From positions 62,001 through 126,000 of the forward strand of contig JANZZV010000001.1 in NCBI GenBank assembly GCA_026419195.1: a stretch of DNA of 64,000 nucleotides. The letters are read 5' to 3'. Below are positions 1-64,000 of the stretch, one piece after another (position 1 is the stretch's first letter; the number at the start of each line of letters is the position of its first letter). Source of the DNA: Fervidobacterium sp. Lineage in GTDB: Bacteria; Thermotogota; Thermotogae; Thermotogales; Fervidobacteriaceae. Position numbers and translations under genes: made by a program. Under the pieces are notes generated by a model that saw only the letters and a list, made by a program, of their open reading frames with translations, was not told where the DNA came from and searched no databases.

Positions 1-1278
1 TAGCTCTGTTTTTCGTGTTTCTTTACTGAGCCTTTGGTTGTGAATCATTTCTAATCTGTGTTTTATGTCTTGATTATTCTCGTTTAAACGTACAATTTCG
101 TTGTGAATTTTCGACAAACCTCGCTCTAATTCTTCGTACTCTTGCTTTTTTTTCAATATTTCTTTCTCTTGTTCCGTGTACTGAGCATAGATCTTGTTTT
201 TCTCTTGTTCAAGGTTTGAAAGTATACCCTGTTTTTCGGAAAGTTCTTCCGATATTTTGGACACAATGAGTTTTATCTCTTCATCTCTATTTCTTAAAGA
301 ATTTATCTCTTCGTTGAGCATGTCAGTACGTGTGGTGAGTTCTATGTATTTACTCTCCAATTCGCTCAGCTTTTTACTAAATTTTTCCTTTATCTCAAGT
401 AATTGATTTTCACGGATCTTAAATTCTTCGAGTGTCTTTGTGTAACTTTCCATTTCTATGTCTATTTGATTGAATTCATCTCTCAAAGTTGACCAATTAA
501 TCTCAAGCTGAGCTAAGTGTTTAAGCTTATCTTTCAAAATGCTATTTAGTTCTTTATGGTAACTTTCCATGTCTGCTAATCTTTGTTTCTCAAGATTATA
601 TACTCCACCATAGTAAGTTTTTTTAAGGCTATCAAGTTGCTGAGAGTATTCTACGTATCTTTCTGCTCGTTTTGCTTTTAAGTAAAGTGATTTTCTATTC
701 TTATCAACTTCAAATAATACGTCGTTGATTCTGTTGAGATTTATCTGAGTTGAATCGAGCTTAGAAATAGCTTCTTTTTTCTTTTCTCTGTATATACCAA
801 CACCTGCAATTTCTTCTATCATTACCCTTAAGGATTCTGGTGTTGCAGAAACGATTTTATCTATCTGACCTTGCCCTATTATTGAATATGGGTTCTTGCC
901 ATAACCATGCTGCATAAGAAAATCTCTTATGTCCTTCAATCTAACAACATCTCCGTTTAGCAAATACTTGCTTGTTCCATCTCTTGAGAGCTCACGAGAC
1001 ACGGTAATTTTTTCATTTCCATCTTCAAAGACAAGCTCAACATAAGCACTTTGGGATGGAGGTCTTTTTTCATTCCCCCAAAAAACAACATCCTCCCGTT
1101 CTTGCGCTCTTATTTCTTTCATCGACTGTTCGCCAAGTACCCATCTTATAGCATCAACCACGTTGGATTTGCCTGAACCATTTGGTCCAACGATGACGGT
1201 TACTCTGTTGGATATCTCAAGTCGTACTGGATCTGCAAATGACTTGAACCCTTTTATGAAAATTTCTCTTAAAACCAC
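1..1278 (-). CDS. smc: Chromosome segregation ATPase SMC, N-terminal part (cut by window edge)
   Basis: SMC dimers compact and segregate the chromosome using ATP. The visible 426 residues hold the N-terminal head, with Walker A GPNGSGKS at about residues 31-38 and the Q-loop region near VELVFEDGN. From about residue 170 there is a long, charged coiled coil that runs off the window before the hinge. The usual length is about 1170 residues, so roughly two thirds is missing. Two adjacent GTG codons (1281 and 1278) follow a GGAGGG site. The second is 6 bases from it and is preferred over the first at 3 bases. The gene is last in the visible minus-strand run after murC, 30 bases downstream. The family call is very secure; only the start is uncertain. 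Confidence 0.95.
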   Translation of the reverse strand, partial: MVLREIFIKGFKSFADPVRLEISNRVTVIVGPNGSGKSNVVDAIRWVLGEQSMKEIRAQEREDVVFWGNEKRPPSQSAYVELVFEDGNEKITVSRELSRDGTSKYLLNGDVVRLKDIRDFLMQHGYGKNPYSIIGQGQIDKIVSATPESLRVMIEEIAGVGIYREKKKEAISKLDSTQINLNRINDVLFEVDKNRKSLYLKAKRAERYVEYSQQLDSLKKTYYGGVYNLEKQRLADMESYHKELNSILKDKLKHLAQLEINWSTLRDEFNQIDIEMESYTKTLEEFKIRENQLLEIKEKFSKKLSELESKYIELTTRTDMLNEEINSLRNRDEEIKLIVSKISEELSEKQGILSNLEQEKNKIYAQYTEQEKEILKKKQEYEELERGLSKIHNEIVRLNENNQDIKHRLEMIHNQRLSKETRKTEL

Positions 1279-1308
1279 CACTTACCCTCCCAGTTAAGAT
1301 CGCGTTCC

Positions 1309-2664
1309 TTATTGCAAAGAGAGTTCTCTGACTATGCTTTGCGAGATGTTGTAGATATCCCCTGCTCCTACAAATATATAAACGCTGTTGTTATCGTAAC
1401 TAAGTTCTCTTAGATCTTCAAGTTTTTCGACAAAATTTGCTTTTGAGATTTGCTGAATTATTTTCTTTGCACTAACACCATTCTTTGTTTCAAATGCTCC
1501 ATAGACTTCTGTTATATAAATCTCATCGGCTCTTTCCAAAATAGATTTAAACTTCTCGGCTTCTCTTTTAAACCGTGTATATCTGTGAGGTTGGAATATA
1601 AGTACTATTTTCCTATCTGGATAAACTTCTCTTGCTGTTTTCAAAAGTACATCGATTTCGTCAGCTGTGTGAGCATAATCATCAACTATTGTAAGTTTTT
1701 TGACAGGATCGTCATAACTGACGTTAAACCTTCTACCAGGCAGTTGGAAATCTTCAAAAGAATCAAGAACAGCTTGTAAGTCGTACCCTATGCTCGAAAG
1801 TAAAGATATAACAGCCAAAGCGTTTAGTGCGTTGTGGTAGCCAGGAACAGGTAAGAAAAATTTCTTTTCTCCCCATGGTGTTAAAATAGTAACGGTTTGG
1901 TAGAATCCTTCTTGTTTTCTTTCTACAAGTTTAAAATCTCCTGAATAAACACCAAATGTGGTATGTCCATGGAATTTTTTCTCATCAGCGAACGTAACAA
2001 CAAATTTTGAGTTTTTCATAAGTGTTTTGAAACTTTCATAATAGTGTTCGAGATTTTGGTAGTTTTCGATATGGTCTTCCCTTATGTTGGTAATTATCAA
2101 ATACTCTGGTGCGAAGAGTTCATAGCCTGGTTGACTTTCATCAAGTTCATAAACCGCTATGTTGTTCTTTCCAGCTCTGTAATTTCCATGTTCTAACTTG
2201 TTATGCAAAGCACCAAGAAAAACAAATGGATCTACTCCAAGATTGATAAGGCAGTTTGCAAGCATTGATGTTGTTGTTGATTTGCCATCTGTACCTGTAA
2301 CCGCAAACCCTTTAAATGGGCTCAAAATGTTTCTAAAATGATCTATTCTCATTGTTATTTTTATACCCAATTCCTGCGCTCTTACATATTCAGGATTGTC
2401 CTTTGAAATCGCCGGTGTAACTATCAATTCATCTAAATCCTCAACGATATTAGTCGATTCATGGTTATAATAAACCTTTATGCCTATTTTTTCAAGGTAT
2501 TTTGTACGTTCTGAACTGTACGGATCACTTCCAAAGACAAGATTACCTAAGAAATGTTCATGCATGGCTTGAGCACTCATACCAATTCCACCGATGCCAA
2601 CAAAATACACCTTTTTTACTGAGTTTGCTTGATTCTTTTTGCCTTCTTGGCTGCAAAATTCCAT
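1309..2664 (-). CDS. murC: UDP-N-acetylmuramate--L-alanine ligase MurC
   Basis: MurC adds L-alanine to UDP-MurNAc with ATP in the cytoplasm, the first step of peptide stem assembly in peptidoglycan. The 451-residue length fits the family. Near the N terminus the Rossmann motif GIGGIGMSA is the MurC-type UDP-binding loop. The central domain has the ATP loop GTDGKSTT, where many homologues have GTxGKT. The C-terminal domain has DDYAHTADEI followed by FQPHRYTR, which are typical Mur ligase motifs. The ATG lies behind GGAGGCGTAAAG, a good ribosome site. The gene follows murG by 48 bases in the same direction, as in many cell-wall clusters. MurD-like alternatives are unlikely given the MurC-specific N-terminal motif. 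Confidence 0.95.
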   Translation of the reverse strand: MEFCSQEGKKNQANSVKKVYFVGIGGIGMSAQAMHEHFLGNLVFGSDPYSSERTKYLEKIGIKVYYNHESTNIVEDLDELIVTPAISKDNPEYVRAQELGIKITMRIDHFRNILSPFKGFAVTGTDGKSTTTSMLANCLINLGVDPFVFLGALHNKLEHGNYRAGKNNIAVYELDESQPGYELFAPEYLIITNIREDHIENYQNLEHYYESFKTLMKNSKFVVTFADEKKFHGHTTFGVYSGDFKLVERKQEGFYQTVTILTPWGEKKFFLPVPGYHNALNALAVISLLSSIGYDLQAVLDSFEDFQLPGRRFNVSYDDPVKKLTIVDDYAHTADEIDVLLKTAREVYPDRKIVLIFQPHRYTRFKREAEKFKSILERADEIYITEVYGAFETKNGVSAKKIIQQISKANFVEKLEDLRELSYDNNSVYIFVGAGDIYNISQSIVRELSLQ

Positions 2665-2712
2665 CTTTACGCCTCCGTTTCTTCATTTTACTTTATTAAC
2701 ATGTTGAGTATA

Positions 2713-3759
2713 TCAGATATTTAAACTTTTGCAAATTGAGTCAACTATTCTACAAGCTGGATTTTCTCTTTCCTCAAAATTTCGTCCTTTTTGAATAAGA
2801 TCTTCTATGATATTCACAACTTGTTCCCTGTTGTAATCAATTTCCCTAATCATAACTCCTAATTTTTCTTTTTCAATTATCTTCGCGTTTACAATTTGAT
2901 GAGATTCTGTTGAACCTTCCCATGGGATAACTATGGCTGGGACATTAAAATGTATTAATTCGGATATTGTTGTTGCGCCTGCACGGGTTATAGCAACATC
3001 AACAGATCTCCAATATGCGTACATGTTTTCTATATAGTCTTTTACCTCAACATTCTTAGGGATTTTTCCTTCCAACTTCCTACCACCAGTTGAGAGAATA
3101 AAATGAACGTTTGGCATTGTCTGAGCAATTTCTAAGGTTATTTTGTTTAGAAACTCACTACCACCGCTCCCACCTATGGTTATTACGGTTGGATGTGGTA
3201 ACTGTACTCTCCCTTCCCGTACCCATATTGGATTGCCGGTAACTTCTATCTTATTCTTCACATTCTTTGGAAATCTTTTTGCGGCCTCTTCAAAGGCAAG
3301 ATAAACCTTTTGCGCAAATTTCGAGATAGCAACATTCGCTTTGCCTGGAATGGTGTTCTGTTCTTGAACAAACACAGGAATGTGAAGTTTTTTAGCTGCC
3401 TTAGAAACAGGATAACTCACGTACCCGCCCGTTACGTAAACAAAATCTGGTGAAAATTCTTTGAGCTTTTGCTCAACTTTTATGGTGTTAGATATTAATC
3501 GTGCAAACCTTAAGATATTTTCAGGATGGAAAATAGGTCGTACAAGACCTTTAATTTGAATCGAATATCTTTGAAACTCGGGGTGCACATTTGGTAAGAA
3601 TCTTTCTTCTATCTTTCCGTACACGCAAAAGTACAGAACTTCGATATTGTATCTTTTCTGAAATTCTTCTAGGACAGCTATATTTGGATAAAGATGTCCA
3701 CCTGTAACCCCACCAGCTGCCGCAATTTTGATTCTTTTACTGTCCTTTTTCTCAATCAT
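2713..3759 (-). CDS. murG: UDP-GlcNAc:lipid I N-acetylglucosaminyltransferase MurG
   Basis: MurG transfers GlcNAc to lipid I, making lipid II on the inner face of the cytoplasmic membrane. The 348 residues show the GT28 layout. The N-terminal glycine loop GGVTGGHLYPNIAV binds the lipid pyrophosphate. The linker region contains YVTGGYVSYP and VFVQEQNTIPGKAN. The C-terminal donor site has TIGGSGGSEFLN, and the family signature ITRAGATTISELIHFNVPAIVIP is followed by SHQIVNA. The gene sits 6 bases after ftsW and before murC, which supports a co-transcribed septal wall module. The start is the ATG just after the ftsW stop, with AAGGAG in the end of ftsW. Confidence 0.96.
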   Translation of the reverse strand: MIEKKDSKRIKIAAAGGVTGGHLYPNIAVLEEFQKRYNIEVLYFCVYGKIEERFLPNVHPEFQRYSIQIKGLVRPIFHPENILRFARLISNTIKVEQKLKEFSPDFVYVTGGYVSYPVSKAAKKLHIPVFVQEQNTIPGKANVAISKFAQKVYLAFEEAAKRFPKNVKNKIEVTGNPIWVREGRVQLPHPTVITIGGSGGSEFLNKITLEIAQTMPNVHFILSTGGRKLEGKIPKNVEVKDYIENMYAYWRSVDVAITRAGATTISELIHFNVPAIVIPWEGSTESHQIVNAKIIEKEKLGVMIREIDYNREQVVNIIEDLIQKGRNFEERENPACRIVDSICKSLNI

Positions 3760-3765
3760 TCATTA

Positions 3766-4869
3766 TCATTCCTTTTCTCCTTCTTCGGTGTAAAAAGGTT
3801 TCTTTTCTTCTTTATTAGTTAATCCTGACAGTATAATCCCGAATCCTGCAAGAAGAGACATGATAGAACTACCTCCAGTACTCAAAAATGGTAGTGGTAT
3901 ACCCGTAACTGGGAGAAATCCAGAAAAAACACCAAGGTTTATTGCAACATGAAGTAGTATAATTGTTGCGTAAGACCATGTGAATATTTTAACAGCGACA
4001 TCTTCAATGTAACTTGCAACTTTCATTAAAGCGTAGGAGAGGAAAAGATACACAATGCTTACCATCAATATCCCAAAAAATCCCCAATCCTCACCGATAA
4101 CCGCTAAAATAAAGTCACTTTCGGCTTCCGGTACGTACACCTTCAACCATCCGTTCGCTATTCCAGCCCCTGTTGCTCCAGAATTTTTTAAAGTTCTAAG
4201 CGCTATGTCTACCTGCGGGGCAATCGAACCACTGAAAAAGTAACGTAATCGTCCAAGTTGATAACTGTGCAAAAAACCAAACATTGATGCAATTACAATG
4301 GATAATACGACTAAAAAGAAGGATATTATAAAGTATCTCAATTTTGCACCGCCGTAGTACAAAGTAACTAAAGATACCATCAGCGTCAACAAAGCTGTAC
4401 TGAGGTTTGGTTCTATAAATATTAACACTACGTAGACAAGGGAAAAGACGATGGGTAACAAAAAGCCTTTTAAGAAAGTGTTCATCACTTTGTCGTTTTT
4501 CTTCACATAAACTGAAAGAAAAAGTATAATCAGGATTTTTGCAAGTTCAGATGGCTGAAATGTAAATCTTCCCATTGTAATCCATCGATGAGCACCGTTC
4601 ATCGAAGGAAAAGCAAATACAGCTGCCAGCAAAATTATACCTAAGCCATAAAGAAAGTTTGAGTATTTTTCGTATATGTGGAAAGGGACGTTCATCGCTA
4701 AGAAAAACACAACAAGACCTGCCGCAATATTAATGATATGTTTTGTGAAAAAATTGCTATCAATACCAAGAACGCTTTCCTTTGCTATATCGAGACTGTA
4801 CATGGATATTGCACCTACAACGAATAGCACTAAATAAGAAGTTATTATGATAATTAATTCTTGTCTCAT
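3766..4869 (-). CDS. ftsW: SEDS peptidoglycan polymerase FtsW (RodA/SpoVE family)
   Basis: This is a SEDS-family membrane glycosyltransferase that polymerises lipid II, usually with a cognate class B penicillin-binding protein. The protein is 367 residues with about ten hydrophobic segments. Family motifs include GAHRWITMGRFTFQPSELAK (polymerase core) and PVTGIPLPFLSTGGSS near the C terminus. The neighbours murG and murC favour FtsW over RodA, but the sequence alone does not settle this. An ATG six codons further upstream is possible. I chose the ATG at 4869, which overlaps the hemW stop as ATGA and has GGGAGGAG 7 bases before it. Confidence 0.88.
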   Translation of the reverse strand: MRQELIIIITSYLVLFVVGAISMYSLDIAKESVLGIDSNFFTKHIINIAAGLVVFFLAMNVPFHIYEKYSNFLYGLGIILLAAVFAFPSMNGAHRWITMGRFTFQPSELAKILIILFLSVYVKKNDKVMNTFLKGFLLPIVFSLVYVVLIFIEPNLSTALLTLMVSLVTLYYGGAKLRYFIISFFLVVLSIVIASMFGFLHSYQLGRLRYFFSGSIAPQVDIALRTLKNSGATGAGIANGWLKVYVPEAESDFILAVIGEDWGFFGILMVSIVYLFLSYALMKVASYIEDVAVKIFTWSYATIILLHVAINLGVFSGFLPVTGIPLPFLSTGGSSIMSLLAGFGIILSGLTNKEEKKPFYTEEGEKE

Positions 4870-5978
4870 CCAAAATACTCCTCCCAAATATTTATCAATG
4901 TAACAAAAAACAAATTACTAAAATCCATACCTTTATCAGACAAGCGTAAGCCATCAAAAAAATCGAACCTTTGCTTTAACTGCTGCAGAACTGTTGATAC
5001 ATCAACGCCGGTTTTGTTTCTAATCAGATCTACATTCGTTCCCCATTTTGTTCTAAGGTTCATAAAAAGTGTTTCTAAAGCCTCTCGTTCGGGTGTATTT
5101 AGTGATTCGTACGAGCGTGGAAACTTTCCTTCTAATATGCTGATGAAATAATCAGAGAACTTTTCGTAATTGTTGTATCTCAGAAATCCTAAGTGACCTC
5201 CGGATGCTATACCCAAGCCGATGTAATCATCATTATTCCAGTACTTTATATTGTGTTTACAGTACTTACCACCGAGCGAAAAATTGGATATCTCATATCT
5301 CTCATATCCAATATTTTTTAAAGCCTTTAAGAATTCGTCATATCTTTGATAAGTTTGTTCATCTGGTTTTTTAAGAAAGCCGTTCCCATTTTCGTTATGG
5401 ACTTCCAACATGTAAACAGAGACGTGATCTGGAAGGAAATCATTTACAAATTGGACGTTGTTTTGTATGGTTCTCCATGATTCTCCAGGTAAACCGACAA
5501 TGAAATCCACATTGATATTTTCAAAAAATCTACGAGCTATATCGTATTTTCTTATAAATGTTTCAAAATCGTATAATCTACCGGATCTTTTTAAAACTAA
5601 ATCATCAGAGCTTTGCAACCCCATGCTCAGTCTGTTAATACCGATCCATTTGTAAAACTGCGCAAGTTCTTTTGTGAAACTCTCTGGATTTACTTCAATT
5701 GTGATCTCATCAAAAACTCCTCCATAAGATGTTAACTTTTCCAAAATTTTTTTGATGTCTTTTTCCGGAAAAATACTTGGAGTTCCACCACCAATATAAA
5801 TTGTATCAATACCTGCAGATAAGTATTCACTGTACATTTCAATTTCTTTTAGCATGTAATCAGTGTATTCATCAAAATTGTTTTCCACATAACTTGTGAA
5901 GTCACAGTAGATGCATCTTTTTTTACAAAAAGGGATATGAACGTACACTCCTATCCCTTTACCATTTTGTTTAGCCAT
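4866..5978 (-). CDS. hemW: Radical SAM heme chaperone HemW
   Basis: HemW is a radical SAM protein related to oxygen-independent coproporphyrinogen oxidase (HemN). It is known in other bacteria as a heme-binding chaperone rather than the oxidase. The cluster motif is CKKRCIYC, followed by DF as in HemN/HemW. The GGGTPS motif follows at about residue 64. The HNxxYW signature (HNIKYW), which marks HemW and is absent from true HemN, is present near residue 240. At 370 residues it is shorter than HemN and matches HemW. It overlaps ftsW by 4 bases (ATGA) and follows the secreted-protein gene by 21 bases. An older annotation would call it coproporphyrinogen III oxidase. Confidence 0.88.
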   Translation of the reverse strand: MAKQNGKGIGVYVHIPFCKKRCIYCDFTSYVENNFDEYTDYMLKEIEMYSEYLSAGIDTIYIGGGTPSIFPEKDIKKILEKLTSYGGVFDEITIEVNPESFTKELAQFYKWIGINRLSMGLQSSDDLVLKRSGRLYDFETFIRKYDIARRFFENINVDFIVGLPGESWRTIQNNVQFVNDFLPDHVSVYMLEVHNENGNGFLKKPDEQTYQRYDEFLKALKNIGYERYEISNFSLGGKYCKHNIKYWNNDDYIGLGIASGGHLGFLRYNNYEKFSDYFISILEGKFPRSYESLNTPEREALETLFMNLRTKWGTNVDLIRNKTGVDVSTVLQQLKQRFDFFDGLRLSDKGMDFSNLFFVTLINIWEEYFG

Positions 5979-5999
5979 TGACTTTTTTCATCTCCAAAG

Positions 6000-6863
6000 T
6001 TAGATTCCAGAAAATTTTACTTTGAAATAGCCTACGTTGTTTTGTATTATTAAATCACCTTCGATTGGTGAAAGAAAACGGAACCAAACACCATACTTAA
6101 GGTTTTCAGAAGAAGGCACGTACGTTCCATAAGCAGAAAAGAAGAATCTGAAATCGAAAACCTCGATGAATATTCTACCTCCCAATACTCCAACTATTCT
6201 ATTCTCATCAAAATCCCAACCTACGTTTACCGTAGCACCTTGCTCTAAGGATTTGTCACTGAATACGAAAAATCCCAAAGAGTATATGTTGCCAATCTGC
6301 AGAAAGCTAAGCTGAAAAGTATCTATATTTGCAAATCCCCGTTTAATGCTTATGTTAACTTTGTTATTACCGATTTTTTGGAACGAAAATCCTTCGTAAT
6401 TTAATGCAAAAGGACCTATCGTGCCATCACCCACAGGAATAGCAGGAAGCGCGAACCAAGTTTTTGAATATTCAGATTGCATTGTTTGAAGCGAAGATAT
6501 ATAGTAAGTTCTTTCAAAACCTGTTGATGGAATAGAGTAACTTTCATATCCAATTGTCAGTACAACTCCATACGTTTGACCAACAAATGCTAAAAGATTG
6601 AAATAGCTTTTGTCGATTTGTCGTTTCATTGTAATAAATCCAAGTTTGTAAGATTCACTGCGAACATTTTCATCGAATAGTCTCAGACCAAAAGCGTATT
6701 TCATGTTTTCGATTACAACTGACATATTCCACAAGTTCAAAGAAAACGAATTGTAAATTCCTTGTGCCTCTGGAACAAATGTTTGAGCATTTAAATTTGA
6801 TGATAAAGATAATGCAAAAATGAAAACGAGAAATTTAATTTTGTCTCTCAGTTTTGTTTTCAT
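6000..6863 (-). CDS. Secreted beta-rich protein of unknown function
   Basis: I do not recognise a family. The 287-residue protein starts with a basic stretch and a hydrophobic core (FLVFIFALSLSSNLNAQ) typical of a signal peptide, with a likely cut after NAQ near residue 27. The rest lacks hydrophobic helices. It is rich in alternating aromatic and polar residues, for example FQLSFLQIGNIYSLGFFVF and VFDFRFFFSAYGTYVP, which suggests many amphipathic beta strands. It ends in a short strand after NNVGYFKVKFSGI. An outer-membrane or toga-associated barrel is plausible. The gene sits 27 bases after gatB and 21 before hemW. The ATG has AGGGGGATCACG before it. The protein is probably lineage-specific. 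Confidence 0.6.
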   Translation of the reverse strand: MKTKLRDKIKFLVFIFALSLSSNLNAQTFVPEAQGIYNSFSLNLWNMSVVIENMKYAFGLRLFDENVRSESYKLGFITMKRQIDKSYFNLLAFVGQTYGVVLTIGYESYSIPSTGFERTYYISSLQTMQSEYSKTWFALPAIPVGDGTIGPFALNYEGFSFQKIGNNKVNISIKRGFANIDTFQLSFLQIGNIYSLGFFVFSDKSLEQGATVNVGWDFDENRIVGVLGGRIFIEVFDFRFFFSAYGTYVPSSENLKYGVWFRFLSPIEGDLIIQNNVGYFKVKFSGI

Positions 6864-6890
6864 CGTGATCCCCCCTTAGTTAATTTGAAA

Positions 6891-8330
6891 TTAATTCCCT
6901 TTAAGAAGTTTGTTTAATATTTCGTTGACGATTTTTGGATTAGCTTTGCCTTTTGTTTCTTTCATAACCTGTCCGACAAAGAAACTGAATAATCCTTCTT
7001 TGCCTTTTCTAAATGTCTCTACCTGTTGAGGATTGCTTTCGATAACTTTTTTTGCTATTTGTTCTATCAGTTCGTAATCGTCAACTTGTTTCAAACCTTT
7101 CTCTTCCACAATAAGCTTAGGTTTCTTACCAGTCAATGCACTCTCCTCAAATATACTTTTTGCAATGTTTCGGGAGATAACACCACTTTTCATTAGGTCA
7201 AATAGTTCAACAAAGTCTTTTTCGGTGATCTTGATGTTTTCTTTACCGTGCTCAGTGTACAATCTAAATAACTCTGTCAAAAACCAATTAGCAGTTTCTT
7301 TTGGATCATTTGTTTTTTCGACAACCTTTTCATAAAAATCAGCAATTTCTTTGTCTTCAACAAATGTCCACGCGTCTTTTTCCGATAAGTTGTATTGTTG
7401 CATAAATCTTTTCAATCTCTCGTCAGGTAGTTCTGGTAAAGTTTTTTTGATCTTTTGTATATACTCACTTTTTATCAACACTGGTGGTATATCTGGTTCT
7501 GGGAAGTATCTGTAATCGTGAGCTTCTTCTTTACTTCTCATGCTGACGGTTGTTTTTGTATTTAAATTCCAACCTCTTGTTTCCCTTTCCACTTCTTTTC
7601 CTTCCTCCATTAAAGAAACAATCCTCTCAAATTCGTATTCGAGAGCTTTTTCAACAAACTTGAAAGAGTTCATGTTCTTTACTTCGACTTTGTTACTTTG
7701 TTTACCTGTTTTGGTGTCTAAAACTGATATGTTAGCATCGCATCTCATTGCACCTTTTTCCATATCTCCACTACTAACACCAAGGTATCTGAGTAATGTC
7801 CTAAGTTTTTCCATAAACAATCTCGCTTGTTCTGGAGATTCTATATCCGGTTCTGTTACAATTTCAGTAAGAGGAATTCCACATCGATTCATATCAACAA
7901 GAGAATAATCAGCTTCAGTGATGTTCTCACCGGAATGTAGTAATTTTCCCGCATCTTCTTCAAGATGAATCCTTCTAATTCTCACAATTTTTCCATTAAC
8001 ATCCAGATATCCATACTCTGCAACTGGGTAAAAAAATTGTGTAATTTGATAACCTTTAGGCAAATCTGGGTAAAAATAATTTTTTCTATCGAACCTTGTG
8101 TATTCGTTTACTTTGCAATTCAAAGCAAGCGCGAGTTTAATCCCAAGCTCATACATTTCTTGCGAAGGCACTGGCAAAGCACCAGGTTGTCCCGTACATA
8201 CTGGACAAATCGAAGTATTCGGCTCCATCTCGAAAACATCTGCGCTACAGCTGCAGAAAGCTTTCGTTTTAGTATTGAGTTGAACGTGTATCTCAAGACC
8301 TATTATTGGTCGGTATCTGGAAAGGTCCAT
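6891..8330 (-). CDS. gatB: Asp-tRNA(Asn)/Glu-tRNA(Gln) amidotransferase subunit B
   Basis: GatB binds the mischarged tRNA and phosphorylates its Glu or Asp side chain. The activated group is then amidated with ammonia supplied by GatA. The 479 residues start with [19 protein letters not shown] second Cys pair in [14 protein letters not shown] completes the zinc site. The kinase core includes [45 protein letters not shown], and DANIS. The C-terminal YqeY-like tail domain is present and ends with [16 protein letters not shown]. The gene lies 71 bases after gatA in the same direction. No gatC is next to the pair. It must be elsewhere in the genome, or else the complex is unusual. Confidence 0.97.
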
Positions 8331-8401
8331 ATAGTCACCTCCAAATCTTAGAAAATGTGAAAACCTATGAACAGAATTTAGAATTTAAGCACAGCATCTT
8401 T

Positions 8402-9787
8402 TTAAATTTTAGCTTTTCTTTCAATATGGTCCGCGAACCCAAGTAACTTTGCATCAGAAAATCTTGGACCAGTAATTTGAATTCCAACTGGAAGACCGTT
8501 GATCTGGCCAAAAGGAATGCTTATAGCCGGCAACCCTGCAAGATTTGCTGGAATAGTAAATATATCCATCATATAACAAACAAGTGGTTCGGAAACAGAA
8601 CCTATTTTAAATGCAACGGTTGGTGAAGTGGGTGTTACTATAAAGTCGTAATTCTCAAAAACTTCTGAGAATTTCTTTGATATTACTCTTCTAACCTTTT
8701 GTGCTTTTTCGAAGTATGCATCATAATAGGCTGCACTTAAAGTAAACGTTCCTATGAGTATTCGTCTTCTTACTTCTTCACCGAACCCATATCCCCTTGT
8801 TTTTTCATACATTTGACTCAAAGAATCGGAAGAAATTCTTAAGCCATACTTTACACCGTCAAACCTGGAAAGGTTTGAACTAACTTCTGCTGGAGCGATT
8901 ATGTAGTACGTTGCAACCGAATATTTTATCTCGTTCATATCTACAATGTCAACTGTGTGACCGAGTTTTCTTAAAAATTCCATAAACTCTTCTGTTTTAT
9001 TCTTGATACCTTCTTCCACACCTTCCGAAAAAGATTGTTTCGCAACTGCTATATTCATTTTCGGCAAGTCTTTGTTGATAAACTCAGTGAAATCGATCTT
9101 TCTATCAACAGTAGTCGAATCGTTTTCATCTTTACCAGCAATAATATTCATCAGTATAGCACTATCTTCCACCGTCTTTGTTATAGGTCCTATTTGATCG
9201 AGTGAGGAAGCAAATGCTACAAGTCCATATCTTGAAACCAAACCGTAAGTTGGTTTAAAGCCTACAACTCCACAAAATGCAGCAGGTTGCCTAATCGAAC
9301 CTCCTGTGTCACTTCCAAGTGCGGCTATCACCTCTCCGGAAGCGACAGCAGCAGCAGACCCTCCACTGCTACCACCTGCTACCCTTTCAACATCGTGTGG
9401 ATTTTTTGTTGGACCAAATGCAGAATATTCTGTACTTACGCCCATAGCAAATTCGTCAAGGTTTGTTTTTCCTACAAATGAAAAATTGTGATCTCGCAAT
9501 TTCTTGATAACCGTTGCATCAAATGGCGCAATAAAACCTTTTAAAATTTTAGAAGCACAAGTAGTCTCCATCCCTTTGACGTTTATGTTGTCCTTTATTC
9601 CTATCGGAATACCACTACCAGGTTGCCTGTTTACACTTATAAATGCGTTGAGGACTTTGTCTTCTTCATTGATAATTTCCAGAGATCTTTGAACTAACTC
9701 GTCCGAATCGTGGTACATTTGAACATACTTCATTGCATCTTTCAAAGTGAGCTTTTTAAACAATTGTTTATCGATACTTCTTTCCAA
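8402..9787 (-). CDS. gatA: Asp-tRNA(Asn)/Glu-tRNA(Gln) amidotransferase subunit A
   Basis: GatA is the glutaminase of the GatCAB complex and releases ammonia that tunnels to GatB. It is an amidase-signature enzyme. The catalytic Lys is in PIGIKDNINVKG, the signature is GGSSGGSAAAVASGE, and SDTGGSIRQPAAFCG carries the cis-Ser and nucleophilic Ser. The C-terminal half has NLAGLPAISIPFG. The length is about 461 residues against the usual 470-485. An upstream GTG (9796) overlaps the ribosome site itself. The TTG at 9787, 8 bases after GGAGG, is the better start. This appears to be the first gene of the run that extends through gatB towards smc. Confidence 0.96.
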   Translation of the reverse strand: MERSIDKQLFKKLTLKDAMKYVQMYHDSDELVQRSLEIINEEDKVLNAFISVNRQPGSGIPIGIKDNINVKGMETTCASKILKGFIAPFDATVIKKLRDHNFSFVGKTNLDEFAMGVSTEYSAFGPTKNPHDVERVAGGSSGGSAAAVASGEVIAALGSDTGGSIRQPAAFCGVVGFKPTYGLVSRYGLVAFASSLDQIGPITKTVEDSAILMNIIAGKDENDSTTVDRKIDFTEFINKDLPKMNIAVAKQSFSEGVEEGIKNKTEEFMEFLRKLGHTVDIVDMNEIKYSVATYYIIAPAEVSSNLSRFDGVKYGLRISSDSLSQMYEKTRGYGFGEEVRRRILIGTFTLSAAYYDAYFEKAQKVRRVISKKFSEVFENYDFIVTPTSPTVAFKIGSVSEPLVCYMMDIFTIPANLAGLPAISIPFGQINGLPVGIQITGPRFSDAKLLGFADHIERKAKI

Positions 9788-9816
9788 AACAAACACCTCC
9801 TTGTCACTTATTGAAA

Positions 9817-9825
9817 ATTATACCA
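9817..9825 (-). promoter_or_regulatory. Extended -10 promoter for gatA run
   Basis: Read on the minus strand this is TGGTATAAT, a consensus -10 with the TG extension, about 30 bases before the gatA start. No good -35 is visible at 17 bases. It lies in the short divergent region shared with the flavin reductase gene. Confidence 0.6.
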
Positions 9826-9831
9826 TAATTA

Positions 9832-9861
9832 TTGTTGAAGTTGATACTTTTGTGTTAAAAT
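9832..9861 (+). promoter_or_regulatory. Promoter for flavin reductase gene
   Basis: TTGTTG (9832-9837) and TAAAAT (9856-9861) are separated by 18 bases, a fair sigma-70-type match. It lies about 50 bases before the start codon. Confidence 0.5.
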
Positions 9862-9911
9862 ATATGTACTTATGGCCATTAACACATTCATGAACAGGGG
9901 GTCAAAGTTTG

Positions 9912-10490
9912 ATGTTTATCGAAAAGGCTGATAAGTATTACTATCATTATCCTTTTCCTGTTGCAATCGTTGGAGTGATTTACAACGATAGAGTTAATTT
10001 CATGGCTGCGGCATGGCATACTCAAATCTCTTTTTCACCGCCATTCTATGGTGTTGCTATCTCACCCAAAAGATTCACTAATAAACTGATGGAGCGATCC
10101 GAAGCATTTTCATTGTCTTTTCTTAAATATGAAGATTACAAAATTTCTGGGTTTGTTGGAAGAACATCGGGGAAAGATTTTGAAAAAGATAAGCTTTTTG
10201 ATATAAATTATATCAAGGGAAGAAAATTAAATGTTCCAGTAATCAAGAATGCTGTTTGTTGTTATGAATGTAAAGTAATAGACCATAGAACCTACGGTGA
10301 TCATATACTTTACGTTGGCGAAATTGTTGGAATACACTATGACGATGAGTTTTTCGACAAGGGTATTAGCAAAGGGCTCTTGCTTTACGCAGGTAATGAT
10401 ATGTACATTACAACAAAAGAAGATTCTATTGTAAAGTTTGGTAAAGAAGAAGTAGAAGAAATACTTAGAACAAAATTGAAAGAGCAATGA
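9912..10490 (+). CDS. Flavin reductase-like FMN-binding protein
   Basis: This belongs to the flavin reductase-like split-barrel family (FMN-binding, flavoredoxin type), which binds FMN and passes electrons from NAD(P)H or other donors. The 192-residue protein carries the family pattern. An N-terminal strand PVAIVGVIYNDRVNFMAAAW is followed by SFSPPFYGVAISPKRFT, then AFSLSFLKYEDYKISGFVG. Later ACCYEC-like text (NAVCCYECKVIDHRTYGDHILYVGEIVG) matches the core barrel. Substrate and partner cannot be read from the sequence. The ATG at 9912, rather than the TTG one codon upstream, is well placed behind AGGGGG. The gene is alone or read into the transaldolase gene 66 bases downstream. Confidence 0.8.
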   Translation: MFIEKADKYYYHYPFPVAIVGVIYNDRVNFMAAAWHTQISFSPPFYGVAISPKRFTNKLMERSEAFSLSFLKYEDYKISGFVGRTSGKDFEKDKLFDINYIKGRKLNVPVIKNAVCCYECKVIDHRTYGDHILYVGEIVGIHYDDEFFDKGISKGLLLYAGNDMYITTKEDSIVKFGKEEVEEILRTKLKEQ

Positions 10491-10496
10491 TATAAT
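10488..10496 (+). promoter_or_regulatory. Extended -10 promoter for transaldolase gene
   Basis: TGATATAAT overlaps the stop codon of the flavin reductase gene, about 60 bases before the transaldolase start. The -35 is weak, so the TG extension probably carries recognition. Confidence 0.5.
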
Positions 10497-10556
10497 ATAA
10501 AATAAAAATGATTTGTTAATGATTATCAACTGTCTTGTCTTTTAGGAGGGGAGAGT

Positions 10557-11210
10557 ATGAGGATATTCCTTGATACTGCAAATATTGATGAAATTCGCCA
10601 GGGAGTTGAGTGGGGAGTTGTTGATGGAGTTACAACAAATCCAACATTGATAGCAAAAGAAGGTGTGGATTTTGAAAAAAGGATAAAAGAAATCTGTGAG
10701 CTTGTGCAGGGACCAGTTTCCGCTGAAGTTATATCCTCGAAATGGGAAGAAATGGTTGAAGAAGCAAGAAAATTGTCGTCTATTGATGAATATGTAGTTG
10801 TCAAAATACCTATGACACCAGATGGTATAAGAGCTGTGAAAGTACTATCTGCGGAAGGAATAAAAACGAATGTTACGCTTGTTTTCAGTGCTAATCAAGC
10901 ACTTCTTGCAGCAAAAGCTGGTGCAACTTACGTTAGCCCGTTTATTGGTAGGATAGATGATAACGGTAACGATGGTCTAAGATTATTAGAAGAAATTATT
11001 CAGGTATACTCTAATTATGGATTTGAAACAGAAATTATTGCAGCAAGTATTAGACACCCAATGCATGTAGTTGAGGCAGCTATGATAGGTGTTGACATTG
11101 CCACGGTACCTTTTGAAGTTTTAAAGAAAATGTTTTTACATCCACTGACTGACGTTGGTATTAAAAGATTCTTACAAGACTGGGAATTTTACAAAAACAA
11201 CCTCAAGTGA
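10557..11210 (+). CDS. Transaldolase of the TalC/fructose-6-phosphate aldolase subfamily
   Basis: This is a small (217-residue) class I aldolase that forms a Schiff base with its ketose donor. The family includes short transaldolases of the non-oxidative pentose phosphate pathway and fructose-6-phosphate aldolases. The start [15 protein letters not shown], then [15 protein letters not shown], and the active-site lysine in [15 protein letters not shown] are diagnostic. [11 protein letters not shown] and [15 protein letters not shown] complete the barrel. Sequence motifs alone do not separate transaldolase from aldolase activity. Transaldolase is more usual for a thermophilic anaerobe. The start lies behind GGAGGGGAGAGT. 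The next gene, aspS, starts 50 bases later. Confidence 0.92.
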
Positions 11211-11260
11211 TTTCTTTGAAGACTAATAGTGTTGCAACGGTAAGAAAGGGAGGTAAATAA

Positions 11261-12988
11261 ATGTATAGAACCCACACGTGCGGTGAACTTAGAGCTTCTG
11301 AAGAAGGGAAAAACGTTATTCTCTCAGGCTGGGTGGATAGGATAAGAGATCTTGGCGGTGTTAAATTCATTGTTTTGAGAGATAGGTATGGAAAGACACA
11401 AGTAGTTGTGAATCCAGATTCACCTGTCTATTCAGTTGTTGATGAAATTTCCAGAGAAGATGTTGTTCAGATAGAAGGTGTTGTAAGGAAAAGACCTAAG
11501 GAGGCTATAACTTCAGAAACGACAGGGGAAATTGAAGTTCTTGCACACAGTTTGAAAATTTTGTCAAAATCTTCACTTCCCCCATTTTATCCAGGTGATG
11601 ATGTTTCCGAAGAAATCAGATTAAGATACAGGTATCTTGACATTAGAAACCAAAAAATGTTGAACAATCTTGTAATCAGGCATCAATTGGCTTTGAAGAC
11701 AAGAGAGTACCTTTCGTCTCAAGGATTTCTTGAAATCGAAACTCCTTACCTAACAAAAAGTACACCGGAAGGGGCAAGAGACTTTCTTGTTCCATCAAGG
11801 CTCAAGAAGGGTAATTTTTACGCACTACCACAAAGTCCCCAACTTTTTAAGCAGATACTCATGATTTCTGGAATAGATAAGTATTTCCAAATTGTGAGAT
11901 GTTTCAGAGATGAAGATTTGAGAGCTGACAGGCAACCAGAATTCACCCAGATAGATATTGAAATGTCGTTTGTTCACATGGAAGATGTTATGAGTCTTTC
12001 TGAAAATCTGATAAGATACATATATACTTCGGTAGGCGTTCAACTTCCTGATAAATTTGACAGGTTAACATTTGAAGAGGCAATCGAGAAATACGGTTCG
12101 GATAAACCTGATAGAAGGTATGGAATGGAGTTGGTGGATGTTACTGATGTCTTTAAAAACTCAGAATTTAAAATTGTTAAAGATGTTATTGAACGAGGTG
12201 GTAGCATAAAAGGTTTTAAGACAGCTATACCTATAAGTCGGAAAATCGCTGACGAATACTCAGAATTTGTCAAAACATTTGGACTTGGTGGAGTATTATG
12301 GTTCAAGTATGAAAATAACGAGATCACTTCAACAACGTTAAAATACTTAGAAAACGAGTATAAAAATATTGCGAGTAGGTATAATATGTTAAATGGAGAA
12401 GTCTTTATAATTGCAGCTCACGATGATAGACAAAGATTAAATGAAGCACTTGGTGCTTTAAGATTGAAGATAGGCAGACAATATATGAAAGTAAGTGGTT
12501 ACGATGCGCTTTGGATTACAGATTTCCCATTCCTTGAATGGAATGAAGAAGAAAAAAGATACGTTGCAAGACATCATCCATTTACGATGCCATATTTGGA
12601 AGATCTGGAAAGCGGGGTCGAACTTTCGAAAGTAAGGGCGCATGCTTATGATATGGTCATCAATGGATTTGAAGTAGGTGGAGGAAGCATAAGAATACAC
12701 AGCAGGGAAATACAAGAGAAAGTTTTTGATATCATCGGTTTAACTAAGGAAGAGGCGAAAGAAAAATTTGGATTTTTCCTTGAGGCACTCCAATACGGTG
12801 TTCCACCACATGGTGGAATAGCATTTGGTTTAGATAGATTAGCCGCGATAGCCGCAGGTGTGGATAACATAAGGGAAGTTATAGCGTTTCCAAAAACGTC
12901 AAGCGGAACTTGTCTTTTGACTAACGCTCCATCAAGTGTTACACAAGTGCAGCTCGATGAATTGGGGATAACACTCAAGCTATTTTAA
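11261..12988 (+). CDS. aspS: Aspartyl-tRNA synthetase
   Basis: This enzyme charges tRNA(Asp) with aspartate. The 575-residue length fits the bacterial type with the GAD insertion. The N-terminal anticodon-binding OB fold contains [20 protein letters not shown]. Motif 2 is [18 protein letters not shown], and motif 3 is in [13 protein letters not shown]. The insertion between motifs 2 and 3 spans roughly residues 280-420. The presence of gatA/gatB in the window means that Asn-tRNA or Gln-tRNA may be made by amidation. Whether this AspRS also charges tRNA(Asn) cannot be read with confidence. The start is the ATG after GGGAGGTAAATAA. Confidence 0.97.
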
Positions 12989-13009
12989 AATTTTTCGGAG
13001 GTGAAAGTC

Positions 13010-13339
13010 ATGGCTATCAAATTTGATAAAAGGGAAGTTTCTGGGAAACTTGTAGTTTCTATACATGGAGAGATTGATGCTTATCACTCTGGGGAGGTTA
13101 AGAAATTCTTAAAAGATGTCATTACAGAGACTAAACTGAGCAAGGTAGTGCTTGATATGTCCGAAGTTAACTACATAGACAGTGCTGGACTTGGGAGTCT
13201 TGTCGCATTGTACAAAGATGCCAGAATGGCGGAAAAGGAACTTATACTTGCAGCTCTTAAACAGACTGTAATGAGAATATTTGAAATGACAAGACTTGAT
13301 AGGGTGTTTAAAATAGTTTCCACTGTAGAGGAGGCTTAA
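13010..13339 (+). CDS. STAS-domain anti-sigma factor antagonist-like protein
   Basis: This small STAS-domain protein (109 residues) resembles SpoIIAA/RsbV, which bind anti-sigma kinases and are switched by serine phosphorylation. The core pattern VVLDMSEVNYIDSAGLGSLVALYKDAR is present. The Ser of DSAGLG is the canonical phosphorylation site. No RsbW-like kinase or sigma gene is in the window, so its partner is unknown. The ATG at 13010 lies 8 bases after GGAGG. A GTG three codons upstream overlaps the ribosome site and is rejected. The gene precedes cmk by 4 bases, and the GAGGAGG at its end serves as the cmk ribosome site, so the two are probably translationally coupled. Confidence 0.88.
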   Translation: MAIKFDKREVSGKLVVSIHGEIDAYHSGEVKKFLKDVITETKLSKVVLDMSEVNYIDSAGLGSLVALYKDARMAEKELILAALKQTVMRIFEMTRLDRVFKIVSTVEEA

Positions 13340-13343
13340 TAAA

Positions 13344-14003
13344 TTGTATTGCAAAATAGCAATAGACGGACCTGCCGGTTCCGGTAAAACTACTGTTGCA
13401 AAACTAATAGCCCAAAAATTAAATATTGACTATCTTGACACTGGTGCAATGTACCGAATAATAGGGCTTTACTTGCATAATCTGGGGGTTGATCCGAAGG
13501 AGAGTAACTTGGATGAGTTTTTAAAAGATTTAATCATCGACTATTCGAATGGTACATTTTATTTAAACGGTAAAAAGATTGAAGAGGAGATAAGAACTCC
13601 AGAAGCTGGAATGTATGCATCAATGTATGCGGCAAATCCACAAGTAAGAAAACATCTTACTAAGATGCAACAAGAAATATGTAAAAATAAGAGTATAGTA
13701 GCCGAAGGTAGGGATATAGGAACCGTAGTAATGCCTGATGCAAGGGTAAAGATATTCCTTGTTGCCTCACCGGAAATAAGGGCACAAAGACGTTACAAAG
13801 AACTAAAAGAAAAAGGGATAGACGTTAGTTACGATGAGTTACTTACCCAAATCAAAAAAAGAGACGAAAATGACTCAACTCGTGAAGTAGCACCATTAAT
13901 AAAGCCACACGATGCAATAGAAATAGACACATCAAATTTGACAATAGAGCAAGTTGTAGAGAAAATATTACAGATTGTAAAAGAAAGGTGCTGTATATCA
14001 TGA
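13344..14003 (+). CDS. cmk: Cytidylate kinase
   Basis: Cmk phosphorylates CMP and dCMP with ATP, feeding CTP and dCTP synthesis. The 219-residue protein begins with P-loop DGPAGSGKTTVAKLIA. It has the CMP site motifs YLDTGAMYR and VAEGRDIGTVVMPDA, and the lid region RRYKELKEKG through RDENDSTRE. The start is TTG after GAGGAGGCTTAATAAA. The stop overlaps the ATG of the next gene as ATGA. The order cmk then ispH/S1 is widely conserved in clostridial and Thermotogales genomes. Confidence 0.96.
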   Translation: MYCKIAIDGPAGSGKTTVAKLIAQKLNIDYLDTGAMYRIIGLYLHNLGVDPKESNLDEFLKDLIIDYSNGTFYLNGKKIEEEIRTPEAGMYASMYAANPQVRKHLTKMQQEICKNKSIVAEGRDIGTVVMPDARVKIFLVASPEIRAQRRYKELKEKGIDVSYDELLTQIKKRDENDSTREVAPLIKPHDAIEIDTSNLTIEQVVEKILQIVKERCCIS

Positions 14004-16549
14004 GTTTGGAAGTTGTAAAGGGACCAATAGGATTTTGCTTTGGGGTGAAAAATGCAATTGATGAGATAGTTAAACGTCTTGAAAATGGTGAGATATTATT
14101 CACAGATGGAGATATAGTACACAATAACAATGTACTCGAGAAACTTAAGATACTTGGATTAAGATATGAACCACAGGGCAACTGTCGATTTGTTGTAAGA
14201 GCACACGGCTTACCGCCAGATAAAATTGCTGAAATCAGTAAAAAATACGAAATAGTTGATTTAACATGTCCAATAGTTAGTGAAAACTTTAGATTGGCAA
14301 CAAAGTTGTGTAATGACGGTTATCGTGTAGTTGTTTTCGGAAAGAAGGATCATCCTGAAATGATTGCATTATCAGGTTATGTAAATAACGCTATAGTTAC
14401 AACTGAATCCTTAACTTTACCTGATGATAAGATTGCAGTAATTAGTCAAACCACAAGTTCGCAAGAAGATTTCGTCAAATTTGTTGAAGAAATGCATTCT
14501 AAAAATAGAGGAAAGGAAATAAAAGTATTAAACACGATATGCAAAGTTACAATCGATAGAGAAAAGGCTGTAAATCAGTTAGCTAAATTATGCAATTTAG
14601 TAATCGTTGTTGGTGGAAAAAATAGTTCAAATACAAAAAAACTGTACGAAATATCCTCAAAAATCACTTTGAGCTTGCACGTTGAAAATATCAAAGAGTT
14701 TATAAACAGTTTAAACGAAACAAACCTTGGAGAACTACTCAAAGATGAAAAAATAAAAGTTGGATTAATAAGTGGCACATCAACAGATTCAAGCGATGTT
14801 GACAAAATAGCTTCATACCTTATTGAAAACTACGGTGGGAGGGAACTTTACATGGCGGATTTGAACAACATCTCGAAGGAAGAGCTTCTTGAGAAAAACG
14901 TTGAAGATTCGTTCGAACAACTTCTGAGTGAATACGAAAGTACAAATCAGGTGGGAAGGGGAAGGATCGTTGAAGGTGTTGTAACACAAATTTCATCAAC
15001 AGGTTTGGCTGTCGATCTTGGTGGAAAAGTTACTGGATTTGTGCCGTTAGAAGAACTTTTCAGAGAAATTAATGAGTATAAAGTTGGAGATAAGGTAAAG
15101 GCACGTGTGGAAAAAATAGACGAAAACGAAGGTACAGCAATACTTTCTGAAAAAAAGCCAATGGAAAGGTTTGTTCTTGAAGAAATAAGGAAAGCCAAAG
15201 AAAGTGGTAAAGCGGTTCATGGAAAGATAGTTGAACGTATAAAAGGAGGATACAAAGTAATTCTTGAAAACATCGTGGAAGCGTTTCTTCCAGGTAGTGA
15301 GTCAAACATAAAAGAAGATGAAGAAATACCAAAAGGAAAGGTTCAGTTTGCGGTTTTGTCTTTCGAAATCAGAGGTAGAAAAGCAAATATAGTGGTCTCA
15401 AGAAGGAAACTGTTCCAAAAATTAATTGAAGAATTTTACAACAATAGAAAGCCTGGAGATGTAATAGAAGGTATTGTTGAAGACGTAGATGAAAAAGGGG
15501 CAGTGATAAGAGTAGCTGGTGTTACGACTGGGTATATACCGAACAGCGAAATTTCTTACAACACTTCTGTAAAAGCAAAGGATGTATTGAACATAGGAAA
15601 AATAATGAAATTCTTAATAAAAGAGATAAACTCTGAAAAGAAAAGGCTAATACTCAGCTTGAAAGCTTTGTTGCCAGATCCATGGGAAAATGTACCTAAA
15701 AAATATCAAGTTGGTCAGATAGTAACCGGTGTTGTAACTTCAGTAAAGCCTTTCGGTTTCTTTGCCAAATTGGAAGATGGTGTTGAAGGATTCATTCCTA
15801 TAGAGGAAGTTTTCTGGCAAAGAAAGGGAAACATTAATGAAGTCGTTAGTAACGGTGATTTTGTAAGACTACAAGTCTTGGAAGTTAACCCGGAAAAGCG
15901 TCAGATAAAGTTGAGCTACAAGAGTGTAATTGGTGATCCTTGGGAAAATTTATCAGCCAAAATGCCCGAAGGGAGTATAGCGCAAGGTAAGGTAATAAAG
16001 GTACTTCCAAAAGGAGTCATTATAGAAATAGAACCTGAAGTAACTGCCTTTTGTAACATTTCCGAGATCTCATGGAATTTCGTTGATAAAGTTGAAGATG
16101 TCATTAAAGAAAACACAATTGTTCGTTTTCAAATTCTTAACATAGATCGTAACAACAAAAGAATACACGTAAGTATTAGAAAAGCGATGCCAAATCCGTG
16201 GGAAAACTTTGCAAAAATTCACAAAGAAGGAGATGTCGTAAGAGCTAAAATTATAAAGTCTATGGAAAAAGGATACATTGGTCTTTGTGAAAACATAGAA
16301 GTATACATACCGAAATCACAAGTTTACGAAAACTTAAACTTAGGCGATGAAATAGATGGTAAAATAATAAAGCTTGAGCAACAAAAGGATATTTACAAAA
16401 TTATAGTGAGTCCAAAAGCGTATGAACACTCTTTTGTTAACCAAGAGCGAAGTAGTGATTTTGGAAAGGTAAACGTGGAGGTAAAAATTCCGAATGACTC
16501 AAAAATTCAGAGAGAAAGTACCGACGGTGCTAATAGTAGGCAAGAGTAA
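14000..16549 (+). CDS. ispH-rpsA: HMBPP reductase (IspH/LytB) fused to six-repeat ribosomal protein S1
   Basis: Residues 1-280 are IspH, the iron-sulfur enzyme of the last step of the MEP isoprenoid pathway. The three cluster cysteines are C13 (GFCFGV), C90 (DLTCP) and C181 (NTICKVT). Substrate residues include H41, H69, H118, E120 (HPE) and the KNSSNT loop. Residues 285-849 hold six S1 RNA-binding repeats, starting near GRGRIVEGVV, GKAVHGKIV, GDVIEGIV, GQIVTGVV, GSIAQGKV and GDVVRAKI. Similar fusions occur in clostridia. Oddly, GGGAGGG stands 8 bases before an in-frame ATG at 14852 (codon 285), exactly at the join, so free S1 may also be made. The 3' end overlaps der by 56 bases. The ATG at 14000 is chosen over a GTG four codons upstream. 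Confidence 0.93.
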   Translation: MSLEVVKGPIGFCFGVKNAIDEIVKRLENGEILFTDGDIVHNNNVLEKLKILGLRYEPQGNCRFVVRAHGLPPDKIAEISKKYEIVDLTCPIVSENFRLATKLCNDGYRVVVFGKKDHPEMIALSGYVNNAIVTTESLTLPDDKIAVISQTTSSQEDFVKFVEEMHSKNRGKEIKVLNTICKVTIDREKAVNQLAKLCNLVIVVGGKNSSNTKKLYEISSKITLSLHVENIKEFINSLNETNLGELLKDEKIKVGLISGTSTDSSDVDKIASYLIENYGGRELYMADLNNISKEELLEKNVEDSFEQLLSEYESTNQVGRGRIVEGVVTQISSTGLAVDLGGKVTGFVPLEELFREINEYKVGDKVKARVEKIDENEGTAILSEKKPMERFVLEEIRKAKESGKAVHGKIVERIKGGYKVILENIVEAFLPGSESNIKEDEEIPKGKVQFAVLSFEIRGRKANIVVSRRKLFQKLIEEFYNNRKPGDVIEGIVEDVDEKGAVIRVAGVTTGYIPNSEISYNTSVKAKDVLNIGKIMKFLIKEINSEKKRLILSLKALLPDPWENVPKKYQVGQIVTGVVTSVKPFGFFAKLEDGVEGFIPIEEVFWQRKGNINEVVSNGDFVRLQVLEVNPEKRQIKLSYKSVIGDPWENLSAKMPEGSIAQGKVIKVLPKGVIIEIEPEVTAFCNISEISWNFVDKVEDVIKENTIVRFQILNIDRNNKRIHVSIRKAMPNPWENFAKIHKEGDVVRAKIIKSMEKGYIGLCENIEVYIPKSQVYENLNLGDEIDGKIIKLEQQKDIYKIIVSPKAYEHSFVNQERSSDFGKVNVEVKIPNDSKIQRESTDGANSRQE
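14837..14854 (+). promoter_or_regulatory. Internal ribosome site and ATG for a separate S1 product
   Basis: GGGAGGG (14837-14843) is followed by 8 bases and an ATG (14852-14854) in frame with the fusion. It sits between the last IspH helix and the first S1 repeat. Initiation here would yield a 565-residue S1 protein. This is one of the best ribosome sites in the window although it is inside a gene. Confidence 0.7.
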
Positions 16550-17819
16550 CGTAGGCAAGTCAACGCTTTTTAATAAATTGATAGGTAAAAGAAAATCAAT
16601 AGTTGCAAACGAGGATGGAACAACACGTGACGCGGTCATAGACCGCGTCATTTGGTATGATAAGGTTTTTCAATTAGTTGATACATGTGGGATTTTTGAA
16701 CAGCAGAAAGATGAGATATATGAAAAAAGTAAAGAGATGACGTTTAAAGTGCTATCAGAAGCAGCTCTTGTTTTATTTGTAGTGGATGGACGAAACGGAC
16801 TCTCATCCGAAGATTTTACGATAGCAGATTTGCTTAGGAAGTCAAACGTTGAAGTGTTGCTAGTTGCGAACAAAGTTGAAAATGAGAAGATTTACCAAAC
16901 GATTTTGCCTGACTTGTTTTCACTTGGATTTGGTAAACCATTTGAGGTGTCAGCTGAGCAAGGTAGAAATCTTGATGAATTGTTAGAAAACGTGATCTCG
17001 ATTCTCGAGTCAAAAGGTTACGATCTGAGCATGGAGGAAGAGCAAAACATCGTAAGAGTTACGCTTGTTGGAAGACCAAATGCTGGCAAGTCTTCTCTTT
17101 TCAACATGTTGATCGACGAGGAAAGAGCACTTGTAACTCCCATCGCTGGTACAACGAGGGATATAATTGACGAACTTATAAAAATAGATCAAACAAATTA
17201 TTTATTTGTGGACACAGCCGGATTACGTAAGAAAAGTAGGATAGAAAGTTTTTTAGAACGTGTAAGTACAATGCGAACAATAAATTCTATACAGCGCTCC
17301 GATGTGGTTGTGCTTGTCATAGACGCAACTGAAGGAATAACAAGGCAAGATCAGAGAATCGCAGGTTTGGCTGAAAAAAATGGAAAAGCAACAGTCATAG
17401 TTTTTAACAAATGGGACCTTGTAAAACATGCCGATAAGAGAATGAGTGATTACATAGACGAAGTCAAAGAAAAACTTTACTTCGTAGACTACAGCCCCGT
17501 AGTGTTCACAAGCGCTTTGCGTAAAATTGGTAAGAAAGAGTTGCTCATTGCAATAAATAAATCTTACAGTTCACTACACAAAAAAGTCCCAACAAGTGCA
17601 GTTAATAGTGCAATTCAACGTATGATTGTCAAGCCACCCCATGGTTTAAAGCTTTATTATGGTCTCCAGGTTGATATAAGACCCCCAACGTTTTTGTTTT
17701 TCGTTAACAATCCACAAGTGCCGGAAAGCTTTCAGAATGCTATAAGAAGAACGATTAGAGAGCAAGTTGATCCTTTCGCAGGTGCACCAATATTCTTAAA
17801 GTTTAAACAGAGGGAATAG
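16494..17819 (+). CDS. der: Ribosome-assembly GTPase Der (EngA)
   Basis: Der is a double GTPase needed for 50S subunit assembly. Domain 1 has GKSNVGKSTLFN, where the usual text is GRPNVGKS, then DTCG (G3) and NKVE in place of NKxD at G4. Domain 2 has canonical GRPNAGKSSLFN, DTAGLRKKS and NKWD. A KH-like C-terminal domain follows, with PPTFLFFVN and the ending FAGAPIFLKFK. The 441-residue length is normal. The start ATG is inside the last codons of the IspH-S1 gene, with GGAGG about 12 bases upstream, so coupling is likely. A perfect GC-rich inverted repeat lies 134 bases into the gene. Confidence 0.95.
   Translation: MTQKFREKVPTVLIVGKSNVGKSTLFNKLIGKRKSIVANEDGTTRDAVIDRVIWYDKVFQLVDTCGIFEQQKDEIYEKSKEMTFKVLSEAALVLFVVDGRNGLSSEDFTIADLLRKSNVEVLLVANKVENEKIYQTILPDLFSLGFGKPFEVSAEQGRNLDELLENVISILESKGYDLSMEEEQNIVRVTLVGRPNAGKSSLFNMLIDEERALVTPIAGTTRDIIDELIKIDQTNYLFVDTAGLRKKSRIESFLERVSTMRTINSIQRSDVVVLVIDATEGITRQDQRIAGLAEKNGKATVIVFNKWDLVKHADKRMSDYIDEVKEKLYFVDYSPVVFTSALRKIGKKELLIAINKSYSSLHKKVPTSAVNSAIQRMIVKPPHGLKLYYGLQVDIRPPTFLFFVNNPQVPESFQNAIRRTIREQVDPFAGAPIFLKFKQRE
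16628..16650. repeat. GC-rich inverted repeat inside der
   Basis: TGACGCGGTC, ATA, GACCGCGTCA: two perfect 10-base arms with a 3-base centre, far richer in GC than its surroundings. No T-run follows, so it is not a standard terminator. It encodes part of the switch I region of Der. Confidence 0.8.
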
Positions 17820-17821
17820 GT

Positions 17822-18142
17822 ATGGGGAATGAGAAGAATACGGATGAATTCTTAGCTGAGCTCGAAAATATGATAAAATCTGAGAAGGAGAAGGCCTGCC
17901 CAGAATGTCTTAAGTGTGGCTGGTGTTGCAAACATACGATATGTTATTATGGTGAGTGGGATTATGGAAAAAATCAATGTAAATTTTTAACGTCTGATAA
18001 TCTTTGCAGTATGTACGAAGAGATAAAAAAATTGGAAGAAGAGATGAAATTAGAAATAAGACTGTTCGGTAGTGGCTGTTGTCTAAATTACGCAAATCCT
18101 GAGAGGATGAAATTGATTTCCAAATCCAGTGGGAAAAAGTGA
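17822..18142 (+). CDS. Small YkgJ-like cysteine-cluster protein
   Basis: This 106-residue protein has eight cysteines. The N-terminal cluster CPECLKCGWCC is followed by further Cys in KHTICYY, NQCKFL, NLCSMY and GCCLNY. The pattern CxxCxxCC then spaced CxxL...C resembles the YkgJ family of putative zinc- or iron-binding proteins (often labelled Fe-S oxidoreductase), whose function is not known. The middle is rich in Glu and Lys. It starts 2 bases after der and probably shares its transcript. The next gene, an HD-GYP protein, begins 30 bases later with its own ribosome site. The metal and the role cannot be read from the sequence. Confidence 0.7.
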   Translation: MGNEKNTDEFLAELENMIKSEKEKACPECLKCGWCCKHTICYYGEWDYGKNQCKFLTSDNLCSMYEEIKKLEEEMKLEIRLFGSGCCLNYANPERMKLISKSSGKK

Positions 18143-18172
18143 TAAATTAGTGTTTTCGAAAGGGGTTCAAAT

Positions 18173-19885
18173 ATGTACAGCACTCAGCAGTTAAAATCAA
18201 TTATTTTGAAGAGAAATGCCCTTATATCAATTATTGTAACTGGATTATTCGTATTGTTTTTTTTCATATGGATCTACTGGTTTGTGAAACAAGATTCTCT
18301 GAAGAGTTTTGAAAATATCGATAACTCTTTCCAAAAGCTTATTTCCTCAGTATCTGAGAATTTATTTTTGACTGAAAAAGCAATAGAAGACCATATAAAT
18401 GCCAATCTATCCTTGGCAATGCAGATCTTAAGTTCGAACAATTATAAAGAATCACTTGATCAGATAAAGAAAATATACGAAGTAAACTTGCCTGTAAGAT
18501 ATGTGGATATCGACATAATTTTGAGCAACAAGGATGGAAATGTAATTTCAAGCACAGGTTTTTATGCAAACTACGAAAAATTGCACTTTAAACCTACTCA
18601 AAATGGTAACAATAGCTTTCCTAAGTTCCTTTCTTTTCTACCTGGTACACGAAGATTAATCATGTACACCTGGTTCCCATTTAAAAGCGACTATATCGTT
18701 TTTGCATTTTACGTTGATCCAAAAATATACGCAAACATAGTAGAGGCATTTGTCAATGCGAAGATCGGGAACGTAAGAGAAATAGCAATCTATATTAACG
18801 AACAAGATCGGTGGGATAGTAGTGTAAAGAGTTTAGATAAATTCATAGCTTCTGGTATACAGAATGAAAAGGTTGTAAGCACTTTTTTAAATGTTCTATT
18901 TTACAAAAAATACACTCTTCATAAATACCAATCTGCAATTACACCGTTGTATCTAAGGGTTTCAATGAGCTATGTTGGTTACCTTTACATAAGTTTGTTG
19001 GTGGTTTTTACATTCATCTTAACAGTGTATATATTCACATATCTTTCCTCGAAATCGTCGATAGAACCATTCGCAACAGATTTAATTATGTTAAACACAG
19101 CTGTTAGTGAGATAGGAAACAGAGGTATACTACCACCCGCGGGTGATTTTAAGCTCTCAGAGTCTCAGCAATTTTATGAGACTCTATCCGCAATGCTTCA
19201 AGAACTCAGTGCAACGATGGAAGAACTTGAGGCAACAAACGAGGAGCTTGAAAAGGCTTACAATGATATTGCCAAAAAAAGTGAGGAGTTTAAGAGTTTG
19301 CTTCTGAACATATCCGAGCGACTTGCAATAATAGCGGAAGGATATGATGAAGACACAGGACAACATATTTACAGAGTCAAGTTGCTAAGTGGTTTTATCG
19401 CGGAAAAGTTGGGACTTGACGAAGAGCAAGTTCAACAGATTAAAATGTTTTCAAGTTTGCATGACATAGGTAAGATCTTTGTTCCGAAAGAAATTCTTCA
19501 AAAGCCAGGAAAGCTTACATCAGAAGAGTGGGACATTATGAGGCAACACACAATATTTGCAAAGAGGATACTCGACGTACCAGGTTTTGAAAGTGCGCTC
19601 AGTATCGCATTGTACCACCATGAAAACTACGATGGAACTGGATATCCTTTCGGTCTAAAAGAAAAAGAAATACCTATAGATGCTCATATAGTCAAACTTG
19701 TTGATGTTTACGATGCTCTTAGATCATCCAGGCCCTATAAAAAAGGATTTACACACGAAGAAACTCTCAAAATAATCCTCGAAGGTGATGGAAGAACTTC
19801 ACCGGAACACTTTGCACCAGAGTTGCTTGAGGTACTCAAAACATATTCAGAAGATATCAGAATGCTTTGGGAAAGTATAAAGTAG
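18173..19885 (+). CDS. Membrane sensor with HD-GYP cyclic-di-GMP phosphodiesterase domain
   Basis: HD-GYP proteins hydrolyse cyclic di-GMP. This 570-residue protein has a membrane helix at about residues 14-36 and an extracytoplasmic sensor region to about 262. A second helix lies near 263-285, then a Glu-rich coiled coil around 335-370 (SATMEELEATNEELEKAY). The C-terminal HD-GYP domain keeps its metal ligands and signature: HIYRVK, SSLHDIGKIFVPKEIL, MRQHTIFAKRIL, YHHENYDGTGYP and KLVDVYDAL. The sensor domain is not one I recognise. The gene faces a minus-strand receptor with a degenerate GGDEF-like end, suggesting a local second-messenger module. Confidence 0.9.
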   Translation: MYSTQQLKSIILKRNALISIIVTGLFVLFFFIWIYWFVKQDSLKSFENIDNSFQKLISSVSENLFLTEKAIEDHINANLSLAMQILSSNNYKESLDQIKKIYEVNLPVRYVDIDIILSNKDGNVISSTGFYANYEKLHFKPTQNGNNSFPKFLSFLPGTRRLIMYTWFPFKSDYIVFAFYVDPKIYANIVEAFVNAKIGNVREIAIYINEQDRWDSSVKSLDKFIASGIQNEKVVSTFLNVLFYKKYTLHKYQSAITPLYLRVSMSYVGYLYISLLVVFTFILTVYIFTYLSSKSSIEPFATDLIMLNTAVSEIGNRGILPPAGDFKLSESQQFYETLSAMLQELSATMEELEATNEELEKAYNDIAKKSEEFKSLLLNISERLAIIAEGYDEDTGQHIYRVKLLSGFIAEKLGLDEEQVQQIKMFSSLHDIGKIFVPKEILQKPGKLTSEEWDIMRQHTIFAKRILDVPGFESALSIALYHHENYDGTGYPFGLKEKEIPIDAHIVKLVDVYDALRSSRPYKKGFTHEETLKIILEGDGRTSPEHFAPELLEVLKTYSEDIRMLWESIK

Positions 19886-19955
19886 ATCATTAAAGTAGCT
19901 ATGAAACTATGTTAGTTTAGTCGATATTGGCTCATATTGTTACGAACTGGTAATT

Positions 19956-21275
19956 TCAGAATGTCTTTTTTCGAAACTCTTTGTCTTTCTCTAACTCAGC
20001 AAATGCATCAAGTAGTGTTTTCTCGATCTTTTCATCTGTTTGCGGATTGAAAACTTTGAGTCCCAAAAACAATTTTGTTTCGATCCCAGACTTTGAAAGA
20101 TTTTCTAATAATACTTTTCTAAACATCTCGATCATGAATGAGGCATATGAATACATTACAAGAATGTAGCTGTTCTCACTGTATTTGAACACAAAGTCAC
20201 CAGGTCTTGTTATTTCAAATAGAGATTTTTCGAAAATTTCTGCTTGCGTTTCATTTAAGGCACCAATTTCAATTGCTAAAATGGAAATAGAATGTGATTC
20301 TCTTCTAGATAGTTCTTCGTATTTTCTTAGTAATTCCATTCCCAAGGTTCTTTCATATATTCCCTTTATTTTTTTATCTTCCTGAAGTTCGTAAGATGTG
20401 ACGGTGTTTTCTTCACGTAGTTTTTCTAGAGCAGCATTGTACAACGCATTGATCTTTCTAATTCTTCGGACAAAAAGATAAACTACTAAGGCAAGTGTTA
20501 CAGATGCAGCTATAAAAAGCAGAAACCAAACCGACAGCATACGGGGATGTGTTGTTTGCTTTAAAAAGTATGAGTTGAACATTCTATTCAGTTCCCCCGT
20601 TGAATTGAGGAAAATCAACTGCTTATCTATTTGCTCAAGTAGGATTGTGTTAGTATTTTTTTTAGTCGCAAATTTCAAGGGTACAGGTGAAAACACATAA
20701 CTTGTTTGATAAACGTTTGGGAACTTTTCGCTGTTCACAAGGAAAGATAACCTGCTCACAACACCATACTTGAAATTACCCTCGTTGACTTCTCTAAGTA
20801 CGTCATAATAAGTATCAAATTCCGTATACTCAACTTTAATGTTAAAACTTTCAAGTAACTCTTTAAACCTTTGATAATAAATATCTCCCCTGTTCGCAGC
20901 AATTCTCGCCCCGTCAAGCTCTCTTAGTTCCTTGAAATTAACACTTGATACAAGCACACCCCAATTCATTACAACAACTTCTTTGTTGAAACTGAAGTTT
21001 TCTTTTCTTTCCTTAGTTTCTGCTATAACCATCAACAGATCAATTTTCCCTTCTTTAAGTTGTTCCATAAGCTGGCTGAACTCACCAAACACGAATTCAA
21101 ATTTGGAGGCCTCCTGTCCGAATGCTTGTTTGAAAATATCGACAAACAGTCCTTTGGGCACCCCTCCATCGTTGTAGCAAAGAGGATAATTATCGTAATA
21201 GCCTACTTTTAGAGAAAAAGATAAACCAAACAATAAGAACAGTTGCACAATTACAGAAATCCTGAGACTTTTCAT
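19956..21275 (-). CDS. Membrane receptor: SBP_bac_3-like domain plus degenerate GGDEF-like domain
   Basis: The 439-residue protein has a signal-like N terminus. A periplasmic amino-acid-binding-type domain covers about 22-240 (KVGYYDNYPLCYNDGGVPKG, then KGLFVDIF and KIDLLMVIAETKERKE). A membrane helix lies at 247-268, followed by a short coiled coil. The C terminus at about 303-430 has the spacing of a GGDEF domain: MELLRKYEEL, then ISILAIEIG, then RPGDFVFKYSENSYILVMYS, where active enzymes have R-GD-ARYGGDEF. The GGDEF loop is replaced by SENSY and the metal Asp of LDID is not kept, so it should not make cyclic di-GMP. The domain calls rest on pattern only. Confidence 0.7.
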   Translation of the reverse strand: MKSLRISVIVQLFLLFGLSFSLKVGYYDNYPLCYNDGGVPKGLFVDIFKQAFGQEASKFEFVFGEFSQLMEQLKEGKIDLLMVIAETKERKENFSFNKEVVVMNWGVLVSSVNFKELRELDGARIAANRGDIYYQRFKELLESFNIKVEYTEFDTYYDVLREVNEGNFKYGVVSRLSFLVNSEKFPNVYQTSYVFSPVPLKFATKKNTNTILLEQIDKQLIFLNSTGELNRMFNSYFLKQTTHPRMLSVWFLLFIAASVTLALVVYLFVRRIRKINALYNAALEKLREENTVTSYELQEDKKIKGIYERTLGMELLRKYEELSRRESHSISILAIEIGALNETQAEIFEKSLFEITRPGDFVFKYSENSYILVMYSYASFMIEMFRKVLLENLSKSGIETKLFLGLKVFNPQTDEKIEKTLLDAFAELEKDKEFRKKTF

Positions 21276-21323
21276 ATATTTCCCCCTTTCAAAAAATGAA
21301 AGATGGCAAAGTTATTTAATCAA

Positions 21324-21332
21324 ATTATACCA
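21324..21332 (-). promoter_or_regulatory. Extended -10 promoter for receptor gene
   Basis: Minus-strand TGGTATAAT, 49 bases before the receptor start. A second TATAAT lies 12 bases upstream (21336-21341). Both are back to back with the rpsB promoter in a very AT-rich stretch. Confidence 0.55.
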
Positions 21333-21352
21333 TATATTATACAAAAATTATC

Positions 21353-21380
21353 TTGACTAATCAAAGTTGTATGGTAAAAT
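21353..21380 (+). promoter_or_regulatory. rpsB promoter
   Basis: TTGACT (21353-21358) and TAAAAT (21375-21380) are spaced 16 bases apart with a TG extension before the -10. This is one of the strongest promoters in the window. The AT-rich run upstream could serve as an UP element. Confidence 0.8.
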
Positions 21381-21386
21381 TCCAAA

Positions 21387-21519
21387 CGTCGGGTACTGTC
21401 CAAAAATTCACACGCTTACCGTTTCCCACCTCGGTGCTCTTGCCTTTTTCAGTAAAAAAGGTTTAGAGTCGGTGGGTAAAGGTGGCGGAGGAAAAAACCA
21501 AATTGATGGAGGTGTATTT
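21387..21519 (+). promoter_or_regulatory. Structured leader of rpsB, candidate ribosomal autoregulatory element
   Basis: About 130 untranslated bases separate the promoter from rpsB and fold into a long interrupted helix. The pairs are ACC (21418-21420) with GGT (21481-21483), CCCACC (21425-21430) with GGTGGG (21471-21476), CTCT (21437-21440) with AGAG (21465-21468), and CCTTTTT (21443-21449) with AAAAAGG closing the end. Such leaders often bind the encoded ribosomal protein; here that is inference. The strand is open in the rpsB frame but has no start after the transcription start. Confidence 0.6.
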
Positions 21520-22290
21520 ATGCCGGTAGCTACTATGAAACAACTTCTTGAAGCAGGTGTTCACTTTGGACACAGAACACAAAGATGGAACCCAAAGATG
21601 AAGCCGTATATCTATGGTGCAAGAAAAGGTATTTACATTATTGACCTTCAAAAGACTGTCAAATTATTGGACGAAGCTTACGATTTTGTTAGGGATGTTG
21701 CAAGTAAAGGAGGAACTATTCTTTTTGTGGGTACTAAAAAGCAAGCCCAGCAAGTTGTGAAAAATGAAGCTGAAAGATGCGGCGGATTTTACGTGAACAA
21801 CAGATGGCTTGGAGGTCTTTTAACGAACTTCCAAACCATACAATCAAGAATCCAGAAACTTATTGAACTTGAAGAGATGGAATCAAATGGTGAGCTTGAA
21901 AAGCTTCCAAAAAAAGAGCAAAGTAAACTAAGAAAGACTCTCGATAAACTCAGAAAAAATCTCGGCGGTGTGAAAAGTATGAGAAGTCTTCCAGATGTCG
22001 TATTCATAGTCGATCCAAGAAAAGAAAAAATAGCAGTTGAAGAAGCAAATTACCTTGGTATACCAATTGTTGCAATGGTTGACACAAATTGTGATCCTGA
22101 ACCTATCGATTACGTTATTCCATCAAATGATGATGCAATAAGGGCAATAGCACTTATAACCGCAAAGATAGCAGATGCCTATCTTGAAGGCAGGGAAGGT
22201 GTACCATACTCAACGCAAGAAGCCGTTGAAGAAACGACCGAGGAAATAGAAATTAATATCCCAGACAATCTTGATGAAGAAGAAATATAA
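21520..22290 (+). CDS. rpsB: 30S ribosomal protein S2
   Basis: S2 joins the small subunit late in assembly, near the mRNA exit side. The 256-residue protein shows the full family pattern: [26 protein letters not shown], then [47 protein letters not shown], and the C-terminal [20 protein letters not shown]. The ATG has GGAGG 7-8 bases upstream. An in-frame extension of 51 codons upstream begins inside the promoter and is not real. Unlike in most bacteria, tsf does not follow. A terminator stands 5 bases after the stop, so S2 appears to be a one-gene unit. Confidence 0.98.
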
Positions 22291-22294
22291 AAAG

Positions 22295-22326
22295 AAAAAG
22301 TCCCCAAATTGGGGACTTTTTTTGTT
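22295..22326 (+). terminator. Rho-independent terminator after rpsB
   Basis: AAAAAGTCCCC, AAATT, GGGGACTTTTT: an 11-base stem running straight into a T-run. Confidence 0.93.
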
Positions 22327-22345
22327 TTTTGCTTTCAAAAAATAA

Positions 22346-23218
22346 TTACAATTTCTTTTGTCTTAAATACGAATTGCCGAATAGGGCGATTAAAATAAGA
22401 CACATTCCAACTATTTGAACAGACTTTATGGTTTCATGTCTTATTACGCTACCTGCCAGAACAGAAACTATAGTTGTAAGATTTGAAAACAATGAAGATA
22501 CAGTCGGCGAAACTTTACTAAGCATGTAGTTCACCAAAAAGAATGCAACAGTTGAAGACAGCACACCAAGATAAAGTGCACCAATAACAACAGGAAAAGA
22601 AAGGTTCAAGGAAAACTGCCCTGTGGTTATACTGAGTAAAGTAAAAAATACAAATCCTGTTAACATCATAAAGAAGGTTATTTCTTCAGGCCTGAATTCT
22701 TCTGATAGTCTTCTTGAAGATATATTATAAAACGCTGCTGAAAAAACAGCTCCAAGGATCAATATTTTTCCTAAAAGTTCACCAGTAAGATTTACATCAA
22801 AACCGATAATCAATACTACTCCGAAAAAGCTCATGAACGCAAAAATAATCTGATACCATTTTATCTTTTCTTTTAATGTCAAGGGACTTAGAATCATCAC
22901 AGTTATTGGTATCATCGCAATAAGCATACCTGCTTCTGATGAGGTTGTATATTTCAATCCGTTTGTCTCGAATATAAAATACAAAACAGGTTGGAAGATA
23001 GCAACGCGCCATAATTTCCAGTAAGGTTTTTTACTTAGCCTCACAATTTTAAGTACAAGTAGTATGACCATTACTACACTTGCTACGAAAAATCTGTACG
23101 AAAGAAAAGTATAGACTGTTACGTGCTCAATGCTGTTCTTGGTGAAAAGGAACGACAAGCCGAATATAAAAGAAACACAAAGACCTGAAAGAAATACCTT
23201 TATACTCAAACTTTTCAC
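22346..23218 (-). CDS. EamA/DMT-superfamily membrane transporter
   Basis: This is a drug/metabolite-transporter superfamily permease with two EamA repeats. The 290-residue protein has about ten hydrophobic segments and almost no soluble part. Repeat 1 begins VFLSGLCVSFIFGLSFLFTKNSI. Repeat 2 begins LGKILILGAVFSAAFYNISSRR and ends in the typical SLFSNLTTIVSVLAGSVI with a basic tail. The substrate cannot be predicted; family members export amino acids, nucleosides or drugs. Two starts are possible, GTG at 23218 and TTG three codons later, which is better spaced from GGAG. The gene follows rarA by 56 bases in the same direction. Confidence 0.85.
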   Translation of the reverse strand: MKSLSIKVFLSGLCVSFIFGLSFLFTKNSIEHVTVYTFLSYRFFVASVVMVILLVLKIVRLSKKPYWKLWRVAIFQPVLYFIFETNGLKYTTSSEAGMLIAMIPITVMILSPLTLKEKIKWYQIIFAFMSFFGVVLIIGFDVNLTGELLGKILILGAVFSAAFYNISSRRLSEEFRPEEITFFMMLTGFVFFTLLSITTGQFSLNLSFPVVIGALYLGVLSSTVAFFLVNYMLSKVSPTVSSLFSNLTTIVSVLAGSVIRHETIKSVQIVGMCLILIALFGNSYLRQKKL

Positions 23219-23274
23219 TCTCCAAGCAAAAATTAATATATTTCAATACAAAATTATGAAAATATGCCTCCCTT

Positions 23275-24492
23275 TCATTTTTCAAACCTTTCCTGCCAAA
23301 GTTTTTTATAAATATCAGCTAATTTTCCTTCCTTCGATATATTTCGTGGGTTGTAAATTCTGTCTGTTATTTGTTGCGGTAGATATCTTTGTTTGATGAA
23401 TCCTCCGTATTCGTGTGGATATTTGTATCCACTATCTTCAACGTTAAGCAAATGCCTGGGTACTGGAATATTGGCTGTTAAGCGTGCGACTTCTAAAGCT
23501 TTGCTGACAGCCTCGTAACTTGAATTACTCTTAGGAGCTAATGAAAGGTATATCACACACTCAGATAAATTAATGACACATTCTGGAAGCCCAACACTTT
23601 CAACGGCTTGCATCGTTGCTGTTGCCAGAACTAATGCAAAGGGATCTGCTAATCCGACATCTTCACTGGCTAATATCACAAGTCTTCTTGCGATAAACCT
23701 TGGATCTTCTCCACCGTTTAACATGCGAGCCATATAGTATAACGCGGCATCTGGATCACTACCTCTAATACTCTTAATGAAAGCAGATGCAAGGTTGTAA
23801 TGTTCAGAATCAGTGTATTTTGTTACGTATTCACCAACATACATCTCATAAACAGTATCATCGATCACGTCTTTTCCACTCACCTTTGCCATATTTGAAA
23901 GTAGTTCATAAGTGTTTAAAAGAAATCTTGCATCTCCATTAGCCGATGCTATGATACTCTCTTTAACGCTTTGTTTTACATCTACGCCTAATCTATTCAC
24001 AGCATTTTGCAAGATCGTATCTAACTCGCTTGGTGAAAGTTTTTTGAATCTCAAGACTCTACATCTTGACAAAAGTGCAGGATTTATTGTGTATTGTGGG
24101 TTCTCCGTTGTGGTGCCAAAAAGTATATATGTTCCTGTTTCAACACCTGGCAAGAAGACATCTTGTTGCTTTTTATTGAATCGGTGAAGCTCATCTATGA
24201 ACAACACTACCTTCTTTATGCCTCTCATACTATAAGCGTATCTTTCCCACTTTTTAACGTCCTCAACAGAAGTGAATGCGGCATTAAGGTGAACAATTTC
24301 ATAATCTGTGTACTTTCTTAACAAACCCAAAACCGATGTTTTTCCACTACCAGGTGGTCCAACAAGTATAGCAGAAAATAAATTACTTGCTTCAATTGCT
24401 ATACGCAAAAGAGCACCTTCACCAAGAAGGTGCTCTTGACCTATGAAATTTTCAAACGAATTAGGCCTGAGTATTTCGCTTAAACCATTCAA
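23275..24492 (-). CDS. rarA: Replication-associated recombination ATPase RarA (MgsA)
   Basis: RarA is a clamp-loader-like AAA+ ATPase that acts at stalled replication forks. The 405 residues begin with the family text ILRPNSFENFIGQEHLLG. Walker A is GPPGSGKT, Walker B and the Glu are in VLFIDELHRFNKKQQD, and sensor 1 is LFGTTTENPQYTINPALLSRCR. The C-terminal part has SIRGSDPDAALYYMARML and EDVGLADPFAL, then YKYPHEYGG, all typical. The TTG start lies inside the 3' end of the epimerase gene (32-base overlap) behind a weak AAGAG site, so coupling is likely. A 12-base perfect hairpin sits 55-83 bases into the gene. Confidence 0.94.
   Translation of the reverse strand: MNGLSEILRPNSFENFIGQEHLLGEGALLRIAIEASNLFSAILVGPPGSGKTSVLGLLRKYTDYEIVHLNAAFTSVEDVKKWERYAYSMRGIKKVVLFIDELHRFNKKQQDVFLPGVETGTYILFGTTTENPQYTINPALLSRCRVLRFKKLSPSELDTILQNAVNRLGVDVKQSVKESIIASANGDARFLLNTYELLSNMAKVSGKDVIDDTVYEMYVGEYVTKYTDSEHYNLASAFIKSIRGSDPDAALYYMARMLNGGEDPRFIARRLVILASEDVGLADPFALVLATATMQAVESVGLPECVINLSECVIYLSLAPKSNSSYEAVSKALEVARLTANIPVPRHLLNVEDSGYKYPHEYGGFIKQRYLPQQITDRIYNPRNISKEGKLADIYKKLWQERFEK
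24409..24437 (-). repeat. Strong hairpin inside the 5' part of rarA
   Basis: On the coding strand AAGAGCACCTTC, TTGGT, GAAGGTGCTCTT forms a perfect 12-base stem with a 5-base loop. It is followed by TTGCG rather than a T-run. It covers codons 19-28. Confidence 0.85.
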
Positions 24493-25396
24493 CAGTTCTC
24501 TTCAACCCCTCTTCAAGAGAGTGCTTAGGTTCCCATTTAAGTTCTATCCATGCCCTGTTATAACAAAGCACACTTTTTCTTATATCACCTTTTCTATGTG
24601 GACCGTAGATTGGATCTTTTTTGTATCCAGTCAGCTTTTTAAGTATCTTGAATAACTCATTTGTTGTTGTTCCAGTTGCTGTACCTATGTTTATAACAAG
24701 TCCATCTCCTTTTTCCATAGCCTTTATATTCGCATCTACAACATCTTCGACGTAAATGTAATCCCTTGTGTACTCTCCATCTCCGAATATGGTGCACTCT
24801 TCATTTTTCAACATTCTGGAGGTAAATATTGCAACAACACCTGCTTCTCCGTACGGATCTTGTCTCGGTCCATATACATTTCCGTATCTTAACACGGTGT
24901 ATTTTAAACCAAATTCCTTGCTAAAAAATCTCAAATAATTTTCGACGGAAAGCTTTGCTATTCCGTATGGGGACATTGGCTGTGGAAAGACACTCTCTGG
25001 TGTTGGAAAGACTTTTACATCTTCGCCGTATATTGCTCCACCGGTTGAAGAAAATATAAATTTTCTGACTCCATTCTCAATAGAAGCCTTTATAAGATTG
25101 ATGCTACCAATTATATTCCAATTTGCATCCTTTATTGGGTCTTTGACCGATATTGCGACACTTGCTTGAGCTGCAAGATGGAAAACGTATTCAAATTTTT
25201 CAGAAGAAAAAAGTTCGTTCACCTTTTCCGTGTCGTATATGTCCATTTCTATAAACTTAGCTCTAGGGTTTACATTTTCTCGCTTGCCAGTTGAGAGGTT
25301 GTCAATGACAACAACATCGTGTCCTAATTCCACAAGTTTATCTGCTACATGTGAACCGATAAATCCAGCACCACCTGTTACAAGTACTTTACTCAT
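24461..25396 (-). CDS. NAD-dependent sugar epimerase/dehydratase (UDP-glucose 4-epimerase-like)
   Basis: This is an extended short-chain dehydrogenase that converts nucleotide sugars. The 311-residue protein has the NAD loop VTGGAGFIGSHVADKL and DNLSTGKRENV. The catalytic Ser is in FSSTGGAIYG, the YxxxK pair is in SPYGIAK, and substrate-binding text includes RYGNVYGPRQDPYGEAGVVAIF. These motifs fit UDP-glucose or UDP-galactose 4-epimerases, but the substrate is inferred. The ATG at 25396, 9 bases after GGAGG, overlaps the end of the DtxR-like gene by 8 bases. An ATG three codons upstream abuts the ribosome site and is rejected. The 3' end overlaps rarA. Confidence 0.88.
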   Translation of the reverse strand: MSKVLVTGGAGFIGSHVADKLVELGHDVVVIDNLSTGKRENVNPRAKFIEMDIYDTEKVNELFSSEKFEYVFHLAAQASVAISVKDPIKDANWNIIGSINLIKASIENGVRKFIFSSTGGAIYGEDVKVFPTPESVFPQPMSPYGIAKLSVENYLRFFSKEFGLKYTVLRYGNVYGPRQDPYGEAGVVAIFTSRMLKNEECTIFGDGEYTRDYIYVEDVVDANIKAMEKGDGLVINIGTATGTTTNELFKILKKLTGYKKDPIYGPHRKGDIRKSVLCYNRAWIELKWEPKHSLEEGLKRTVEWFKRNTQA

Positions 25397-25907
25397 ATAC
25401 TTCATCCTCCTTAATTTTCTCTTTTAACTTAAGTACTTCTTCGGGTATTTCAAGATTCATTCTTTGTTCTTTAATGAATTGTTCAAGTTCTTTTGCTTTA
25501 TCAACGGTGAAATCAATAAGTATAGAGTAAAACTTTCTGAGCTTTCTCCTGGTTTCTTGGTCTAGATCATACACAATAAGACTTGCTATTTGCTCAGCCT
25601 TTTTTTCTGGCACACCAACGACGTACATGAAGAAATATTTTATCCTCGATTCACCTGATCTAAGCATTTGGGCAATTCTTAATCCACGTGTTGTTAGCTT
25701 GACAAAACCGTACCTTTTATGATCGACAAGACCAAGTTCTACAAGTTTTTTAACCGCATTGGTTGCACTTGCATAAGACACGTTCTTACTACGTGCTATG
25801 TCTGAAATTCGTGCCACACCTTCTTTTTCTACTAAAGTATATATAGTGGATACGTAACTCATGACAGTTGGTGTTAACTTTGTTTCATGCCTTGATTCGT
25901 TTTTCAC
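25389..25907 (-). CDS. DtxR/MntR-like winged-helix regulator without the usual metal ligands
   Basis: The 172-residue protein has a DtxR-type winged helix at about residues 10-75: VMSYVSTIYTLVEKEGVARISDIARSKNVSYASATNAVKKL, then GLVDHKRYGFVKLTTRG. A dimerisation segment follows at about 76-125 (YFFMYVVGVPEKKAEQIASLIVYDLD). In DtxR and MntR the last stretch carries the metal ligands in a xxEHxls pattern. Here the E-H pair reads V-Y, so classical metal sensing looks lost. The GTG at 25907 is 8 bases after GGAGG and one base past the udg stop. Targets are unknown; the same transcript carries udg, the epimerase and rarA. Confidence 0.75.
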   Translation of the reverse strand: MKNESRHETKLTPTVMSYVSTIYTLVEKEGVARISDIARSKNVSYASATNAVKKLVELGLVDHKRYGFVKLTTRGLRIAQMLRSGESRIKYFFMYVVGVPEKKAEQIASLIVYDLDQETRRKLRKFYSILIDFTVDKAKELEQFIKEQRMNLEIPEEVLKLKEKIKEDEVYE

Positions 25908-25908
25908 A

Positions 25909-26559
25909 TTACTTTCCTCCCTGATCGTTACCGTCTTCAACGTTTTTATCAATATCAATTTTTACACCATTTATCTCATTTACAAACATATCATAATATT
26001 TCTTAACCTTCTTAATATCTTGCCATGTTAAATCTTTTGGACTGCCTTTTTCTTTCGACGGATTTCTGAGCAAATAACTTGGATGAAACATCGGAAAGAT
26101 TATTATCTCACCTTTCCATATTATTTGCTTTCCTCTAATCTTTGTTATAGACTCTTCTTTCCCAAGAAAAAACGAAGCAGCTGTACTACCAAGAGGTACA
26201 ATCATCCGAGGATTTATAAGCTGAATTTGAGCTATTAAATAATGAGAACAGGTTTGAATTTCCATAGAATTTGGTACTCTGTTATTAGGGGGTCTGCATT
26301 TGACAACGTTAGTAATATATACCTCCTCACGCTTTATATTTACAGATTCTAAAATCTTCGTTAGTAATTGTCCAGCTTTGCCTACAAACGGTCTTCCTTG
26401 GTTGTCTTCTTCTTCACCAGGACCTTCCCCGACAAACATGATTGGTGAATATATATTACCTTCGCCAGGTACAGCATTTTTTCTTAATAATCCAAGTGGA
26501 CAACTTTGGCATTCTCTTATCCTATCTTCAATAACCTTCATTAATTCTTCCTTTTTCAT
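25909..26559 (-). CDS. Type-4 uracil-DNA glycosylase with iron-sulfur cluster
   Basis: This enzyme removes uracil from DNA, which matters in thermophiles where cytosine deamination is fast. It is a family 4 UDG. Motif 1 is GEGPGEEEDNQGRPFVGKAG, and motif 2 is FHPSYLLRNP. The four cluster cysteines are in CQSC, KCRPPNNR and QTCSHY. The protein is 216 residues from the ATG at 26559, which follows GAGGTGTGTTTG. An ATG 22 codons upstream would add an unrelated segment and is rejected. It is first in a run with the DtxR-like regulator, epimerase and rarA, and the neighbour RarA also serves genome maintenance. Confidence 0.93.
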   Translation of the reverse strand: MKKEELMKVIEDRIRECQSCPLGLLRKNAVPGEGNIYSPIMFVGEGPGEEEDNQGRPFVGKAGQLLTKILESVNIKREEVYITNVVKCRPPNNRVPNSMEIQTCSHYLIAQIQLINPRMIVPLGSTAASFFLGKEESITKIRGKQIIWKGEIIIFPMFHPSYLLRNPSKEKGSPKDLTWQDIKKVKKYYDMFVNEINGVKIDIDKNVEDGNDQGGK

Positions 26560-26643
26560 CAAACACACCTCTGAAAAAAGATTTGCAAATGCCGAATAAA
26601 AAACGATAGAATTGTAGCTTAACAATGTTTAGCTAACAATTTT

Positions 26644-26673
26644 ATTATATCATAAAACTTTGAAAAATAGCAA
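26644..26673 (-). promoter_or_regulatory. Promoter for udg run
   Basis: On the minus strand TTGCTA and TATAAT are spaced 18 bases apart, with a TG extension before the -10. It lies about 85 bases before the udg ATG. A long T/A-rich tract flanks it upstream. Confidence 0.65.
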
Positions 26674-26716
26674 GTTTTTGTTTTTTGTTTTTTTGATCAA
26701 ACATAGTTTATAGATT

Positions 26717-26748
26717 AAAATGGCACTGTCCGATAAAAGACAGTGCCA
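26717..26748 (-). terminator. Terminator of the ABC exporter operon
   Basis: TGGCACTGTC, CGATAAAA, GACAGTGCCA: a perfect 10-base stem. On the minus strand it is followed by TTTTAATC, 43 bases after the exporter stop. Confidence 0.85.
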
Positions 26749-26791
26749 AATTGTTTTACTAAGTTAAAAAATGTTAAGTCAGACTTTCAAC

Positions 26792-28687
26792 CTATTCTTC
26801 AACAAGAACGCCAAGAAATTGACTTTTATACATATTCGCATAAAAGCCGCCTCTACTAAGAAGCTCAGAATGCTTACCTACTTCTACTATCTTTCCTTCG
26901 TTGATAACAATTATCATATCGGCGTTTTTAATGGTAGATAATCTGTGTGCAACTACAAACGATGTTCTACCCTTCAATAAATCTTTCATAGCCTTTTGTA
27001 TGTAAATTTCCGTTAACGTATCCACGTTGCTTGTAGCTTCATCTAATATAAGCACGTCGGGATCAGCCAAAAAAGCACGGGCAATGGTAATTAATTGCTT
27101 TTCTCCTTGTGATATGTTCGATGAATCTTCACTGATAATTGTTTCATAACCTTTTGGCATAGCCATTATGAAATGGTGAACATGTGCCATTTTAGCTGCT
27201 TGTACAATCTGTTCATTGGTAGCATCTTCTTTGCTGTAGGCAATGTTTTCCTTTATAGTTCCAGAGAAAAGCCAAGTGTCTTGCAAGACCATTCCGAAGT
27301 GCCTCCTAAGATTAGATCTTTTTATATCCCTGATATCAATACCATCGATCGTTATTTTTCCACCCTGTATTTCGTAAAATCTCATCAATAAGTTAACTAA
27401 GGTGGTTTTTCCAGCACCAGTTGGACCTACAATAGCAACCATTTGTCCACTTTTAACGTCTATATTAAAGTTTTCTATAAGTGGCTTATCTGGAAGGTAG
27501 CTAAATCTAACATTTTCGAATCTTATGTTTCCATCCACTTTCTCCAATTCTATTGCGTTTTCTTTATCTGGTATTTCTTCTTTTTCTTCTAAAATCTCGA
27601 ATACTCTTTCCGAAGCAGCGAGTGTTGATTGTATCATATTAACTATGTTGGCTATTTGTATTATTGGTTGGTTGAATTGCCTTGAATATTGTATAAAAGC
27701 CTGTACATCACCTATGGTAATCTGCTTTTTGTTAACCAACACACTTCCACCAACAGCGACTATAATGTACCCTAAATTTGCTATAAAGTTCATCAACGGC
27801 ATAATTATTCCACTTATGAATTGTGCCTTTTTGCTCTCTTTGTATAACTCTTCATTGGTCATCTCGAATTTTTCTATCTCGTCCTTTTCTCGACCATAAG
27901 CTTTAACAACTAAGTGACCGCTGTAAACTTCTTCTATCTGTCCGGTGAGTTTTCCAAGTAATCTTTGCTGACCGCTGAAGTACTTTTGAGAATGTTTGGC
28001 AGTAAACATGACCGCAATAGCACTCATAGGTAGTGTCACAAGTGTCAATAAGGTTAGCAAACCATTTATAGTTATCATCATATATGTAATACCAAATATT
28101 GTAACTACACCCGATATAAACTGTGTTAGACTCTGTTGTAGAGTATTACTTATAAGATCAATGTCATTTGTCACGCGACTTATTATGTCACCATGTGATC
28201 TTTGATCGTAAAAACTCAGAGGCAACTTTTTGAGTTTCTCGTTTATATCTTCCCTCATTTTTCTTACTATCTTTTGGGTTATTCCTGCCATTATATAGCC
28301 TTGGAGAAAATTTAGCAACGCAGATATTCCATAAAGTATTGCTACCGTTGAAAGCACGGAAGATATTTTTTCGAAATTCATTTTCGTATTCAAAAATCCA
28401 GAAAATGGGGTTTTTCTTATCATTATGACCCTAAATATTTCCGTTGTTGCTTCTCCCATTATTTTTGGAGCTTTTATCGTGAGAACAGTCGCAAGGATAG
28501 TAAGAATAAAAACTAATGTAATTCCAATATAGTATGGTTTCAAATAACTCATTAGTTTTTTGAATGATTTTTTGAAATCTTTTGGTTTTTCTGCGAGCCT
28601 TGCGAACCCAGGTCCTCCAGGTCCCATTGGTCGTAATCTTTGTTGTCTTTGAAGGCGTTCTTTGTCTGCTAAGTTTTTGTTTTCCAC
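26792..28687 (-). CDS. ABC exporter half-transporter with catalytic-site Glu (TM288-like)
   Basis: This is one half of a heterodimeric ABC exporter. About 30 extra N-terminal residues rich in Gln and Pro precede six membrane helices (about 45-330). The nucleotide domain has Walker A GPTGAGKTT and Walker B LILDEATSNVD with the catalytic Glu. The signature deviates from LSGGQ, reading NISQGEKQ. Its partner upstream shows the reverse pattern, so one composite ATP site is canonical and one degenerate. This is as established for TM287/TM288 of Thermotoga maritima. The GTG at 28687 is 6 bases after GAGGTG, and an earlier GTG overlaps that site. The exported compound is unknown; multidrug or lipid export is possible. 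Confidence 0.92.
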   Translation of the reverse strand: MENKNLADKERLQRQQRLRPMGPGGPGFARLAEKPKDFKKSFKKLMSYLKPYYIGITLVFILTILATVLTIKAPKIMGEATTEIFRVIMIRKTPFSGFLNTKMNFEKISSVLSTVAILYGISALLNFLQGYIMAGITQKIVRKMREDINEKLKKLPLSFYDQRSHGDIISRVTNDIDLISNTLQQSLTQFISGVVTIFGITYMMITINGLLTLLTLVTLPMSAIAVMFTAKHSQKYFSGQQRLLGKLTGQIEEVYSGHLVVKAYGREKDEIEKFEMTNEELYKESKKAQFISGIIMPLMNFIANLGYIIVAVGGSVLVNKKQITIGDVQAFIQYSRQFNQPIIQIANIVNMIQSTLAASERVFEILEEKEEIPDKENAIELEKVDGNIRFENVRFSYLPDKPLIENFNIDVKSGQMVAIVGPTGAGKTTLVNLLMRFYEIQGGKITIDGIDIRDIKRSNLRRHFGMVLQDTWLFSGTIKENIAYSKEDATNEQIVQAAKMAHVHHFIMAMPKGYETIISEDSSNISQGEKQLITIARAFLADPDVLILDEATSNVDTLTEIYIQKAMKDLLKGRTSFVVAHRLSTIKNADMIIVINEGKIVEVGKHSELLSRGGFYANMYKSQFLGVLVEE

Positions 28688-28697
28688 TCTTATCACC

Positions 28698-30437
28698 TCA
28701 CTTTTGTAATTCTGTTTCTTCTTTTGAGAGTTGTGAATAGACTATCTCCCTGTAGGTTTCGCATTCATTAAGTAAATCTTCGTGGGTACCAATTCCTACG
28801 ATCTCCCCATCTTTCAAAACAATTATTTGATCAGCGTTCATGATAGTAGCAACTCTTTGAGCAACTATTATAACGGTTGCATCTTTGGTTTCTTTAAACA
28901 ATTTGCTTCTAATCTTACCATCTGTTTTGAAATCTAATGCACTAAAAGTATCGTCGAATAGATAAATCTTGGGTCTTCCAGCTATAGCCCTTGCGATGGA
29001 TATTCTTTGTTTTTGCCCACCTGATAAGTTTAAGCCTCCTTGTTCAATTTTGTATTCCAGTCCCTCAGGATATTTACTTGAAAATTCTGTAACTTGTGCA
29101 ATCTCAGCTGCGTGATTTATCATATCATCTGTAATCCATTCGCGTCCGAATCTTATATTCTCTTTAATGCTACCTGAAAATATAATAGCTTTCTGCGTGG
29201 CATAACCTATTTGGCGACGTAAGATGTCGAAAGGAATTTCTCTAATATCTACACCATCGAGCTTAATATTTCCAGAAACTGGGTCATAGAATCTTACTAT
29301 CAAATTCAAGAGCGTAGATTTTCCACAGCCTGTTGCACCAACTACTGCAGTAACTTTTCCAGGTAGTGCCTTAAACGAAATATTCTTTAAAACTGGTTCA
29401 CTTGCACCTGGATATGAAAAAGTAACATTGTCAAATTCAACAACACCTTGTAAATCAATGGTTTTTGAATATTTTAATGAACTTGTACTTTGTTTTATCT
29501 TAGGTTCAGTTTCAAGTATCTCTTTTATTCTTTGAGATGAAACACTCGCTCGAGGAAGAAAGATAAAAACAACAGAGATCATAATAAATGAAAACATTAT
29601 TTGCATAACATACTGCATTACCGCCATCATTTGACCAACTTGCAGTATTCCTTTATCGATTTGTTTGGCACCGAACCATATTATGGCAATAATAGTCAGA
29701 TTCATTATTATCATCATATAAGGAAAAAGCAAGGAACCTATTCTATTAACGGTAAGAGATGTTTTGATAAGATCAAAATTCGCTGTTCTGAATCTTTCCA
29801 TTTCCTTGTCTTCCTTATTAAATGCCCTGATTACTCTAATACCAGTAACACGTTCCCTTACAACAAGATTCAACTTGTCTATTTTTCTTTGTATACTTTT
29901 AAACAAAGGAGCAATGATTATTGCAATTATCCCCAGCCCAGCAAGCATTACGGGAACAGATATTAACAATGTAGCCGTTAATTTTGCATCTTTTTGGACA
30001 GCCATAAAAATTCCGCCAATTGCCATGATTGGTGCCATTACAACCATTCTAAGTATCATGACAACTGCCTGTTGTATTTGCATAACATCGTTTGTTGTAC
30101 GTGTTATCAACGACGATGTAGTAAATTTGTCTACTTCTTCTAAGGAAAATGAAGTAACTTTTGTAAATACCGCATTTCTCAGATCTTTACCTAATCCCAT
30201 ACTGACTACAGACGAGGTATAACTCGCCACGACAGCTGCCAAGACACTCAAAAAGGAAACAACTAACATCCTTCCACCTGTGCGCCAGATGTAATTGTCA
30301 TCACCTCTAACAATTCCCTTGTCTACAATATCCGACATTAAATCTGGAAGATAAAGTGATATTATTGATTGAACTGCTACTAGAGAAATAGTCACAACTA
30401 TGAGTAGCCAATACTTAAAAATAAACTTGCTTAACAT
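28698..30437 (-). CDS. ABC exporter half-transporter with degenerate catalytic site (TM287-like)
   Basis: This is the second half of the heterodimeric exporter, 579 residues, with six membrane helices in the first 310. The nucleotide domain has Walker A GATGCGKST, signature LNLSGGQKQR (canonical), and Walker B IYLFDDTFSALD. In Walker B an Asp stands where the catalytic Glu should be. This Asp and the deviant signature of the partner together make the degenerate ATP site, as in TM287/TM288. The start ATG overlaps the marR stop by 7 bases and the next half starts 11 bases after its stop, so all three genes are one operon controlled by the MarR protein. Confidence 0.93.
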   Translation of the reverse strand: MLSKFIFKYWLLIVVTISLVAVQSIISLYLPDLMSDIVDKGIVRGDDNYIWRTGGRMLVVSFLSVLAAVVASYTSSVVSMGLGKDLRNAVFTKVTSFSLEEVDKFTTSSLITRTTNDVMQIQQAVVMILRMVVMAPIMAIGGIFMAVQKDAKLTATLLISVPVMLAGLGIIAIIIAPLFKSIQRKIDKLNLVVRERVTGIRVIRAFNKEDKEMERFRTANFDLIKTSLTVNRIGSLLFPYMMIIMNLTIIAIIWFGAKQIDKGILQVGQMMAVMQYVMQIMFSFIMISVVFIFLPRASVSSQRIKEILETEPKIKQSTSSLKYSKTIDLQGVVEFDNVTFSYPGASEPVLKNISFKALPGKVTAVVGATGCGKSTLLNLIVRFYDPVSGNIKLDGVDIREIPFDILRRQIGYATQKAIIFSGSIKENIRFGREWITDDMINHAAEIAQVTEFSSKYPEGLEYKIEQGGLNLSGGQKQRISIARAIAGRPKIYLFDDTFSALDFKTDGKIRSKLFKETKDATVIIVAQRVATIMNADQIIVLKDGEIVGIGTHEDLLNECETYREIVYSQLSKEETELQK

Positions 30438-30901
30438 GCGTCATCACCTGCCTTTTTCTGTTCGAATTGTTCATCAATCTTTCTTCTTAGTTTGTCTATT
30501 AACTCTTCCAACTGTTTTTGCTCAGATTCTGTTAGCCCGCTTATCAATAAAGTTTCTATTTGTCTAATAGTTTTATGCACAGATTCCAAAACTTCTTGCG
30601 CTTTTGACGACAGATAAACTCGTGAAATCCGTCTGTCTTTTACATCTTCTTCACGATAAACAAGTTTATTCTTTTCCATTCTCTTCAACATTACTGCAAC
30701 AGTTCCTGGTTCCACATCCATGAGCTTTGAAATGTCTCGCTGGCTTATTCCTGGATGGTTTTGAATCAAAAACAGCATTGGAATCTGCCCAGGGTGTATC
30801 GAATACGTTCTTGAGATACTCTCGTTAATAATCTTGAATATCTTCCTTTGTAAAACACTCATCTTGTAAAGAATACTGTTTTGATCTACAATGCCTTTCA
30901 A
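30431..30901 (-). CDS. MarR-family transcriptional repressor
   Basis: The 156-residue protein has a MarR winged helix. Helices lie around SRTYSIHPGQIPMLFLIQNHPGISQRDISKLMDVEPGTVAVML, followed by the wing DRRISRVYLSSKAQEV and a long C-terminal dimerisation helix rich in Glu and Lys. The TTG at 30901 follows GAGAGGTG by 6 bases. Longer versions run through an ATG at 30922 and then through the operator repeats, giving a nonsense Ile/Arg-rich stretch, and are rejected. The gene heads the exporter operon, and two copies of a palindrome overlap its promoter. Autorepression relieved by an exporter substrate is the likely scheme. Confidence 0.88.
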   Translation of the reverse strand: MKGIVDQNSILYKMSVLQRKIFKIINESISRTYSIHPGQIPMLFLIQNHPGISQRDISKLMDVEPGTVAVMLKRMEKNKLVYREEDVKDRRISRVYLSSKAQEVLESVHKTIRQIETLLISGLTESEQKQLEELIDKLRRKIDEQFEQKKAGDDAC

Positions 30902-30936
30902 ATTAAACACCTCTCTTTTCATAAAGTTAATAATAG

Positions 30937-30963
30937 TTATACGTATAATAGTTATACGTATAA
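30937..30963. promoter_or_regulatory. Two tandem palindromic operators for the MarR protein
   Basis: TTATACGTATAA occurs twice (30937-30948 and 30952-30963), a perfect 12-base palindrome with a 15-base period. The copies cover the edge of the -10 and the transcription start of the marR operon. Confidence 0.75.
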
Positions 30964-30990
30964 TTATATTACAACACTTGGTTTTGTCAA
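30963..30990 (-). promoter_or_regulatory. Consensus promoter of the marR-exporter operon
   Basis: On the minus strand TTGACA and TATAAT are perfect consensus boxes spaced 16 bases apart. The -10 touches the upstream operator copy. Confidence 0.85.
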
Positions 30991-31041
30991 GCTGCATTAT
31001 GAAATGGAATTCTGAATTTATCTGGAAAATGCAGAAGGATG

Positions 31042-31050
31042 TGGTATAAT
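31042..31050 (+). promoter_or_regulatory. Extended -10 promoter for the ruvB run
   Basis: TGGTATAAT stands 40 bases before the first gene of the long plus-strand run. No clear -35 is visible. Confidence 0.55.
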
Positions 31051-31089
31051 TATTTTCAGTGGTGAGTATTTCAGATTGAGGGACCTTTT

Positions 31090-31527
31090 ATGGCGAGATG
31101 GATTTTGGTTCTGATAGGTACGTTTGGAATATTTTTACTTATTTTCTCACTTCTTAATTTACGTAACTTGTTTGAGCAAGTGAACAGTACTACGGTAAGC
31201 TTGGTAATTGATAGTTGCAAAATTAACGGTATAACTATGCTATGTCAGGCGCGATTGGTTGTAAGTTCGTCATTGATGTACGATGTTGAGCTGGCTCAGT
31301 TGAGATTAACTGATTTGTCAGGTAAATATATCGATTCTTGGAGTGGAGAAGTTAGAGATAGAAATAATTTCACAATTTCTTTTTCAAAAAATGAATTATT
31401 TAGGAATAAATCCGAGAAATTTTTAATAGATGGTTTTGTTAAAGTTAATTTTTTGATAGGTAAAAACGGATTGAAAATCAATTTGCCTGTGAAAGCTGAG
31501 GTGTCAGCTGTTGGAAGAAAGGAATGA
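31090..31527 (+). CDS. Membrane-anchored small protein of unknown function
   Basis: I do not recognise a family. The 145-residue protein has one N-terminal hydrophobic helix (about residues 4-24). Next comes a beta-rich domain with two cysteines near residues 43 and 52 ([16 protein letters not shown]). The rest alternates hydrophobic and polar residues. A distant likeness to LEA2/WHy-type domains or LptC-type anchored sandwiches can be imagined but not shown. It is first in the long plus-strand run, and its 3' end contains the start and ribosome site of ruvB (17-base overlap), so the two are probably coupled. The domain would face outside the cytoplasm if the N terminus is in. Confidence 0.55.
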
Positions 31528-32554
31528 TTTGAGAATAGACAGAATTGTTTCGCCGGAAAAAACAGGCTACGATGTTTATTCGTTGAGACCAAGGTTTTTA
31601 TCAGAATACATCGGGCAAGAAAATATAAAAGAAAGATTAAAACTTGCTATACAAGCATCTAAGATTCGTGGAGAGCAGCTTGATCACATTCTTTTGGCAG
31701 GACCACCTGGTCTTGGAAAGACAACGCTTGCTGGTATAATAGCGAATGAGTTAAGTACAAACATACATGTCACAAGTGGTCCAATATTGGAAAAGCAAGG
31801 TGATCTTGCTGCTATATTGACGAATTTGGAAGCTGGTGATGTACTTTTTATAGATGAAATTCATAGGATGAACAGAAGTGTTGAAGAAATCCTCTATTCA
31901 GCGATGGAAGATTACCAGATAGATATAATGATAGGCAAAGGACCGGCTGCTCGCTCAATAAGGGTAGAACTTCAACCGTTTACATTGATTGGTGCAACAA
32001 CGCGCAGTGGACTTTTGACCTCGCCATTGCGTAATCGATTTGGAATGATATTCGAAATGAGCTTTTACACAGAAGAAGAGTTAATGCTTATAATAATAAG
32101 AGCAGCTGAAGTTTTAGGAACCACAATCAGCCAGGATGCTGCTTTGTCCATTGCAAAACGTTCGAGAGGAACACCTCGAATTGCAATTAGATTGTTGAAA
32201 AGGGTGCGTGATTTAAGTACTGTTAAAGGAACTTGGGAAGTCGATTCAACAATAGTAGAGGAAGTCATGGGTTTACTAGGTGTAGATGAATACGGGCTCG
32301 ATGAGATGGACAGAAAGCTTCTGAGGACTGTTATAGAAGTTTACAATGGCGGTCCTGTCGGTTTAAAAGCCTTAGCTGCTTCACTTGGAGTTACTGAAGA
32401 TACCATTTCCGAAGTTTATGAACCATTTTTGTTGCAAAATGGTTTCATTGCCAGGAGCGCAAGGGGTAGGGTTGCAACTGAGAAGGCTTACAGGTATCTT
32501 GGTTACAGTCGTTTAGGAGGTTTGTTTGATGGATTCAATGATGTTGCGAAATGA
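31511..32554 (+). CDS. ruvB: Holliday junction branch-migration helicase RuvB
   Basis: RuvB is the AAA+ motor that drives branch migration with RuvA. The 347-residue protein has the family opening [20 protein letters not shown]. Walker A is [11 protein letters not shown], Walker B is [16 protein letters not shown], and the sensor region is [20 protein letters not shown]. The C-terminal winged helix includes [23 protein letters not shown] and ends in [12 protein letters not shown]. The TTG start at 31511 has GAGGTG 7 bases before it, inside the preceding gene. ruvA is not in the window. The 3' end overlaps the next gene by 26 bases. Confidence 0.97.
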
Positions 32555-33230
32555 GATAAAGTCAAGATACGAAAAAGTGTTAAATGTTGTGAAGGAATGT
32601 GCTAAGAAGGCAAACAGAAACTTTGAAGAGATCAAAATAGTAGCAGTAACCAAGGCACATCCTGTTTCCGTGATTCGAGAGGCATTGAGTGCTGGTCTTA
32701 GAATATTTGGAGAAAACTACGCGCAAGAACTTAGGGATAAGGTAAAAGAATTGAAAGAATATGATATAGAATGGCATTATATCGGACGTATACAAACTAA
32801 CAAATTAAAATACATTGTTCCCGTTTCAGAAATTATTCATTCGATTTATCGCGAAGAGGAACTTGTTGAAATAAACAAAATTTCTAAAAAGATTGGAAAA
32901 GTCCAATCTGTGCTCATAGAGGTAAATGTGTCAGCAGAAGAGAGTAAGGCTGGTGTAAGACCTGAAGATGTTGAAAGTTTATTGGAGTTTTCTAAAATGC
33001 TTGAAAACGTAAGGATAATAGGATTGATGACTATAGCGCCGTTTATTGAACCTGAGAAAACAAGGGGGTATTTTAAAACTTTGCGTGAATTGAGAGATAG
33101 GCTTTCACTTAGATATCCAACCATTAAAGAACTTTCGATGGGAATGAGTAATGATTATTGGGTTGCTGTTGAAGAGGGTAGTACTATATTGAGAATAGGT
33201 ACAGCTATATTTGGTGAGAGGAGGAAATGA
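32529..33230 (+). CDS. YggS/PLPBP-family pyridoxal phosphate-binding protein
   Basis: This family of PLP-binding proteins buffers vitamin B6 and affects amino-acid balance, with no known enzyme activity. The 233-residue protein has the PLP lysine in [10 protein letters not shown], then [43 protein letters not shown] and [28 protein letters not shown], all family marks. The ATG at 32529 is 8 bases after AGGAGG, within the ruvB 3' end. The pairing with yggT just downstream is conserved in many bacteria, often near cell-division genes. Confidence 0.93.
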
Positions 33231-33234
33231 ACTT

Positions 33235-33531
33235 ATGTTCGTACTTGGGAACTTCTTCTCAGCTACAGGATATGTTTTAAGAGTGGCTATAAATTTTGAA
33301 ATCGTTGTAATAATTGTGGCTTCGATACTTAGTTGGATTCCAGGAGCGTATTCTTTCAGGTTTTACCAAGCACTTCGAGAAATTGCGGATATCGTTGAGA
33401 GACCTATGAGAAGGTTAATACCTCCATTTGGTTACATAGATATAACCCCTTTAATTGCCATTCTTGTGCTTATATTTTTGGATCGGTTCCTTGCTCAGTC
33501 ACTTATTGAACTTGGGTGGAGACTGAGATAA
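33235..33531 (+). CDS. YggT-family membrane protein
   Basis: This is a small integral membrane protein (98 residues) with two hydrophobic regions (about 8-32 and 68-92) joined by the conserved RFYQALREIADIVERPMRRLIPPFG loop. That loop is the signature of the YggT/YlmG family. Its function is poorly known; homologues are linked to osmotic tolerance and to chloroplast or cell division. The ATG at 33235 lies behind GAGAGGAGGAAATGAACTT. An in-frame start eight codons upstream lies inside yggS and lacks a site. It follows yggS by 4 bases and precedes nadK by 3, so it is surely co-transcribed. Confidence 0.9.
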   Translation: MFVLGNFFSATGYVLRVAINFEIVVIIVASILSWIPGAYSFRFYQALREIADIVERPMRRLIPPFGYIDITPLIAILVLIFLDRFLAQSLIELGWRLR

Positions 33532-33534
33532 CTT

Positions 33535-34335
33535 ATGCACGAAAACCTTAGAATAGGCATATTTTACAGAATAGATTATGTGGAATCTGCAAAGCTTGTT
33601 CTTGATAAGTTGATAACTCATTTTGAGGTTAAGCATTTCACAGATTCGACCTTAGAATTTGAAGAGGAGAAGTTTCCTGTCGATTTGACCATTGTTGTTG
33701 GTGGAGATGGTAGTGTTCTACGTACACTTAAAAAGGTCAAAACACCTGTGATAGGTATAAAAGCAGGACGGCTTGGTTTTTTCTCCGGATATTTACTTAG
33801 TGAAATAGATAAACTTATTGAAGATATTAAAACTTGGAGTTTCGTCGAGGACAAAAGATGGATGTTAAGGATAGAAACATCTAAAGGTGTTTATTTTGCT
33901 ATCAATGATGCGGTACTTCAAAAGGATATAAGACAAAAGATCCTTGATTTTGATGTAAGGATGACTGATGGTACATTTTACTATCATGCTGATGGTATCG
34001 TTATAAGTACTCCGACAGGTTCATCTGCTTACTCTCTTGCTCTCGGTGGTCCAATTATGTTACCAAACGTCGAAGCGTTCGAAATAACGCCGATTGCACC
34101 ACAGTTTCTTGCAACAAGAAGTTTAGTAATACCAAGTTCCGAAAAAATATCAGTTTTTGTTAACGAAAGGGCTAGCTTGATTGTAGACGGTGATGTTGTC
34201 GAGCAAACTGATGTCATAAACGTAAGAAAGTGTACAAGGAGTGTGGTATTACTAAGACCAAAATCTTATGATTTCTCCACCTCGATAAAGGATAAGATTG
34301 GATACGGTAAGAAGATCTTAGGGAATGGAATGTAA
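33535..34335 (+). CDS. nadK: NAD kinase
   Basis: NadK phosphorylates NAD to NADP. The 266-residue protein has the GGDGS motif at about residues 56-60 (LTIVVGGDGSVLRTLK) and the substrate loop YFAINDAVL (NxxD type). The glycine-rich region is YHADGIVISTPTGSSAYSLALGGP, and the C-terminal text is SLIVDGDVVEQ. The catalytic Asp is the one in GGDG. The ATG follows yggT by 3 bases. Confidence 0.96.
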   Translation: MHENLRIGIFYRIDYVESAKLVLDKLITHFEVKHFTDSTLEFEEEKFPVDLTIVVGGDGSVLRTLKKVKTPVIGIKAGRLGFFSGYLLSEIDKLIEDIKTWSFVEDKRWMLRIETSKGVYFAINDAVLQKDIRQKILDFDVRMTDGTFYYHADGIVISTPTGSSAYSLALGGPIMLPNVEAFEITPIAPQFLATRSLVIPSSEKISVFVNERASLIVDGDVVEQTDVINVRKCTRSVVLLRPKSYDFSTSIKDKIGYGKKILGNGM

Positions 34336-34370
34336 TTAACTTGGTCAAAAATGATTTAGAAGGTGAAAAA

Positions 34371-35066
34371 ATGAAATGGTTAACAAAAGATAATGTTGAA
34401 GAGCTCAAGAAATTAATCATTAAGGAAGGTTGGTATGTTGAAGATCTACTTAGAATCACAGCAGAAGCGTTTAAGGAAAGAAATATTGAACTTGCCAAGC
34501 AAGTTGAGGACGAATATTGGGATGTTTATAATGAATATCTCGAAATTCTCAATTACTCACAAGTAATCGTAGGTTTATGCAACCCAAATGGTTACGACCT
34601 TAGATTTGTATTTGGATCTGCTCTCATATCAAAGATACTTCTTGATATAGGTAAGAGACTAAAAGATATTGTTTTTGACATTAAACAGCTTGTTAGAGAA
34701 CCTGAATTAAACCAAAGTGTAATGTTGCCAGAAATGTTCTCTTTCTCTCAAAAGATACTTAGGAGAGCTTTGAGAATTTACGTTGATCAAAATCTGGAGG
34801 GCGCATCTGGAGTATGTTCACAAGATTCAATTATAGATGGAATGTTTGCAAAATTTAACGATGATATAATAAAAATTATCCAAGACAATCCTCGTTTAGT
34901 TAGAAGAGCATTACTTCTTATGGATATATCGAAAGCTCTTGAAGAACTTTCTGATTTTTCTGTCCAGATAATCGAAGTTACATATTATATACTGACTGGA
35001 AAATACCATACTTGTTACAACGATCTTCTCCAACCATTCTCCATTGAAATTTTTAAGGCAAAATAA
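34371..35066 (+). CDS. PhoU-like helical protein, orphan
   Basis: The 231-residue protein is all-helical with two repeats that look like PhoU. The first has GYDLRFVFGSALISKILLDIGKRLKDIVFDI, close to the PhoU DLR-kI--dleRigD pattern. The second has RRALLLMDISKALEELSDFSVQIIEVTYYILTGKYHTC, close to the eRigDha-niae--yl-tG pattern. PhoU proteins control phosphate uptake through PstSCAB and PhoR, but no pst or pho gene is in the window. Several metal-ligand Asp/Glu positions seem altered. The ATG at 34371 with GAAGGTG is preferred to a TTG ten codons upstream. It lies between nadK and the LptF/G-like gene in the same run. Confidence 0.65.
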   Translation: MKWLTKDNVEELKKLIIKEGWYVEDLLRITAEAFKERNIELAKQVEDEYWDVYNEYLEILNYSQVIVGLCNPNGYDLRFVFGSALISKILLDIGKRLKDIVFDIKQLVREPELNQSVMLPEMFSFSQKILRRALRIYVDQNLEGASGVCSQDSIIDGMFAKFNDDIIKIIQDNPRLVRRALLLMDISKALEELSDFSVQIIEVTYYILTGKYHTCYNDLLQPFSIEIFKAK

Positions 35067-35081
35067 TAATGCAAGCATGGA

Positions 35082-38000
35082 GTGAGGATTTTGAGAACGT
35101 TGACAAAATATGTTATCAAACAATCCCTAAAGCCATTTTTCATGGGACTAGGTGGTTTTATCGTATTTGTAAGTGTTGAATGGCTGTATCAAATATCAGA
35201 TTATATTATTAGAAACAGGGTAGGTATTGACAAACTACTTATATTTGTCATGTACAACGTACCGTACTTTACCTTTCTTGGTATACCTGTTGGTGTACTA
35301 TTCGCTATTTTTTGGGTTATTAGCGAAATGTACACGAGTCGCGAGATAAGTGCACTCTTAGTACACGGTATATCGGCAAAAAGACTTGTAACACCGTTTG
35401 TAATTTTAGCAGTTGTCTTGGGGTTTTTCTCTTGGCTACTCGGAGACTATGTGGTGCCTATTTCAAACTATAAATCCACTCAGATACTGAATCAGTACAT
35501 ATTCCAAACACCCGAAAATGTTGTAAAGACCAACATGCTTGTTGAGTTAGAAAAGGATGTGTATTTTTACGTAAAAGAACACAACAAACAAAAGGGAGAA
35601 TTATACGACGTTGTTCTATTTAGAAACGAAGAGGGAAATGAACAGATATTAACCGCAAAGAAAGTTGTGAAGAAAAAAGACGGTTGGTTCCTTATGGATG
35701 GTTCCATGTACGTTGTTGAGATTGAGACTGGTTTTCTAAGATTGGATATGCAGTTCAAAGAGATGAAACTCGATGTTGCTGGAGAGATAGAAGAAATGTT
35801 GAGAGCTTACAAAACAACTCGCGATAAAACATCAAAAGAATTGAGGGAGCAACTTGAGACGTACAAAAAATTGGGAATAAACACAGCAAACCTATTAGTT
35901 GAGCTTCATCAGCGATATGCAAATGCGCTTGGTGCACTTGTAATTGTTCTGTTGGGTTTACCAATTTCTTTACTGTTTGGTCTTACCAGCAGGTCTTGGA
36001 GCGTTATTTTGACATTCTTAATAGTTGTCTTGTACCAGGGTTCTGGAGCTTGGCTTTCTGGTATGGGAAAAGAAGGGTTGATGGATCCTATACTTGCGAC
36101 CTGGTTACCAAACATTATTTTTGCTACAATTGGATTTTTACTCTACATCTTAATAGATACACCTATAGCATACAAAATGATAGAAGTATTTTCTAGACTA
36201 TTTGTTTTTATTGTAGTTTCAGCAAGTTTTATATATGTTAACACATCAACGGGTTTTTCATCGATAATTCAAGCTAAATCAAATGAGGCACGTTTCTCTA
36301 CGCAGTCTGTAATATTTCGTGGAGAAGTTTCTTTGGTTTGGGACAAATACAAAATACTTTGCGATGAAGCATCCGCTACAATAGTTGATGGTACCGTCAA
36401 AGCTTTGGAAGCATATGGGAACGTGAAATTTTACGACCAAGACAGAGTCTACATTTCACGAAAAATCAGATACGAATTTGAAAGTAATAAAGCATTGATT
36501 GTAAATGCCAAGGTAGTGTACAATTATGATTACAAAGGAAAAAAAGTACCAGTGTACGTTTACGGTTCTCAAATAGAGTACGATGCTGAAACATCATTAG
36601 GCATTATCCAAAGCTCGCAGCTGACAACATGTAATTTAGAAGAACCTCATTATATGATACTTTCGTCCACTGTCTTTGTACTGGAAAATAAATACATTAT
36701 AGCAGAAAATTCATTTCTTGTTATCTTGGGCGTGCCTCTCTTGCCGTATCCAATATATATAACAACGTTAGAGGGAACTCCTCCTTACTCTTTCTCTCTC
36801 GTTTTCGGTAATACAATAAACATTGCACAAACGTTCAATTTTACTGTAAACGATTGGGCGCTTAAAATTGAGATTGGAACAAAAGGAAATCTAATCGAAG
36901 CAACGGATAAAAAAGTGAAGACAAATAAGTTCGTTTATGATGAACAAAGAGATTACGTTGAGTTTTCCTTTATACCTTTTGTTTATAAATACTCAAGAGG
37001 TACAATTTACTACAAGTTCGATGGTCCAATTTATGTAGAAGGAAATTATTACGGTGAAAATAACTTTTCCCAAAAGTTGGGTATCAATTTACAAAATGAG
37101 AATGTATACATTAGACCTTATGTTTTGTACGATGAGAAATTAACTGATAGTATAGTGTATTTCAATGGTGGTATTAGAAACATTTCTTTCCAACTGTTTG
37201 ATGATAACACATTGAAAGTAAATTCAGTTGATAATACGTTTAGGTTACAAACAGACGGTTATTTAACTTCTTTGCAAAAAACATGGAATACTTACTATCA
37301 AACTTCATATAATATAGGACTATCAAGCAAAAAGTTGAGTTACAGTCTTTCATTCATCGGGAATGTGTACAGTAACAGTGAAAATAGAAATATTACCTAT
37401 ACGTATCAACTGCCTTGGAGTTGGAAAGAGGGACCTTTTGCAGTTGATTTTAATTACACTTTTACAGTAAAGAATATCATGAATTATGTTTCAAACACAA
37501 AAAGAGAATTCTTAGGTGCATCTGACAACTACACATTGACCGGAATGTACAATTTAGGTCCATTCAAATTAACATCTCGATGGGAACAGACGTATAATTT
37601 CATTGACGAATCCTCAGCCAATAACAAAAATAATCTCAGATTTACCGGAGAAATTAACTCTGCTAATCTGACAATCTCTGGTGCAAGAACACTTGATTTA
37701 AATAACAATAGATTGCTTCCAGACACTCTTACTCTGAGAACTAAGCAATCAGTTGGGGATGTTGAACTGACAAATTCCATTTCTTTAAATTATGATAACG
37801 TGAATAAAAAACTTGGGAATGAGAACATTACAATAAGTGCAAATTACAAACCTTTAAATGCAGAATATACTTTGCAGTTTACCATTCAACCTGGTAAGCC
37901 TATAGATACGTACGTTCATATAATTAAATATGGTAATTTTTCCATGACCGCATATCAACAAAACGATTTTATAAAAAATGCAGTTGCTACTGGAAGCCTT

Positions 38001-38420
38001 GATTTATTTGGTTACAAAACGACAATAAGAGCAAATTACAACCAAGCTTCTCGGGAGTCCGCACCTAACTGGAATTTGTCTTACATTATGGAAAAACCTA
38101 GCGAAAGATATGTACTCTCTTATAATTTGGATGGAAAGAAGACCTACAAGCTTGAAGCAACACTGAAAACTTTTGATCCAGAAACGAAGATAGGACTAAC
38201 GTATAATCCGGAGAAGAATACTATTGACTTTTTAAGCTTGAATTTGGATAAGTCACTACATTGTTGGAGACTAAATTTTGGAATAGACTTTTCAAACAGA
38301 AGCGCCAATATTCTAGAAAATATAGACAAAGTATATTTCAAATTCTATTTGACAGATATGCCGGACCGCTTCTTCCAGATAGATCCAAAAAGTGGTCAGT
38401 TTGAATTCGGTGGAATGTAA
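35082..38420 (+). CDS. LptF/LptG-type permease fused to LptD-like outer-membrane assembly domain
   Basis: The first 360 residues are an LptF/LptG (YjgP/YjgQ) permease: membrane helices at about 20-40, 52-80, 101-122, 280-300, 305-325 and 340-358, with a beta-rich periplasmic segment at 140-235. Family text includes FLGIPVGVLFAIFWVISEMYTSREISAL. A seventh helix at about 372-386 would put the remaining 720 residues outside. These begin with an LptA/OstA-like repeat region at about 400-620. Long beta strands follow, ending in LHCWRLNFGIDF and FYLTDMPDRFF, which recalls the CCW and final strands of LptD. Known systems use separate LptF, LptG, LptC, LptA and LptD proteins. Lipid cargo in this lineage is unknown. 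The GTG start is tentative. Confidence 0.8.
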   Translation: MRILRTLTKYVIKQSLKPFFMGLGGFIVFVSVEWLYQISDYIIRNRVGIDKLLIFVMYNVPYFTFLGIPVGVLFAIFWVISEMYTSREISALLVHGISAKRLVTPFVILAVVLGFFSWLLGDYVVPISNYKSTQILNQYIFQTPENVVKTNMLVELEKDVYFYVKEHNKQKGELYDVVLFRNEEGNEQILTAKKVVKKKDGWFLMDGSMYVVEIETGFLRLDMQFKEMKLDVAGEIEEMLRAYKTTRDKTSKELREQLETYKKLGINTANLLVELHQRYANALGALVIVLLGLPISLLFGLTSRSWSVILTFLIVVLYQGSGAWLSGMGKEGLMDPILATWLPNIIFATIGFLLYILIDTPIAYKMIEVFSRLFVFIVVSASFIYVNTSTGFSSIIQAKSNEARFSTQSVIFRGEVSLVWDKYKILCDEASATIVDGTVKALEAYGNVKFYDQDRVYISRKIRYEFESNKALIVNAKVVYNYDYKGKKVPVYVYGSQIEYDAETSLGIIQSSQLTTCNLEEPHYMILSSTVFVLENKYIIAENSFLVILGVPLLPYPIYITTLEGTPPYSFSLVFGNTINIAQTFNFTVNDWALKIEIGTKGNLIEATDKKVKTNKFVYDEQRDYVEFSFIPFVYKYSRGTIYYKFDGPIYVEGNYYGENNFSQKLGINLQNENVYIRPYVLYDEKLTDSIVYFNGGIRNISFQLFDDNTLKVNSVDNTFRLQTDGYLTSLQKTWNTYYQTSYNIGLSSKKLSYSLSFIGNVYSNSENRNITYTYQLPWSWKEGPFAVDFNYTFTVKNIMNYVSNTKREFLGASDNYTLTGMYNLGPFKLTSRWEQTYNFIDESSANNKNNLRFTGEINSANLTISGARTLDLNNNRLLPDTLTLRTKQSVGDVELTNSISLNYDNVNKKLGNENITISANYKPLNAEYTLQFTIQPGKPIDTYVHIIKYGNFSMTAYQQNDFIKNAVATGSLDLFGYKTTIRANYNQASRESAPNWNLSYIMEKPSERYVLSYNLDGKKTYKLEATLKTFDPETKIGLTYNPEKNTIDFLSLNLDKSLHCWRLNFGIDFSNRSANILENIDKVYFKFYLTDMPDRFFQIDPKSGQFEFGGM

Positions 38421-38453
38421 ACACAAAAAGAGCGGACGTGAAGGTGAGTATTT

Positions 38454-39791
38454 TTGGACAACGTAGACTTATTGTTCAGATTTAAAAGTATTTTGCGTTC
38501 TATTTTAACCAACAGCGTGTGTAAAACAAGAGTTTTACTTGCTGTTTCTGGTGGTGTTGATTCTGTTGTCATGCTCGATTTATTCGATTCAGTTAGGGAT
38601 GAGTTTAATCTTCAAATTGGTGTTGCTACGTTAAATCATAAGTTAAGAAAAGAAGCTCAAGAGGAAGTAAAATTCGTGGAAAGATTGTGTAGAGACAGAG
38701 GATTAGATTTTTTTACTGAAGAGGCAGATGTGTTACAATATTCAAAAGAACATAAATTGTCGATAGAGGAAGCAGCAAGGATCTTAAGGTATGGGTTTCT
38801 TATCGATGTTTCGGATAATTACTGTTACAAATACATTGCCACCGCACACAATTCAAACGATTTGCTTGAGACCATGATATTAAGATTAGTTAAAGGAACA
38901 GGTCCATACGGGTTAGTTGGAATGAATCTTGTTAATGGAAGATTTATACGACCTCTACTGTTTTTTAAAAGAGAAGAAATAGAAAAATACGCAAGACACA
39001 AAGATTTACCATTTGTTACAGACACGTCTAATTACGATATCAAGTACAACCGCAACTTCATAAGACATAAAGTAATACCTCTATTAAAAGAAATAAACCC
39101 TTCTGTCGAAGATGCTTCCCTCAAGCTTGCCAAAGGTATATGGGAGCTTGAGAAGTATATTAATTCTACTATTCAATCGTTTAATGAAAAGCATTCTATG
39201 AAAATAGGCGAATACATTGTATTTAAACTCCACAAAGACAAGTATTTACAAGTTGAGCAAATCAGAAGGTTGGCGCTCTCGTTTTTTGGAAAACCTATCG
39301 ATAGTGAAAAAATTGAAAGATTTAAGAAACTTCAGCAATCAGATAAAATTTCGTACAAAGTTTTATTTTGGAAAGACTTGGGGATTGAAGTGTCACGCGG
39401 TTGGTGCATCATGGGTAAGGTTGGTAAATATCAACATAATTCAAAGATAATAAACATACCAATGAATAAAGTTGTAACAGAAACTGTAATATTTAATGAT
39501 TACTTCTTAAAAATATCAAGTTGTGGTATAATGAAAGGAGCGAATGATAAGTGTCTGAGTTTTGAAGTAAGAAATTGGTTGGAAGGTGATAAGTTGTTAA
39601 GCGGAAAGAAGGTAAAGGAATTTTTTGTAGAAAAGAAGATACCAACGTTTGTGAAGCACTTAATTCCATTGGTAGTATCGGTTAAAGAGGGTAAAGTTGT
39701 ATACATACCGTATTTGTATGAAGCTAAAGGATATCTAAACCCATTAGGTATTACTATAGAAACGAAAGGAGGCTTTTATTTTGAATCGTAA
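38454..39791 (+). CDS. tilS: tRNA(Ile)-lysidine synthetase
   Basis: TilS converts the wobble C of tRNA(Ile2) to lysidine so that it reads AUA, using ATP and lysine. The 445-residue protein has the PP-loop SGGVDSVVMLDLF, then ATLNHKLRKEAQEE and YIATAHNSNDLLETMILRLVKGTG, all TilS marks. The C-terminal domain (about 370-440) carries WLEGDKL and KKIPTFVKHLIPLV. The TTG start follows GAAGGTGAG. The gene ends inside ftsH: AAAGGAGG in its last codons is the ftsH ribosome site. Near its 3' end lies a TGGTATAAT that could be an ftsH promoter. Confidence 0.94.
   Translation: MDNVDLLFRFKSILRSILTNSVCKTRVLLAVSGGVDSVVMLDLFDSVRDEFNLQIGVATLNHKLRKEAQEEVKFVERLCRDRGLDFFTEEADVLQYSKEHKLSIEEAARILRYGFLIDVSDNYCYKYIATAHNSNDLLETMILRLVKGTGPYGLVGMNLVNGRFIRPLLFFKREEIEKYARHKDLPFVTDTSNYDIKYNRNFIRHKVIPLLKEINPSVEDASLKLAKGIWELEKYINSTIQSFNEKHSMKIGEYIVFKLHKDKYLQVEQIRRLALSFFGKPIDSEKIERFKKLQQSDKISYKVLFWKDLGIEVSRGWCIMGKVGKYQHNSKIINIPMNKVVTETVIFNDYFLKISSCGIMKGANDKCLSFEVRNWLEGDKLLSGKKVKEFFVEKKIPTFVKHLIPLVVSVKEGKVVYIPYLYEAKGYLNPLGITIETKGGFYFES
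39524..39532 (+). promoter_or_regulatory. Possible internal promoter for ftsH
   Basis: TGGTATAAT lies within tilS, about 250 bases before ftsH, and matches the extended -10 boxes seen at other genes here. No clear -35 is present. It may let ftsH be read apart from the long run. Confidence 0.35.
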
Positions 39792-41625
39792 CATAGGTTC
39801 TATCATATTTCTAATATTGATAGCTTTATCACTCTTTTGGATCTACGAAGGATTCGTAAATTCGAAAGCTGCAATTGAAGTTAATATGAGCTACAGTGAG
39901 TTTGTCAAGAGACTGAGTACAGGTGAAACAGACATCGCAGAAGTTATAATAAAAGATGACGGTAATTTAAGTGTTAAGACAAAGCAAGGTAAAGCTTATT
40001 CTGTTTATGCACCTTGGTTCAGATACGATATCGAGAATATTAATAAACTTGTTGAATACGGCGTGATCGTACAAGGTGAAAAGGTTACGGATAGTAGTTT
40101 TTGGGTGAATATTATTGGAAACATAGCGATATTCGTGGTAACTTTGTTGCTTTTTGCCTTCATAATTCGTGGTCTTGGGAGAGGCAATAACCAAGCGTTC
40201 ACGTTTACAAAAAGTAGAGCTGAAAGAGTTAATCCAAATAAGATAAAAGTTACATTCAAAGACGTAGCAGGTGTAGATGAAGCAATAGAAGAGCTGAAAG
40301 AGACCGTTGAATTTCTTAAAAGTCCGGGTAAGTTTGCTAAGCTTGGTGCACGAATGCCGAAAGGTATATTACTTGTTGGACCTCCGGGTACAGGTAAGAC
40401 CTTGCTTGCACGTGCCGTTGCAGGCGAGGCAAATGTACCGTTTTTTCACATCAGTGGTTCAGATTTTGTTGAACTTTTCGTTGGTGTTGGTGCAGCAAGG
40501 GTGAGAGATCTATTTGAACAAGCTAAATCAAGTGCGCCTTGTATAGTGTTTATAGATGAAATCGACGCTGTTGGAAGGCATAGGGGTGCAGGACTTGGTG
40601 GTGGGCATGACGAAAGAGAACAGACACTAAACCAATTGCTTGTGGAAATGGACGGATTTGATATAAATCAAGGCATAGTAGTAATGGCAGCAACAAACAG
40701 ACCCGACATACTCGACCCTGCCCTTTTAAGGCCTGGCAGATTCGACAAAAAGGTTGTTGTAGATCCACCGGATGTAAAAGGAAGAGAAGCGATACTTAAA
40801 ATACATCTGCGAAACAAACCGATTGATAGAGACGTTGACGTGTCTGTTTTAGCTAAAAGAACGACAGGTTTTGTTGGTGCTGATCTTGAGAATTTAGTTA
40901 ATGAAGCTGCGTTACTTGCAGCGAGAGATGGTCGAAACGTTATAAAGATGAACGACTTTGAAGAAGCCATTGATAGAGTTATAGCAGGGCCTGCAAGGAA
41001 ATCGCGAGTTATTTCTGAAAAACAAAAGAAAATAGTGGCATATCATGAAGTTGGACATGCTATAATCAGTTCTTCATTACCGAATTCAGATCCAGTTCAC
41101 AGAATATCTATAACACCACGAGGCTATGCTGCTCTTGGGTATACATTGCATTTACCAGCGGAGGACAAGTATTTGGTAAGCAAAAACGAGCTGCTGGATA
41201 CTATAACCACGCTTCTTGGCGGAAGGGCAGCTGAGGAATTGGTGTTTGGTGATTTTACAAGTGGAGCAGCAAACGATATTGAAAGGGCAACAGAAATTGC
41301 AAGAAAAATGGTATGTGAGTATGGAATGAGTGAGAACTTTGGACCACTTGCTTGGGGTAAGACTGAACAGGAAGTTTTCCTTGGAAAAGAACTTACAAGA
41401 ATAAGAAATTATAGTGAAGAAGTCGCAAAGATGATAGACCATGAAATTCAGTACATTGTAAAGTCATGTTACGACAGAGCGAAGGAAATATTGATTAAAA
41501 ACAAAGACAAGATGGAACAGATAGTGTCTGTTTTGCTTGAACGAGAAGTAATGAGTGGAGAAGAATTAAGAGCAATGCTGAACGGAAATGATGAAGGGTT
41601 AAACATTAAAGCTCAACAAGCTTAG
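39781..41625 (+). CDS. ftsH: ATP-dependent zinc metalloprotease FtsH
   Basis: FtsH is a membrane-bound AAA+ protease that degrades misfolded membrane proteins and short-lived regulators. The 614-residue protein has two N-terminal helices (about 7-23 and 108-130) around a small periplasmic domain. Walker A is GPPGTGKT (200-207), Walker B is [15 protein letters not shown], and the second region of homology ends in LRPGRFD. The zinc site is HEVGH (422-426), with the third ligand downstream in [11 protein letters not shown]. The TTG start overlaps tilS by 11 bases. The tilS-ftsH order is common among bacteria. Confidence 0.98.
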
Positions 41626-41664
41626 TGTTTAAATAACCTTTTAAAATTGTTGGGGGGAGACATT

Positions 41665-42066
41665 GTGGGTGAAAATCTTGAAAAGCTCGTTGGACTCAAC
41701 AAGTCTATTGAGGTACTGCCTGATGAATCAACAGTCTGGGATGAAGATGAAGAGATGGCTAATTTACATTTAGTTTCTACTTCGGGACTACTGAGAGAAA
41801 TAAATTATGTTACTGGCGAGTTCCTGAATTCTTTTCTCGGCGAGGATGAGATATCGGTAGTCGTTTACAGTGAACTTTCACATCTCAAACCGGTAGTTGT
41901 TGGTGAAAGACTAATAGTTGGTATCAGAGTTTCTGAGGTCAGTGAAAACGTTATTACGTTCAAAGCAATCGTAATGAGGGAGAATGAAAAGGTTGCAGAA
42001 GCTTCTATTAAGAGGGCGGTTGTTTCAAGAAATTATTTAAAAAGAAAGGCTATCGAGCGCTTCTAG
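41665..42066 (+). CDS. Hotdog-fold thioesterase-like protein
   Basis: The 133-residue protein looks like a single hotdog domain. After a short N-terminal part it has VSTSGLLREINYVTGEFLNSFLGEDEISVVVYSELSHLKPVVVGERLIVGIRVSEV, then FKAIVMRENEKVAEASIKRAVV. This matches thioesterases of the fluoroacetyl-CoA thioesterase-like or FapR-like group, where the Hxx(K)P stretch precedes the long strand. Substrate and catalytic residues are uncertain. The GTG at 41665 is 5 bases after GGGGGGAG, and earlier TTG codons overlap that site. It lies between ftsH and a radical SAM gene, which gives no clear functional hint. Confidence 0.6.
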   Translation: MGENLEKLVGLNKSIEVLPDESTVWDEDEEMANLHLVSTSGLLREINYVTGEFLNSFLGEDEISVVVYSELSHLKPVVVGERLIVGIRVSEVSENVITFKAIVMRENEKVAEASIKRAVVSRNYLKRKAIERF

Positions 42067-42098
42067 TTCACACTATCTACATTTGGAGGATGCGTTTA

Positions 42099-43514
42099 GT
42101 GAGAAGACCAGCAAATGAGACATTGTTTAATGAGTTTCAGTATGTGAAAAAATTGAGAGATTCAGAGATAGAACTTGAAAACGTAACAGGCAACCTCCCG
42201 GAGGTTGCCTTTATTTTCCCAGACAACTATAAAATTGCCAGCAGTAGTTTAGCTTGGAGCTGGATACAGCGGCTGTTATCGCTAAATAAAGTAAGTATAC
42301 ACAGATTTTTTTACGAAAATTGGTTTCGTAAATTTTACTCTCTTGAAAAGCAAGCACCAATCGATGAATACCCAATTTGGATGTTTACAATCCAGTTTGA
42401 AAACAACCTAATAAATATAGCTGATATGCTTGTCAAAAAAAATATCCCACTCAAATCAACGGAACGTACCCATCATCATCCACTGATTATAATTGGTGGA
42501 CCAGTTACGTTTTTTAACCATCATCTTTTAGAAGAAATCGCAGATTTTGTATTCATTGGAGATCTGGAGTCCGAAGTTAAACAATTTGCAGATGCCATTT
42601 TGGAGTATATAAGAACAAAAAATCCTGAACCTTTTAGAAGAATAGATGGTATTTATTCGTTGAAATACAAAAAGACCCATTACAGAAAATGCAATGGAAC
42701 ATTATCACCCGTGCCCCATTCTCATTATATAACACCTTACTCTACTTTTCCGAACAAATTGTTGATCGAAATAGGCAGAGGTTGCATATGGAGATGTGCT
42801 TTTTGCGTAACAGGTTATACAAAAAAGCCAGTTAAATTCGCTGACATAGACGAAGTAAAACACATAATTGAAAAATACCGTGAGAAAGAGTTTGGGTTCA
42901 TAAGTGCAACAATTACCGATTACCCTTATCTTTCGAATTTGCTTGAATACATCAAAAACAAAGATATAAAATTCTCAGTTTCATCTCTGAGGGCTGATAA
43001 ATTAGACAAAAATTTGGCGTACTTACTAAGGAAATCAAATCAACAATCTTTTACCTTAGCTCCGGAAGGTATATCCCAGAAACTTAGGGACGCGATGCTT
43101 AAAGATATGAACACCGAAAGTATTCTTAACGCTCTTAGGATAGGAATTGAAGTAGGTTTTGAAAGCGTGAAGTTGTATTACATTGTTGGGCTTGGAGAAG
43201 ATGAAAGTGATTACATTGAGTTTTTTGAATTTTTGCAAGAAGTTCAAAGACTTGGATATAAACAAATCACGTTAAGTATTAATCCGCTCGTTCCTAAGCC
43301 AAAAACTCCATTTGAAAATAAAAAAATAGTGGATAAGAAGACATACGATGAAATTGTTAAGAGAATAAGAAAAAATCTGCCCCGAAACATCAAGGCAGAT
43401 TTTGAAAGTTACAAAGAAGCACAGTTGCAGTACGAAATTGCGCACTTAAAGGGAGCTCAAACGGTAGATTTCTTAAAAAGACATTTCAAATTGTATTATT
43501 CAAATCTTTCTTAG
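42099..43514 (+). CDS. Radical SAM protein with B12-binding-like N-terminal region
   Basis: The 471-residue protein has a Rossmann-like N-terminal part (VAFIFPDNYKIASSSLAW, then LIIIGGPVTFFNHHLLEEIADFVFIGDLE) resembling the cobalamin-type domain of UPF0313- and TIGR03960-like proteins. The radical SAM barrel follows, with the cluster motif GCIWRCAFCVTGY at about residue 230, then SVSSLRADKLD, TLAPEGISQKLRDAM and KLYYIVGLGEDESDY. No cobalamin DxHxxG motif is seen, so B12 use is doubtful. The GTG at 42099 is 9 bases after GGAGG; an ATG three codons earlier abuts that site. A perfect terminator-like hairpin lies in its 5' part. Its 3' end overlaps the convergent rsmE by 15 bases. Confidence 0.8.
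   Translation: MRRPANETLFNEFQYVKKLRDSEIELENVTGNLPEVAFIFPDNYKIASSSLAWSWIQRLLSLNKVSIHRFFYENWFRKFYSLEKQAPIDEYPIWMFTIQFENNLINIADMLVKKNIPLKSTERTHHHPLIIIGGPVTFFNHHLLEEIADFVFIGDLESEVKQFADAILEYIRTKNPEPFRRIDGIYSLKYKKTHYRKCNGTLSPVPHSHYITPYSTFPNKLLIEIGRGCIWRCAFCVTGYTKKPVKFADIDEVKHIIEKYREKEFGFISATITDYPYLSNLLEYIKNKDIKFSVSSLRADKLDKNLAYLLRKSNQQSFTLAPEGISQKLRDAMLKDMNTESILNALRIGIEVGFESVKLYYIVGLGEDESDYIEFFEFLQEVQRLGYKQITLSINPLVPKPKTPFENKKIVDKKTYDEIVKRIRKNLPRNIKADFESYKEAQLQYEIAHLKGAQTVDFLKRHFKLYYSNLS
42188..42217 (+). terminator. Terminator-like hairpin inside radical SAM gene
   Basis: AGGCAACCTCC, C, GGAGGTTGCCT: perfect 11-base arms (the last pairs cannot all close), followed by TTATTTT. It stands 89 bases after the start codon in an AT-rich background. 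It has the form of an intrinsic terminator or attenuator and also hides a GGAGG. Confidence 0.55.
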
Positions 43515-44177
43515 TTTCATAGCAAATATACCTGTTGATAATACAACGGCTGTTTCAAAGCGTAATATCTTTTTACCAAGGCAAACACTCTTGAATTTCT
43601 CCTTTAGCAACTTAAGTTCTTTTTTAGAAAACCCACCTTCCGGACCGGCTATAACACCCACGCTTTTGGAGATACGCTTGGGTATTTTTCTACCTTTGAA
43701 GTCAAGTATGTAAGTACTCTCTGGGGCTATAGAAAAAATATCCAAAAATTCTATGGCTCTTATAGATGGAAAGTGGTATCTAACACATTGTTTAGCAGCC
43801 TCTCTAACAACAAGTTCAAGTTTTTCTTGTTTATCGTTATAATAGCGTGATGCATGTTCGTTGTTGAAGACGTAAATCTCATCAACTCCTAATTCAACAG
43901 CCTTTTCTATTGTCCATCTTAACCTTTCCCAACGTCCAGATGGAGCAAATAAAACCAACCTACCATCGATGGGAGGTATGAATTCGTAATTTATGACACT
44001 CCCATAAGCTTCTGTTTTACCTATTGCCTTAACAACTATTTTGTATCTTCCACCATTTCCATCAGTTGCCTCTATTATTTCCCCTTCCTTGATTCGCATT
44101 ACCTTCATGTGCATAACTTCGTGTTCATCTAGGTAAACAGCATCATCTTTTGGTATACAAAAATAAAGATTCGGCAA
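43500..44177 (-). CDS. rsmE: 16S rRNA m3U1498 methyltransferase RsmE
   Basis: RsmE is a SPOUT methyltransferase that methylates N3 of U1498 in 16S rRNA. The 225-residue protein starts with an OB/PUA-like domain (LDEHEVMHMKVMRIKEGEIIEATDG). The knotted SPOUT domain has RWERLRWTIEKAVELGVDEIYVF, VREAAKQCVRYHFPSI, the SAM loop VIAGPEGGFSKKELKLLKEK and the ending CLGKKILRFETAVVLSTGIF. All are family marks. The TTG at 44177 follows GGGGGG by 7 bases; longer versions overlap that site. It is the last gene of a minus-strand unit after the sugar ATPase. Confidence 0.93.
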   Translation of the reverse strand: MPNLYFCIPKDDAVYLDEHEVMHMKVMRIKEGEIIEATDGNGGRYKIVVKAIGKTEAYGSVINYEFIPPIDGRLVLFAPSGRWERLRWTIEKAVELGVDEIYVFNNEHASRYYNDKQEKLELVVREAAKQCVRYHFPSIRAIEFLDIFSIAPESTYILDFKGRKIPKRISKSVGVIAGPEGGFSKKELKLLKEKFKSVCLGKKILRFETAVVLSTGIFAMKLRKI

Positions 44178-44202
44178 TTTTATCCCCCCTACTAACAACA
44201 AC

Positions 44203-44223
44203 GCCCCGCTTGCACTACGGGGC
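44203..44223 (-). terminator. GC-rich hairpin between msmX-like gene and rsmE, weak terminator
   Basis: GCCCCG (44203-44208) pairs with CGGGGC (44218-44223). On the minus strand GTTGTTGTTAG follows, a broken U-tract. Partial termination after the ATPase gene is possible. Confidence 0.4.
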
Positions 44224-44255
44224 TGAAATTTTGAAAAATTTAGTTTTGGCTAAAC

Positions 44256-45365
44256 TTACCAGTGCAGAAGCTCTTTTTCAGTTTCTTTATCGAATACGTG
44301 CATGGTTGTCATATCAAACACCAAGTCGATTTTTTGACCTTCCTTTGCCTGGCTTTTCGCGTTAACTCTTGCTACAAGTCTATCGTCTCCGGCAATGACA
44401 TGGAGTAAAGTTTCGCTACCAAGTGGTTCAACTACGTCGACAGTAACTTCTGCTGTATTTTCTGGTTTTGGTGCAATGGCAAACATTTTGTCGTATATAT
44501 TTTCGGGTCTTATACCAAAAATTACATCCTTATCTATGTGTTTCGAAAGTTTATCTTCGTATTCAGCAGGTACCTTGAGTTTCAAGCCACTTGTTTTAAT
44601 CCACAGTCCTCCTTCACCTCGTATGATCTTTGCATTGATGAAGTTCATCGAAGGACTACCTATAAATCCAGCAACAAATATATTTGCAGGTCTATTGTAA
44701 ACTTCGTAAGGACTACCTATTTGTTGAATAACTCCATCTTTCATAATAACAATTTTATCAGCCATAGTCATTGCCTCAACTTGGTCGTGTGTAACGTACA
44801 CAATTGTTGCCTCAAGCCTTGAATGAAGCTTTTTTAGCTCTGACCTCATTTGAACACGTAATTTTGCATCAAGGTTTGAAAGTGGTTCGTCGAAAAGGAA
44901 CACTTTTGGATGTCTAACTATCGCTCTACCAACAGCAACCCTTTGCCTTTGTCCACCCGAAAGTTGTCTGGGTTTTCTGTCAAGAAGATGTTCAATCTCA
45001 AGTATTTTTGCTGCTTCCCTAACCCTTTTTTCAATCTCGTCCTTTGGAACTTTTCTAAGTTTCAATCCGAATGCCATATTTTCATAAACGCTCATGTGTG
45101 GATAAAGTGCGTAATTCTGAAACACAAAGGCTATATCCCTATCTTTTGGTTCAACATCGTTGACAACCCTTCCATCAATCTTTATCTCACCTTTTGTTAT
45201 CTCTTCAAGTCCCGCTATCATTCTCAACGTTGTTGTCTTTCCACAGCCTGATGGCCCGAGTAAAACAACAAATTCCTTGTCTTCAACGGTAAAATTAGCA
45301 TCTTTGACTGCTTCAACCTTTCCTTCATATATCTTCCATACATGTTCGAGTATAACCTGTGCCAT
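44256..45365 (-). CDS. Sugar ABC transporter ATPase (MsmX/UgpC/MalK family)
   Basis: This is the ATPase subunit shared by carbohydrate ABC importers. The 369-residue protein has Walker A GPSGCGKTTTLR, the Q-loop FVFQNYALYPHMSVYENMAFGL, the signature LSGGQRQRVAVGRAIV and Walker B VFLFDEPLSNLDAKLR, then the switch His in YVTHDQVEAMT. The C-terminal regulatory OB domain covers about 235-369 (FGIRPENIYDKM). No permease or binding protein is adjacent, which suggests it energises several sugar importers, as MsmX does in Bacillus. That role is inferred. It follows the antitoxin-like gene by 4 bases and may share its promoter. Confidence 0.94.
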   Translation of the reverse strand: MAQVILEHVWKIYEGKVEAVKDANFTVEDKEFVVLLGPSGCGKTTTLRMIAGLEEITKGEIKIDGRVVNDVEPKDRDIAFVFQNYALYPHMSVYENMAFGLKLRKVPKDEIEKRVREAAKILEIEHLLDRKPRQLSGGQRQRVAVGRAIVRHPKVFLFDEPLSNLDAKLRVQMRSELKKLHSRLEATIVYVTHDQVEAMTMADKIVIMKDGVIQQIGSPYEVYNRPANIFVAGFIGSPSMNFINAKIIRGEGGLWIKTSGLKLKVPAEYEDKLSKHIDKDVIFGIRPENIYDKMFAIAPKPENTAEVTVDVVEPLGSETLLHVIAGDDRLVARVNAKSQAKEGQKIDLVFDMTTMHVFDKETEKELLHW

Positions 45366-45369
45366 ATTT

Positions 45370-45648
45370 TTAAACCTCCTCCTCTGAACTGTTGTCTGAG
45401 ATGTTCTTAAAAAGATTATCTACATTCAGTTCCTTAAAAAGTGAAGGATCACCAACATCTAGCAAATAAAGTTCCCAAACCTTGTCAATGAAATCCAATA
45501 TTTTGTTGTATTTATCGTAATTGATAATAACAGATACAGGTCTTCCATTCTTTGTTATTACTATGTCTATTCCTTCAGAATCCTCGATTACTTTTGAGAA
45601 TTTAGCCTTTGCATCAGCTAAGGAATAGAACTCAACCTTTTGTCTCAT
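45370..45648 (-). CDS. Orphan Phd/YefM-family antitoxin-like protein
   Basis: The 92-residue protein has the Phd/YefM N-terminal DNA-binding fold: SLADAKAKFSKVIEDSEGIDIVITKNGRPVSVIINYDKYNKI. The C terminus, where antitoxins wrap their toxin, is acidic and extended (DVGDPSLFKELNVDNLFKNISDNSSEEEV). No Doc, YoeB or other toxin gene is next to it. Instead, a sugar ATPase gene follows 4 bases downstream. A perfect 18-base palindrome lies 13 bases before the start and overlaps a likely promoter, as expected for autoregulation. It may now be a regulator of the ATPase gene. Confidence 0.8.
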   Translation of the reverse strand: MRQKVEFYSLADAKAKFSKVIEDSEGIDIVITKNGRPVSVIINYDKYNKILDFIDKVWELYLLDVGDPSLFKELNVDNLFKNISDNSSEEEV

Positions 45649-45661
45649 GCTTAATCCTCCT

Positions 45662-45679
45662 TGACTATAATTATAGTCA
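45662..45679. promoter_or_regulatory. Perfect palindrome, likely operator of the antitoxin-msmX unit
   Basis: TGACTATAATTATAGTCA is an 18-base perfect palindrome and includes TATAAT on the minus strand. Minus-strand TTTATT lies 17 bases further upstream as a weak -35. A bound protein would block the promoter. Confidence 0.7.
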
Positions 45680-45766
45680 CAAATCTTAGAAAAATAAAGT
45701 TATGCCTAAAACGTTACCGAAAATTTACTTACATGTAAAACCATTTCTTAAAAACGAGTGTAAAAT

Positions 45767-45782
45767 TTGACTGAACGGTCAA
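45767..45782. promoter_or_regulatory. Likely TetR-type operator upstream of the radical SAM operon
   Basis: TTGACTGAACGGTCAA has 5-base arms TTGAC/GTCAA and near-symmetry inside, typical of TetR-family sites. A TAAAAT (45761-45766) directly precedes it, so it would cover the transcription start. The operon encodes a TetR protein. Confidence 0.55.
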
Positions 45783-45841
45783 TAAAATTCTTCTACTTGA
45801 AAGATGTATTTAATAAATTGTAGTTTAAAAGGAGGGATATC

Positions 45842-47290
45842 ATGGTTGTGGGTGGATTGAAGGGTATGGTGTATCATCAAGCAGGAAAGTTAATCGCTTC
45901 TGTTATCAGGAAAGCAGATGTACAAACATTTTCAAAACTTCTGTTTACGGTTGCTGCGTTGAGTAAGGAACCTGCAAAAAGTGGTTTGAAAAAGCTTGGT
46001 TTGATGGCGCAAGAAGAGCATCCCATGATTAAGAAGTGGATAGATATATTTCAAAAGGCTTCTCCACAGTCGGTTGAGAAGATCATAAACAATTTGATTA
46101 TTAACGAATTTGCTATAGGTGAGCCTCTCAGACAAAAGTTGATGCATGAACACAAGGTTGTTTTGCCCAAACTTGGTGTTATCAGTCCTACATACGCGTG
46201 TAACTTGAACTGTGTTGGATGTTACGCAGGTTTGTATGGTAGAAAATATGAGCTTACAAAAGATGAAGTGAGAAGTGTTCTTAAGCAAGGTGAACAGCTT
46301 GGTATTTATTTCTGGGTTATCACTGGTGGAGAGCCATTCTACTGGCCACATCTAATGGAAATATTTGAAGAGTTTAATGAGCATTATTTTATGGTATATT
46401 CTAACGGTATTCTTATAAACGAGGAAAAAGCCAAAAAGTTGTCCGAACTTGGAAACGTTACTATATCCATATCTGTTGAGGGGTTTGAGTCGGAGACTGA
46501 TTGGAGAAGAGGTAAGGGAGTTTTTAAAGCTATACAAAATACGTGGGAAAGATTAAGAAAATACGGTGTACCATTTGGCGCAAGTGTAACTGCAACGCGT
46601 GTGAACCATGATGTTATTATGAAAGATGAGTTCTGGGATTTCCTGGAGCAAAACGGGGTAGCCTATGTATGGATTTACCAGTTCATGCCAGTTGGGCAAG
46701 ACCCAGTAATGGATCTTGTTCCAACTCCGCAACAGAGATATGAAAGGTTTTTCAAAACAGATGAGATGCGACTCAGTGGAAGATTTGCGTTCGTTGCAGA
46801 TTTTTGGAACCATGGTTTCTTGACACATGGTTGTTTATCTGCAGGTGCAAAGTATTTCCATGTTAACGCAAAAGGTTACGTTGAACCTTGTGTCTTCCAG
46901 CAATTTGCGGTCGATAGTATAAGAGAAAAGACTTTGCTTGAAATATTCAAGTCACCGTTCTTTGAAGCTTACAAAAAGGCAATACCATTTTCTAATAACC
47001 TTTTCAGACCATGTCCAATAATAGATAATCCAAAAGTTTTTAGAGCGATGGTAAAGAACTTCAACGCTATACCACAACATGAAGGTTCTGAAAAAACTGT
47101 GACAGAACTTGCTCCTGAACTGGACAAACTTGCAGCAGAATGGAGCAAATATGCTGATAAGCTTTGGTATGAATATGGCTATGTCGAAAGATATCCTGTT
47201 AACAGAGGGATATACAATTATGAAACAAGAATGAAGAGGTATGCCAACAAGGAAGAGGCTCTAAAGGTTGATAAAAAGCTGAATGTTTGA
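45842..47290 (+). CDS. Radical SAM/SPASM-like enzyme, possible lipid or peptide modification
   Basis: The 482-residue protein has a helical N-terminal region of about 110 residues. The radical SAM motif follows in SPTYACNLNCVGCYAG at about residue 115, then FWVITGGEPFYWPHL and VYSNGILINEE. A Cys-containing C-terminal part (HGCLSAGAKYFHVNAKG, VEPCVFQ, FRPCPII) recalls SPASM-type domains. The product is unknown. Thermotogae make membrane-spanning diabolic acids, and a radical SAM enzyme is known to couple fatty-acid tails. This protein is a possible candidate, by inference only. It heads an operon with a TetR regulator and an MFS transporter. The ATG lies behind AGGAGGGATATC. Confidence 0.75.
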   Translation: MVVGGLKGMVYHQAGKLIASVIRKADVQTFSKLLFTVAALSKEPAKSGLKKLGLMAQEEHPMIKKWIDIFQKASPQSVEKIINNLIINEFAIGEPLRQKLMHEHKVVLPKLGVISPTYACNLNCVGCYAGLYGRKYELTKDEVRSVLKQGEQLGIYFWVITGGEPFYWPHLMEIFEEFNEHYFMVYSNGILINEEKAKKLSELGNVTISISVEGFESETDWRRGKGVFKAIQNTWERLRKYGVPFGASVTATRVNHDVIMKDEFWDFLEQNGVAYVWIYQFMPVGQDPVMDLVPTPQQRYERFFKTDEMRLSGRFAFVADFWNHGFLTHGCLSAGAKYFHVNAKGYVEPCVFQQFAVDSIREKTLLEIFKSPFFEAYKKAIPFSNNLFRPCPIIDNPKVFRAMVKNFNAIPQHEGSEKTVTELAPELDKLAAEWSKYADKLWYEYGYVERYPVNRGIYNYETRMKRYANKEEALKVDKKLNV

Positions 47291-47332
47291 TGCTCCCATG
47301 CTCTTGAGTTTAGAATGTAGGGGGCGCTTAAC

Positions 47333-47905
47333 TTGACGGAAAAAAGAGAAAATAAAACCAAGGAAAAGATTATTGAAGCAGCAAGGAAGCTTTTTTCGGA
47401 AAAGGGATTTGAAGGAGTTAGCATGGAGGATATTGCGCAGGCCTCAGGCGTGCGCAAGTCGCTTATTTACTATTATTTTCCAAGCAAAGAAGTGCTTTTT
47501 GAAGAGATATGGATGAAGGTTATTGATGAATTGGAAAATGATGTGTTCAGCGAGGTTGAAAACGAAGGAAGCGTAGTAAAGATTATTAAGAAATTAATAA
47601 AAAAATATGTTGAATTTGCCATGAACAAAGAAGAGCTGAGTAAATTGATAGCAAGAGAGAGAATGAATGTTTTAGAAAGTCAGAATAATCTTTCAAACGC
47701 AAAAAAACGGTATGAAATATTTTTACAAAAGTTTGAGAAGATCTTTGAAAAGGGTAGAGCAGAGAATGTCTTAAACGACGTTGAACCTTCCACGGCAACA
47801 GAGATAGTCTCGTCTGTTGATGCTATTCCGAGAAGAAATCTACTTAAAAGCGTTGAGGATTTTTTGCTCAAAGTTATTTTGAAAGAAAAAAGTTTAGCTG
47901 AGTAA
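47333..47905 (+). CDS. TetR/AcrR-family transcriptional regulator
   Basis: The 190-residue protein has an N-terminal TetR helix-turn-helix: KEKIIEAARKLFSEKGFEGVSMEDIAQASGVRKSLIYYYFPSKEVLF (about residues 10-56). The helical C terminus for ligand binding and dimerisation is not diagnostic. Because the gene sits between the radical SAM enzyme and the MFS transporter, it probably controls the operon through the TTGAC-GTCAA element upstream of the first gene. The ligand is unknown. The TTG start follows AGGGGGCGCTTAAC. Confidence 0.92.
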   Translation: MTEKRENKTKEKIIEAARKLFSEKGFEGVSMEDIAQASGVRKSLIYYYFPSKEVLFEEIWMKVIDELENDVFSEVENEGSVVKIIKKLIKKYVEFAMNKEELSKLIARERMNVLESQNNLSNAKKRYEIFLQKFEKIFEKGRAENVLNDVEPSTATEIVSSVDAIPRRNLLKSVEDFLLKVILKEKSLAE

Positions 47906-47929
47906 TTACCAGGAAGGAGAGAACGCAAA

Positions 47930-49111
47930 TTGGATGGTGTTAAGAAAAAAGCATTCTATTTTATTGTTCTTATGGGATTAGTAAGCCTCTTTAGTGATAT
48001 TACCTATGAAGGGGCAAGGAGTTTAGTTGGACCATATCTTGGTTTGCTTGGTGCTTCAGCAGTAATTGTAAGTGCGGTGGCGGGTTTTGGAGAATTTCTT
48101 GGATATGTTTTAAGATTCGTAACCGGGAAGCTTGTTGACAAAACAAAAAAATATTGGCTTTTTGCGATAGTTGGCTATTCTTTGAACTTGTTTGTTATAC
48201 CTACCCTTGCATTAACCAAAAACTGGGCAATGGCTGCGTTGTTGGTTATCTTTGAAAGAATTGGAAAGGCTATGAGAAAACCAGCAAAAGATACAATAAC
48301 GTCTTTTGCAAGTAGTCAGGTTGGTTATGGAACCGGTTTTGCAATAGAAGAATTCATGGACCAGATAGGTGCTACTATAGGACCTCTTGTAATGAGTTTG
48401 ACAATTGCAGCAAATGTAAAACTCGAGACTATCGAGGCATACAGAAGAGCATTTTCTTTCTTAGCTTTTCCAGCACTTATAACTATAGGTATAATAATTG
48501 TCGCACGAATACTTGTACCTAATCCAGAAAAGATGGAGAAAAAGACTGAGCAAGTCACAGATATAAAGCTGAACAAGAGTTTTTATCTGTACTTGCTTGG
48601 TATTTCTTTGATAGCCTTTGGTTTCTCCGACTTTGCGTTGATTGGCTTTCATGCTCAAAAAGCCAGGTTACTTACTCCTGCGATGATTCCGGTTGCTTAT
48701 ATGATTGCTATGTTGGTGGATGCTTTTTCAGCTCTTTTATTTGGTAGAATGTTCGATAAAATTGGATTGGTAACACTTGCAGTTTCAACGTTTATTTCTT
48801 CTTTTTACTCATTATTTGCGTTTGGTAATACGACATACGGAATTATGATCGGTGCCGTATTGTGGGGAATTGGGATGGGTGCGCAAGAATCTATAATGAA
48901 AGCTGCCGTTGCTAAACTTGTTGCCCGAGAAAAAAGAGCTACTGCTTACGGCTTTTTCAACGCTGTATTTGGAGTTGCTTGGTTTGTTGGCAGCGCAGTA
49001 CTTGGTGTACTTTATACTATTAATCTCACAATTTTAATTTTGGTCTCCGTAATTATCGAAGTAGCTGCGTCCATTGTTTTTTTAAATTTGAGAAATGCAA
49101 GTGCAAATTAA
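47930..49111 (+). CDS. MFS transporter
   Basis: The 393-residue protein has about twelve hydrophobic segments. It begins FYFIVLMGLVSLFSDITYEGARSLVGPYLGLLGASA, characteristic of an MFS subgroup with the DxTYEGAR element. Loop 2-3 carries RFVTGKLVDKTKKYW. The substrate is unknown; efflux of a small molecule is likely given the TetR gene 24 bases upstream. The TTG start lies behind GGAAGGAGAGAACGCAAA. A bidirectional terminator follows the stop. Confidence 0.88.
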   Translation: MDGVKKKAFYFIVLMGLVSLFSDITYEGARSLVGPYLGLLGASAVIVSAVAGFGEFLGYVLRFVTGKLVDKTKKYWLFAIVGYSLNLFVIPTLALTKNWAMAALLVIFERIGKAMRKPAKDTITSFASSQVGYGTGFAIEEFMDQIGATIGPLVMSLTIAANVKLETIEAYRRAFSFLAFPALITIGIIIVARILVPNPEKMEKKTEQVTDIKLNKSFYLYLLGISLIAFGFSDFALIGFHAQKARLLTPAMIPVAYMIAMLVDAFSALLFGRMFDKIGLVTLAVSTFISSFYSLFAFGNTTYGIMIGAVLWGIGMGAQESIMKAAVAKLVAREKRATAYGFFNAVFGVAWFVGSAVLGVLYTINLTILILVSVIIEVAASIVFLNLRNASAN

Positions 49112-49132
49112 TATTTGTAACTTAAACAAACA

Positions 49133-49158
49133 AGGGGTGTTTAAACACCCCTTTTTAT
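49133..49158. terminator. Bidirectional terminator between MFS gene and S1-domain gene
   Basis: AGGGGTGTTT and AAACACCCCT form a perfect 10-base inverted repeat with T-rich tails: TTTTATTTT on the plus side, TGTTTGTTT on the minus side. It serves two convergent units. Confidence 0.9.
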
Positions 49159-49173
49159 TTTAGCGCGTTAGAT

Positions 49174-49536
49174 TTATCTTCTCTTTGTTACGCCCTGTTT
49201 TTTATCTAGCCTTTTCTTGTACTCAGAATACGTTTTTTGACTATCTTTTAAAAACTTTGCAAGCTTTTTCTCGAAATCTTCTTTTTTGCTCTCTACTGAT
49301 TCACTTTCTTTTGTTTCTTCCTTAAGCGAGAGTTCCCATTTACCATCTCTACCCTTGCCAATTACCTTTGCTTCAACTTCTTGACCTACCTTGAGATAAT
49401 CCTCAACTTTTTGAACATACTGATTTGAAATCTTAGAAATATGGATAAATCCTTTTTCACCGTTTTCTAATTCGACGTTTGCTCCGAATTTGAGTACTTC
49501 TACTACTTTTCCCTTTACTACCTGACCAACTTCCAT
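49174..49536 (-). CDS. Single S1-domain RNA-binding protein
   Basis: The 120-residue protein has one S1 domain at about residues 1-70 (VGQVVKGKVVEVLKFGANVELENGEKGFIHISKIS, then VGQEVEAKVIGKGRDGKWELSLK). A basic and acidic tail follows (KKEDFEKKLAKFLKDSQKTYSEYKKRLDKKQGV). It resembles YabR/GSP13-type ribosome- or RNA-associated stress proteins. The ATG at 49536 is 10 bases after GGAGGG; an ATG 14 codons upstream would lie before the ribosome site and is rejected. It follows rpmE by about 45 bases, so the two are probably co-transcribed. Confidence 0.85.
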   Translation of the reverse strand: MEVGQVVKGKVVEVLKFGANVELENGEKGFIHISKISNQYVQKVEDYLKVGQEVEAKVIGKGRDGKWELSLKEETKESESVESKKEDFEKKLAKFLKDSQKTYSEYKKRLDKKQGVTKRR

Positions 49537-49581
49537 AAAATATAACCCTCCTGAAAAGTTAGATTGGAAAATACTCAAGCA

Positions 49582-49794
49582 TCAGTACTTACCTTCAAAT
49601 TTCTTCTTGAATTTTTGGACACGTCCTTCAGAATCTACTATTAGTCCAACACCTCCACTTCCTTTGTAAAGTGGATGGCAATTTGAACAAACATCAACTT
49701 TAAGCTGTTCTTTTGTTGTCCATATCTTGTGTTCCGCGCCACACGCACACTTCACATTTAAAAGCCTCATCTCTGGGTGTATACCCTTTTTCAA
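49582..49794 (-). CDS. rpmE: 50S ribosomal protein L31 (zinc-binding form)
   Basis: L31 bridges the ribosomal subunits. The 70-residue protein begins [19 protein letters not shown] and has the zinc cysteines CAC and CSNC, marking the C+ type that serves as a zinc reserve in other bacteria. The ending [26 protein letters not shown] fits the family. The TTG start has GGAGAGGTG 7 bases upstream. Confidence 0.97.
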
Positions 49795-49875
49795 TGTACG
49801 TCACCTCTCCTTAAAGATTTTTCGTCATTTAAAATCACGTTATATAATATCATTTTTTTTAGATTTTTTCAAGTG

Positions 49876-51690
49876 TTATATTTTTACTTCTTTAAAATTC
49901 TCTTGAATTGTATTGAGCAGGCTAATAGTTTGCTTAACGTTCGAGAATACCATGTTTAGCTCATCTAAGAACTTTTGAATAGATGCGCTTATTTCTTCTG
50001 CTGTAGCCGAACTTTCTTCTGAAATTGCAAGTAAATTCTGTATACTCGTTGTTATGCTTTCAAGTTTGTGCGTTTCCGAGTTTAATGTATTCACAAGGTT
50101 GTTGAGCTGGTTGGTTATCTGCGATATAATCTCGCTTGACTCCTTGCTTTTTGTTGCACTCTCTGAAAGGCTCTTTGATTGACTTTTCAATTCTTCATAA
50201 CCTTTTATAACACTGTTGCTCAATTTGTCTATTCCTGCTGAGATACTTCCCAAAAACTGTGCTATTTTAACTGCCGATGCTTTGCTTTCTTCTGCCAATT
50301 TTCTTATTTCATCCGCCACCACTGCAAAACCCCTACCAGCTTCTCCACTTCTTGCTGCTTCTATAGCCGCGTTCAAGGCCAATAGATTGGTTTGTTCCGC
50401 AATGCTCATTACAGTGTTAGCTATATCCATTATAGCACTTGCTTGACCTCTCAGTTTTTCACTTTCGGATGCAATGTTTTCAAACTCACTGCTCATGACA
50501 CTCATTCCTGAAGCAGAATTTTCAACGCTCTTTGCAGCTGATATAATTTTCTCAACTGCAACGTTTAAATCATGTATTATCTGATTTTGCTGTCCTATGG
50601 TTTTTGAAATCGTATCAACATTCGAGGCTACTGCTTCAGAGATTTTTTCTGCATCGTTACTTATTTGAACGGCCGTCTGTGCAACTTGAGAAGATAGTTC
50701 TTTCATAGTATCTATCTGTTCTTGAACAACATTAGCTGAGTCAAGTGTTTTTTTTGCAAAAGCCATGATTTCTTCTGTATCACCTTGCAAGCCTATTAAA
50801 AACTCTCTCAAGACAAAGACAGCTTCCGCATTCTCTTTCGAAAGTTCCTCAAAAGTCTTCTCACCTTTTATGAGAACTAAGTTGTTAAAGTCCTTGTTCT
50901 TGTAAATTTCCGCAATTTCTTTTGCACTGTCCATACCTTTTTTAAAATCAAACAGACCAAAATATACACCTGCTAAGATAAAACCACCTGTAAGTAAAGA
51001 ACCAAAAAGTGGTCCAACGAGAGTTGTAAAAAGCCAAGAGAGTGTAAAAGTAATGACTGGGAAGACAACTATATAAGTACTGAACATCGACTTTAGAAGC
51101 CCCAATGAAAATGCTTTAAAGAGTTTCAGTGTTACTAATTTACCATAAGGTTTGGTGGACTTAATTTTGATCTCCAAGAATGAACCCGAAGCACTAAAAC
51201 CTTGATCAATTATCTCGACTGTAAGGGGATCATTGAAGAAGTCTGCAGCTCCTTTTAGTAATCCCAAAAAGTAATGTCTAAAATCTCTTGAAGATTCGTA
51301 TCTTACGATTGCTGTCTTCTCGTCCACATATGTGAATTTGATGCGCGGTGGTTTGGAACCTGTGATTCTACGAGTTAAGGCCCTGTGAACACTGTCCATT
51401 GCACTCAAAAATGACATGCAACCTTCTTTTTTGAAATAACTTGGGTATGCAGAGTGGAAGGCTTTTATGTTGTTATAACCTGTCTCCTCCCAGAGTTGTT
51501 CGTATGTTCTACCTGTTCTTTGGGCTAGCTTTTTCGAAAAATTCACTACCAAATCATCAGGTATATCATTTGTTGGGATTAACAATTTGGAAGTATCAAG
51601 CTTAAATTCATCGACTAAGGAGTTTACCACCGATTCACCGTAAAGTCTGCGCCATGTTGAGAGCCATATGTTCATTATAAAACTCTTCAT
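49876..51690 (-). CDS. Chemoreceptor with N-terminal H-NOX heme sensor
   Basis: Residues 1-185 form an H-NOX (heme-nitric oxide/oxygen-binding) domain. Two helices at about 203-224 and 226-247 form a membrane hairpin. No HAMP is seen. The C-terminal chemoreceptor domain has the tip [20 protein letters not shown]. Counted from the ATG at 51690 (after GGAGGGGTGGTT), the residues are I5, W9, N74, H102 (heme ligand), P115, Y131-S133-R135 (YxSxR) and Y140, L144. These have the same identity and number as in the oxygen-binding H-NOX of Thermoanaerobacter tengcongensis, including the distal Tyr140 needed for stable oxygen binding. It likely signals to CheA in an oxygen or NO avoidance response. No che gene is nearby. 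Confidence 0.94.
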
Positions 51691-51737
51691 AACCACCCCT
51701 CCAATTCTGTAAATTTGTTGAGTATTTTATATTATGA

Positions 51738-51757
51738 TGTTACAATATATTATAACA
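51738..51757. promoter_or_regulatory. Near-palindrome in the H-NOX receptor/amidotransferase divergent region
   Basis: TGTTACAATATATTATAACA is a 20-base inverted repeat with one mismatched pair. It covers the -10 and start point of the receptor promoter. A bound regulator is likely but unknown. Confidence 0.5.
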
Positions 51758-51778
51758 CAAATACCTGGAAAACTGCAA
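51749..51778 (-). promoter_or_regulatory. Promoter of the H-NOX chemoreceptor gene
   Basis: Minus-strand TTGCAG and TATAAT are spaced 18 bases apart, about 60 bases before the ATG. Confidence 0.6.
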
Positions 51779-51795
51779 CAAAGGGGTGAACTTAT

Positions 51796-52473
51796 ATGTG
51801 TAGAATGGCTGGTTTCAGTTCAAAAAATGATTTTGGCATATCTCAAATACTGGATTTTACAAAGCGTATGGCTCGCTATGGTTTAGAATCACCACACGAA
51901 GATGGTTGGGGAATAGTTGCTTTAAACAGGAAAGAGAAGATAATTTATAAATCCATCGTGCCCATATACGAAGATCCAAGAATCGATTTGTTTGGCATGG
52001 GTCTTTACAGTTTAGGTATAGTTCACGCAAGGTTAGCATCATCTGGTATACCAAAAACAGGTCTTCAACTCCATCCTTTTCATATTGATGGGAGATACTT
52101 TGCTCACAATGGGACTGTAAAGACTGCTAGAAGACTAAATATCTATGACAGTGACACGTACGAATACTTTGAATTTATATCACGTTTCAGAAATGTTTAC
52201 GAACTTGCTGAGAACATAGGAAAATATGCCCAAAATAATAAATACAGTGGTCTTAACTTTTTAATGATCGACGAGGTTGAAATGGCACTGTACATTTGCT
52301 GTCTTTATTCTGATCAAAATTTAAGTAGCTACTACACTTTGCACTATCACAATGATGAAGAAAACTTTGTGGTGTTTTCCGAACCACTTGACAACAGTTA
52401 CGTTCCAATGAAAAATGGTGAACTTCTAAAAGTAATTGATGGAAAGATAATTGAACAAATCTTTTTGAATTAA
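51796..52473 (+). CDS. Class II glutamine amidotransferase-like protein (YafJ type)
   Basis: This is an N-terminal nucleophile glutamine amidotransferase domain standing alone. The protein begins MCRMAGF, so Cys2 becomes the N-terminal nucleophile after Met removal. It then has HEDGWGIVAL, IVHARLASSG, LHPFHIDGRYFAHNGTV and the acidic NFLMIDE region. These match YafJ-type putative amidotransferases of 225-270 residues. No synthetase partner is fused or adjacent, so the ammonia acceptor is unknown. The gene is divergent from the H-NOX receptor and ends one base before the convergent MFS gene. Confidence 0.88.
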   Translation: MCRMAGFSSKNDFGISQILDFTKRMARYGLESPHEDGWGIVALNRKEKIIYKSIVPIYEDPRIDLFGMGLYSLGIVHARLASSGIPKTGLQLHPFHIDGRYFAHNGTVKTARRLNIYDSDTYEYFEFISRFRNVYELAENIGKYAQNNKYSGLNFLMIDEVEMALYICCLYSDQNLSSYYTLHYHNDEENFVVFSEPLDNSYVPMKNGELLKVIDGKIIEQIFLN

Positions 52474-52474
52474 C

Positions 52475-53749
52475 TCAACCCTTCACATCTCCACGTTTCA
52501 CAAATTGGATAGTGATAAGTGAAAGAAGTAAAAACGTTATAGCAAAGGCAAACAGCGTTTTGTATCCCATCTTATCGATAAACAATCCAGCAAGTGGTGG
52601 GGCGATTATGTTTGCTGCCATTGAAAAGAAATAATACAAGCCTGTGTAACCTCCCACCTTTTCTTCTACCGTCATGTCAACTATCGTTGGTAGAGAGTTA
52701 ACATTTACCAAAGCCCATCCAATGCCACCGAGTGCAAAGATAAGAAAGTACAAATTAACTATTAACCGAGTATCACTTAAGGTAACACTTATGAGAAGTG
52801 CAGCTATTAATACGCTAAGGACTACCACCAGCCCGATGCTCATTGCCTTCTTTCTTCCAAGTTTTGCACCTATAAATCCAGCTGGTATTGCAAAAATCAT
52901 AAATGTCAATGAGAAAAACCCAAGCACAAGTGCCCCTGTACTTTCTTTTATCCCGAGATTGAATTTTACATAGCTTGTAAAGAAAGTTTCGAGTGCGTTG
53001 TAACCTATAAACCAAAGTAATATCGAAACAAGCATGAAAAGCAAGCTTTTTTCTTTAGAATAGAATACGTCTTTCAGATTTTCTTTAAGTTCGTTGAAAC
53101 TCTTCTCGTAAACGTCGTTGAATTTAAGTCTTACATTCTCTTTTGTTTTATATTTCTTATCTTCTTTTATAAAAATCACCACAAGTAACTGAGATACGAG
53201 CAGAATAACTCCTCCTATTAGAAAAGGGAGCGCATAGTTTATATCATACAAAGGTTTGCCTGCAAAAAATGCAAGAAGTGCCCCCACACCGCCCATGAAA
53301 TTAATAACACCGTTTGCTTGGCTTCTGTATTCTGATGGAGTTATATCTGGCATCAAGGCAATTACTGGGGATCTGAAGAGCGCCATAAAGAAATTCATAA
53401 ATATTATATTCAACATCATAAGCCACAATAAATGTATTGCACGTGTTGTTGGAATGAGTCCAAACGTTACAGCAGCCAGCGGGGCGCCAACAAGGATGTA
53501 AGGCATTCTCCTACCAAGACGCGTCCTTGTCTGATCACTTAGAGTGCCTACAAGTGGTAACATGAAAATCGCAAATATGTTATCAATTGTCATAACAAAA
53601 CCAATAGTTGCCGACGAAAGGTTGAAATCTTTTAAAAATATGGGAACGTATGCATTGTAAAGTGGCCAAACAAGGCTAATACCAAAAAAACCAAAGCCAA
53701 GCAATAATAAATTTTTGAAACTGATGCCTCTTTTGATCGCCATGTTCAT
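52475..53749 (-). CDS. MFS transporter, SLC45/GPH-like, probable sugar carrier
   Basis: The 424-residue protein has about twelve membrane segments. Loop 2-3 reads LVGTLSDQTRTRLGRRMPYILVGAP, the hallmark of SLC45- and GPH-type sugar transporters. Near the middle it has a basic cytoplasmic loop and then LGRKKAMSIG. The second half has IGWALVNVNSLPTIVDM, again typical of this group. Sugar or glycoside uptake is likely, but the substrate is unknown. The ATG at 53749 lies 6 bases after GGGGGGA. A long leader with three hairpins and an upstream palindrome suggest regulation. Confidence 0.85.
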   Translation of the reverse strand: MNMAIKRGISFKNLLLLGFGFFGISLVWPLYNAYVPIFLKDFNLSSATIGFVMTIDNIFAIFMLPLVGTLSDQTRTRLGRRMPYILVGAPLAAVTFGLIPTTRAIHLLWLMMLNIIFMNFFMALFRSPVIALMPDITPSEYRSQANGVINFMGGVGALLAFFAGKPLYDINYALPFLIGGVILLVSQLLVVIFIKEDKKYKTKENVRLKFNDVYEKSFNELKENLKDVFYSKEKSLLFMLVSILLWFIGYNALETFFTSYVKFNLGIKESTGALVLGFFSLTFMIFAIPAGFIGAKLGRKKAMSIGLVVVLSVLIAALLISVTLSDTRLIVNLYFLIFALGGIGWALVNVNSLPTIVDMTVEEKVGGYTGLYYFFSMAANIIAPPLAGLFIDKMGYKTLFAFAITFLLLSLITIQFVKRGDVKG

Positions 53750-53780
53750 CCCATATCCCCCCTCTTGCAATAATGCAGTA

Positions 53781-53873
53781 CTTAGCTACCTAAGCAAAAC
53801 ATCTTAAGAGCAAAACCTTTAAGCAGTGATATGTGTGTAAAAGTGCGAATCAGCAGGTTGTTTAGGATATCAC
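53781..53873 (-). promoter_or_regulatory. Structured 5' leader of the SLC45-like transporter gene
   Basis: Three inverted repeats occur in the leader: CTTAG/CTAAG (53781-53794), CTTAA/TTAAG (53803-53823) and GTGATAT/ATATCAC (53826-53873). The leader is about 125 bases from the -10 to the ATG. It matches no riboswitch that I recognise. Confidence 0.4.
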
Positions 53874-53879
53874 TTTTTC

Positions 53880-53888
53880 ATTTTACCA
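53880..53888 (-). promoter_or_regulatory. Extended -10 promoter for the SLC45-like transporter gene
   Basis: Minus-strand TGGTAAAAT. The -35 position falls in the palindrome at 53902-53916. Confidence 0.5.
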
Positions 53889-53901
53889 TACCATTATTAA
53901 G

Positions 53902-53916
53902 ATTCTTAATAAGAAT
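53902..53916. promoter_or_regulatory. Palindrome overlapping a -35 region, candidate operator
   Basis: ATTCTTAATAAGAAT is a perfect 15-base palindrome. It lies right after the stop of the upstream MFS gene and over the -35 position of the next promoter. Confidence 0.5.
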
Positions 53917-53918
53917 TC

Positions 53919-55193
53919 TTAGAATATATCACTACCTTTAGTTTCAACACCGTAAAACAACACAACAAGTGCACTAATCAGTGAAAGCAAAGCCAAATAT
54001 AAGAAGATCTCAAATAGTGTTTTATTATTAGTTAACATGTATCCACCATATTGTGGTGCTAATATTCCGGCAATCCTTGCTATCACCCCTGCCATTCCAT
54101 TTCCAGTTCCTCTCATACTGGTAGGATAAAGTTCGGGTGTATAAGCGTACACGAGTCCCCAAACTCCAAGTACAAAAAACGAAAGTAATATAGCTACAGT
54201 TATAAGTTGAAGTGTAGATGAAACAAACGCCCACAATATAGCTGTTATCGATGTTCCAAGTGTGTAGATAAATAATGATTTCTTTCTGCCGAGTCTTTCA
54301 ATAAAATACGCTGCTGATAAATAACCAGGAAGTTGCGCAACAAGCATAAAAAATGTAAACCACAGAGATTTTGTCGAATCCAAACCTTTTTGAGCAAATA
54401 TTTTCGGAGCCCATGAAAATAAAACATAATAAACAAAACTCACGTTAAACCACTGAAACCATATCATAACTGTTCTTTTCAAGTATTTTCCTTTCAATAT
54501 GTCTACTATTTTTGTGTTCGCATCGTTAATATACTCTATTTCTTCATCAAAATTTGTCCCAAACATTTCTGTCAAGCGTTTCTTACCGTACTTCTTAAAT
54601 GTAAACTTGGGTGATTCAGGCAATCTGAAGAGTATTGGTAATAATACCATTCCGCTTAAGAACACCAGAAAGCTAATTCGCCAATCTAAGTTCACAGTCA
54701 AAACAGATACGATACCTATTATAATACTTCCTATTGCCCAACTTGCTTCCAACAACACAAGGTACGCACCCCTTAATCCCTTTCCTGTGAACTCAGCTAA
54801 ATAAGCATTTACCGAGGGCATCAAACCTCCATAACCTATTCCAGCTAATGTACGGAAAATAATGAACATATCTGAATGGTTAGTAACCCCAAGCAGTGCT
54901 GTAAATAACACTGTGAAAATGAAATATATAATGTTTGATAATTTTCGTCCAAAAATATCCGAAATCGTACCAACACTTAAAGCACCTATAAGCATTCCCA
55001 CAAAAGTTGAGCTGATTATATTTGCGGAAGTTTTGATGTCCAGTTGCCAGATTTTAGATATAGTCGGCAATGTAAAAGACAAAACAAGAACACCGGCAGC
55101 ATCAAACATCCACATTAACGAGGTTACAAGCAAAATCTTTTTCTGATAAACAGGTGCAATCTTTTCTTCCACAAACTTGTCTAAACTTACCAT
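53919..55193 (-). CDS. MFS transporter of the sugar-porter/SV2-like type
   Basis: The 424-residue protein has about twelve membrane segments and a cytoplasmic start. Motifs are MLIGALSVGTISDIFGRKLSNI in loop 2-3 and GIGYGGLMPSVNAYLAEFTGKGLRGAYLVLLEASWAIG in helices 4-5. In the second half, YFIERLGRKKSLF and YTPELYPTSMRGTGNGMAG are seen. These fit sugar porters and related aromatic-acid or metabolite carriers. The substrate is unknown. The ATG at 55193 is 7 bases after GGAGG. The gene precedes the other sugar-type MFS gene, which has its own promoter. Confidence 0.87.
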   Translation of the reverse strand: MVSLDKFVEEKIAPVYQKKILLVTSLMWMFDAAGVLVLSFTLPTISKIWQLDIKTSANIISSTFVGMLIGALSVGTISDIFGRKLSNIIYFIFTVLFTALLGVTNHSDMFIIFRTLAGIGYGGLMPSVNAYLAEFTGKGLRGAYLVLLEASWAIGSIIIGIVSVLTVNLDWRISFLVFLSGMVLLPILFRLPESPKFTFKKYGKKRLTEMFGTNFDEEIEYINDANTKIVDILKGKYLKRTVMIWFQWFNVSFVYYVLFSWAPKIFAQKGLDSTKSLWFTFFMLVAQLPGYLSAAYFIERLGRKKSLFIYTLGTSITAILWAFVSSTLQLITVAILLSFFVLGVWGLVYAYTPELYPTSMRGTGNGMAGVIARIAGILAPQYGGYMLTNNKTLFEIFLYLALLSLISALVVLFYGVETKGSDIF

Positions 55194-55237
55194 GTAAGAA
55201 CCTCCTTTCAAATCAACTTTTGACAGCTCACAACTAT

Positions 55238-55265
55238 ATTTTACTATAGATACATCTAATGTAAA
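55238..55265 (-). promoter_or_regulatory. Promoter of the sugar-porter-like MFS gene
   Basis: Minus-strand TTTACA and TAAAAT are spaced 16 bases apart, about 45 bases before the ATG and downstream of the purine permease terminator. Confidence 0.6.
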
Positions 55266-55300
55266 TATATGTAAACTTAATCGTATTGGTGTATAAAATA

Positions 55301-55330
55301 AAAAAAGCCCGGAACCGGGCTTTTTTTATT
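55301..55330 (-). terminator. Terminator after purine permease gene
   Basis: AAAAAAGCCCGG, AA, CCGGGCTTTTTT: a 12-base stem with T-runs on both strands. It ends the minus-strand unit that finishes with the permease. Confidence 0.93.
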
Positions 55331-55336
55331 TTGTGG

Positions 55337-56692
55337 TTATTCTCTAAAGAAAGTCAGATAAGCAATGAACAAGATAGCGAGCATCCAGGTGAACCAATGT
55401 ACTTCTTTTCTCTTGCCAGATAAAGTTTTTACAATCGGATAGGTAATTATTCCAAGTGCAATACCATTCGCGATTGAATAGGTAAATGGAATCATAGTCA
55501 AAGTAACAAAGGCAGGGACTGCGTCAGTAACATCATCCCATTTTATCGACATCAGGCTTTTAATCATCAACACGCCAACGAAAATCAATGCAGGTGCAGT
55601 TGCGGCTGCGGGAATTGTAAGCGCAAGAGGAGAGAAAAACAACATAGCAAGCATTAAAAGTGCAACTACCACAGCTGTTAAACCTGTTCTACCACCTACG
55701 GCTATACCTGTGCTACTTTCAATGTAGGTTGTAACTGTTGACGTTCCAAAAAGTGCACCGGCTACTGTACCTATTGCATCTGACAAATATGCTTTTGTAG
55801 CTCTTTCTATTTCACCGTTTTTCTTTGTAAAACCTGTACCTTCAGCAAGTCCGGTTAACGTACCAAGTGTATCGAAGAAATCAACAAAAAAGAACGTTCC
55901 AACAACAACCCAGAATGTACCGGAAAGAAGTGTTTGAGGGTCGAATTTTAGTTGGAAAAAGGTTGGAGATATATCTGGAATCTTACCTATTATACCTTGA
56001 TAATGTGTGACGTTGAATATCGGCATAGCGCCTATAATTGTCGTTAAGATGATGCCAAGTAATATCGAACCAGGAACTTGTAGTGCGAACAACACGACAG
56101 TTATGAAAAATCCTACGATGGCAAGTAACGTATCGGGTTTATTTAAATGTCCGAGAGTTACAGCTGTTATCGGATCTGGTATTACTACACCCGCATTTTT
56201 CAAACCTATTAAGGCTATGAAAAGACCTATACCTGCACCTGTTGCCGCCTTAACTGGTTGTGGTACAGCCCTCGCAACAAAGCTTCTTGCACCCGTAATA
56301 GTTAACAGTACGAATATGATACCTTCTATGAACACAGCTGTAAGTGCCAGTTGCCATGGGATACCGAGTTTTAAACAAACAGTGTATGTGAAATAAGCGT
56401 TGAGTCCCATACCAGGTGCGAGCGCAAATGGGTAATTTGCATATAGTCCCATTATTAGTGTTGCCACTGCACCACCAACTATGGTTGCAACCATAAAAGA
56501 ACCGTAATATGTGTTGTAAAGCCCTTGATCAACGATTTTTCCAGCCTGATCGAAAATTCCGGGAACCGCTTGAACAAGGATTGAAGGGTTAACAAACACA
56601 ATGTAAGCCATCGTGAGAAACGTTGTTACACCGGCGACTATCTCGCGACGTACTGTGGAACCTGCTTGGGAAATTCCAAAATACTTATCCAT
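55337..56692 (-). CDS. NCS2-family purine permease (AzgA/PbuG type)
   Basis: This is a membrane transporter for guanine, hypoxanthine or adenine. The 451-residue protein has the family text TFLTMAYIVFVNPSIL near the N terminus. It then has NYPFALAPGMGLNAYFTYTVC, FVDFFDTLGTLTGLAEGTGF and the region FGTSTVTTYIESSTGIAVGGRTGLTAVV, which carries the substrate site. The exact purine cannot be assigned. The start lies behind GGGGGGAG. Only 57 bases separate it from the small coiled-coil gene upstream, with no room for a purine riboswitch. Confidence 0.92.
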   Translation of the reverse strand: MDKYFGISQAGSTVRREIVAGVTTFLTMAYIVFVNPSILVQAVPGIFDQAGKIVDQGLYNTYYGSFMVATIVGGAVATLIMGLYANYPFALAPGMGLNAYFTYTVCLKLGIPWQLALTAVFIEGIIFVLLTITGARSFVARAVPQPVKAATGAGIGLFIALIGLKNAGVVIPDPITAVTLGHLNKPDTLLAIVGFFITVVLFALQVPGSILLGIILTTIIGAMPIFNVTHYQGIIGKIPDISPTFFQLKFDPQTLLSGTFWVVVGTFFFVDFFDTLGTLTGLAEGTGFTKKNGEIERATKAYLSDAIGTVAGALFGTSTVTTYIESSTGIAVGGRTGLTAVVVALLMLAMLFFSPLALTIPAAATAPALIFVGVLMIKSLMSIKWDDVTDAVPAFVTLTMIPFTYSIANGIALGIITYPIVKTLSGKRKEVHWFTWMLAILFIAYLTFFRE

Positions 56693-56749
56693 ATGTTTTC
56701 ACTCCCCCCACGAATAAGGTTTTGTCACCCACTCTAAGGTATTTGGGCC

Positions 56750-56965
56750 TTATTTTAGCTTTATCTTTGTTTTACTTTCAAATTCAACAACTGTGCCATC
56801 AACTATTATATGGTCTATATCCGTACCCTCAACCATCTGAATGATGGCATCTTCAAGGTCTTTCTTTTCTTTGTTGAGTTCTTTTATCGTATCCTTTACC
56901 CGTAGGTACCTTCTTACAAAATTTTCAAGAGTTTGCAAAAGTTGTTCGTTTTGTGTACTATCCAT
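56750..56965 (-). CDS. Small coiled-coil protein of unknown function
   Basis: I do not recognise this 71-residue protein. Residues 5-45 form a charged helix with heptad-like leucines (LLQTLENFVRRYLRVKDTIKELNKEKKDLEDAIIQM). A short beta-like tail ends in Lys. It may be a small scaffold or regulator. The start ATG is one base from the stop of the aminotransferase gene, so the two are co-transcribed, and the purine permease gene follows. Confidence 0.6.
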   Translation of the reverse strand: MDSTQNEQLLQTLENFVRRYLRVKDTIKELNKEKKDLEDAIIQMVEGTDIDHIIVDGTVVEFESKTKIKLK

Positions 56966-56966
56966 T

Positions 56967-58097
56967 CTATAACACCTCGCTTATTCTGTGAACAACTTCT
57001 TCAATTTCAGTATTGGTTAGCTCAGGGAAAATAGGTAAAGCAAGTGTTGTTTTCGATAATTTTTCAGAAACAGGGAAATCTCCTTCTTTGTAGCCGTATG
57101 AAGAAAAACACTTTTGCAAATGCAAAGGCAAGGGATAATATATTGCTGTACCTATTTTGTGATCTTCCAAATGTCTTCTTACTCGTTCACGGGTTCCTTC
57201 ACTTTCAAATTCAACAACGTATTGATGATAAACATGTGATCGGTAACCTCTATTTTCAACTTTTGGATATTTCACCGGTAGTTTTTTATCTTCAATGATT
57301 TTTTCATAATACCTTGCAATTTGCAATCTCCTTTCTATCCAATCATCTAAGTATCTAAGTTTCACCGATAAAATGGCCGCATGCAGGGAATCAAGTCTTG
57401 AGTTGTAGCCAACCATTTCATGGTAATATTTCTTCTTTGAACCATGTTGTCTTAACATTCGAGACTTCTCAGCCAAGTTATCATCGTTGGTAACTATCAT
57501 GCCTGCATCGCCGTAAGCCCCAAGGTTTTTTGTTGGAAAAAACGAAAAAATACCAATTTCACCAAAAGTTCCTGATTTTATAACTTTATCTTTTACTTTT
57601 CCTTCACTTCCTACAGATTGCGCAGCGTCTTCTAATATTTTAACATGGTATCTCTCCTTTAGGAAGAGTAGATTTTCAAAATCAACAGTTCTTCCAAACA
57701 AATGTACTGGTATCACAACGCGTATGTTATCTTTTTTTAAAGCACGCTCCACCTGATTTAGGTCTATATTATAGGTATCATTATCAACATCCACAAAAAC
57801 AGGTATTCCGCCGTTTCTAACTATACAAGATGCCGTTGCAAAAAATGTATATGGAGTTGTTATTACCTTTTCACCTTTTTCTATACCTAAGGAATGAAGT
57901 GCTATCACCAACGCATCACTACCATTTGCCACACCAACAGCATGTTTTACGCCAAGATAATGTGCAAACTCTCTTTCAAATTTTTCAACAGCAGGTCCCA
58001 AAATAACCTTTCCTTCTGACAAAACGCTATCTATTGTTCTTAAAATTTCTTCTTTCAGCATATCGTATTGGCGTGTTAAATCGAACAATGGTATCAT
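56967..58097 (-). CDS. DegT/DnrJ/EryC1/StrS-family PLP sugar aminotransferase
   Basis: These aminotransferases add an amino group to keto-sugar nucleotides for surface polysaccharides. The 376-residue protein begins IPLFDLTRQYDMLKEEI. It has KHAVGVANGSDALVIAL, ITTPYTFFATASCI, ILEDAAQSVGS and the PLP lysine in FFPTKNLGAYGDAGMI. VGYNSRLDSLHAAIL and the C-terminal YHQYVV complete the family. The product sugar is unknown. A single copy here is isolated from other glycan genes; the nearest sugar-nucleotide enzyme is the epimerase far upstream. Confidence 0.94.
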   Translation of the reverse strand: MIPLFDLTRQYDMLKEEILRTIDSVLSEGKVILGPAVEKFEREFAHYLGVKHAVGVANGSDALVIALHSLGIEKGEKVITTPYTFFATASCIVRNGGIPVFVDVDNDTYNIDLNQVERALKKDNIRVVIPVHLFGRTVDFENLLFLKERYHVKILEDAAQSVGSEGKVKDKVIKSGTFGEIGIFSFFPTKNLGAYGDAGMIVTNDDNLAEKSRMLRQHGSKKKYYHEMVGYNSRLDSLHAAILSVKLRYLDDWIERRLQIARYYEKIIEDKKLPVKYPKVENRGYRSHVYHQYVVEFESEGTRERVRRHLEDHKIGTAIYYPLPLHLQKCFSSYGYKEGDFPVSEKLSKTTLALPIFPELTNTEIEEVVHRISEVL

Positions 58098-58141
58098 AAC
58101 TTATCCTCCTATCACTTTTATGAATTTTAAAGTACTTTAAT

Positions 58142-59320
58142 TTATCGATAGTTTATTTTGCAGTGTTTTTCAGAAAAAACCAACCTAAGGAACTCATGAT
58201 TTCTGTAGCTTATATAAAGATCCACCGAAGTATTATCTTTCAGAAAATCTATTATAGGAAGATTTTCTGCAGCGAGATCTTTAAAATCGTTTGGTATTGC
58301 TATAAACTGCTCCATACCAATTTTTGAATGTCTAAGAGGTTTTGTGTAAATTTTGTATCTTCCTACCTGTGTTTCAAATGCCTTAAAATATTCACGAGCT
58401 AACGAGGTATTCTTTTCGTTGTAATGTAAAAATCCCAAAAAGAGTTTCATCTCTGGTGATTTTTCAAATCTTCTTAGATGCTGCACGTCGATTTTGTAAC
58501 CTGACAAATATTTTCTTGCAGCTATTATAAGCTGACCAAAAAGACACCATTCTGGTGCTGTGGTTGTTTCACCCTTCAGATACGATTTGTGCACATTTAG
58601 ACATGTGTGGTTTTGTAAGGGATAATCTCTTGAGTTATCAATATAAACACTCAATAACAATATTAAAGAAGCGAATCCTTTTTCTCTAACAGCTTTTGCT
58701 ACGTCATCTGCATTTGCTAAGTTTGTGTACATACGATAAATCAAATTCCAAAATGAAGATTTTTTCGTAAGTAGTAGTAGTACTTTCTCTATTCCATCGG
58801 CAGTACCTTTAAGTAATTCTCTCTCCAATAAAAGTAAGAGTGGGTAGATCGAATCTGGATTGTTCTTGACGAATGCAACCAACTGCTGCGATATATCTTG
58901 ACCAATGTAAAGTTCCGTTAATAACTTATTGTACTGTGCTTCTATACCACTTGCCTGCTCAAACGAAGAATGTGCCTTCTTTAAATCACCTGAGAGCATA
59001 GAATTCAAACCTTCAAAAATTAACTTCCAATTCAAATTGGCAGTTTTCTGAGAAAAAATCCTTAGTGTCTTTTCTATCGAGTCAATACTTGCATCGTAGT
59101 CTTGAAAGTTTATATCGTAGATACTCAAACTTCCTTCTTCAGTTATGTGTGCACTTGTGGTTATGTTTTCTTTTATTTTTTTTACAGTTTCTTCTTCGTA
59201 TTTTAAGTCTTTTGATTCTTTTGATTTTTCTTTCAGAAGTCCTTTCTTTTTCAGGTCTTTTTCGAGTTCTGCTTTTAATTTCATAATGTTTTTTAGTTTT
59301 TCATCGTCGTTTTCAAACAT
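58142..59320 (-). CDS. Helical repeat protein of unknown function
   Basis: The 392-residue protein is not one I recognise. It has an acidic and lysine-rich N terminus (about 1-60) that is probably disordered or coiled coil. Helical repeats follow, with TPR-like pieces such as LIFEGLNSMLSGDLKKAHSSFEQASGI and LFLGFLHYNEKNTSLAREYFKAFETQ. No signal peptide or membrane helix is seen, so it should be cytoplasmic. Its start overlaps the 3' end of radC by 8 bases, so it is translationally coupled to it. It may be a scaffold; no function is proposed. Confidence 0.65.
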   Translation of the reverse strand: MFENDDEKLKNIMKLKAELEKDLKKKGLLKEKSKESKDLKYEEETVKKIKENITTSAHITEEGSLSIYDINFQDYDASIDSIEKTLRIFSQKTANLNWKLIFEGLNSMLSGDLKKAHSSFEQASGIEAQYNKLLTELYIGQDISQQLVAFVKNNPDSIYPLLLLLERELLKGTADGIEKVLLLLTKKSSFWNLIYRMYTNLANADDVAKAVREKGFASLILLLSVYIDNSRDYPLQNHTCLNVHKSYLKGETTTAPEWCLFGQLIIAARKYLSGYKIDVQHLRRFEKSPEMKLFLGFLHYNEKNTSLAREYFKAFETQVGRYKIYTKPLRHSKIGMEQFIAIPNDFKDLAAENLPIIDFLKDNTSVDLYISYRNHEFLRLVFSEKHCKINYR

Positions 59321-59990
59321 TCTCCCACCCTATTTCTTTGCAATTTTGTCTTAAACTGAAATACGTCTTCCCAATTACTATATGATCTACCAAGGACACA
59401 CCAAGCAACTCACCAGCCTTCTTTATGCGTTTTGTAAGTTCAACATCTTCTTGGCTTGGTGTGGGATCGCCTGATGGGTGATTGTGCACCATAATGATGG
59501 CTGTTGAGTTCCTGATAATTGCTTCTCTAAATATATCTCTTGGATGGGCTAAGGATGTTGTAATCGTTCCGCGGGAGATTTCTTTGCTACTGATAACGTT
59601 TAATTTAGAATCTAAGAAAATAACCCTGACAGTTTCTTGTGGGAGTATCTGCATGTCTATACAGTACTGAAACACCTTCTCTGGTGAGTTAAGTCTTGGA
59701 TCTTCTGTAAGAATTTCTTCTTTTATCAACCTCTTTGCGAGCTCAAAAGTAGCTAATAAAGTTATTATCTTAGCGTTACCTAAGCCTTTTATTTTTTTAA
59801 ATTCATCAAAAGACGCTTTTGACATTTTGTAAAGACTGTTTTCAAAATGCTCAAAGAGTTCTCTCGAAACTTTTACAACATCTCTGCCCCTCGTACCTGT
59901 CCTGAGCAAAATTGCTATTAACTCCTCTGTTGAAAGACTTTCACTGCCGTTGTTTAGCAGTTTCTCTCTTGGTCCCTTTTTCAAAACCAC
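59313..59990 (-). CDS. radC: RadC-family JAB/MPN-domain protein
   Basis: RadC proteins have a JAMM-type zinc site; their function is still debated, and a DNA repair role is not established. The 225-residue protein has an N-terminal helix-hairpin-helix (FKKIKGLGNAKIITLLATFELAKRL) and the JAMM site in MVHNHPSGDPTPSQEDVELT. PREKLLNNGSESLSTEELIAILLRTG at the start is the family opening. The GTG start lies inside the 3' end of maf (50-base overlap). The order maf-radC is common in bacteria. Confidence 0.94.
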   Translation of the reverse strand: MVLKKGPREKLLNNGSESLSTEELIAILLRTGTRGRDVVKVSRELFEHFENSLYKMSKASFDEFKKIKGLGNAKIITLLATFELAKRLIKEEILTEDPRLNSPEKVFQYCIDMQILPQETVRVIFLDSKLNVISSKEISRGTITTSLAHPRDIFREAIIRNSTAIIMVHNHPSGDPTPSQEDVELTKRIKKAGELLGVSLVDHIVIGKTYFSLRQNCKEIGWENV

Positions 59991-60555
59991 TGAGATCTAT
60001 TAGCCCCCTATCAACAAGTATTTTCCATAGCTTTGGTAAAGGTAACCCAACAACATTTGTATAATCCCCGATGATTTTTTCTACAAATACCCCCCCTAAG
60101 CCTTGGATTCCGTAAGCACCTGCCTTATCCAAAGGTTCTTTAGTCCTCACATAATACTCAATCTCTGCTTTCTCCATTTTTCTGAACTTGACTTTTGTTA
60201 CTTCGTAAAACGATATCTCTTCGTTATCCACCAAAAGACAAACGCCCGTATAAACCCTGTGCCATTTTCCAGATATCTTACTCAGCATGTCAAAAGCTTC
60301 TGATTCATTTGCAGGTTTTCCAAGAATACTCTTTTTGTATACAACGATTGTATCTGCTGATATAATTATATCACTTTCAGAACATTTTTTTCTCACCGAT
60401 CTTGCTTTTTCTTTTGCAAGTTCGACAACAATTTCCTGAGGTTTTTTCAAAGGGTCTATAACCTCGTGTAGTTGCGGTGATATAACTTCAAATTCTAAGC
60501 CAAGTTGGCTAAGTAATTGTTTTCGTCTTGGTGATGATGAGGCTAAGATTATCAT
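59941..60555 (-). CDS. maf: Maf-family nucleotide pyrophosphatase
   Basis: Maf proteins hydrolyse non-canonical or modified nucleoside triphosphates such as dTTP, UTP and m5 derivatives. The 204-residue protein begins MIILASSSPRRKQLLSQLG. It then has IISADTIVVYKKSILGKP, HRVYTGV and DKAGAYGIQGLGGVFVEKIIGDYTNVVGLPL, all typical. The ATG at 60555 is preferred to a TTG five codons upstream that overlaps the ribosome site. radC starts inside its end. Confidence 0.94.
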   Translation of the reverse strand: MIILASSSPRRKQLLSQLGLEFEVISPQLHEVIDPLKKPQEIVVELAKEKARSVRKKCSESDIIISADTIVVYKKSILGKPANESEAFDMLSKISGKWHRVYTGVCLLVDNEEISFYEVTKVKFRKMEKAEIEYYVRTKEPLDKAGAYGIQGLGGVFVEKIIGDYTNVVGLPLPKLWKILVDRGLIDLSGFEKGTKRETAKQRQ

Positions 60556-60585
60556 ATTCGACAACTCCAAATTAATTTTTGTTTT

Positions 60586-61506
60586 TCACAATTTAAGTTT
60601 ATACCATATGTTTTCAACTAGTTCGTATTCTTTAAACTTGTCCATTGAGCATACTACACCTTTAACTTCTTTTGCAAGTGCTATGATAAGTTCATCGGCT
60701 GGAGAATGGTAATAAACTCTTTTGTAATTGAAATACTTTGTTTTAAATTTGTATTTGGCATTTTCATCAAACACGATGTAAAACGGAAAGTACAAACGAT
60801 CAAGTTTTGCAATTAGCGATAAAAGAACATCAATTTTCTCACTACCCGCTAATTTATTAGACATTAGAACATTGTTCCCGTCGATAATAACAGGTATTCC
60901 GCTTGTGTTAGATAAAACCTTCCAAACATAAGGATGTAATTTACTCTTAATTTTGTTTTTCTCCATTGGATCAAGGTAAAATATAAAATCACGCATCCAA
61001 ACGTAATCTTCAACATTCTCAGGTTGAATTTCTAAGACTTTTTGGGATATCTCTTTGATGAAAGTATCTTTTTCAGAACTTTCCAATGCGTAAAGCTGCA
61101 AATAATTTTCCAGGCTGAACTCCCTGAGCTTTTTTCTTTTCTTATTCAAAAATTCTTTGTAATTTTTGACATCTTCGTTTGGGAAAGCAAAAGTAGAAGG
61201 CTTGGCCCAAAATAAGATTTCAAAGAGTATATATCTGGAGACTTTGTTTCTTTCGAATTCGGTGATTTTGTATTCTATACTCTCATTTATAGTGAACAAA
61301 CTATTCAAAAGGAACGAGAAAATGATAGGATTAACTCTTGCCAATCCTACTTTTTCCGGTCTTTCTAAATTTCTTTCAAGGGTGGATAATTTGTGCTTGC
61401 TGATGTTTTTGTAATCTCTAAGCACGTCGAGAATAACTTTCCTTTTAAGTTCCAAGCTTCTCAGTCTTTCAAGATACTCTTGCGAGTAAATGTCTTTTGT
61501 ATTCAC
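60586..61506 (-). CDS. Protein with C-terminal NYN/PIN-like nuclease domain
   Basis: The 306-residue protein has a helical, charged N-terminal half of about 190 residues that I cannot assign. The last 115 residues look like an NYN or PIN-fold RNase: IPVIIDGNNVLMSNKL (strand 1 and first acidic site), then FPFYIVFDENAKYKFK (strand 2 with Asp), then SPADELIIALAKEVKGVVCSMDKFKEY (DE and late acidic residues). This is the order of catalytic acids in NYN domains. It would be an RNA nuclease; a target is unknown. It lies between the MBL-fold and maf genes in the same minus-strand run. Confidence 0.65.
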   Translation of the reverse strand: MNTKDIYSQEYLERLRSLELKRKVILDVLRDYKNISKHKLSTLERNLERPEKVGLARVNPIIFSFLLNSLFTINESIEYKITEFERNKVSRYILFEILFWAKPSTFAFPNEDVKNYKEFLNKKRKKLREFSLENYLQLYALESSEKDTFIKEISQKVLEIQPENVEDYVWMRDFIFYLDPMEKNKIKSKLHPYVWKVLSNTSGIPVIIDGNNVLMSNKLAGSEKIDVLLSLIAKLDRLYFPFYIVFDENAKYKFKTKYFNYKRVYYHSPADELIIALAKEVKGVVCSMDKFKEYELVENIWYKLKL

Positions 61507-61529
61507 TTTTCAAACCTTCCAATCAGTAT

Positions 61530-62135
61530 TTATTTAAAAAATGGATTCAACTTAAAAAGTTCTCTTAGTTCGAAAATATTACCGTGTCCAGGGCAAACGA
61601 TCCAGTCTTGCGGTAATTTTTTAAATTTCTCTCTTAGTACGCTCACAGTGTTTTTCATTTCCTCGCGCATTTTTCTTCGAACAGAATTGTCAAGATACAG
61701 ATCAACTCTTCCAATTGTATCAATAAAGACAACATCACCAGTGAATATAAATCCATCAAATATAATGACGCGAGAACCGTAAGTATGACCCGGTGCCGGA
61801 ATTACTTGAAAATATTCGTCTACATTATACCATTGAATATCAATTGAGAAAAGCTCTCCGAACAATATGGAAAGATTCAGGTAAGGATCAGATAGATAAA
61901 CACTCTCTTCGTTTGAAATATATAATTTCTGTGGTCTTATCTCATTTAGTCCACTTATATGATCGTAATGTCCATGTGTGAGAATTACTTGGTATTGAGT
62001 ATCAAGCTGTACAAATGCACTTACACCTTTTCCCGGGTCGATGATGTAGTTAACACCGTTGATACTCAGTAGATACGTATTTGTTCTCAGCTCTCCAGAA
62101 GTTTGGAAAACTTTAAAATCCTGCATCATTTCCAT
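61530..62135 (-). CDS. Metallo-beta-lactamase-fold hydrolase (glyoxalase II-like)
   Basis: The 201-residue protein has the metal motif ILTHGHYDHISGL, then PAPGHTYGSRVIIF, FTGDVVFIDTIG and the final CPGHGN. These are the conserved His and Asp ligands of small glyoxalase II-type hydrolases. Substrates of this group are thioesters, phosphoesters or lactones and cannot be read here. The ATG at 62135 is 7 bases after GAGGAAG. The next gene downstream is the NYN-like nuclease gene. Confidence 0.88.
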   Translation of the reverse strand: MEMMQDFKVFQTSGELRTNTYLLSINGVNYIIDPGKGVSAFVQLDTQYQVILTHGHYDHISGLNEIRPQKLYISNEESVYLSDPYLNLSILFGELFSIDIQWYNVDEYFQVIPAPGHTYGSRVIIFDGFIFTGDVVFIDTIGRVDLYLDNSVRRKMREEMKNTVSVLREKFKKLPQDWIVCPGHGNIFELRELFKLNPFFK

Positions 62136-62153
62136 ATTTGTACTTCCTCACTT

Positions 62154-63290
62154 TTAAAATAATAAATTGTAAATAAGATTTGCACTGAACCCCGCGATGA
62201 GTCCACCAAGTGTGTGTGAAAGGATGGCTTTGCTTGTTAAATATCTGTAACCAAGAGCATCCATCATACCCACATGAGTGCTCAGATAACCACTCCACGT
62301 CATACCTATTGCGGTAAAGACTGCAACGTCGCTAGGTTTTACTAAGCCATGTTCCATGAACCTTGGAACGAGTGCAAGAGCGGCGCCAGTTGAACCAAGG
62401 CATGTTATAGGAAAAGCTATTAACTGCGGAGAATCGAATCCGAAAAGAAGCTTAAAAGGTACAAACAACCATTTACCAATTTTATCAAACAACGCTATCC
62501 CTTCGTAAGCCAATCCTTGGTAACCTATGTTAGGGTCTTTTGGACCGAACGTAAACATCATTACTATTGTACTTATCGTTAATACACCTGGTATAATTCC
62601 AATACCTATATCTACTCCTGTTTTACCGCCATCAAGCATTGCTTCGAGGAATCTTTCAAAAACATTTCCTTCCCTGATTTCTCGATACCTTAGGTTTGCA
62701 TGGTCTATCTCTTTATGGATACTGCCAAGCCGTTTTTTTGTCCAGTATGAAAACAAACGCACACTTATTATACTTCCTATTATAGTTGCAATATTTCCTA
62801 CGATGACGGCTGGAACTAAGTTAATTCCAGCCCTACCACCCTGAGCTATGAAGAACGTTGAAACTATCATTCCCATACCAAATGCTGTGCCAAGGTTACA
62901 CAGAAGAGGTTCCTGCCATCTCTCAAAATGCGAGATAAATGATTTATCTTTTGCTAAAGCAATTATGGCTGGGTTATCTGAGAAATAAGTTGATAAAATA
63001 CCCATAGCAGCAATACCTGGCATATTGTAAAGCGGTTTCATAAGTTTATCAAGCAGCATGTGAATCCAGTGAACAATTCCAAACTCTGTTAAAAGGGAGG
63101 CAAACGCACCGGTAAGTACCGCTACAGCCATGATGAAAAAAACAGTGTTCAGTAGCAAATCATGGGCAGTAGCCATGAGGGTTTTGAAAAAATTCGCACT
63201 ACCCATAGTGTGGATAAATGCCCAGAAAAAGAGTAATAAAAAGAATAAGAAAATGAAGGATTCAAAAGAAAATATAGGTTTTCTCTCCAC
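62154..63290 (-). CDS. Nucleoside-recognition (Gate) domain membrane protein, YjiH-like
   Basis: The 378-residue protein has about nine hydrophobic segments and Gate-domain text: LLNTVFFIMAVAVLTGAFASLLTEFGIVHWI, then MPGIAAMGILSTYFSDNPAIIALAKDKSF and FAIGMTWSGYLSTHVGMMDALGY-like text (AIGMTWSGYLSTHVGMMDALG). It resembles YjiH and CD0519-type proteins of unknown transport role. The GTG at 63290 is 6 bases after AAGGAGGA; a start 22 codons upstream lacks a site and would add a polar tail. It heads the minus-strand run down to the purine permease and is divergent from rnr. Confidence 0.75.
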   Translation of the reverse strand: MERKPIFSFESFIFLFFLLLFFWAFIHTMGSANFFKTLMATAHDLLLNTVFFIMAVAVLTGAFASLLTEFGIVHWIHMLLDKLMKPLYNMPGIAAMGILSTYFSDNPAIIALAKDKSFISHFERWQEPLLCNLGTAFGMGMIVSTFFIAQGGRAGINLVPAVIVGNIATIIGSIISVRLFSYWTKKRLGSIHKEIDHANLRYREIREGNVFERFLEAMLDGGKTGVDIGIGIIPGVLTISTIVMMFTFGPKDPNIGYQGLAYEGIALFDKIGKWLFVPFKLLFGFDSPQLIAFPITCLGSTGAALALVPRFMEHGLVKPSDVAVFTAIGMTWSGYLSTHVGMMDALGYRYLTSKAILSHTLGGLIAGFSANLIYNLLF

Positions 63291-63387
63291 GGTTTTTCCT
63301 CCTTCTGCTTTTTCTTCTTTCAATAAAAGGATACCATCTAAAAATGCTAAGGTCAAAGTACTTTAGGAAATGAAATAGAGAAGATTT

Positions 63388-63416
63388 TTGCTCTGTAGTG
63401 AGATTAATGATATAAT
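63388..63416 (+). promoter_or_regulatory. rnr promoter
   Basis: TTGCTC and TATAAT are spaced 17 bases apart with a TG extension before the -10, about 70 bases before the rnr start. Confidence 0.7.
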
Positions 63417-63488
63417 ATCCTTGTACACTCAAATATCTTGAGATTAAGAGTGGCTGGCTTATTTAGTAAATCGTGGGGAGGAAGTTTA

Positions 63489-64000
63489 ATGCCTAAGAAA
63501 ACAGAACTGAAAAAACTATTCAAGCAATCAGATTATAAACCTATGACTTACAAAGAAATATGCCGGTATTTTAATGTTACCGATGGTAAAGAGAAGCAAC
63601 TTTTGAAGAAACAACTCGAAGAGCTTGTTAATTCCGGTTATATATTCAGGGGAGATGATGGAAGATATCAACTGACAAGAGGAAACTTACTCATAGGAAT
63701 AATAGAATTCACAAGAAGTGGGAATATAGCATTTGTTACCACCGACGATGGTCAAGAGATAGCTGTTCCGATAGAAAAGACCAATCTTGCAATGCACAAG
63801 GATAAAGTTCAAGTGCAAATCATAGGAAAGTGGTATGATCTTCCAGAAGGAAGAGTCACAAAGATCTTAGAAAGAGGTATAAAGCAATTCGTAGGTGTTT
63901 TCGAAACCAGAGGGCAGTTTGCGTTTGTAATACCTGATGATCCAAAATTACCATATGAGTTCAAAGTACAAGTAGAGGATATAAATGGTGCGAAACCAGG
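63489..64000 (+). CDS. rnr: Ribonuclease R, N-terminal part (cut by window edge)
   Basis: RNase R is a 3'-5' exoribonuclease that degrades structured RNA. The visible 170 residues hold the N-terminal winged helix (PMTYKEICRYFNVTDGKEKQLLKKQLEELVNSGYIFR) and two cold-shock-type RNA-binding strands regions (GIIEFTRSGNIAFVTTDDGQEIAVP and FVGVFETRGQFAFVIPDD). The catalytic RNB and the S1 domains lie beyond the window. The ATG follows TGGGGAGGAAGTTTA. The name RNase R rather than RNase II follows from the N-terminal winged helix and cold-shock order. Confidence 0.9.
   Translation, partial: MPKKTELKKLFKQSDYKPMTYKEICRYFNVTDGKEKQLLKKQLEELVNSGYIFRGDDGRYQLTRGNLLIGIIEFTRSGNIAFVTTDDGQEIAVPIEKTNLAMHKDKVQVQIIGKWYDLPEGRVTKILERGIKQFVGVFETRGQFAFVIPDDPKLPYEFKVQVEDINGAKP

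Follow-up and report, generated by a model that had tools for sequence, protein, structure and literature searches.

Does the gene that joins ispH to rpsA in Fervidobacterium encode a single bifunctional protein, or two proteins from two starts? The window analyzed here, i.e., the whole stretch of 64,000 nucleotides, contains an 849-aa open reading frame of this kind. Such fusions are known as the IspH-RPS1 "Rosetta stone" family, found mostly in Firmicutes and carrying four or six S1 repeats (NF000907/PRK00087; PMC4746011). No other ispH or rps1 gene was present in the fused genomes examined in that earlier work, which treated the gene as one bifunctional protein, with no mention of internal starts, Shine-Dalgarno (SD) sites or Thermotogota; the protein studied there was N-terminally His-tagged, so that a free S1 would not be captured (PMC4746011). 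Our own search, mainly of the open-access literature, turned up no previous description of internal initiation in ispH-S1.

The first-pass annotation of this DNA had described IspH and six S1 repeats in one frame, and the open frame together with both domain matches confirmed this description (Table 1). The full-length protein exceeds the curated cut-off of NF000907, scoring 748.4 bits in our genome-wide search, and has the same domain order as the IspH-RPS1 family (PMC4746011). In the IspH part, the three [4Fe-4S] cysteines (C13, C90 and C181) and the other motif residues are invariant in our alignment. The S1 homology spans about residues 303-810. Residues 304-797 match the six-domain rpsA model TIGR00717 over model positions 2-509 of 516, with a score of 338 bits that lies under the curated cut-off of 577, as expected given the divergent lineage. 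A sequencing error as the cause of the fusion is ruled out, since each of the 11 relatives has this frame open as well. We searched the genome of the window and its congeners for a second full-length S1 and found none; the other matches in the genome turn out to be either lone S1 domains or S1-domain proteins of a different kind.

Table 1. Features of the ispH-rpsA region, in positions of the window
Feature	Positions	Strand	Basis or remark
cmk (CMP kinase), upstream of ispH	13344..14003	+	TIGR00017, 249 bits; 4-nt overlap with ispH
Fused ispH-rpsA ORF, 849 aa	14000..16549	+	Open frame; NF000907/PRK00087 "bifunctional IspH/S1", 731.7 bits (cut-off 624)
ispH start ATG	14000..14002	+	Overlaps cmk stop (ATGA); weak SD, -3.9 kcal/mol
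IspH (LytB/LYTB) domain, residues 8-274	14021..14821	+	Domain match
Internal SD GGGAGGG, within codons GGG AGG GAA	14837..14843	+	Unchanged in every fused relative within the clade
Internal in-frame start ATG, codon 285, of predicted free S1	14852..14854	+	Aligned with S1 start of unfused sister genera
Predicted free six-domain S1 coding region, 565 aa	14852..16549	+	TIGR00717 rpsA matches residues 20-513 of the product
FEQLLSEY segment, shortly 3' of internal start	14912..14935	+	Sequence, alignment
der (EngA GTPase)	16494..17819	+	Out-of-frame start within S1 3' end (56-nt overlap); SD GGAGGT at 16477-16482

An N-terminal helix of S1 proteins docks on ribosomal protein uS2, and the FEQLLSEY segment is its likely counterpart here. 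Overlaps of the der type, of roughly 25-60 nt, occur in several relatives too (L002, L008, L010, L012, L014 and L015), and with the embedded der start of the window they make cmk-ispH-S1-der a chain of embedded starts. Directly 5' of this chain, at 13001-13339, lies a gene for a STAS anti-sigma-factor antagonist.

The question of a second product turns on the site at the domain join. Here the first-pass annotation had reported GGGAGGG 8 bases before an in-frame ATG at codon 285, with a 565-residue product, and this is exactly what we find, the spacer being AACTTTAC. The 16S 3' end, taken from five relatives (the window's own assembly is without 16S), is GGATCACCTCCTTTCT; the anti-SD is canonical, and GGAGG is therefore a canonical SD. 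Scored as simple duplex energies against a background of one 390-kb contig with 350 ORFs, the internal site (-10.7 kcal/mol) is the best among 1,941 internal in-frame ATGs, and it falls in the top 5 of 4,793 internal ATG/GTG/TTG codons. The median gene start on this contig has -9.3 kcal/mol, and 28% of gene starts are equally strong. The in-frame start thus carries an SD at proper spacing, above chance expectation, and this SD is strong enough for de novo recruitment of the 30S subunit by the standard of this genome. The ispH start is weaker (Table 1), and in the ten fused Thermotogota checked the SD of ispH ranges from -3.9 to -8.9 kcal/mol, versus about -10.7 at the S1 site. That the S1 SD is the stronger in 10 of 10 indirectly supports the suggestion, made in the first-pass annotation, that S1 exceeds IspH. 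With respect to mRNA openness the site of the window is average, 54% of gene windows being equally open, and clostridial sites are unusually open for their genes (on average 21% of windows equally open). A point against initiation here is that ribosome traffic from upstream could reduce it. Equally strong SDs also stand before other internal in-frame TTG or GTG codons of the contig (G000:C1:287081, 95081, 114640 and 83727), which are candidates for mis-set gene starts or additional internal starts.

We then compared fused and separate genes across 61 Thermotogota genomes. The fusion is present in the genus of the window and its sister genus g2 (11 genomes), in g5, a genus of the Thermosipho clade (4 genomes), and in G048, which belongs to another family; in the remaining genomes ispH and S1 are separate and adjacent. 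Both comparisons that the first-pass annotation had proposed could be made in this set. Close relatives with the same fusion show no loss of the site, the join in all 11 genomes of the window's clade being GG(T/C)GGGAGGGAA followed by 6 nt and ATG, and Thermotogae with separate genes identify it as the old S1 start, for they have the real S1 SD and ATG in the same position, embedded in the final ispH codons. For example, unfused Thermosipho (g3) has TTAGGAGGGATTCAGTAGTATG, where IspH ends at TAG, and the fused sister g5 has TTAGGAGGGATGCTGCAAATG; in G011 (TTAGGAGGGATGCTGGAAAATG) S1 lies one base out of frame, and in G034 (GGGAGGTTGAGTTCTTATG) a single TGA stands between the frames. G054, an unfused congener of G048, has AGTTAAGGAGGTTACGATGTG, with TAA just 5' of the same SD, and fused G048 has AGTAAGGAGGTTTCTGAAGTG, i.e., AAGGAGG, 8 nt and GTG. 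The predicted N-terminus of the free S1 is the same as the S1 N-terminus of the unfused relatives. A 57-row tree requires three state changes, with bootstrap support, and the simplest reading by parsimony is that three separate fusions occurred in the Thermotogota, with the start retained each time; alternatively, there may have been one gain with later losses within the family. Two observations on individual genomes are recorded here. The S1 gene at L074 (G031, a closed genome of Thermotoga type) is split between two frames, as ORFs of 336 and 229 codons, with near-identical relatives intact, and this break is either a sequencing error or a real frame break. At G003:C1:1638918-1641471, a second copy of the 16S rRNA appears fragmented, with pieces partly out of order.

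The explanation that we favor, and hold to be highly probable from these comparisons, is that fused genes would yield full-length IspH-S1 plus free S1 by internal initiation. Ribosomes from ATG 14000, with its weak SD and its coupling to cmk, would make the full 849-residue protein, and ribosomes loading directly on the internal GGGAGGG would use ATG 14852 as their start, giving a normal S1 of 565 residues that is free of IspH. In the fused state the internal start has no stop codon nearby, so stop-start re-initiation is impossible and the site must recruit the 30S subunit itself. We infer that initiation at this start takes place in the cell; the full-length protein is probably also made, as suggested by the open frame and its retention in most Clostridia, and the free S1 is presumably the more abundant of the two, supplying most ribosomes. 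Fusion itself would be easy, because the SD of S1 already lies within the last ispH codons: a one-base indel or the loss of one stop codon would join the frames and leave the S1 start unharmed.

Is the full-length protein of any use to the cell? The alternative that survives best, which we regard as possible but rather unlikely, is that only the free products matter, i.e., that the fused frame is a neutral accident, with little full-length protein made or needed and the gene working as two. It leaves the internal start itself untouched, and it is consistent with the difference in frame state between close relatives in both Thermotogota and Fusobacteria. In the Fusobacteria, which a profile scan of GTDB species supplied along with Clostridia, Campylobacterota and others, the genes are mostly unfused, and the fused ones (G061, G080 and G124) have an in-frame GGAGG or AAGGGGG with GTG or ATG; locus L098 has GGAGG and GTG. 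The finding that C. thermocellum IspH is fully active in vitro without the S1 repeats (PMC4746011) likewise favors this alternative. A neutral frame, however, should drift faster than is seen in Clostridia, where an even draw of 199 Bacillota_A genomes gave a fused-length frame in 124 of 150 ispH matches, among the matches listed, and where just four of the genes fetched have the embedded SD out of frame. These four, out of 19 unfused Clostridia (L282, L285, L286 and L293), contain the same SD with S1 starting out of frame right behind it, at GTG or ATG, which demonstrates that the same SD serves S1 when the frames differ; they can be seen as natural frame variants of the fusion and are of use as controls. 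An in-frame site was found in none of the 19. It is conceivable, though we hold this only tentatively, that across Clostridia, Fusobacteria and Thermotogota nearly all ribosomes carry free S1 from the internal start, and that the full-length protein is a minor, selected isoform by which a [4Fe-4S] enzyme sensitive to oxygen and iron is tethered to a small number of ribosomes or mRNAs, with the ratio set by the two starts.

Whether the site is in present use is a separate matter, as the first-pass annotation had also allowed that it could be a relic of a recent fusion, i.e., a leftover of the old S1 start with no present function. The first half of that proposal stands, since the site really is the old S1 start; the second does not, since the site has been kept and the codon choice at the SD is fixed. 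When ten fused genes from the clade of the window are aligned, 195 degenerate amino-acid columns are invariant and only 10 of these are also invariant in codon, four of the 10 being TAC, GGG, AGG and GAA at the SD. The single codon-invariant Gly column (of 35) and the single codon-invariant Arg column (of 8) are both at the SD, and the longest identical nucleotide run in the whole gene is GGGAGGGAA, of 9 nt, with the next at 5. The linker directly 3' of the ATG is variable in sequence and length, so that general conservation does not explain the block. In fused Clostridia, where mean protein identity is 47%, only two of 85 Glu columns are 100% GAG, and both lie in the SD (mean 32%, next 56%); of 46 Lys columns only the one in the SD is 100% AAG (mean 40%); and nucleotides are conserved over a run of 7 at the SD, whereas no run outside it exceeds 3. 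The species compared are not independent, so these column-by-column controls, which use the same tree as the SD columns, weigh more than raw counts; many of the comparison genomes are metagenome-assembled. A relic is thus very unlikely: its SD codons are frozen where synonymous sites elsewhere in the same genes have turned over, and it persists throughout the fused Fervidobacterium clade and across Clostridia. Where the usual SD has been lost, in Clostridium gasigenes (L170) and at L104, a substitute SD and ATG stand a few codons downstream, an apparent turnover of the internal start, and those starts that are not ATG are GTG. In three phyla, then, the SD and the start codon are shown to be under purifying selection that goes beyond the encoded protein, and this codon conservation argues for two products, not one, from the bifunctional IspH/S1 gene.

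The same codons could in principle act in elongation, with an SD-like sequence at the domain boundary slowing ribosomes to give IspH time to fold ahead of S1, and no initiation. Such a pause needs no start codon, yet all 62 evenly drawn and parsed clostridial fused genes have an AGGAGG-type SD in the last IspH helix, at -11 kcal/mol or stronger, with an in-frame ATG (57) or GTG (5) 6-10 nt on (six loci, L287-L292 except those parsed, plus L254, were missed by the motif search and left out). We also scored 58 fused genes from the profile scan. In 54 of them the codons (K/R/E)-E-(V/A) of the IspH C-terminal helix contain an SD that is perfect or nearly so, followed by ATG at initiation spacing, and L126 and L135 also fit with small variations; in 55 of the 58 no other internal start of the gene is as strong as the one at the join. 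Moreover, the start codon swaps only between ATG and GTG and shifts by one codon along with the spacing, and the same SD starts the out-of-frame S1 of unfused relatives, so that a pause is extremely unlikely. A constraint on the residues K-E-V or G-G-R alone has practically no chance of accounting for the conservation, for although the C-terminal helix of IspH does have a conserved (K/E)EV pattern, it is at only these columns that the choice among synonymous codons is fixed, and unfused Clostridia in which S1 does not overlap have no such SD, with background codon use or other residues there. Internal initiation at a second start therefore remains our preferred explanation, and the site is a rule of the whole IspH-S1 fusion family, not peculiar to this genome.

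In-frame internal starts have precedents, as IF2-beta is made from within infB. Others are Cas11 within cas8b (PMC11899642) and RpnS within RpnL (PMC10327210). As in these three systems, an in-frame internal start is here predicted to give the C-terminal part as a protein of its own. Unlike in them, what is nested is an entire ribosomal protein, its gene fused to that of an unrelated enzyme, and the internal start can be shown to be the start that the gene had before fusion, kept after several separate fusions. The unfused relatives resemble overlapping, translationally coupled gene pairs (e.g., the clusters of PMC3711429), in that the SD and start of S1 lie within or at the end of ispH, but the fused gene, with no stop near the internal start, differs in needing de novo initiation. 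With its predicted second product, a free S1, the gene of the window also departs from the one-protein view of IspH-RPS1 (PMC4746011).

In a large share of Clostridia, gut and pathogenic species included, IspH-S1 is the only S1 and the only IspH, and it is currently annotated and interpreted as one bifunctional protein. The two-start reading is directly testable by a synonymous change of the SD (AAGGAGGT to AAAGAAGT). If the internal start is used, protein databases, proteomics and essentiality screens would need revision, as would the "Rosetta stone" argument that places IspH on every ribosome. The two starts would then also reconcile the low copy number of the enzyme with the need for about one S1 per ribosome, and the family would illustrate a clean route to gene fusion, in which the downstream start already lies inside the upstream gene and the frames may join or split without loss.

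Follow-up and report, generated by a model that had tools for sequence, protein, structure and literature searches.

The window, a 64,000-nucleotide stretch of a Fervidobacterium sp. genome assembly (contig JANZZV010000001.1, positions 62,001 to 126,000), contains on its forward strand an ORF of 1112 amino acids at 35082–38420, with a GTG start and without an internal stop. The ORF encodes, in order, a complete LptF/LptG-type permease (residues 1–359), a hydrophobic segment (residues 361–393), and a complete LptD (residues 394–1112). We computed the folds of this fusion, its conservation across the phylum, the gene content of the genomes that carry it, and the signal-peptide-like make-up of its junction. 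The features of the locus are:

34341..35066, + strand: PhoU-domain protein, upstream neighbour (PF01895)
35082..38420, + strand: fused ORF, LptF/G permease – putative internal signal peptide – LptD (Pfam, AlphaFold2, Foldseek, VIA-align)
35082..36158, + strand: LptF/LptG-type permease, residues 1–359 (PF03739, E 3.3e-69; VIA-align Z 27.6 to 6mjp_G)
36162..36260, + strand: extra hydrophobic segment, residues 361–393, candidate internal signal peptide or TM7 anchor (AlphaFold2; 89 homologues; starts of separate LptD genes)
36267..36593, + strand: OstA / LptA-LptD_N beta domain, residues 396–504 (PF03968 above cut-off; LptA Z 14.8)
36624..36632, + strand: TTC motif with Cys517, counterpart of the Cys173 motif of E. 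coli LptD (hhalign)
36786..38411, + strand: LptD C-terminal region with the outer-membrane beta barrel, residues 569–1110, barrel start approximate (AlphaFold2 strands; Foldseek and VIA-align)
38259..38267, + strand: HCW motif with Cys1061 (C-terminal Cys kept in homologues)

Frames of the same size occupy the position of the PhoU gene upstream in most homologous loci; as far as is known, the PhoU-domain protein lies outside the machine described here. Elsewhere in the window, an ABC half-transporter pair with membrane and ATPase domains (26792–30437) lies behind a MarR-type regulator gene (30431–30997).

The permease half has six transmembrane (TM) helices, with a periplasmic beta domain (residues 149–230) between TM3 and TM4. 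Pfam LptF_LptG (PF03739) covers residues 9–355, and the VIA-align match of residues 1–359 to LptG extends across 349 residues. The NCBIfam LptF and LptG equivalogs each match the permease below their cut-offs, which places it in the family without making it a true LptF or a true LptG. The first-pass annotation had called for a search for a second permease. We found one PF03739 gene in the source genome (G000) and in nearly all Thermotogae genomes, the exception being G005, which has two; these counts do not supply the two genes of an LptF-LptG heterodimer, and a single permease gene implies a homodimer.

The residues beyond the extra helix had been read at first pass as an LptA/OstA-like region followed by long beta strands, a reading borne out by profile, model and fold comparisons. 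LptD_N (OstA, PF03968) matches residues 396–504 at E 3.4e-4, scoring 21.2 bits where the cut-off is 20.4, and is found at E ≤0.1 in 25 of 43 homologues. Compared with the PDB by VIA-align, the OstA domain matched LptA over residues 389–518 (Z 14.8) and LptC (Z 11.9). AlphaFold2 strands span residues 397–630, and long barrel strands occupy 689–1110. VIA-align matched LptD with a Z of 20.2 over residues 392–1092 (512 residues, rmsd 13.9 Å), and LptD chains overall gave Z 17–20 over residues 389–1112 at an rmsd of 10–14 Å; because these rmsd values are large, we make no claim on the overall shape of the barrel or its strand count. Searched against the PDB, a profile built on the C-terminal parts of 33 Thermotogota homologues matched only LptA and LptD chains, and hhalign aligned the OstA domain and a TTC...PIFYSPY block with E. 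coli LptD (E 7.7e-6).

The same half retains cysteines in positions familiar from LptD. T515 and C517 are invariant in the homologue alignment (A2). A cysteine lies within the last 85 residues in 36 of 42 homologues, and in many of them the LptD half has only two cysteines; the C-terminal one is missing in Thermosipho and some others. The HCW near the end of the chain had been likened to the CCW of LptD, and the likeness has gained from the alignments, as its Cys1061 pairs in conservation with Cys517 of the TTC motif. Judged from these patterns, Cys517 is the probable partner of Cys1061 in a predicted disulfide of the Cys173-Cys725 type. Two variants of this half were seen among homologues. 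Several Bipolaricaulota loci (L093-L095, L098, L099, L102, L103) have TTCxC and a C-terminal CxxCW in place of single cysteines, making two disulfides possible, and in Kosmotogaceae and relatives (L065, L072, L073) the fusion is ~1400–1480 aa long, with ~300 extra residues and long insertions in the barrel part.

AlphaFold2 modelled the full chain, using 43 homologues, with a mean pLDDT of 84.8 and a pTM of 0.41, the latter as expected for two bodies joined by a flexible link; pLDDT fell below 50 only at residues 380–393. Foldseek placed LptD at all of ranks 1–15 among PDB chains (E 1e-20 to 1e-14), followed by 21 LptF/LptG chains. A 1091-aa homologue from Bipolaricaulota, modelled at pLDDT 78.4, has an identical layout and identical fold matches. 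Structure prediction on the full chain, proposed at first pass as a check, recovered both LptG/F (Z 27.6) and LptD (Z 20), and Pfam, AlphaFold2, Foldseek and VIA-align concur that one polypeptide joins LptF/G, OstA and the LptD barrel.

Such a frame could also be produced by an assembly or sequencing join, or belong to a decaying gene, and frames are indeed broken in a few genomes (G041, G044, G093; also Marinitoga lauensis, L105). However, PF03739 is present in 100 of 103 Thermotogae genomes, and the frame that carries it is at least 900 aa long in 89 of these 100, many of them single-contig assemblies. The 11 exceptions are six contig ends (G001, G022, G031, G034, G062, G097), the three broken frames, and two true splits (G005, G054). 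Bipolaricaulota have the permease in 91 of 100 genomes, with a frame of at least 900 aa in 76 of the 91. The open fused frame thus recurs in both phyla, complete genomes included, and sequence conservation extends from end to end in the homologue alignments. The frame counts rule out an assembly artefact, and we give a join or a decaying gene next to no credence.

These counts also show the fusion, suspected from a single sequence, to occur throughout the Thermotogae and to reach beyond the Thermotogota into Bipolaricaulota. An alignment-based scan of genome contigs returned 1040–1160-aa fusions in Thermotogota and in Bipolaricaulota/Acetothermia, and the C-terminal halves of the two phyla aligned over 607 columns (hhalign, 99.7%). 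In other bacterial families (~190 genomes), the best matches were unfused frames of ~360–480 aa. The exceptions looked at in these families were G303, with a 984-aa fusion of the Bipolaricaulota type, and G307, where two LptF/G-type permeases lie head to tail in one 854-aa ORF (L221:3155-5719).

In quick trees with 19–20 other permeases as comparison, the permeases of Thermotogota and Bipolaricaulota fell on one side of a branch (SH-aLRT 94–95), with the split genes nested within. This placement of the split genes inside one clade favours a single origin of the fusion, with the splits coming later. Among the Bipolaricaulota, G150 has the order lptB-permease-lptD with hardly any gap (L246:115-4375), and G151 (L245) has the same split permease-LptD pair; this operon may be either the ancestral state or a later split. 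In G005, a Thermotogota MAG, two diverged unfused permeases (L042:3410-5740, L218:1753-4302) cluster with fused relatives. Here the fusion seems to have split and the permease to have duplicated, as though this genome were evolving an LptF/LptG heterodimer anew.

The junction between the halves is modelled as an extra helix (residues 361–382) followed by a low-confidence gap (380–393). In all 89 homologues, TM6 is followed by K/R, a hydrophobic core of ~10 residues and, immediately ahead of the first OstA strand, a site with small residues. Candidate cleavage sites (arrow) are AWA↓QEPPP, AHA↓QDPP and SFA↓APA in Bipolaricaulota and AQA↓SDV and AWA↓SDV in Fervidobacterium, with TGFS↓K and QGFS↓E as further examples; the closest relatives have stronger sites (AQA↓SDV, AWA↓SDV) than the one in the window, TGFS↓S after residue 393. 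Scored with a small cleavage-site matrix built from E. coli signal peptides, the best sites of the junctions had a median of 2.55; shuffled tails reached 1.1, and TM1, TM3 and TM5 reached –1.0, 1.4 and 0.6, respectively. Stand-alone LptA proteins from the same lineage have signal peptides that scored 0.95, and by this measure the junction resembles a signal peptide no less than they do. Two other measures were dropped: hydrophobicity gives no separation of the junction segment from a true TM helix, and the (–3,–1) rule, taken alone, is also satisfied by 95% of the TM3 and 84% of the TM5 controls.

The strongest evidence that the junction is a signal peptide comes from separate LptD genes, which in three lineages start with a signal peptide of their own at the junction position. 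The separate LptD gene of G005 (849 aa) starts with MKERRMVIKKFKKNQIFHILILIILLIPLMAFTQDEN; in G054, the permease ends ...EPLKRLLG and LptD begins four bases later, with MHLRYKSFSPVLFIISLFFIILSGTKVFSATAYID. These genes mark the segment as the site of the LptD signal peptide and indicate that the two halves are able to serve unlinked. The extra helix therefore looks like a retained signal peptide, formerly that of LptD, as far as sequence comparison can tell. The first-pass annotation had the helix carrying the next ~720 residues outside the cytoplasm. The helix is present and LptD domains do follow it, but its signal-peptide make-up argues against the lasting link that had been pictured.

In-frame ATG, GTG or TTG codons fall at residues 355–378 in 38 of 43 homologues, including an ATG at residue 366 in the window, so the halves might instead be made separately, by ribosomes that start, or restart, internally ahead of the signal peptide. 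The positions of these codons are not conserved among the 43 homologues, however, and a Shine-Dalgarno-like motif precedes the internal start in 2 of 43, against 21 of 43 for the annotated start. We consider separate synthesis very improbable.

Partner genes for an Lpt machine are encoded elsewhere in these genomes. The proposed search for lptB yielded one strong LptB per genome: in 98 of 103 Thermotogae genomes a single TIGR04406 match passed the equivalog cut-off, at ~300 bits where the next ABC proteins score <200. In the source genome, LptB is at G000:C1:192611-193306 (L034:5612-6325), after a Skp/OmpH-like gene. A Skp/OmpH-like chaperone gene directly upstream of lptB was also noted as an arrangement in its own right (L034:5612-6795, L130, L129), with BamA nearby in some Mesoaciditogaceae. 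Many Thermotogae have one stand-alone OstA (LptA/C-like) protein per genome, of ~200–350 aa and with a signal peptide, which in the source genome is an ORF on G000:C6 (L123:4834-5508). We considered a separate LptC and rejected it, as the LptC-profile matches fall on these LptA-like ORFs. No stand-alone OstA protein was found in Bipolaricaulota by a search that was weak there, matching anything in only 15 of 100 genomes. By eye, two patatin-like phospholipase-type genes precede the LptA-like gene in several Thermotogota (L123:3296-5508, L125, L127), a possible link to lipid remodelling. A BamA-type Omp85 is present in 88 of 103 Thermotogae genomes.

LpxC was absent from all 103 Thermotogae and all 100 Bipolaricaulota genomes, where control profiles did match; the cargo would thus be other than ordinary LPS, in keeping with the earlier suggestion of a different lipid. 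Thermotogae have been listed among the phyla without LPS genes (PMC5007114) and described as without nearly all outer-membrane genes studied except bamA (PMC8871954). Borrelia (BB0464-0466/0807/0808/0838) and Treponema have an Lpt-like machine without LPS, with glycolipid as the proposed cargo (PMC10353723), and a passage of the same paper, citing Putker 2015, credits T. maritima with Lpt orthologues. Following the argument made there for Borrelia and T. maritima, the non-LPS cargo is most likely a glycolipid.

The absence of LPS genes could equally be taken to mean that the C-terminal half is an LptD-like barrel with another job, such as import or a structural role in the toga. Consistent with this, a Pfam scan of 43 homologues gave no match of the C-terminal half to the Pfam LptD barrel family, and the barrel sequence diverges strongly from genus to genus. 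Against it, the barrel has an LptF/G permease, LptB and an LptA-like protein as constant companions and retains the LptD cysteine motifs, and we think a role outside lipid export improbable.

The first-pass annotation had proposed a lasting covalent bridge from inner to outer membrane. Residues 361–393 would then stay in place as a seventh TM anchor replacing LptC, perhaps with two chains per permease dimer. Maintenance of one ORF in two phyla speaks for such a bridge, as do the lack of a separate LptC, whose profile matches the LptA-like protein, and the LptC-like side of the N-terminal OstA domain (Z 11.9). There is also a published precedent, the elongated MlaD of Veillonella parvula, which combines an inner-membrane part and an outer-membrane beta barrel in one chain for lipid traffic (PMC10665443). 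This is the nearest precedent in architecture, but it is an MCE protein with unrelated folds, its small barrel ends a long helix, and no internal signal peptide is reported for it; in a Pfam scan, the MCE family was absent from the fused ORF and its homologues. Standing against the bridge are the signal-peptide-like junction, the natural split genes that divide at exactly the junction point and carry a signal peptide there, the presence of a stand-alone LptA, and geometry. The toga is ~50 nm from the cytoplasmic membrane, held by OmpA1 (PMC3387000), a figure for T. maritima and not for the source organism. By our estimate, an uncut chain would reach ~11 nm (~6 nm for the 17-residue linker and ~5 nm for the OstA domain), so it cannot cross ~50 nm except where the membranes touch, which favours cutting. 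We therefore regard a lasting bridge as unlikely, if still worth weighing, and rather doubt its fullest form, an uncut seven-TM chain with its own LptD barrel acting as a self-contained glycolipid export bridge at membrane contact sites, possibly with two barrels per dimer.

Our preferred reading, which we hold to be fairly probable, is that the ORF encodes an Lpt-type lipid exporter as a polyprotein cut at an internal signal peptide. Sec would insert the permease, leaving the chain back in the cytoplasm after TM6, and the internal Sec signal peptide, formerly that of LptD, would initiate a second translocation. Signal peptidase I would most likely cleave at GFS↓S (after about residue 393), so that a short seventh helix stays on the permease and LptD is released. 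Outer-membrane insertion of LptD would follow, probably through BamA, which most of these genomes encode, with Cys517 and Cys1061 pairing where both are present. The permease homodimer would sit on an LptB dimer encoded elsewhere, forming LptB2(F/G)2, which would pull lipid from the inner membrane and pass it through the stand-alone LptA/C-like protein to LptD and the toga surface. We infer the cleavage, the homodimer and its stoichiometry, the partner contacts and the cargo. That the fusion has been kept so long could mean that the covalent link is in use.

A membrane protein, a signal peptide and an exported protein are likewise encoded together in Bradyrhizobium fbcH, a cytochrome b/c1 polyprotein cut at an internal signal peptide; both fbcH products stay at the inner membrane, and there is no outer-membrane barrel. 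The machine resembles the Lpt system of LPS bacteria (LptB2FGC-LptA-LptDE) in its permease fold, OstA domains, LptD barrel with a cysteine pair between N-domain and C-terminus, LptB, and LptA-like protein, but differs in that one ORF encodes both LptF/G and LptD, with a putative signal peptide between them, and in having a single permease gene, no separate LptC found, and no LpxC, hence a cargo that would not be LPS. In Borrelia and Treponema, by contrast, all components are separate proteins, with LptF and LptG as two genes. Diderm Firmicutes (Negativicutes, Halanaerobiales) also have a single LptF/G gene in their Lpt cluster (PMC5007114), but with two separate OstA proteins, no recognised LptD, and LPS present. 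In the open-access literature searched, we found neither an LptF/G-LptD fusion nor its internal signal peptide described.

On our preferred reading, Thermotogota and Bipolaricaulota carry a complete and compact Lpt-type exporter that went unseen because its LptD is fused to the permease and has diverged. The fusion is a shared character tying two deep phyla, and it would represent an unusual route of biogenesis in which inner- and outer-membrane partners are made 1:1 from one polyprotein by way of an internal signal peptide; if the chain proved to stay uncut, it would be the first covalent Lpt bridge. Few outer membranes are as poorly understood as the toga, and the fused ORF offers a specific gene with which to test what lipid coats it.

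Follow-up and report, generated by a model that had tools for sequence, protein, structure and literature searches.

The product of the gene at positions 49876 to 51690 (minus strand) of the window, the stretch of 64,000 nucleotides of DNA from Fervidobacterium sp., a thermophilic anaerobe, analyzed here, is well predicted, by its sequence and by a structural model, to be an H-NOX chemoreceptor of the O2 type. It is ordinary in kind and belongs to an already described group, the H-NOX-MCP proteins of anaerobes with a distal Tyr. The added interest comes from the retention of H-NOX across a phylum in which no heme synthesis is known and from the presence of a heme-import-like gene cluster in the same genome. 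The account given below as a whole, with an O2-type H-NOX-MCP that would relay its signal through two membrane helices and would probably carry imported heme, is in our judgment quite likely to hold. Thermotogota offer many natural H-NOX-MCP copies with an invariant pocket, some of them in apparent operons with genes for oxygen defense or c-di-GMP turnover, and their cells, apparently unable to make heme, can be given or denied it. These organisms allow a clean test of oxygen avoidance via H-NOX-MCP and of its gating by environmental heme.

Receptor gene, domain layout, and heme pocket

The 604-aa receptor, recognized as an open reading frame with matches to two Pfam domains, consists, from the N to the C terminus, of an H-NOX domain, a membrane hairpin, and an MCP signaling domain. 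The HNOB domain (PF07700) matches residues 2 to 159 with an E value of 2.3e-40 (138.6 bits against a gathering score of 25.5). The MCPsignal domain (PF00015) matches residues 400 to 553 (positions 50032 to 50493, minus strand) with an E value of 7.5e-33 (114.2 bits against 34.6), which bears out the attachment of a chemoreceptor domain to H-NOX that had been reported in a preliminary description of this DNA. The tip of the MCP domain is at approximately residue 444, and its flanking arms are about equal in length. Hydropathy in 19-residue windows places a two-helix membrane hairpin at approximately residues 203 to 249 (positions 50944 to 51084, minus strand), too short to accommodate a periplasmic domain. 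Translation probably starts at the ATG at position 51690, which is preceded, at a distance of 7 nt on the minus strand, by a GGAGG motif and aligns with Met1 of the Thermoanaerobacter tengcongensis protein; the automatic ORF call begins at a GTG two codons before this ATG. A divergent intergenic region of 105 bp (positions 51691 to 51795, no strand) is seen in the sequence on that side of the gene. The genome also encodes chemotaxis components, with three CheW-domain genes, one of which lies within a 673-aa frame and is consistent with CheA.

The H-NOX heme domain, residues 1 to 181 (positions 51148 to 51690, minus strand), was delimited by a structural model from AlphaFold and by alignment with the T. 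tengcongensis H-NOX structure (PDB ID 1u4h), which has no gaps (phmmer E value of 2.8e-34) and shows identity at 64 of 181 positions (35%). The preliminary description had proposed this alignment as a check of its statement that the pocket residues coincide in kind and number with those of the T. tengcongensis protein, and all ten of them (I5, W9, N74, H102, P115, Y131, S133, R135, Y140, and L144) are confirmed by it. The distal hydrogen-bond network is represented by Trp9 (codon at positions 51664 to 51666), Asn74 (51469 to 51471), and Tyr140, the predicted hydrogen-bond donor to O2 (codon TAC, 51271 to 51273). On the proximal side, His102 (51385 to 51387) is the heme ligand by homology, and the heme-propionate motif Tyr131-x-Ser133-x-Arg135 (51286 to 51300) is invariant in the alignment; all these codons are on the minus strand.

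The AlphaFold model of the H-NOX domain (pLDDT of 93.8, pTM of 0.89) superimposes on 1u4h at 1.4 Å over 180 residues, with a Z score of 26.4, and no gap moves Tyr140 out of the pocket, a shift that the preliminary description had named as fatal to its proposal. The NO-selective H-NOX structures (Nostoc, Shewanella, Kordia, and the soluble guanylate cyclase beta1 subunit) have the same common fold but rank below 1u4h, with Z scores of about 12 to 23 and 14 to 18% identity. Thus, the profile score, the combination of His102 with the YxSxR motif, and the predicted fold place the domain in the H-NOX family, whereas Tyr140, accompanied by Trp9 and Asn74, the MCP fusion, and the chemotaxis genes of the host make the protein a predicted member of the O2-binding H-NOX-MCP receptors of strict anaerobes. 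The closest known counterpart is the MCP-fused H-NOX of T. tengcongensis (Caldanaerobacter subterraneus; PDB IDs 1u4h, 1u55, and 1xbn), which has the same W9/N74/Y140/H102/YxSxR set and the same fusion; the receptor from the window differs in coming from another phylum and from a host without known heme synthesis. With the same fold, the same distal triad, the MCP fusion, and an anaerobic phylum as the source, the earlier prediction of O2 binding in an anaerobe stands.

Distribution and conservation in Thermotogota

Profile searches of 103 Thermotogota genomes revealed HNOB in 46 of them, representing 18 of the 38 genera. Both HNOB and MCPsignal were matched in all 41 full-length copies scanned, a count that omits L024 and L047, which are truncated at the edge of a contig or have a disrupted frame. 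The comparison set included Thermotogota proteins only and comprised 47 distinct copies, L031 being left out as a duplicate of L025. The triad of W9, N74, and Y140 is retained in 46 of these copies, so the pocket match is not a matter of chance; H102, P115, Y131, S133, R135, G71, and G143 are invariant in all 47. Every MCP-fused copy in Thermotogota has Tyr82, as opposed to Phe82 in the T. tengcongensis protein, and residue 5 varies among the relatives.

The sole exception with respect to the triad is L014, a stand-alone H-NOX in a 180-aa frame (positions 1465 to 1983, minus strand, of a 5-kb contig from a fragmented genome) with Leu9 and Phe140. Judging by these residues, it resembles what would be expected of an NO-type protein, and contamination is possible. 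The H-NOX tree mostly tracks the genome families, and its topology suggests likely transfers into families f3 (genome G092) and f11 (genome G101). One genome, G046, encodes two H-NOX-MCP copies (L005 and L048), the second of which is divergent (Met144 and Ser112) yet keeps W9, N74, and Y140. In the open-licence literature, no paper on H-NOX in Fervidobacterium, Thermosipho, Petrotoga, or Kosmotoga was found, which is weak evidence; Thermotogae are named among the phyla with H-NOX in one paper.

Ligand, signal relay, and genomic neighbors

In the proposed mechanism, His102 and the YxSxR motif would anchor heme b within the cytoplasmic N-terminal H-NOX domain, where the ferrous iron would bind O2 and Tyr140 would hold the ligand with the support of Trp9 and Asn74. 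A change in the shape of the heme and of the domain would then travel across the two membrane helices and reach the MCP rod. By controlling CheA/CheW, the rod would steer the cell, with avoidance of oxygen as the most likely outcome. We infer both O2 as the natural ligand and the direction of the signal. As a general rule, the H-NOX proteins of strict anaerobes have a distal Tyr, form a stable Fe(II)-O2 complex, and are fused to an MCP, whereas those of facultative anaerobes have no distal Tyr, serve as NO sensors, and, instead of being fused to an MCP, have kinases or enzymes of c-di-GMP metabolism as their targets (PMC12329717).

The characterized domain from T. tengcongensis accepts NO and CO as well as O2, and the role of proteins of this type as O2 sensors in vivo is still undemonstrated (PMC9814294). 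Together with the NO-sensing role of the proteins from facultative anaerobes (PMC12329717), this range of ligands would be compatible with a receptor for nitrosative-stress taxis, the natural ligand of which is NO (or CO) and in which O2 binding is incidental. We consider such a role unlikely, given that Tyr140 is absent from the NO sensors, whereas here the O2-stabilizing triad is preserved in all but one of the copies, and that oxygen defense genes adjoin the receptor in nine genomes. In these genomes, all from family f10 and spanning five genera (g29, g31, g33, g34, and g36), a rubrerythrin gene begins 88 to 141 bp after the receptor gene on the same strand and is followed by a gene for a desulfoferrodoxin-type superoxide reductase (loci L075, L076, L077, L079, L082 to L085, and L092). 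This synteny in the relatives favors O2 rather than NO as the signal; it does so by analogy, because the receptor in the window has different neighbors, namely, genes for ribosomal protein L31, an S1-domain protein, and a divergent class-II glutamine amidotransferase, with neither rubrerythrin nor superoxide reductase beside it.

In other relatives, it is genes of c-di-GMP turnover that recur upstream of the receptor. Families f2, f3, and f5 include nine genomes in which an HD-GYP-type gene, coding for HD_5 and HDOD domains with an HHExxDGxGYP motif, is located approximately 9 to 28 bp upstream on the same strand (loci L072, L073, L074, L093 to L097, and L042). A related HD gene is found some 550 to 690 bp upstream in seven genomes of genus g32, and three relatives of the genus that the window comes from have a GGDEF gene at an upstream distance of about 75 to 118 bp (L063, L065, and L066). 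Therefore, in the species with such neighbors, the receptor may share regulation with c-di-GMP turnover. The same gene arrangements could be taken to mean that the main output of the receptor is a cyclic-di-GMP-linked behavior, such as attachment or motility state, as opposed to classical taxis, but this is improbable, as the receptor in the window adjoins neither an HD-GYP nor a GGDEF gene, adjacency does not imply interaction, and the MCP signaling domain is a good match to its Pfam model.

Heme synthesis and heme supply

Ferrochelatase family enzymes are needed by both the protoporphyrin and the coproporphyrin routes to heme, AhbD catalyzes the last step of the siroheme route, and HemB catalyzes an early step that is common to the heme routes. 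Ferrochelatase (PF00762) was found in none of the 103 Thermotogota genomes by a search that was positive in 8 of 14 control genomes, and none of the 103 genomes encodes a protein that matches the AhbD model TIGR04545 above its cutoff of 500 bits. Radical SAM proteins in 102 of the 103 genomes do produce matches to this model, the best of them scoring 355 bits; because all these matches are below the cutoff, we read them as other radical SAM enzymes. HemB is encoded in four of the 103 genomes, three of which also encode H-NOX; it was not found in the genome that the window comes from. Matches to HemN_C are weak and patchy across the genomes. Heme synthesis in Thermotoga has been described as incomplete (PMC10740692). 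On contig 56 of genome G015 (locus L053), HemB lies beside the AhbD-like radical SAM protein with the 355-bit, below-cutoff match, which makes G015 the only Thermotogota genome with a possible capacity to produce heme or a related tetrapyrrole; H-NOX was not found in it.

Cytochrome bd scores above the cutoff in four genomes, none of them with H-NOX, and six genomes encode cytochrome c assembly, which was not found in the genome of the window. Among the few families tested, the H-NOX-MCP is the sole heme protein detected in that genome, and the cell may have very few other b-heme proteins.

Since all known terminal routes to heme are missing from the genome, the cell probably has to import scavenged heme, here via an IsdE/Hmu-type cluster, and load the receptor with it. 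This heme-import-like cluster was recognized by profile matches at positions 3508 to 7916 (minus strand) of contig 14 of the same genome (G000, locus L099) and codes, in the order of transcription, for a substrate-binding protein (SBP), a FecCD permease, an ABC ATPase, a Flavodoxin_3/BilS-like protein, and a radical SAM protein. The SBP passes the curated cutoff for IsdE (heme), with 307.0 bits against 298.65. The best NCBIfam family for the radical SAM protein is the anaerobilin synthase HutW/ChuW/HmuW, with 245.8 bits (cutoff of 400), and the flavodoxin scores 102.9 bits (cutoff of 155); since both scores fall below the curated cutoffs, the names HmuW-like and HmuF-like denote homology only. 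As HmuW-type enzymes degrade heme, the primary role of the cluster may be to supply iron. It is similar to the hmuTRUVWF cluster of Fusobacterium, which takes up and degrades heme and whose HmuF delivers heme to HmuW (PMC10404700), in that genes for the SBP, FecCD, the ATPase, the flavodoxin, and the HmuW-like protein form a single run on one strand; it differs in the order of the flavodoxin and radical SAM genes, and no hmuR-like gene was seen in the stretch of L099 that was read. The cluster adjoins cobalamin genes and riboswitches.

HmuW-like matches, with scores of at least 147 bits against a HemW background of at most 122 bits, are found in eight genomes (the match in G055 is partial), and each of these genes lies within approximately 3 kb of a FecCD permease gene. 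All eight genomes encode H-NOX; this co-occurrence has Fisher P values of 0.001 by genome and 0.0025 by genus, uncorrected for shared ancestry, and the pattern was noticed first and then tested, with no prior prediction. The other 38 of the 46 H-NOX genomes have no HmuW-like gene. The import-like cluster, its HmuW-like gene being confined to genomes with H-NOX, and the lack of known heme synthesis in the phylum would also accord with a receptor that reports heme availability or redox state, with signaling that would differ between apo and heme-loaded protein or between its ferrous and ferric states; we give little credence to this idea, because a pure heme reporter would have no need of the invariant distal Tyr/Trp/Asn triad. 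If the protein is an O2 sensor, as we prefer, it could tentatively be viewed as a heme-conditional one, active only with heme scavenged from neighboring organisms, so that sensing would depend on the heme of the community; this extension is possible but somewhat doubtful.

Several other candidates for heme-related genes were considered and set aside. FecCD permeases are encoded in 102 of the 103 genomes and hence do not discriminate as markers of heme import, and a second FecCD locus in the genome of the window has a cobalamin riboswitch and probably functions in B12 uptake. Matches to the IsdE model at approximately 40 to 105 bits occur nearly everywhere and were read as B12 or siderophore binding proteins. 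The radical SAM/SPASM protein encoded at positions 45842 to 47290 (plus strand) of the window scores only 77 to 78 bits with the AhbD and NirJ2 models, which have cutoffs of 500, and was rejected as a heme enzyme. Its gene is followed by TetR and MFS genes, an order that is kept in six genomes of the genus. The window also encodes, at positions 4866 to 5978 (minus strand), a HemW protein of the heme chaperone family (TIGR00539, 221.9 bits against a cutoff of 205.4).
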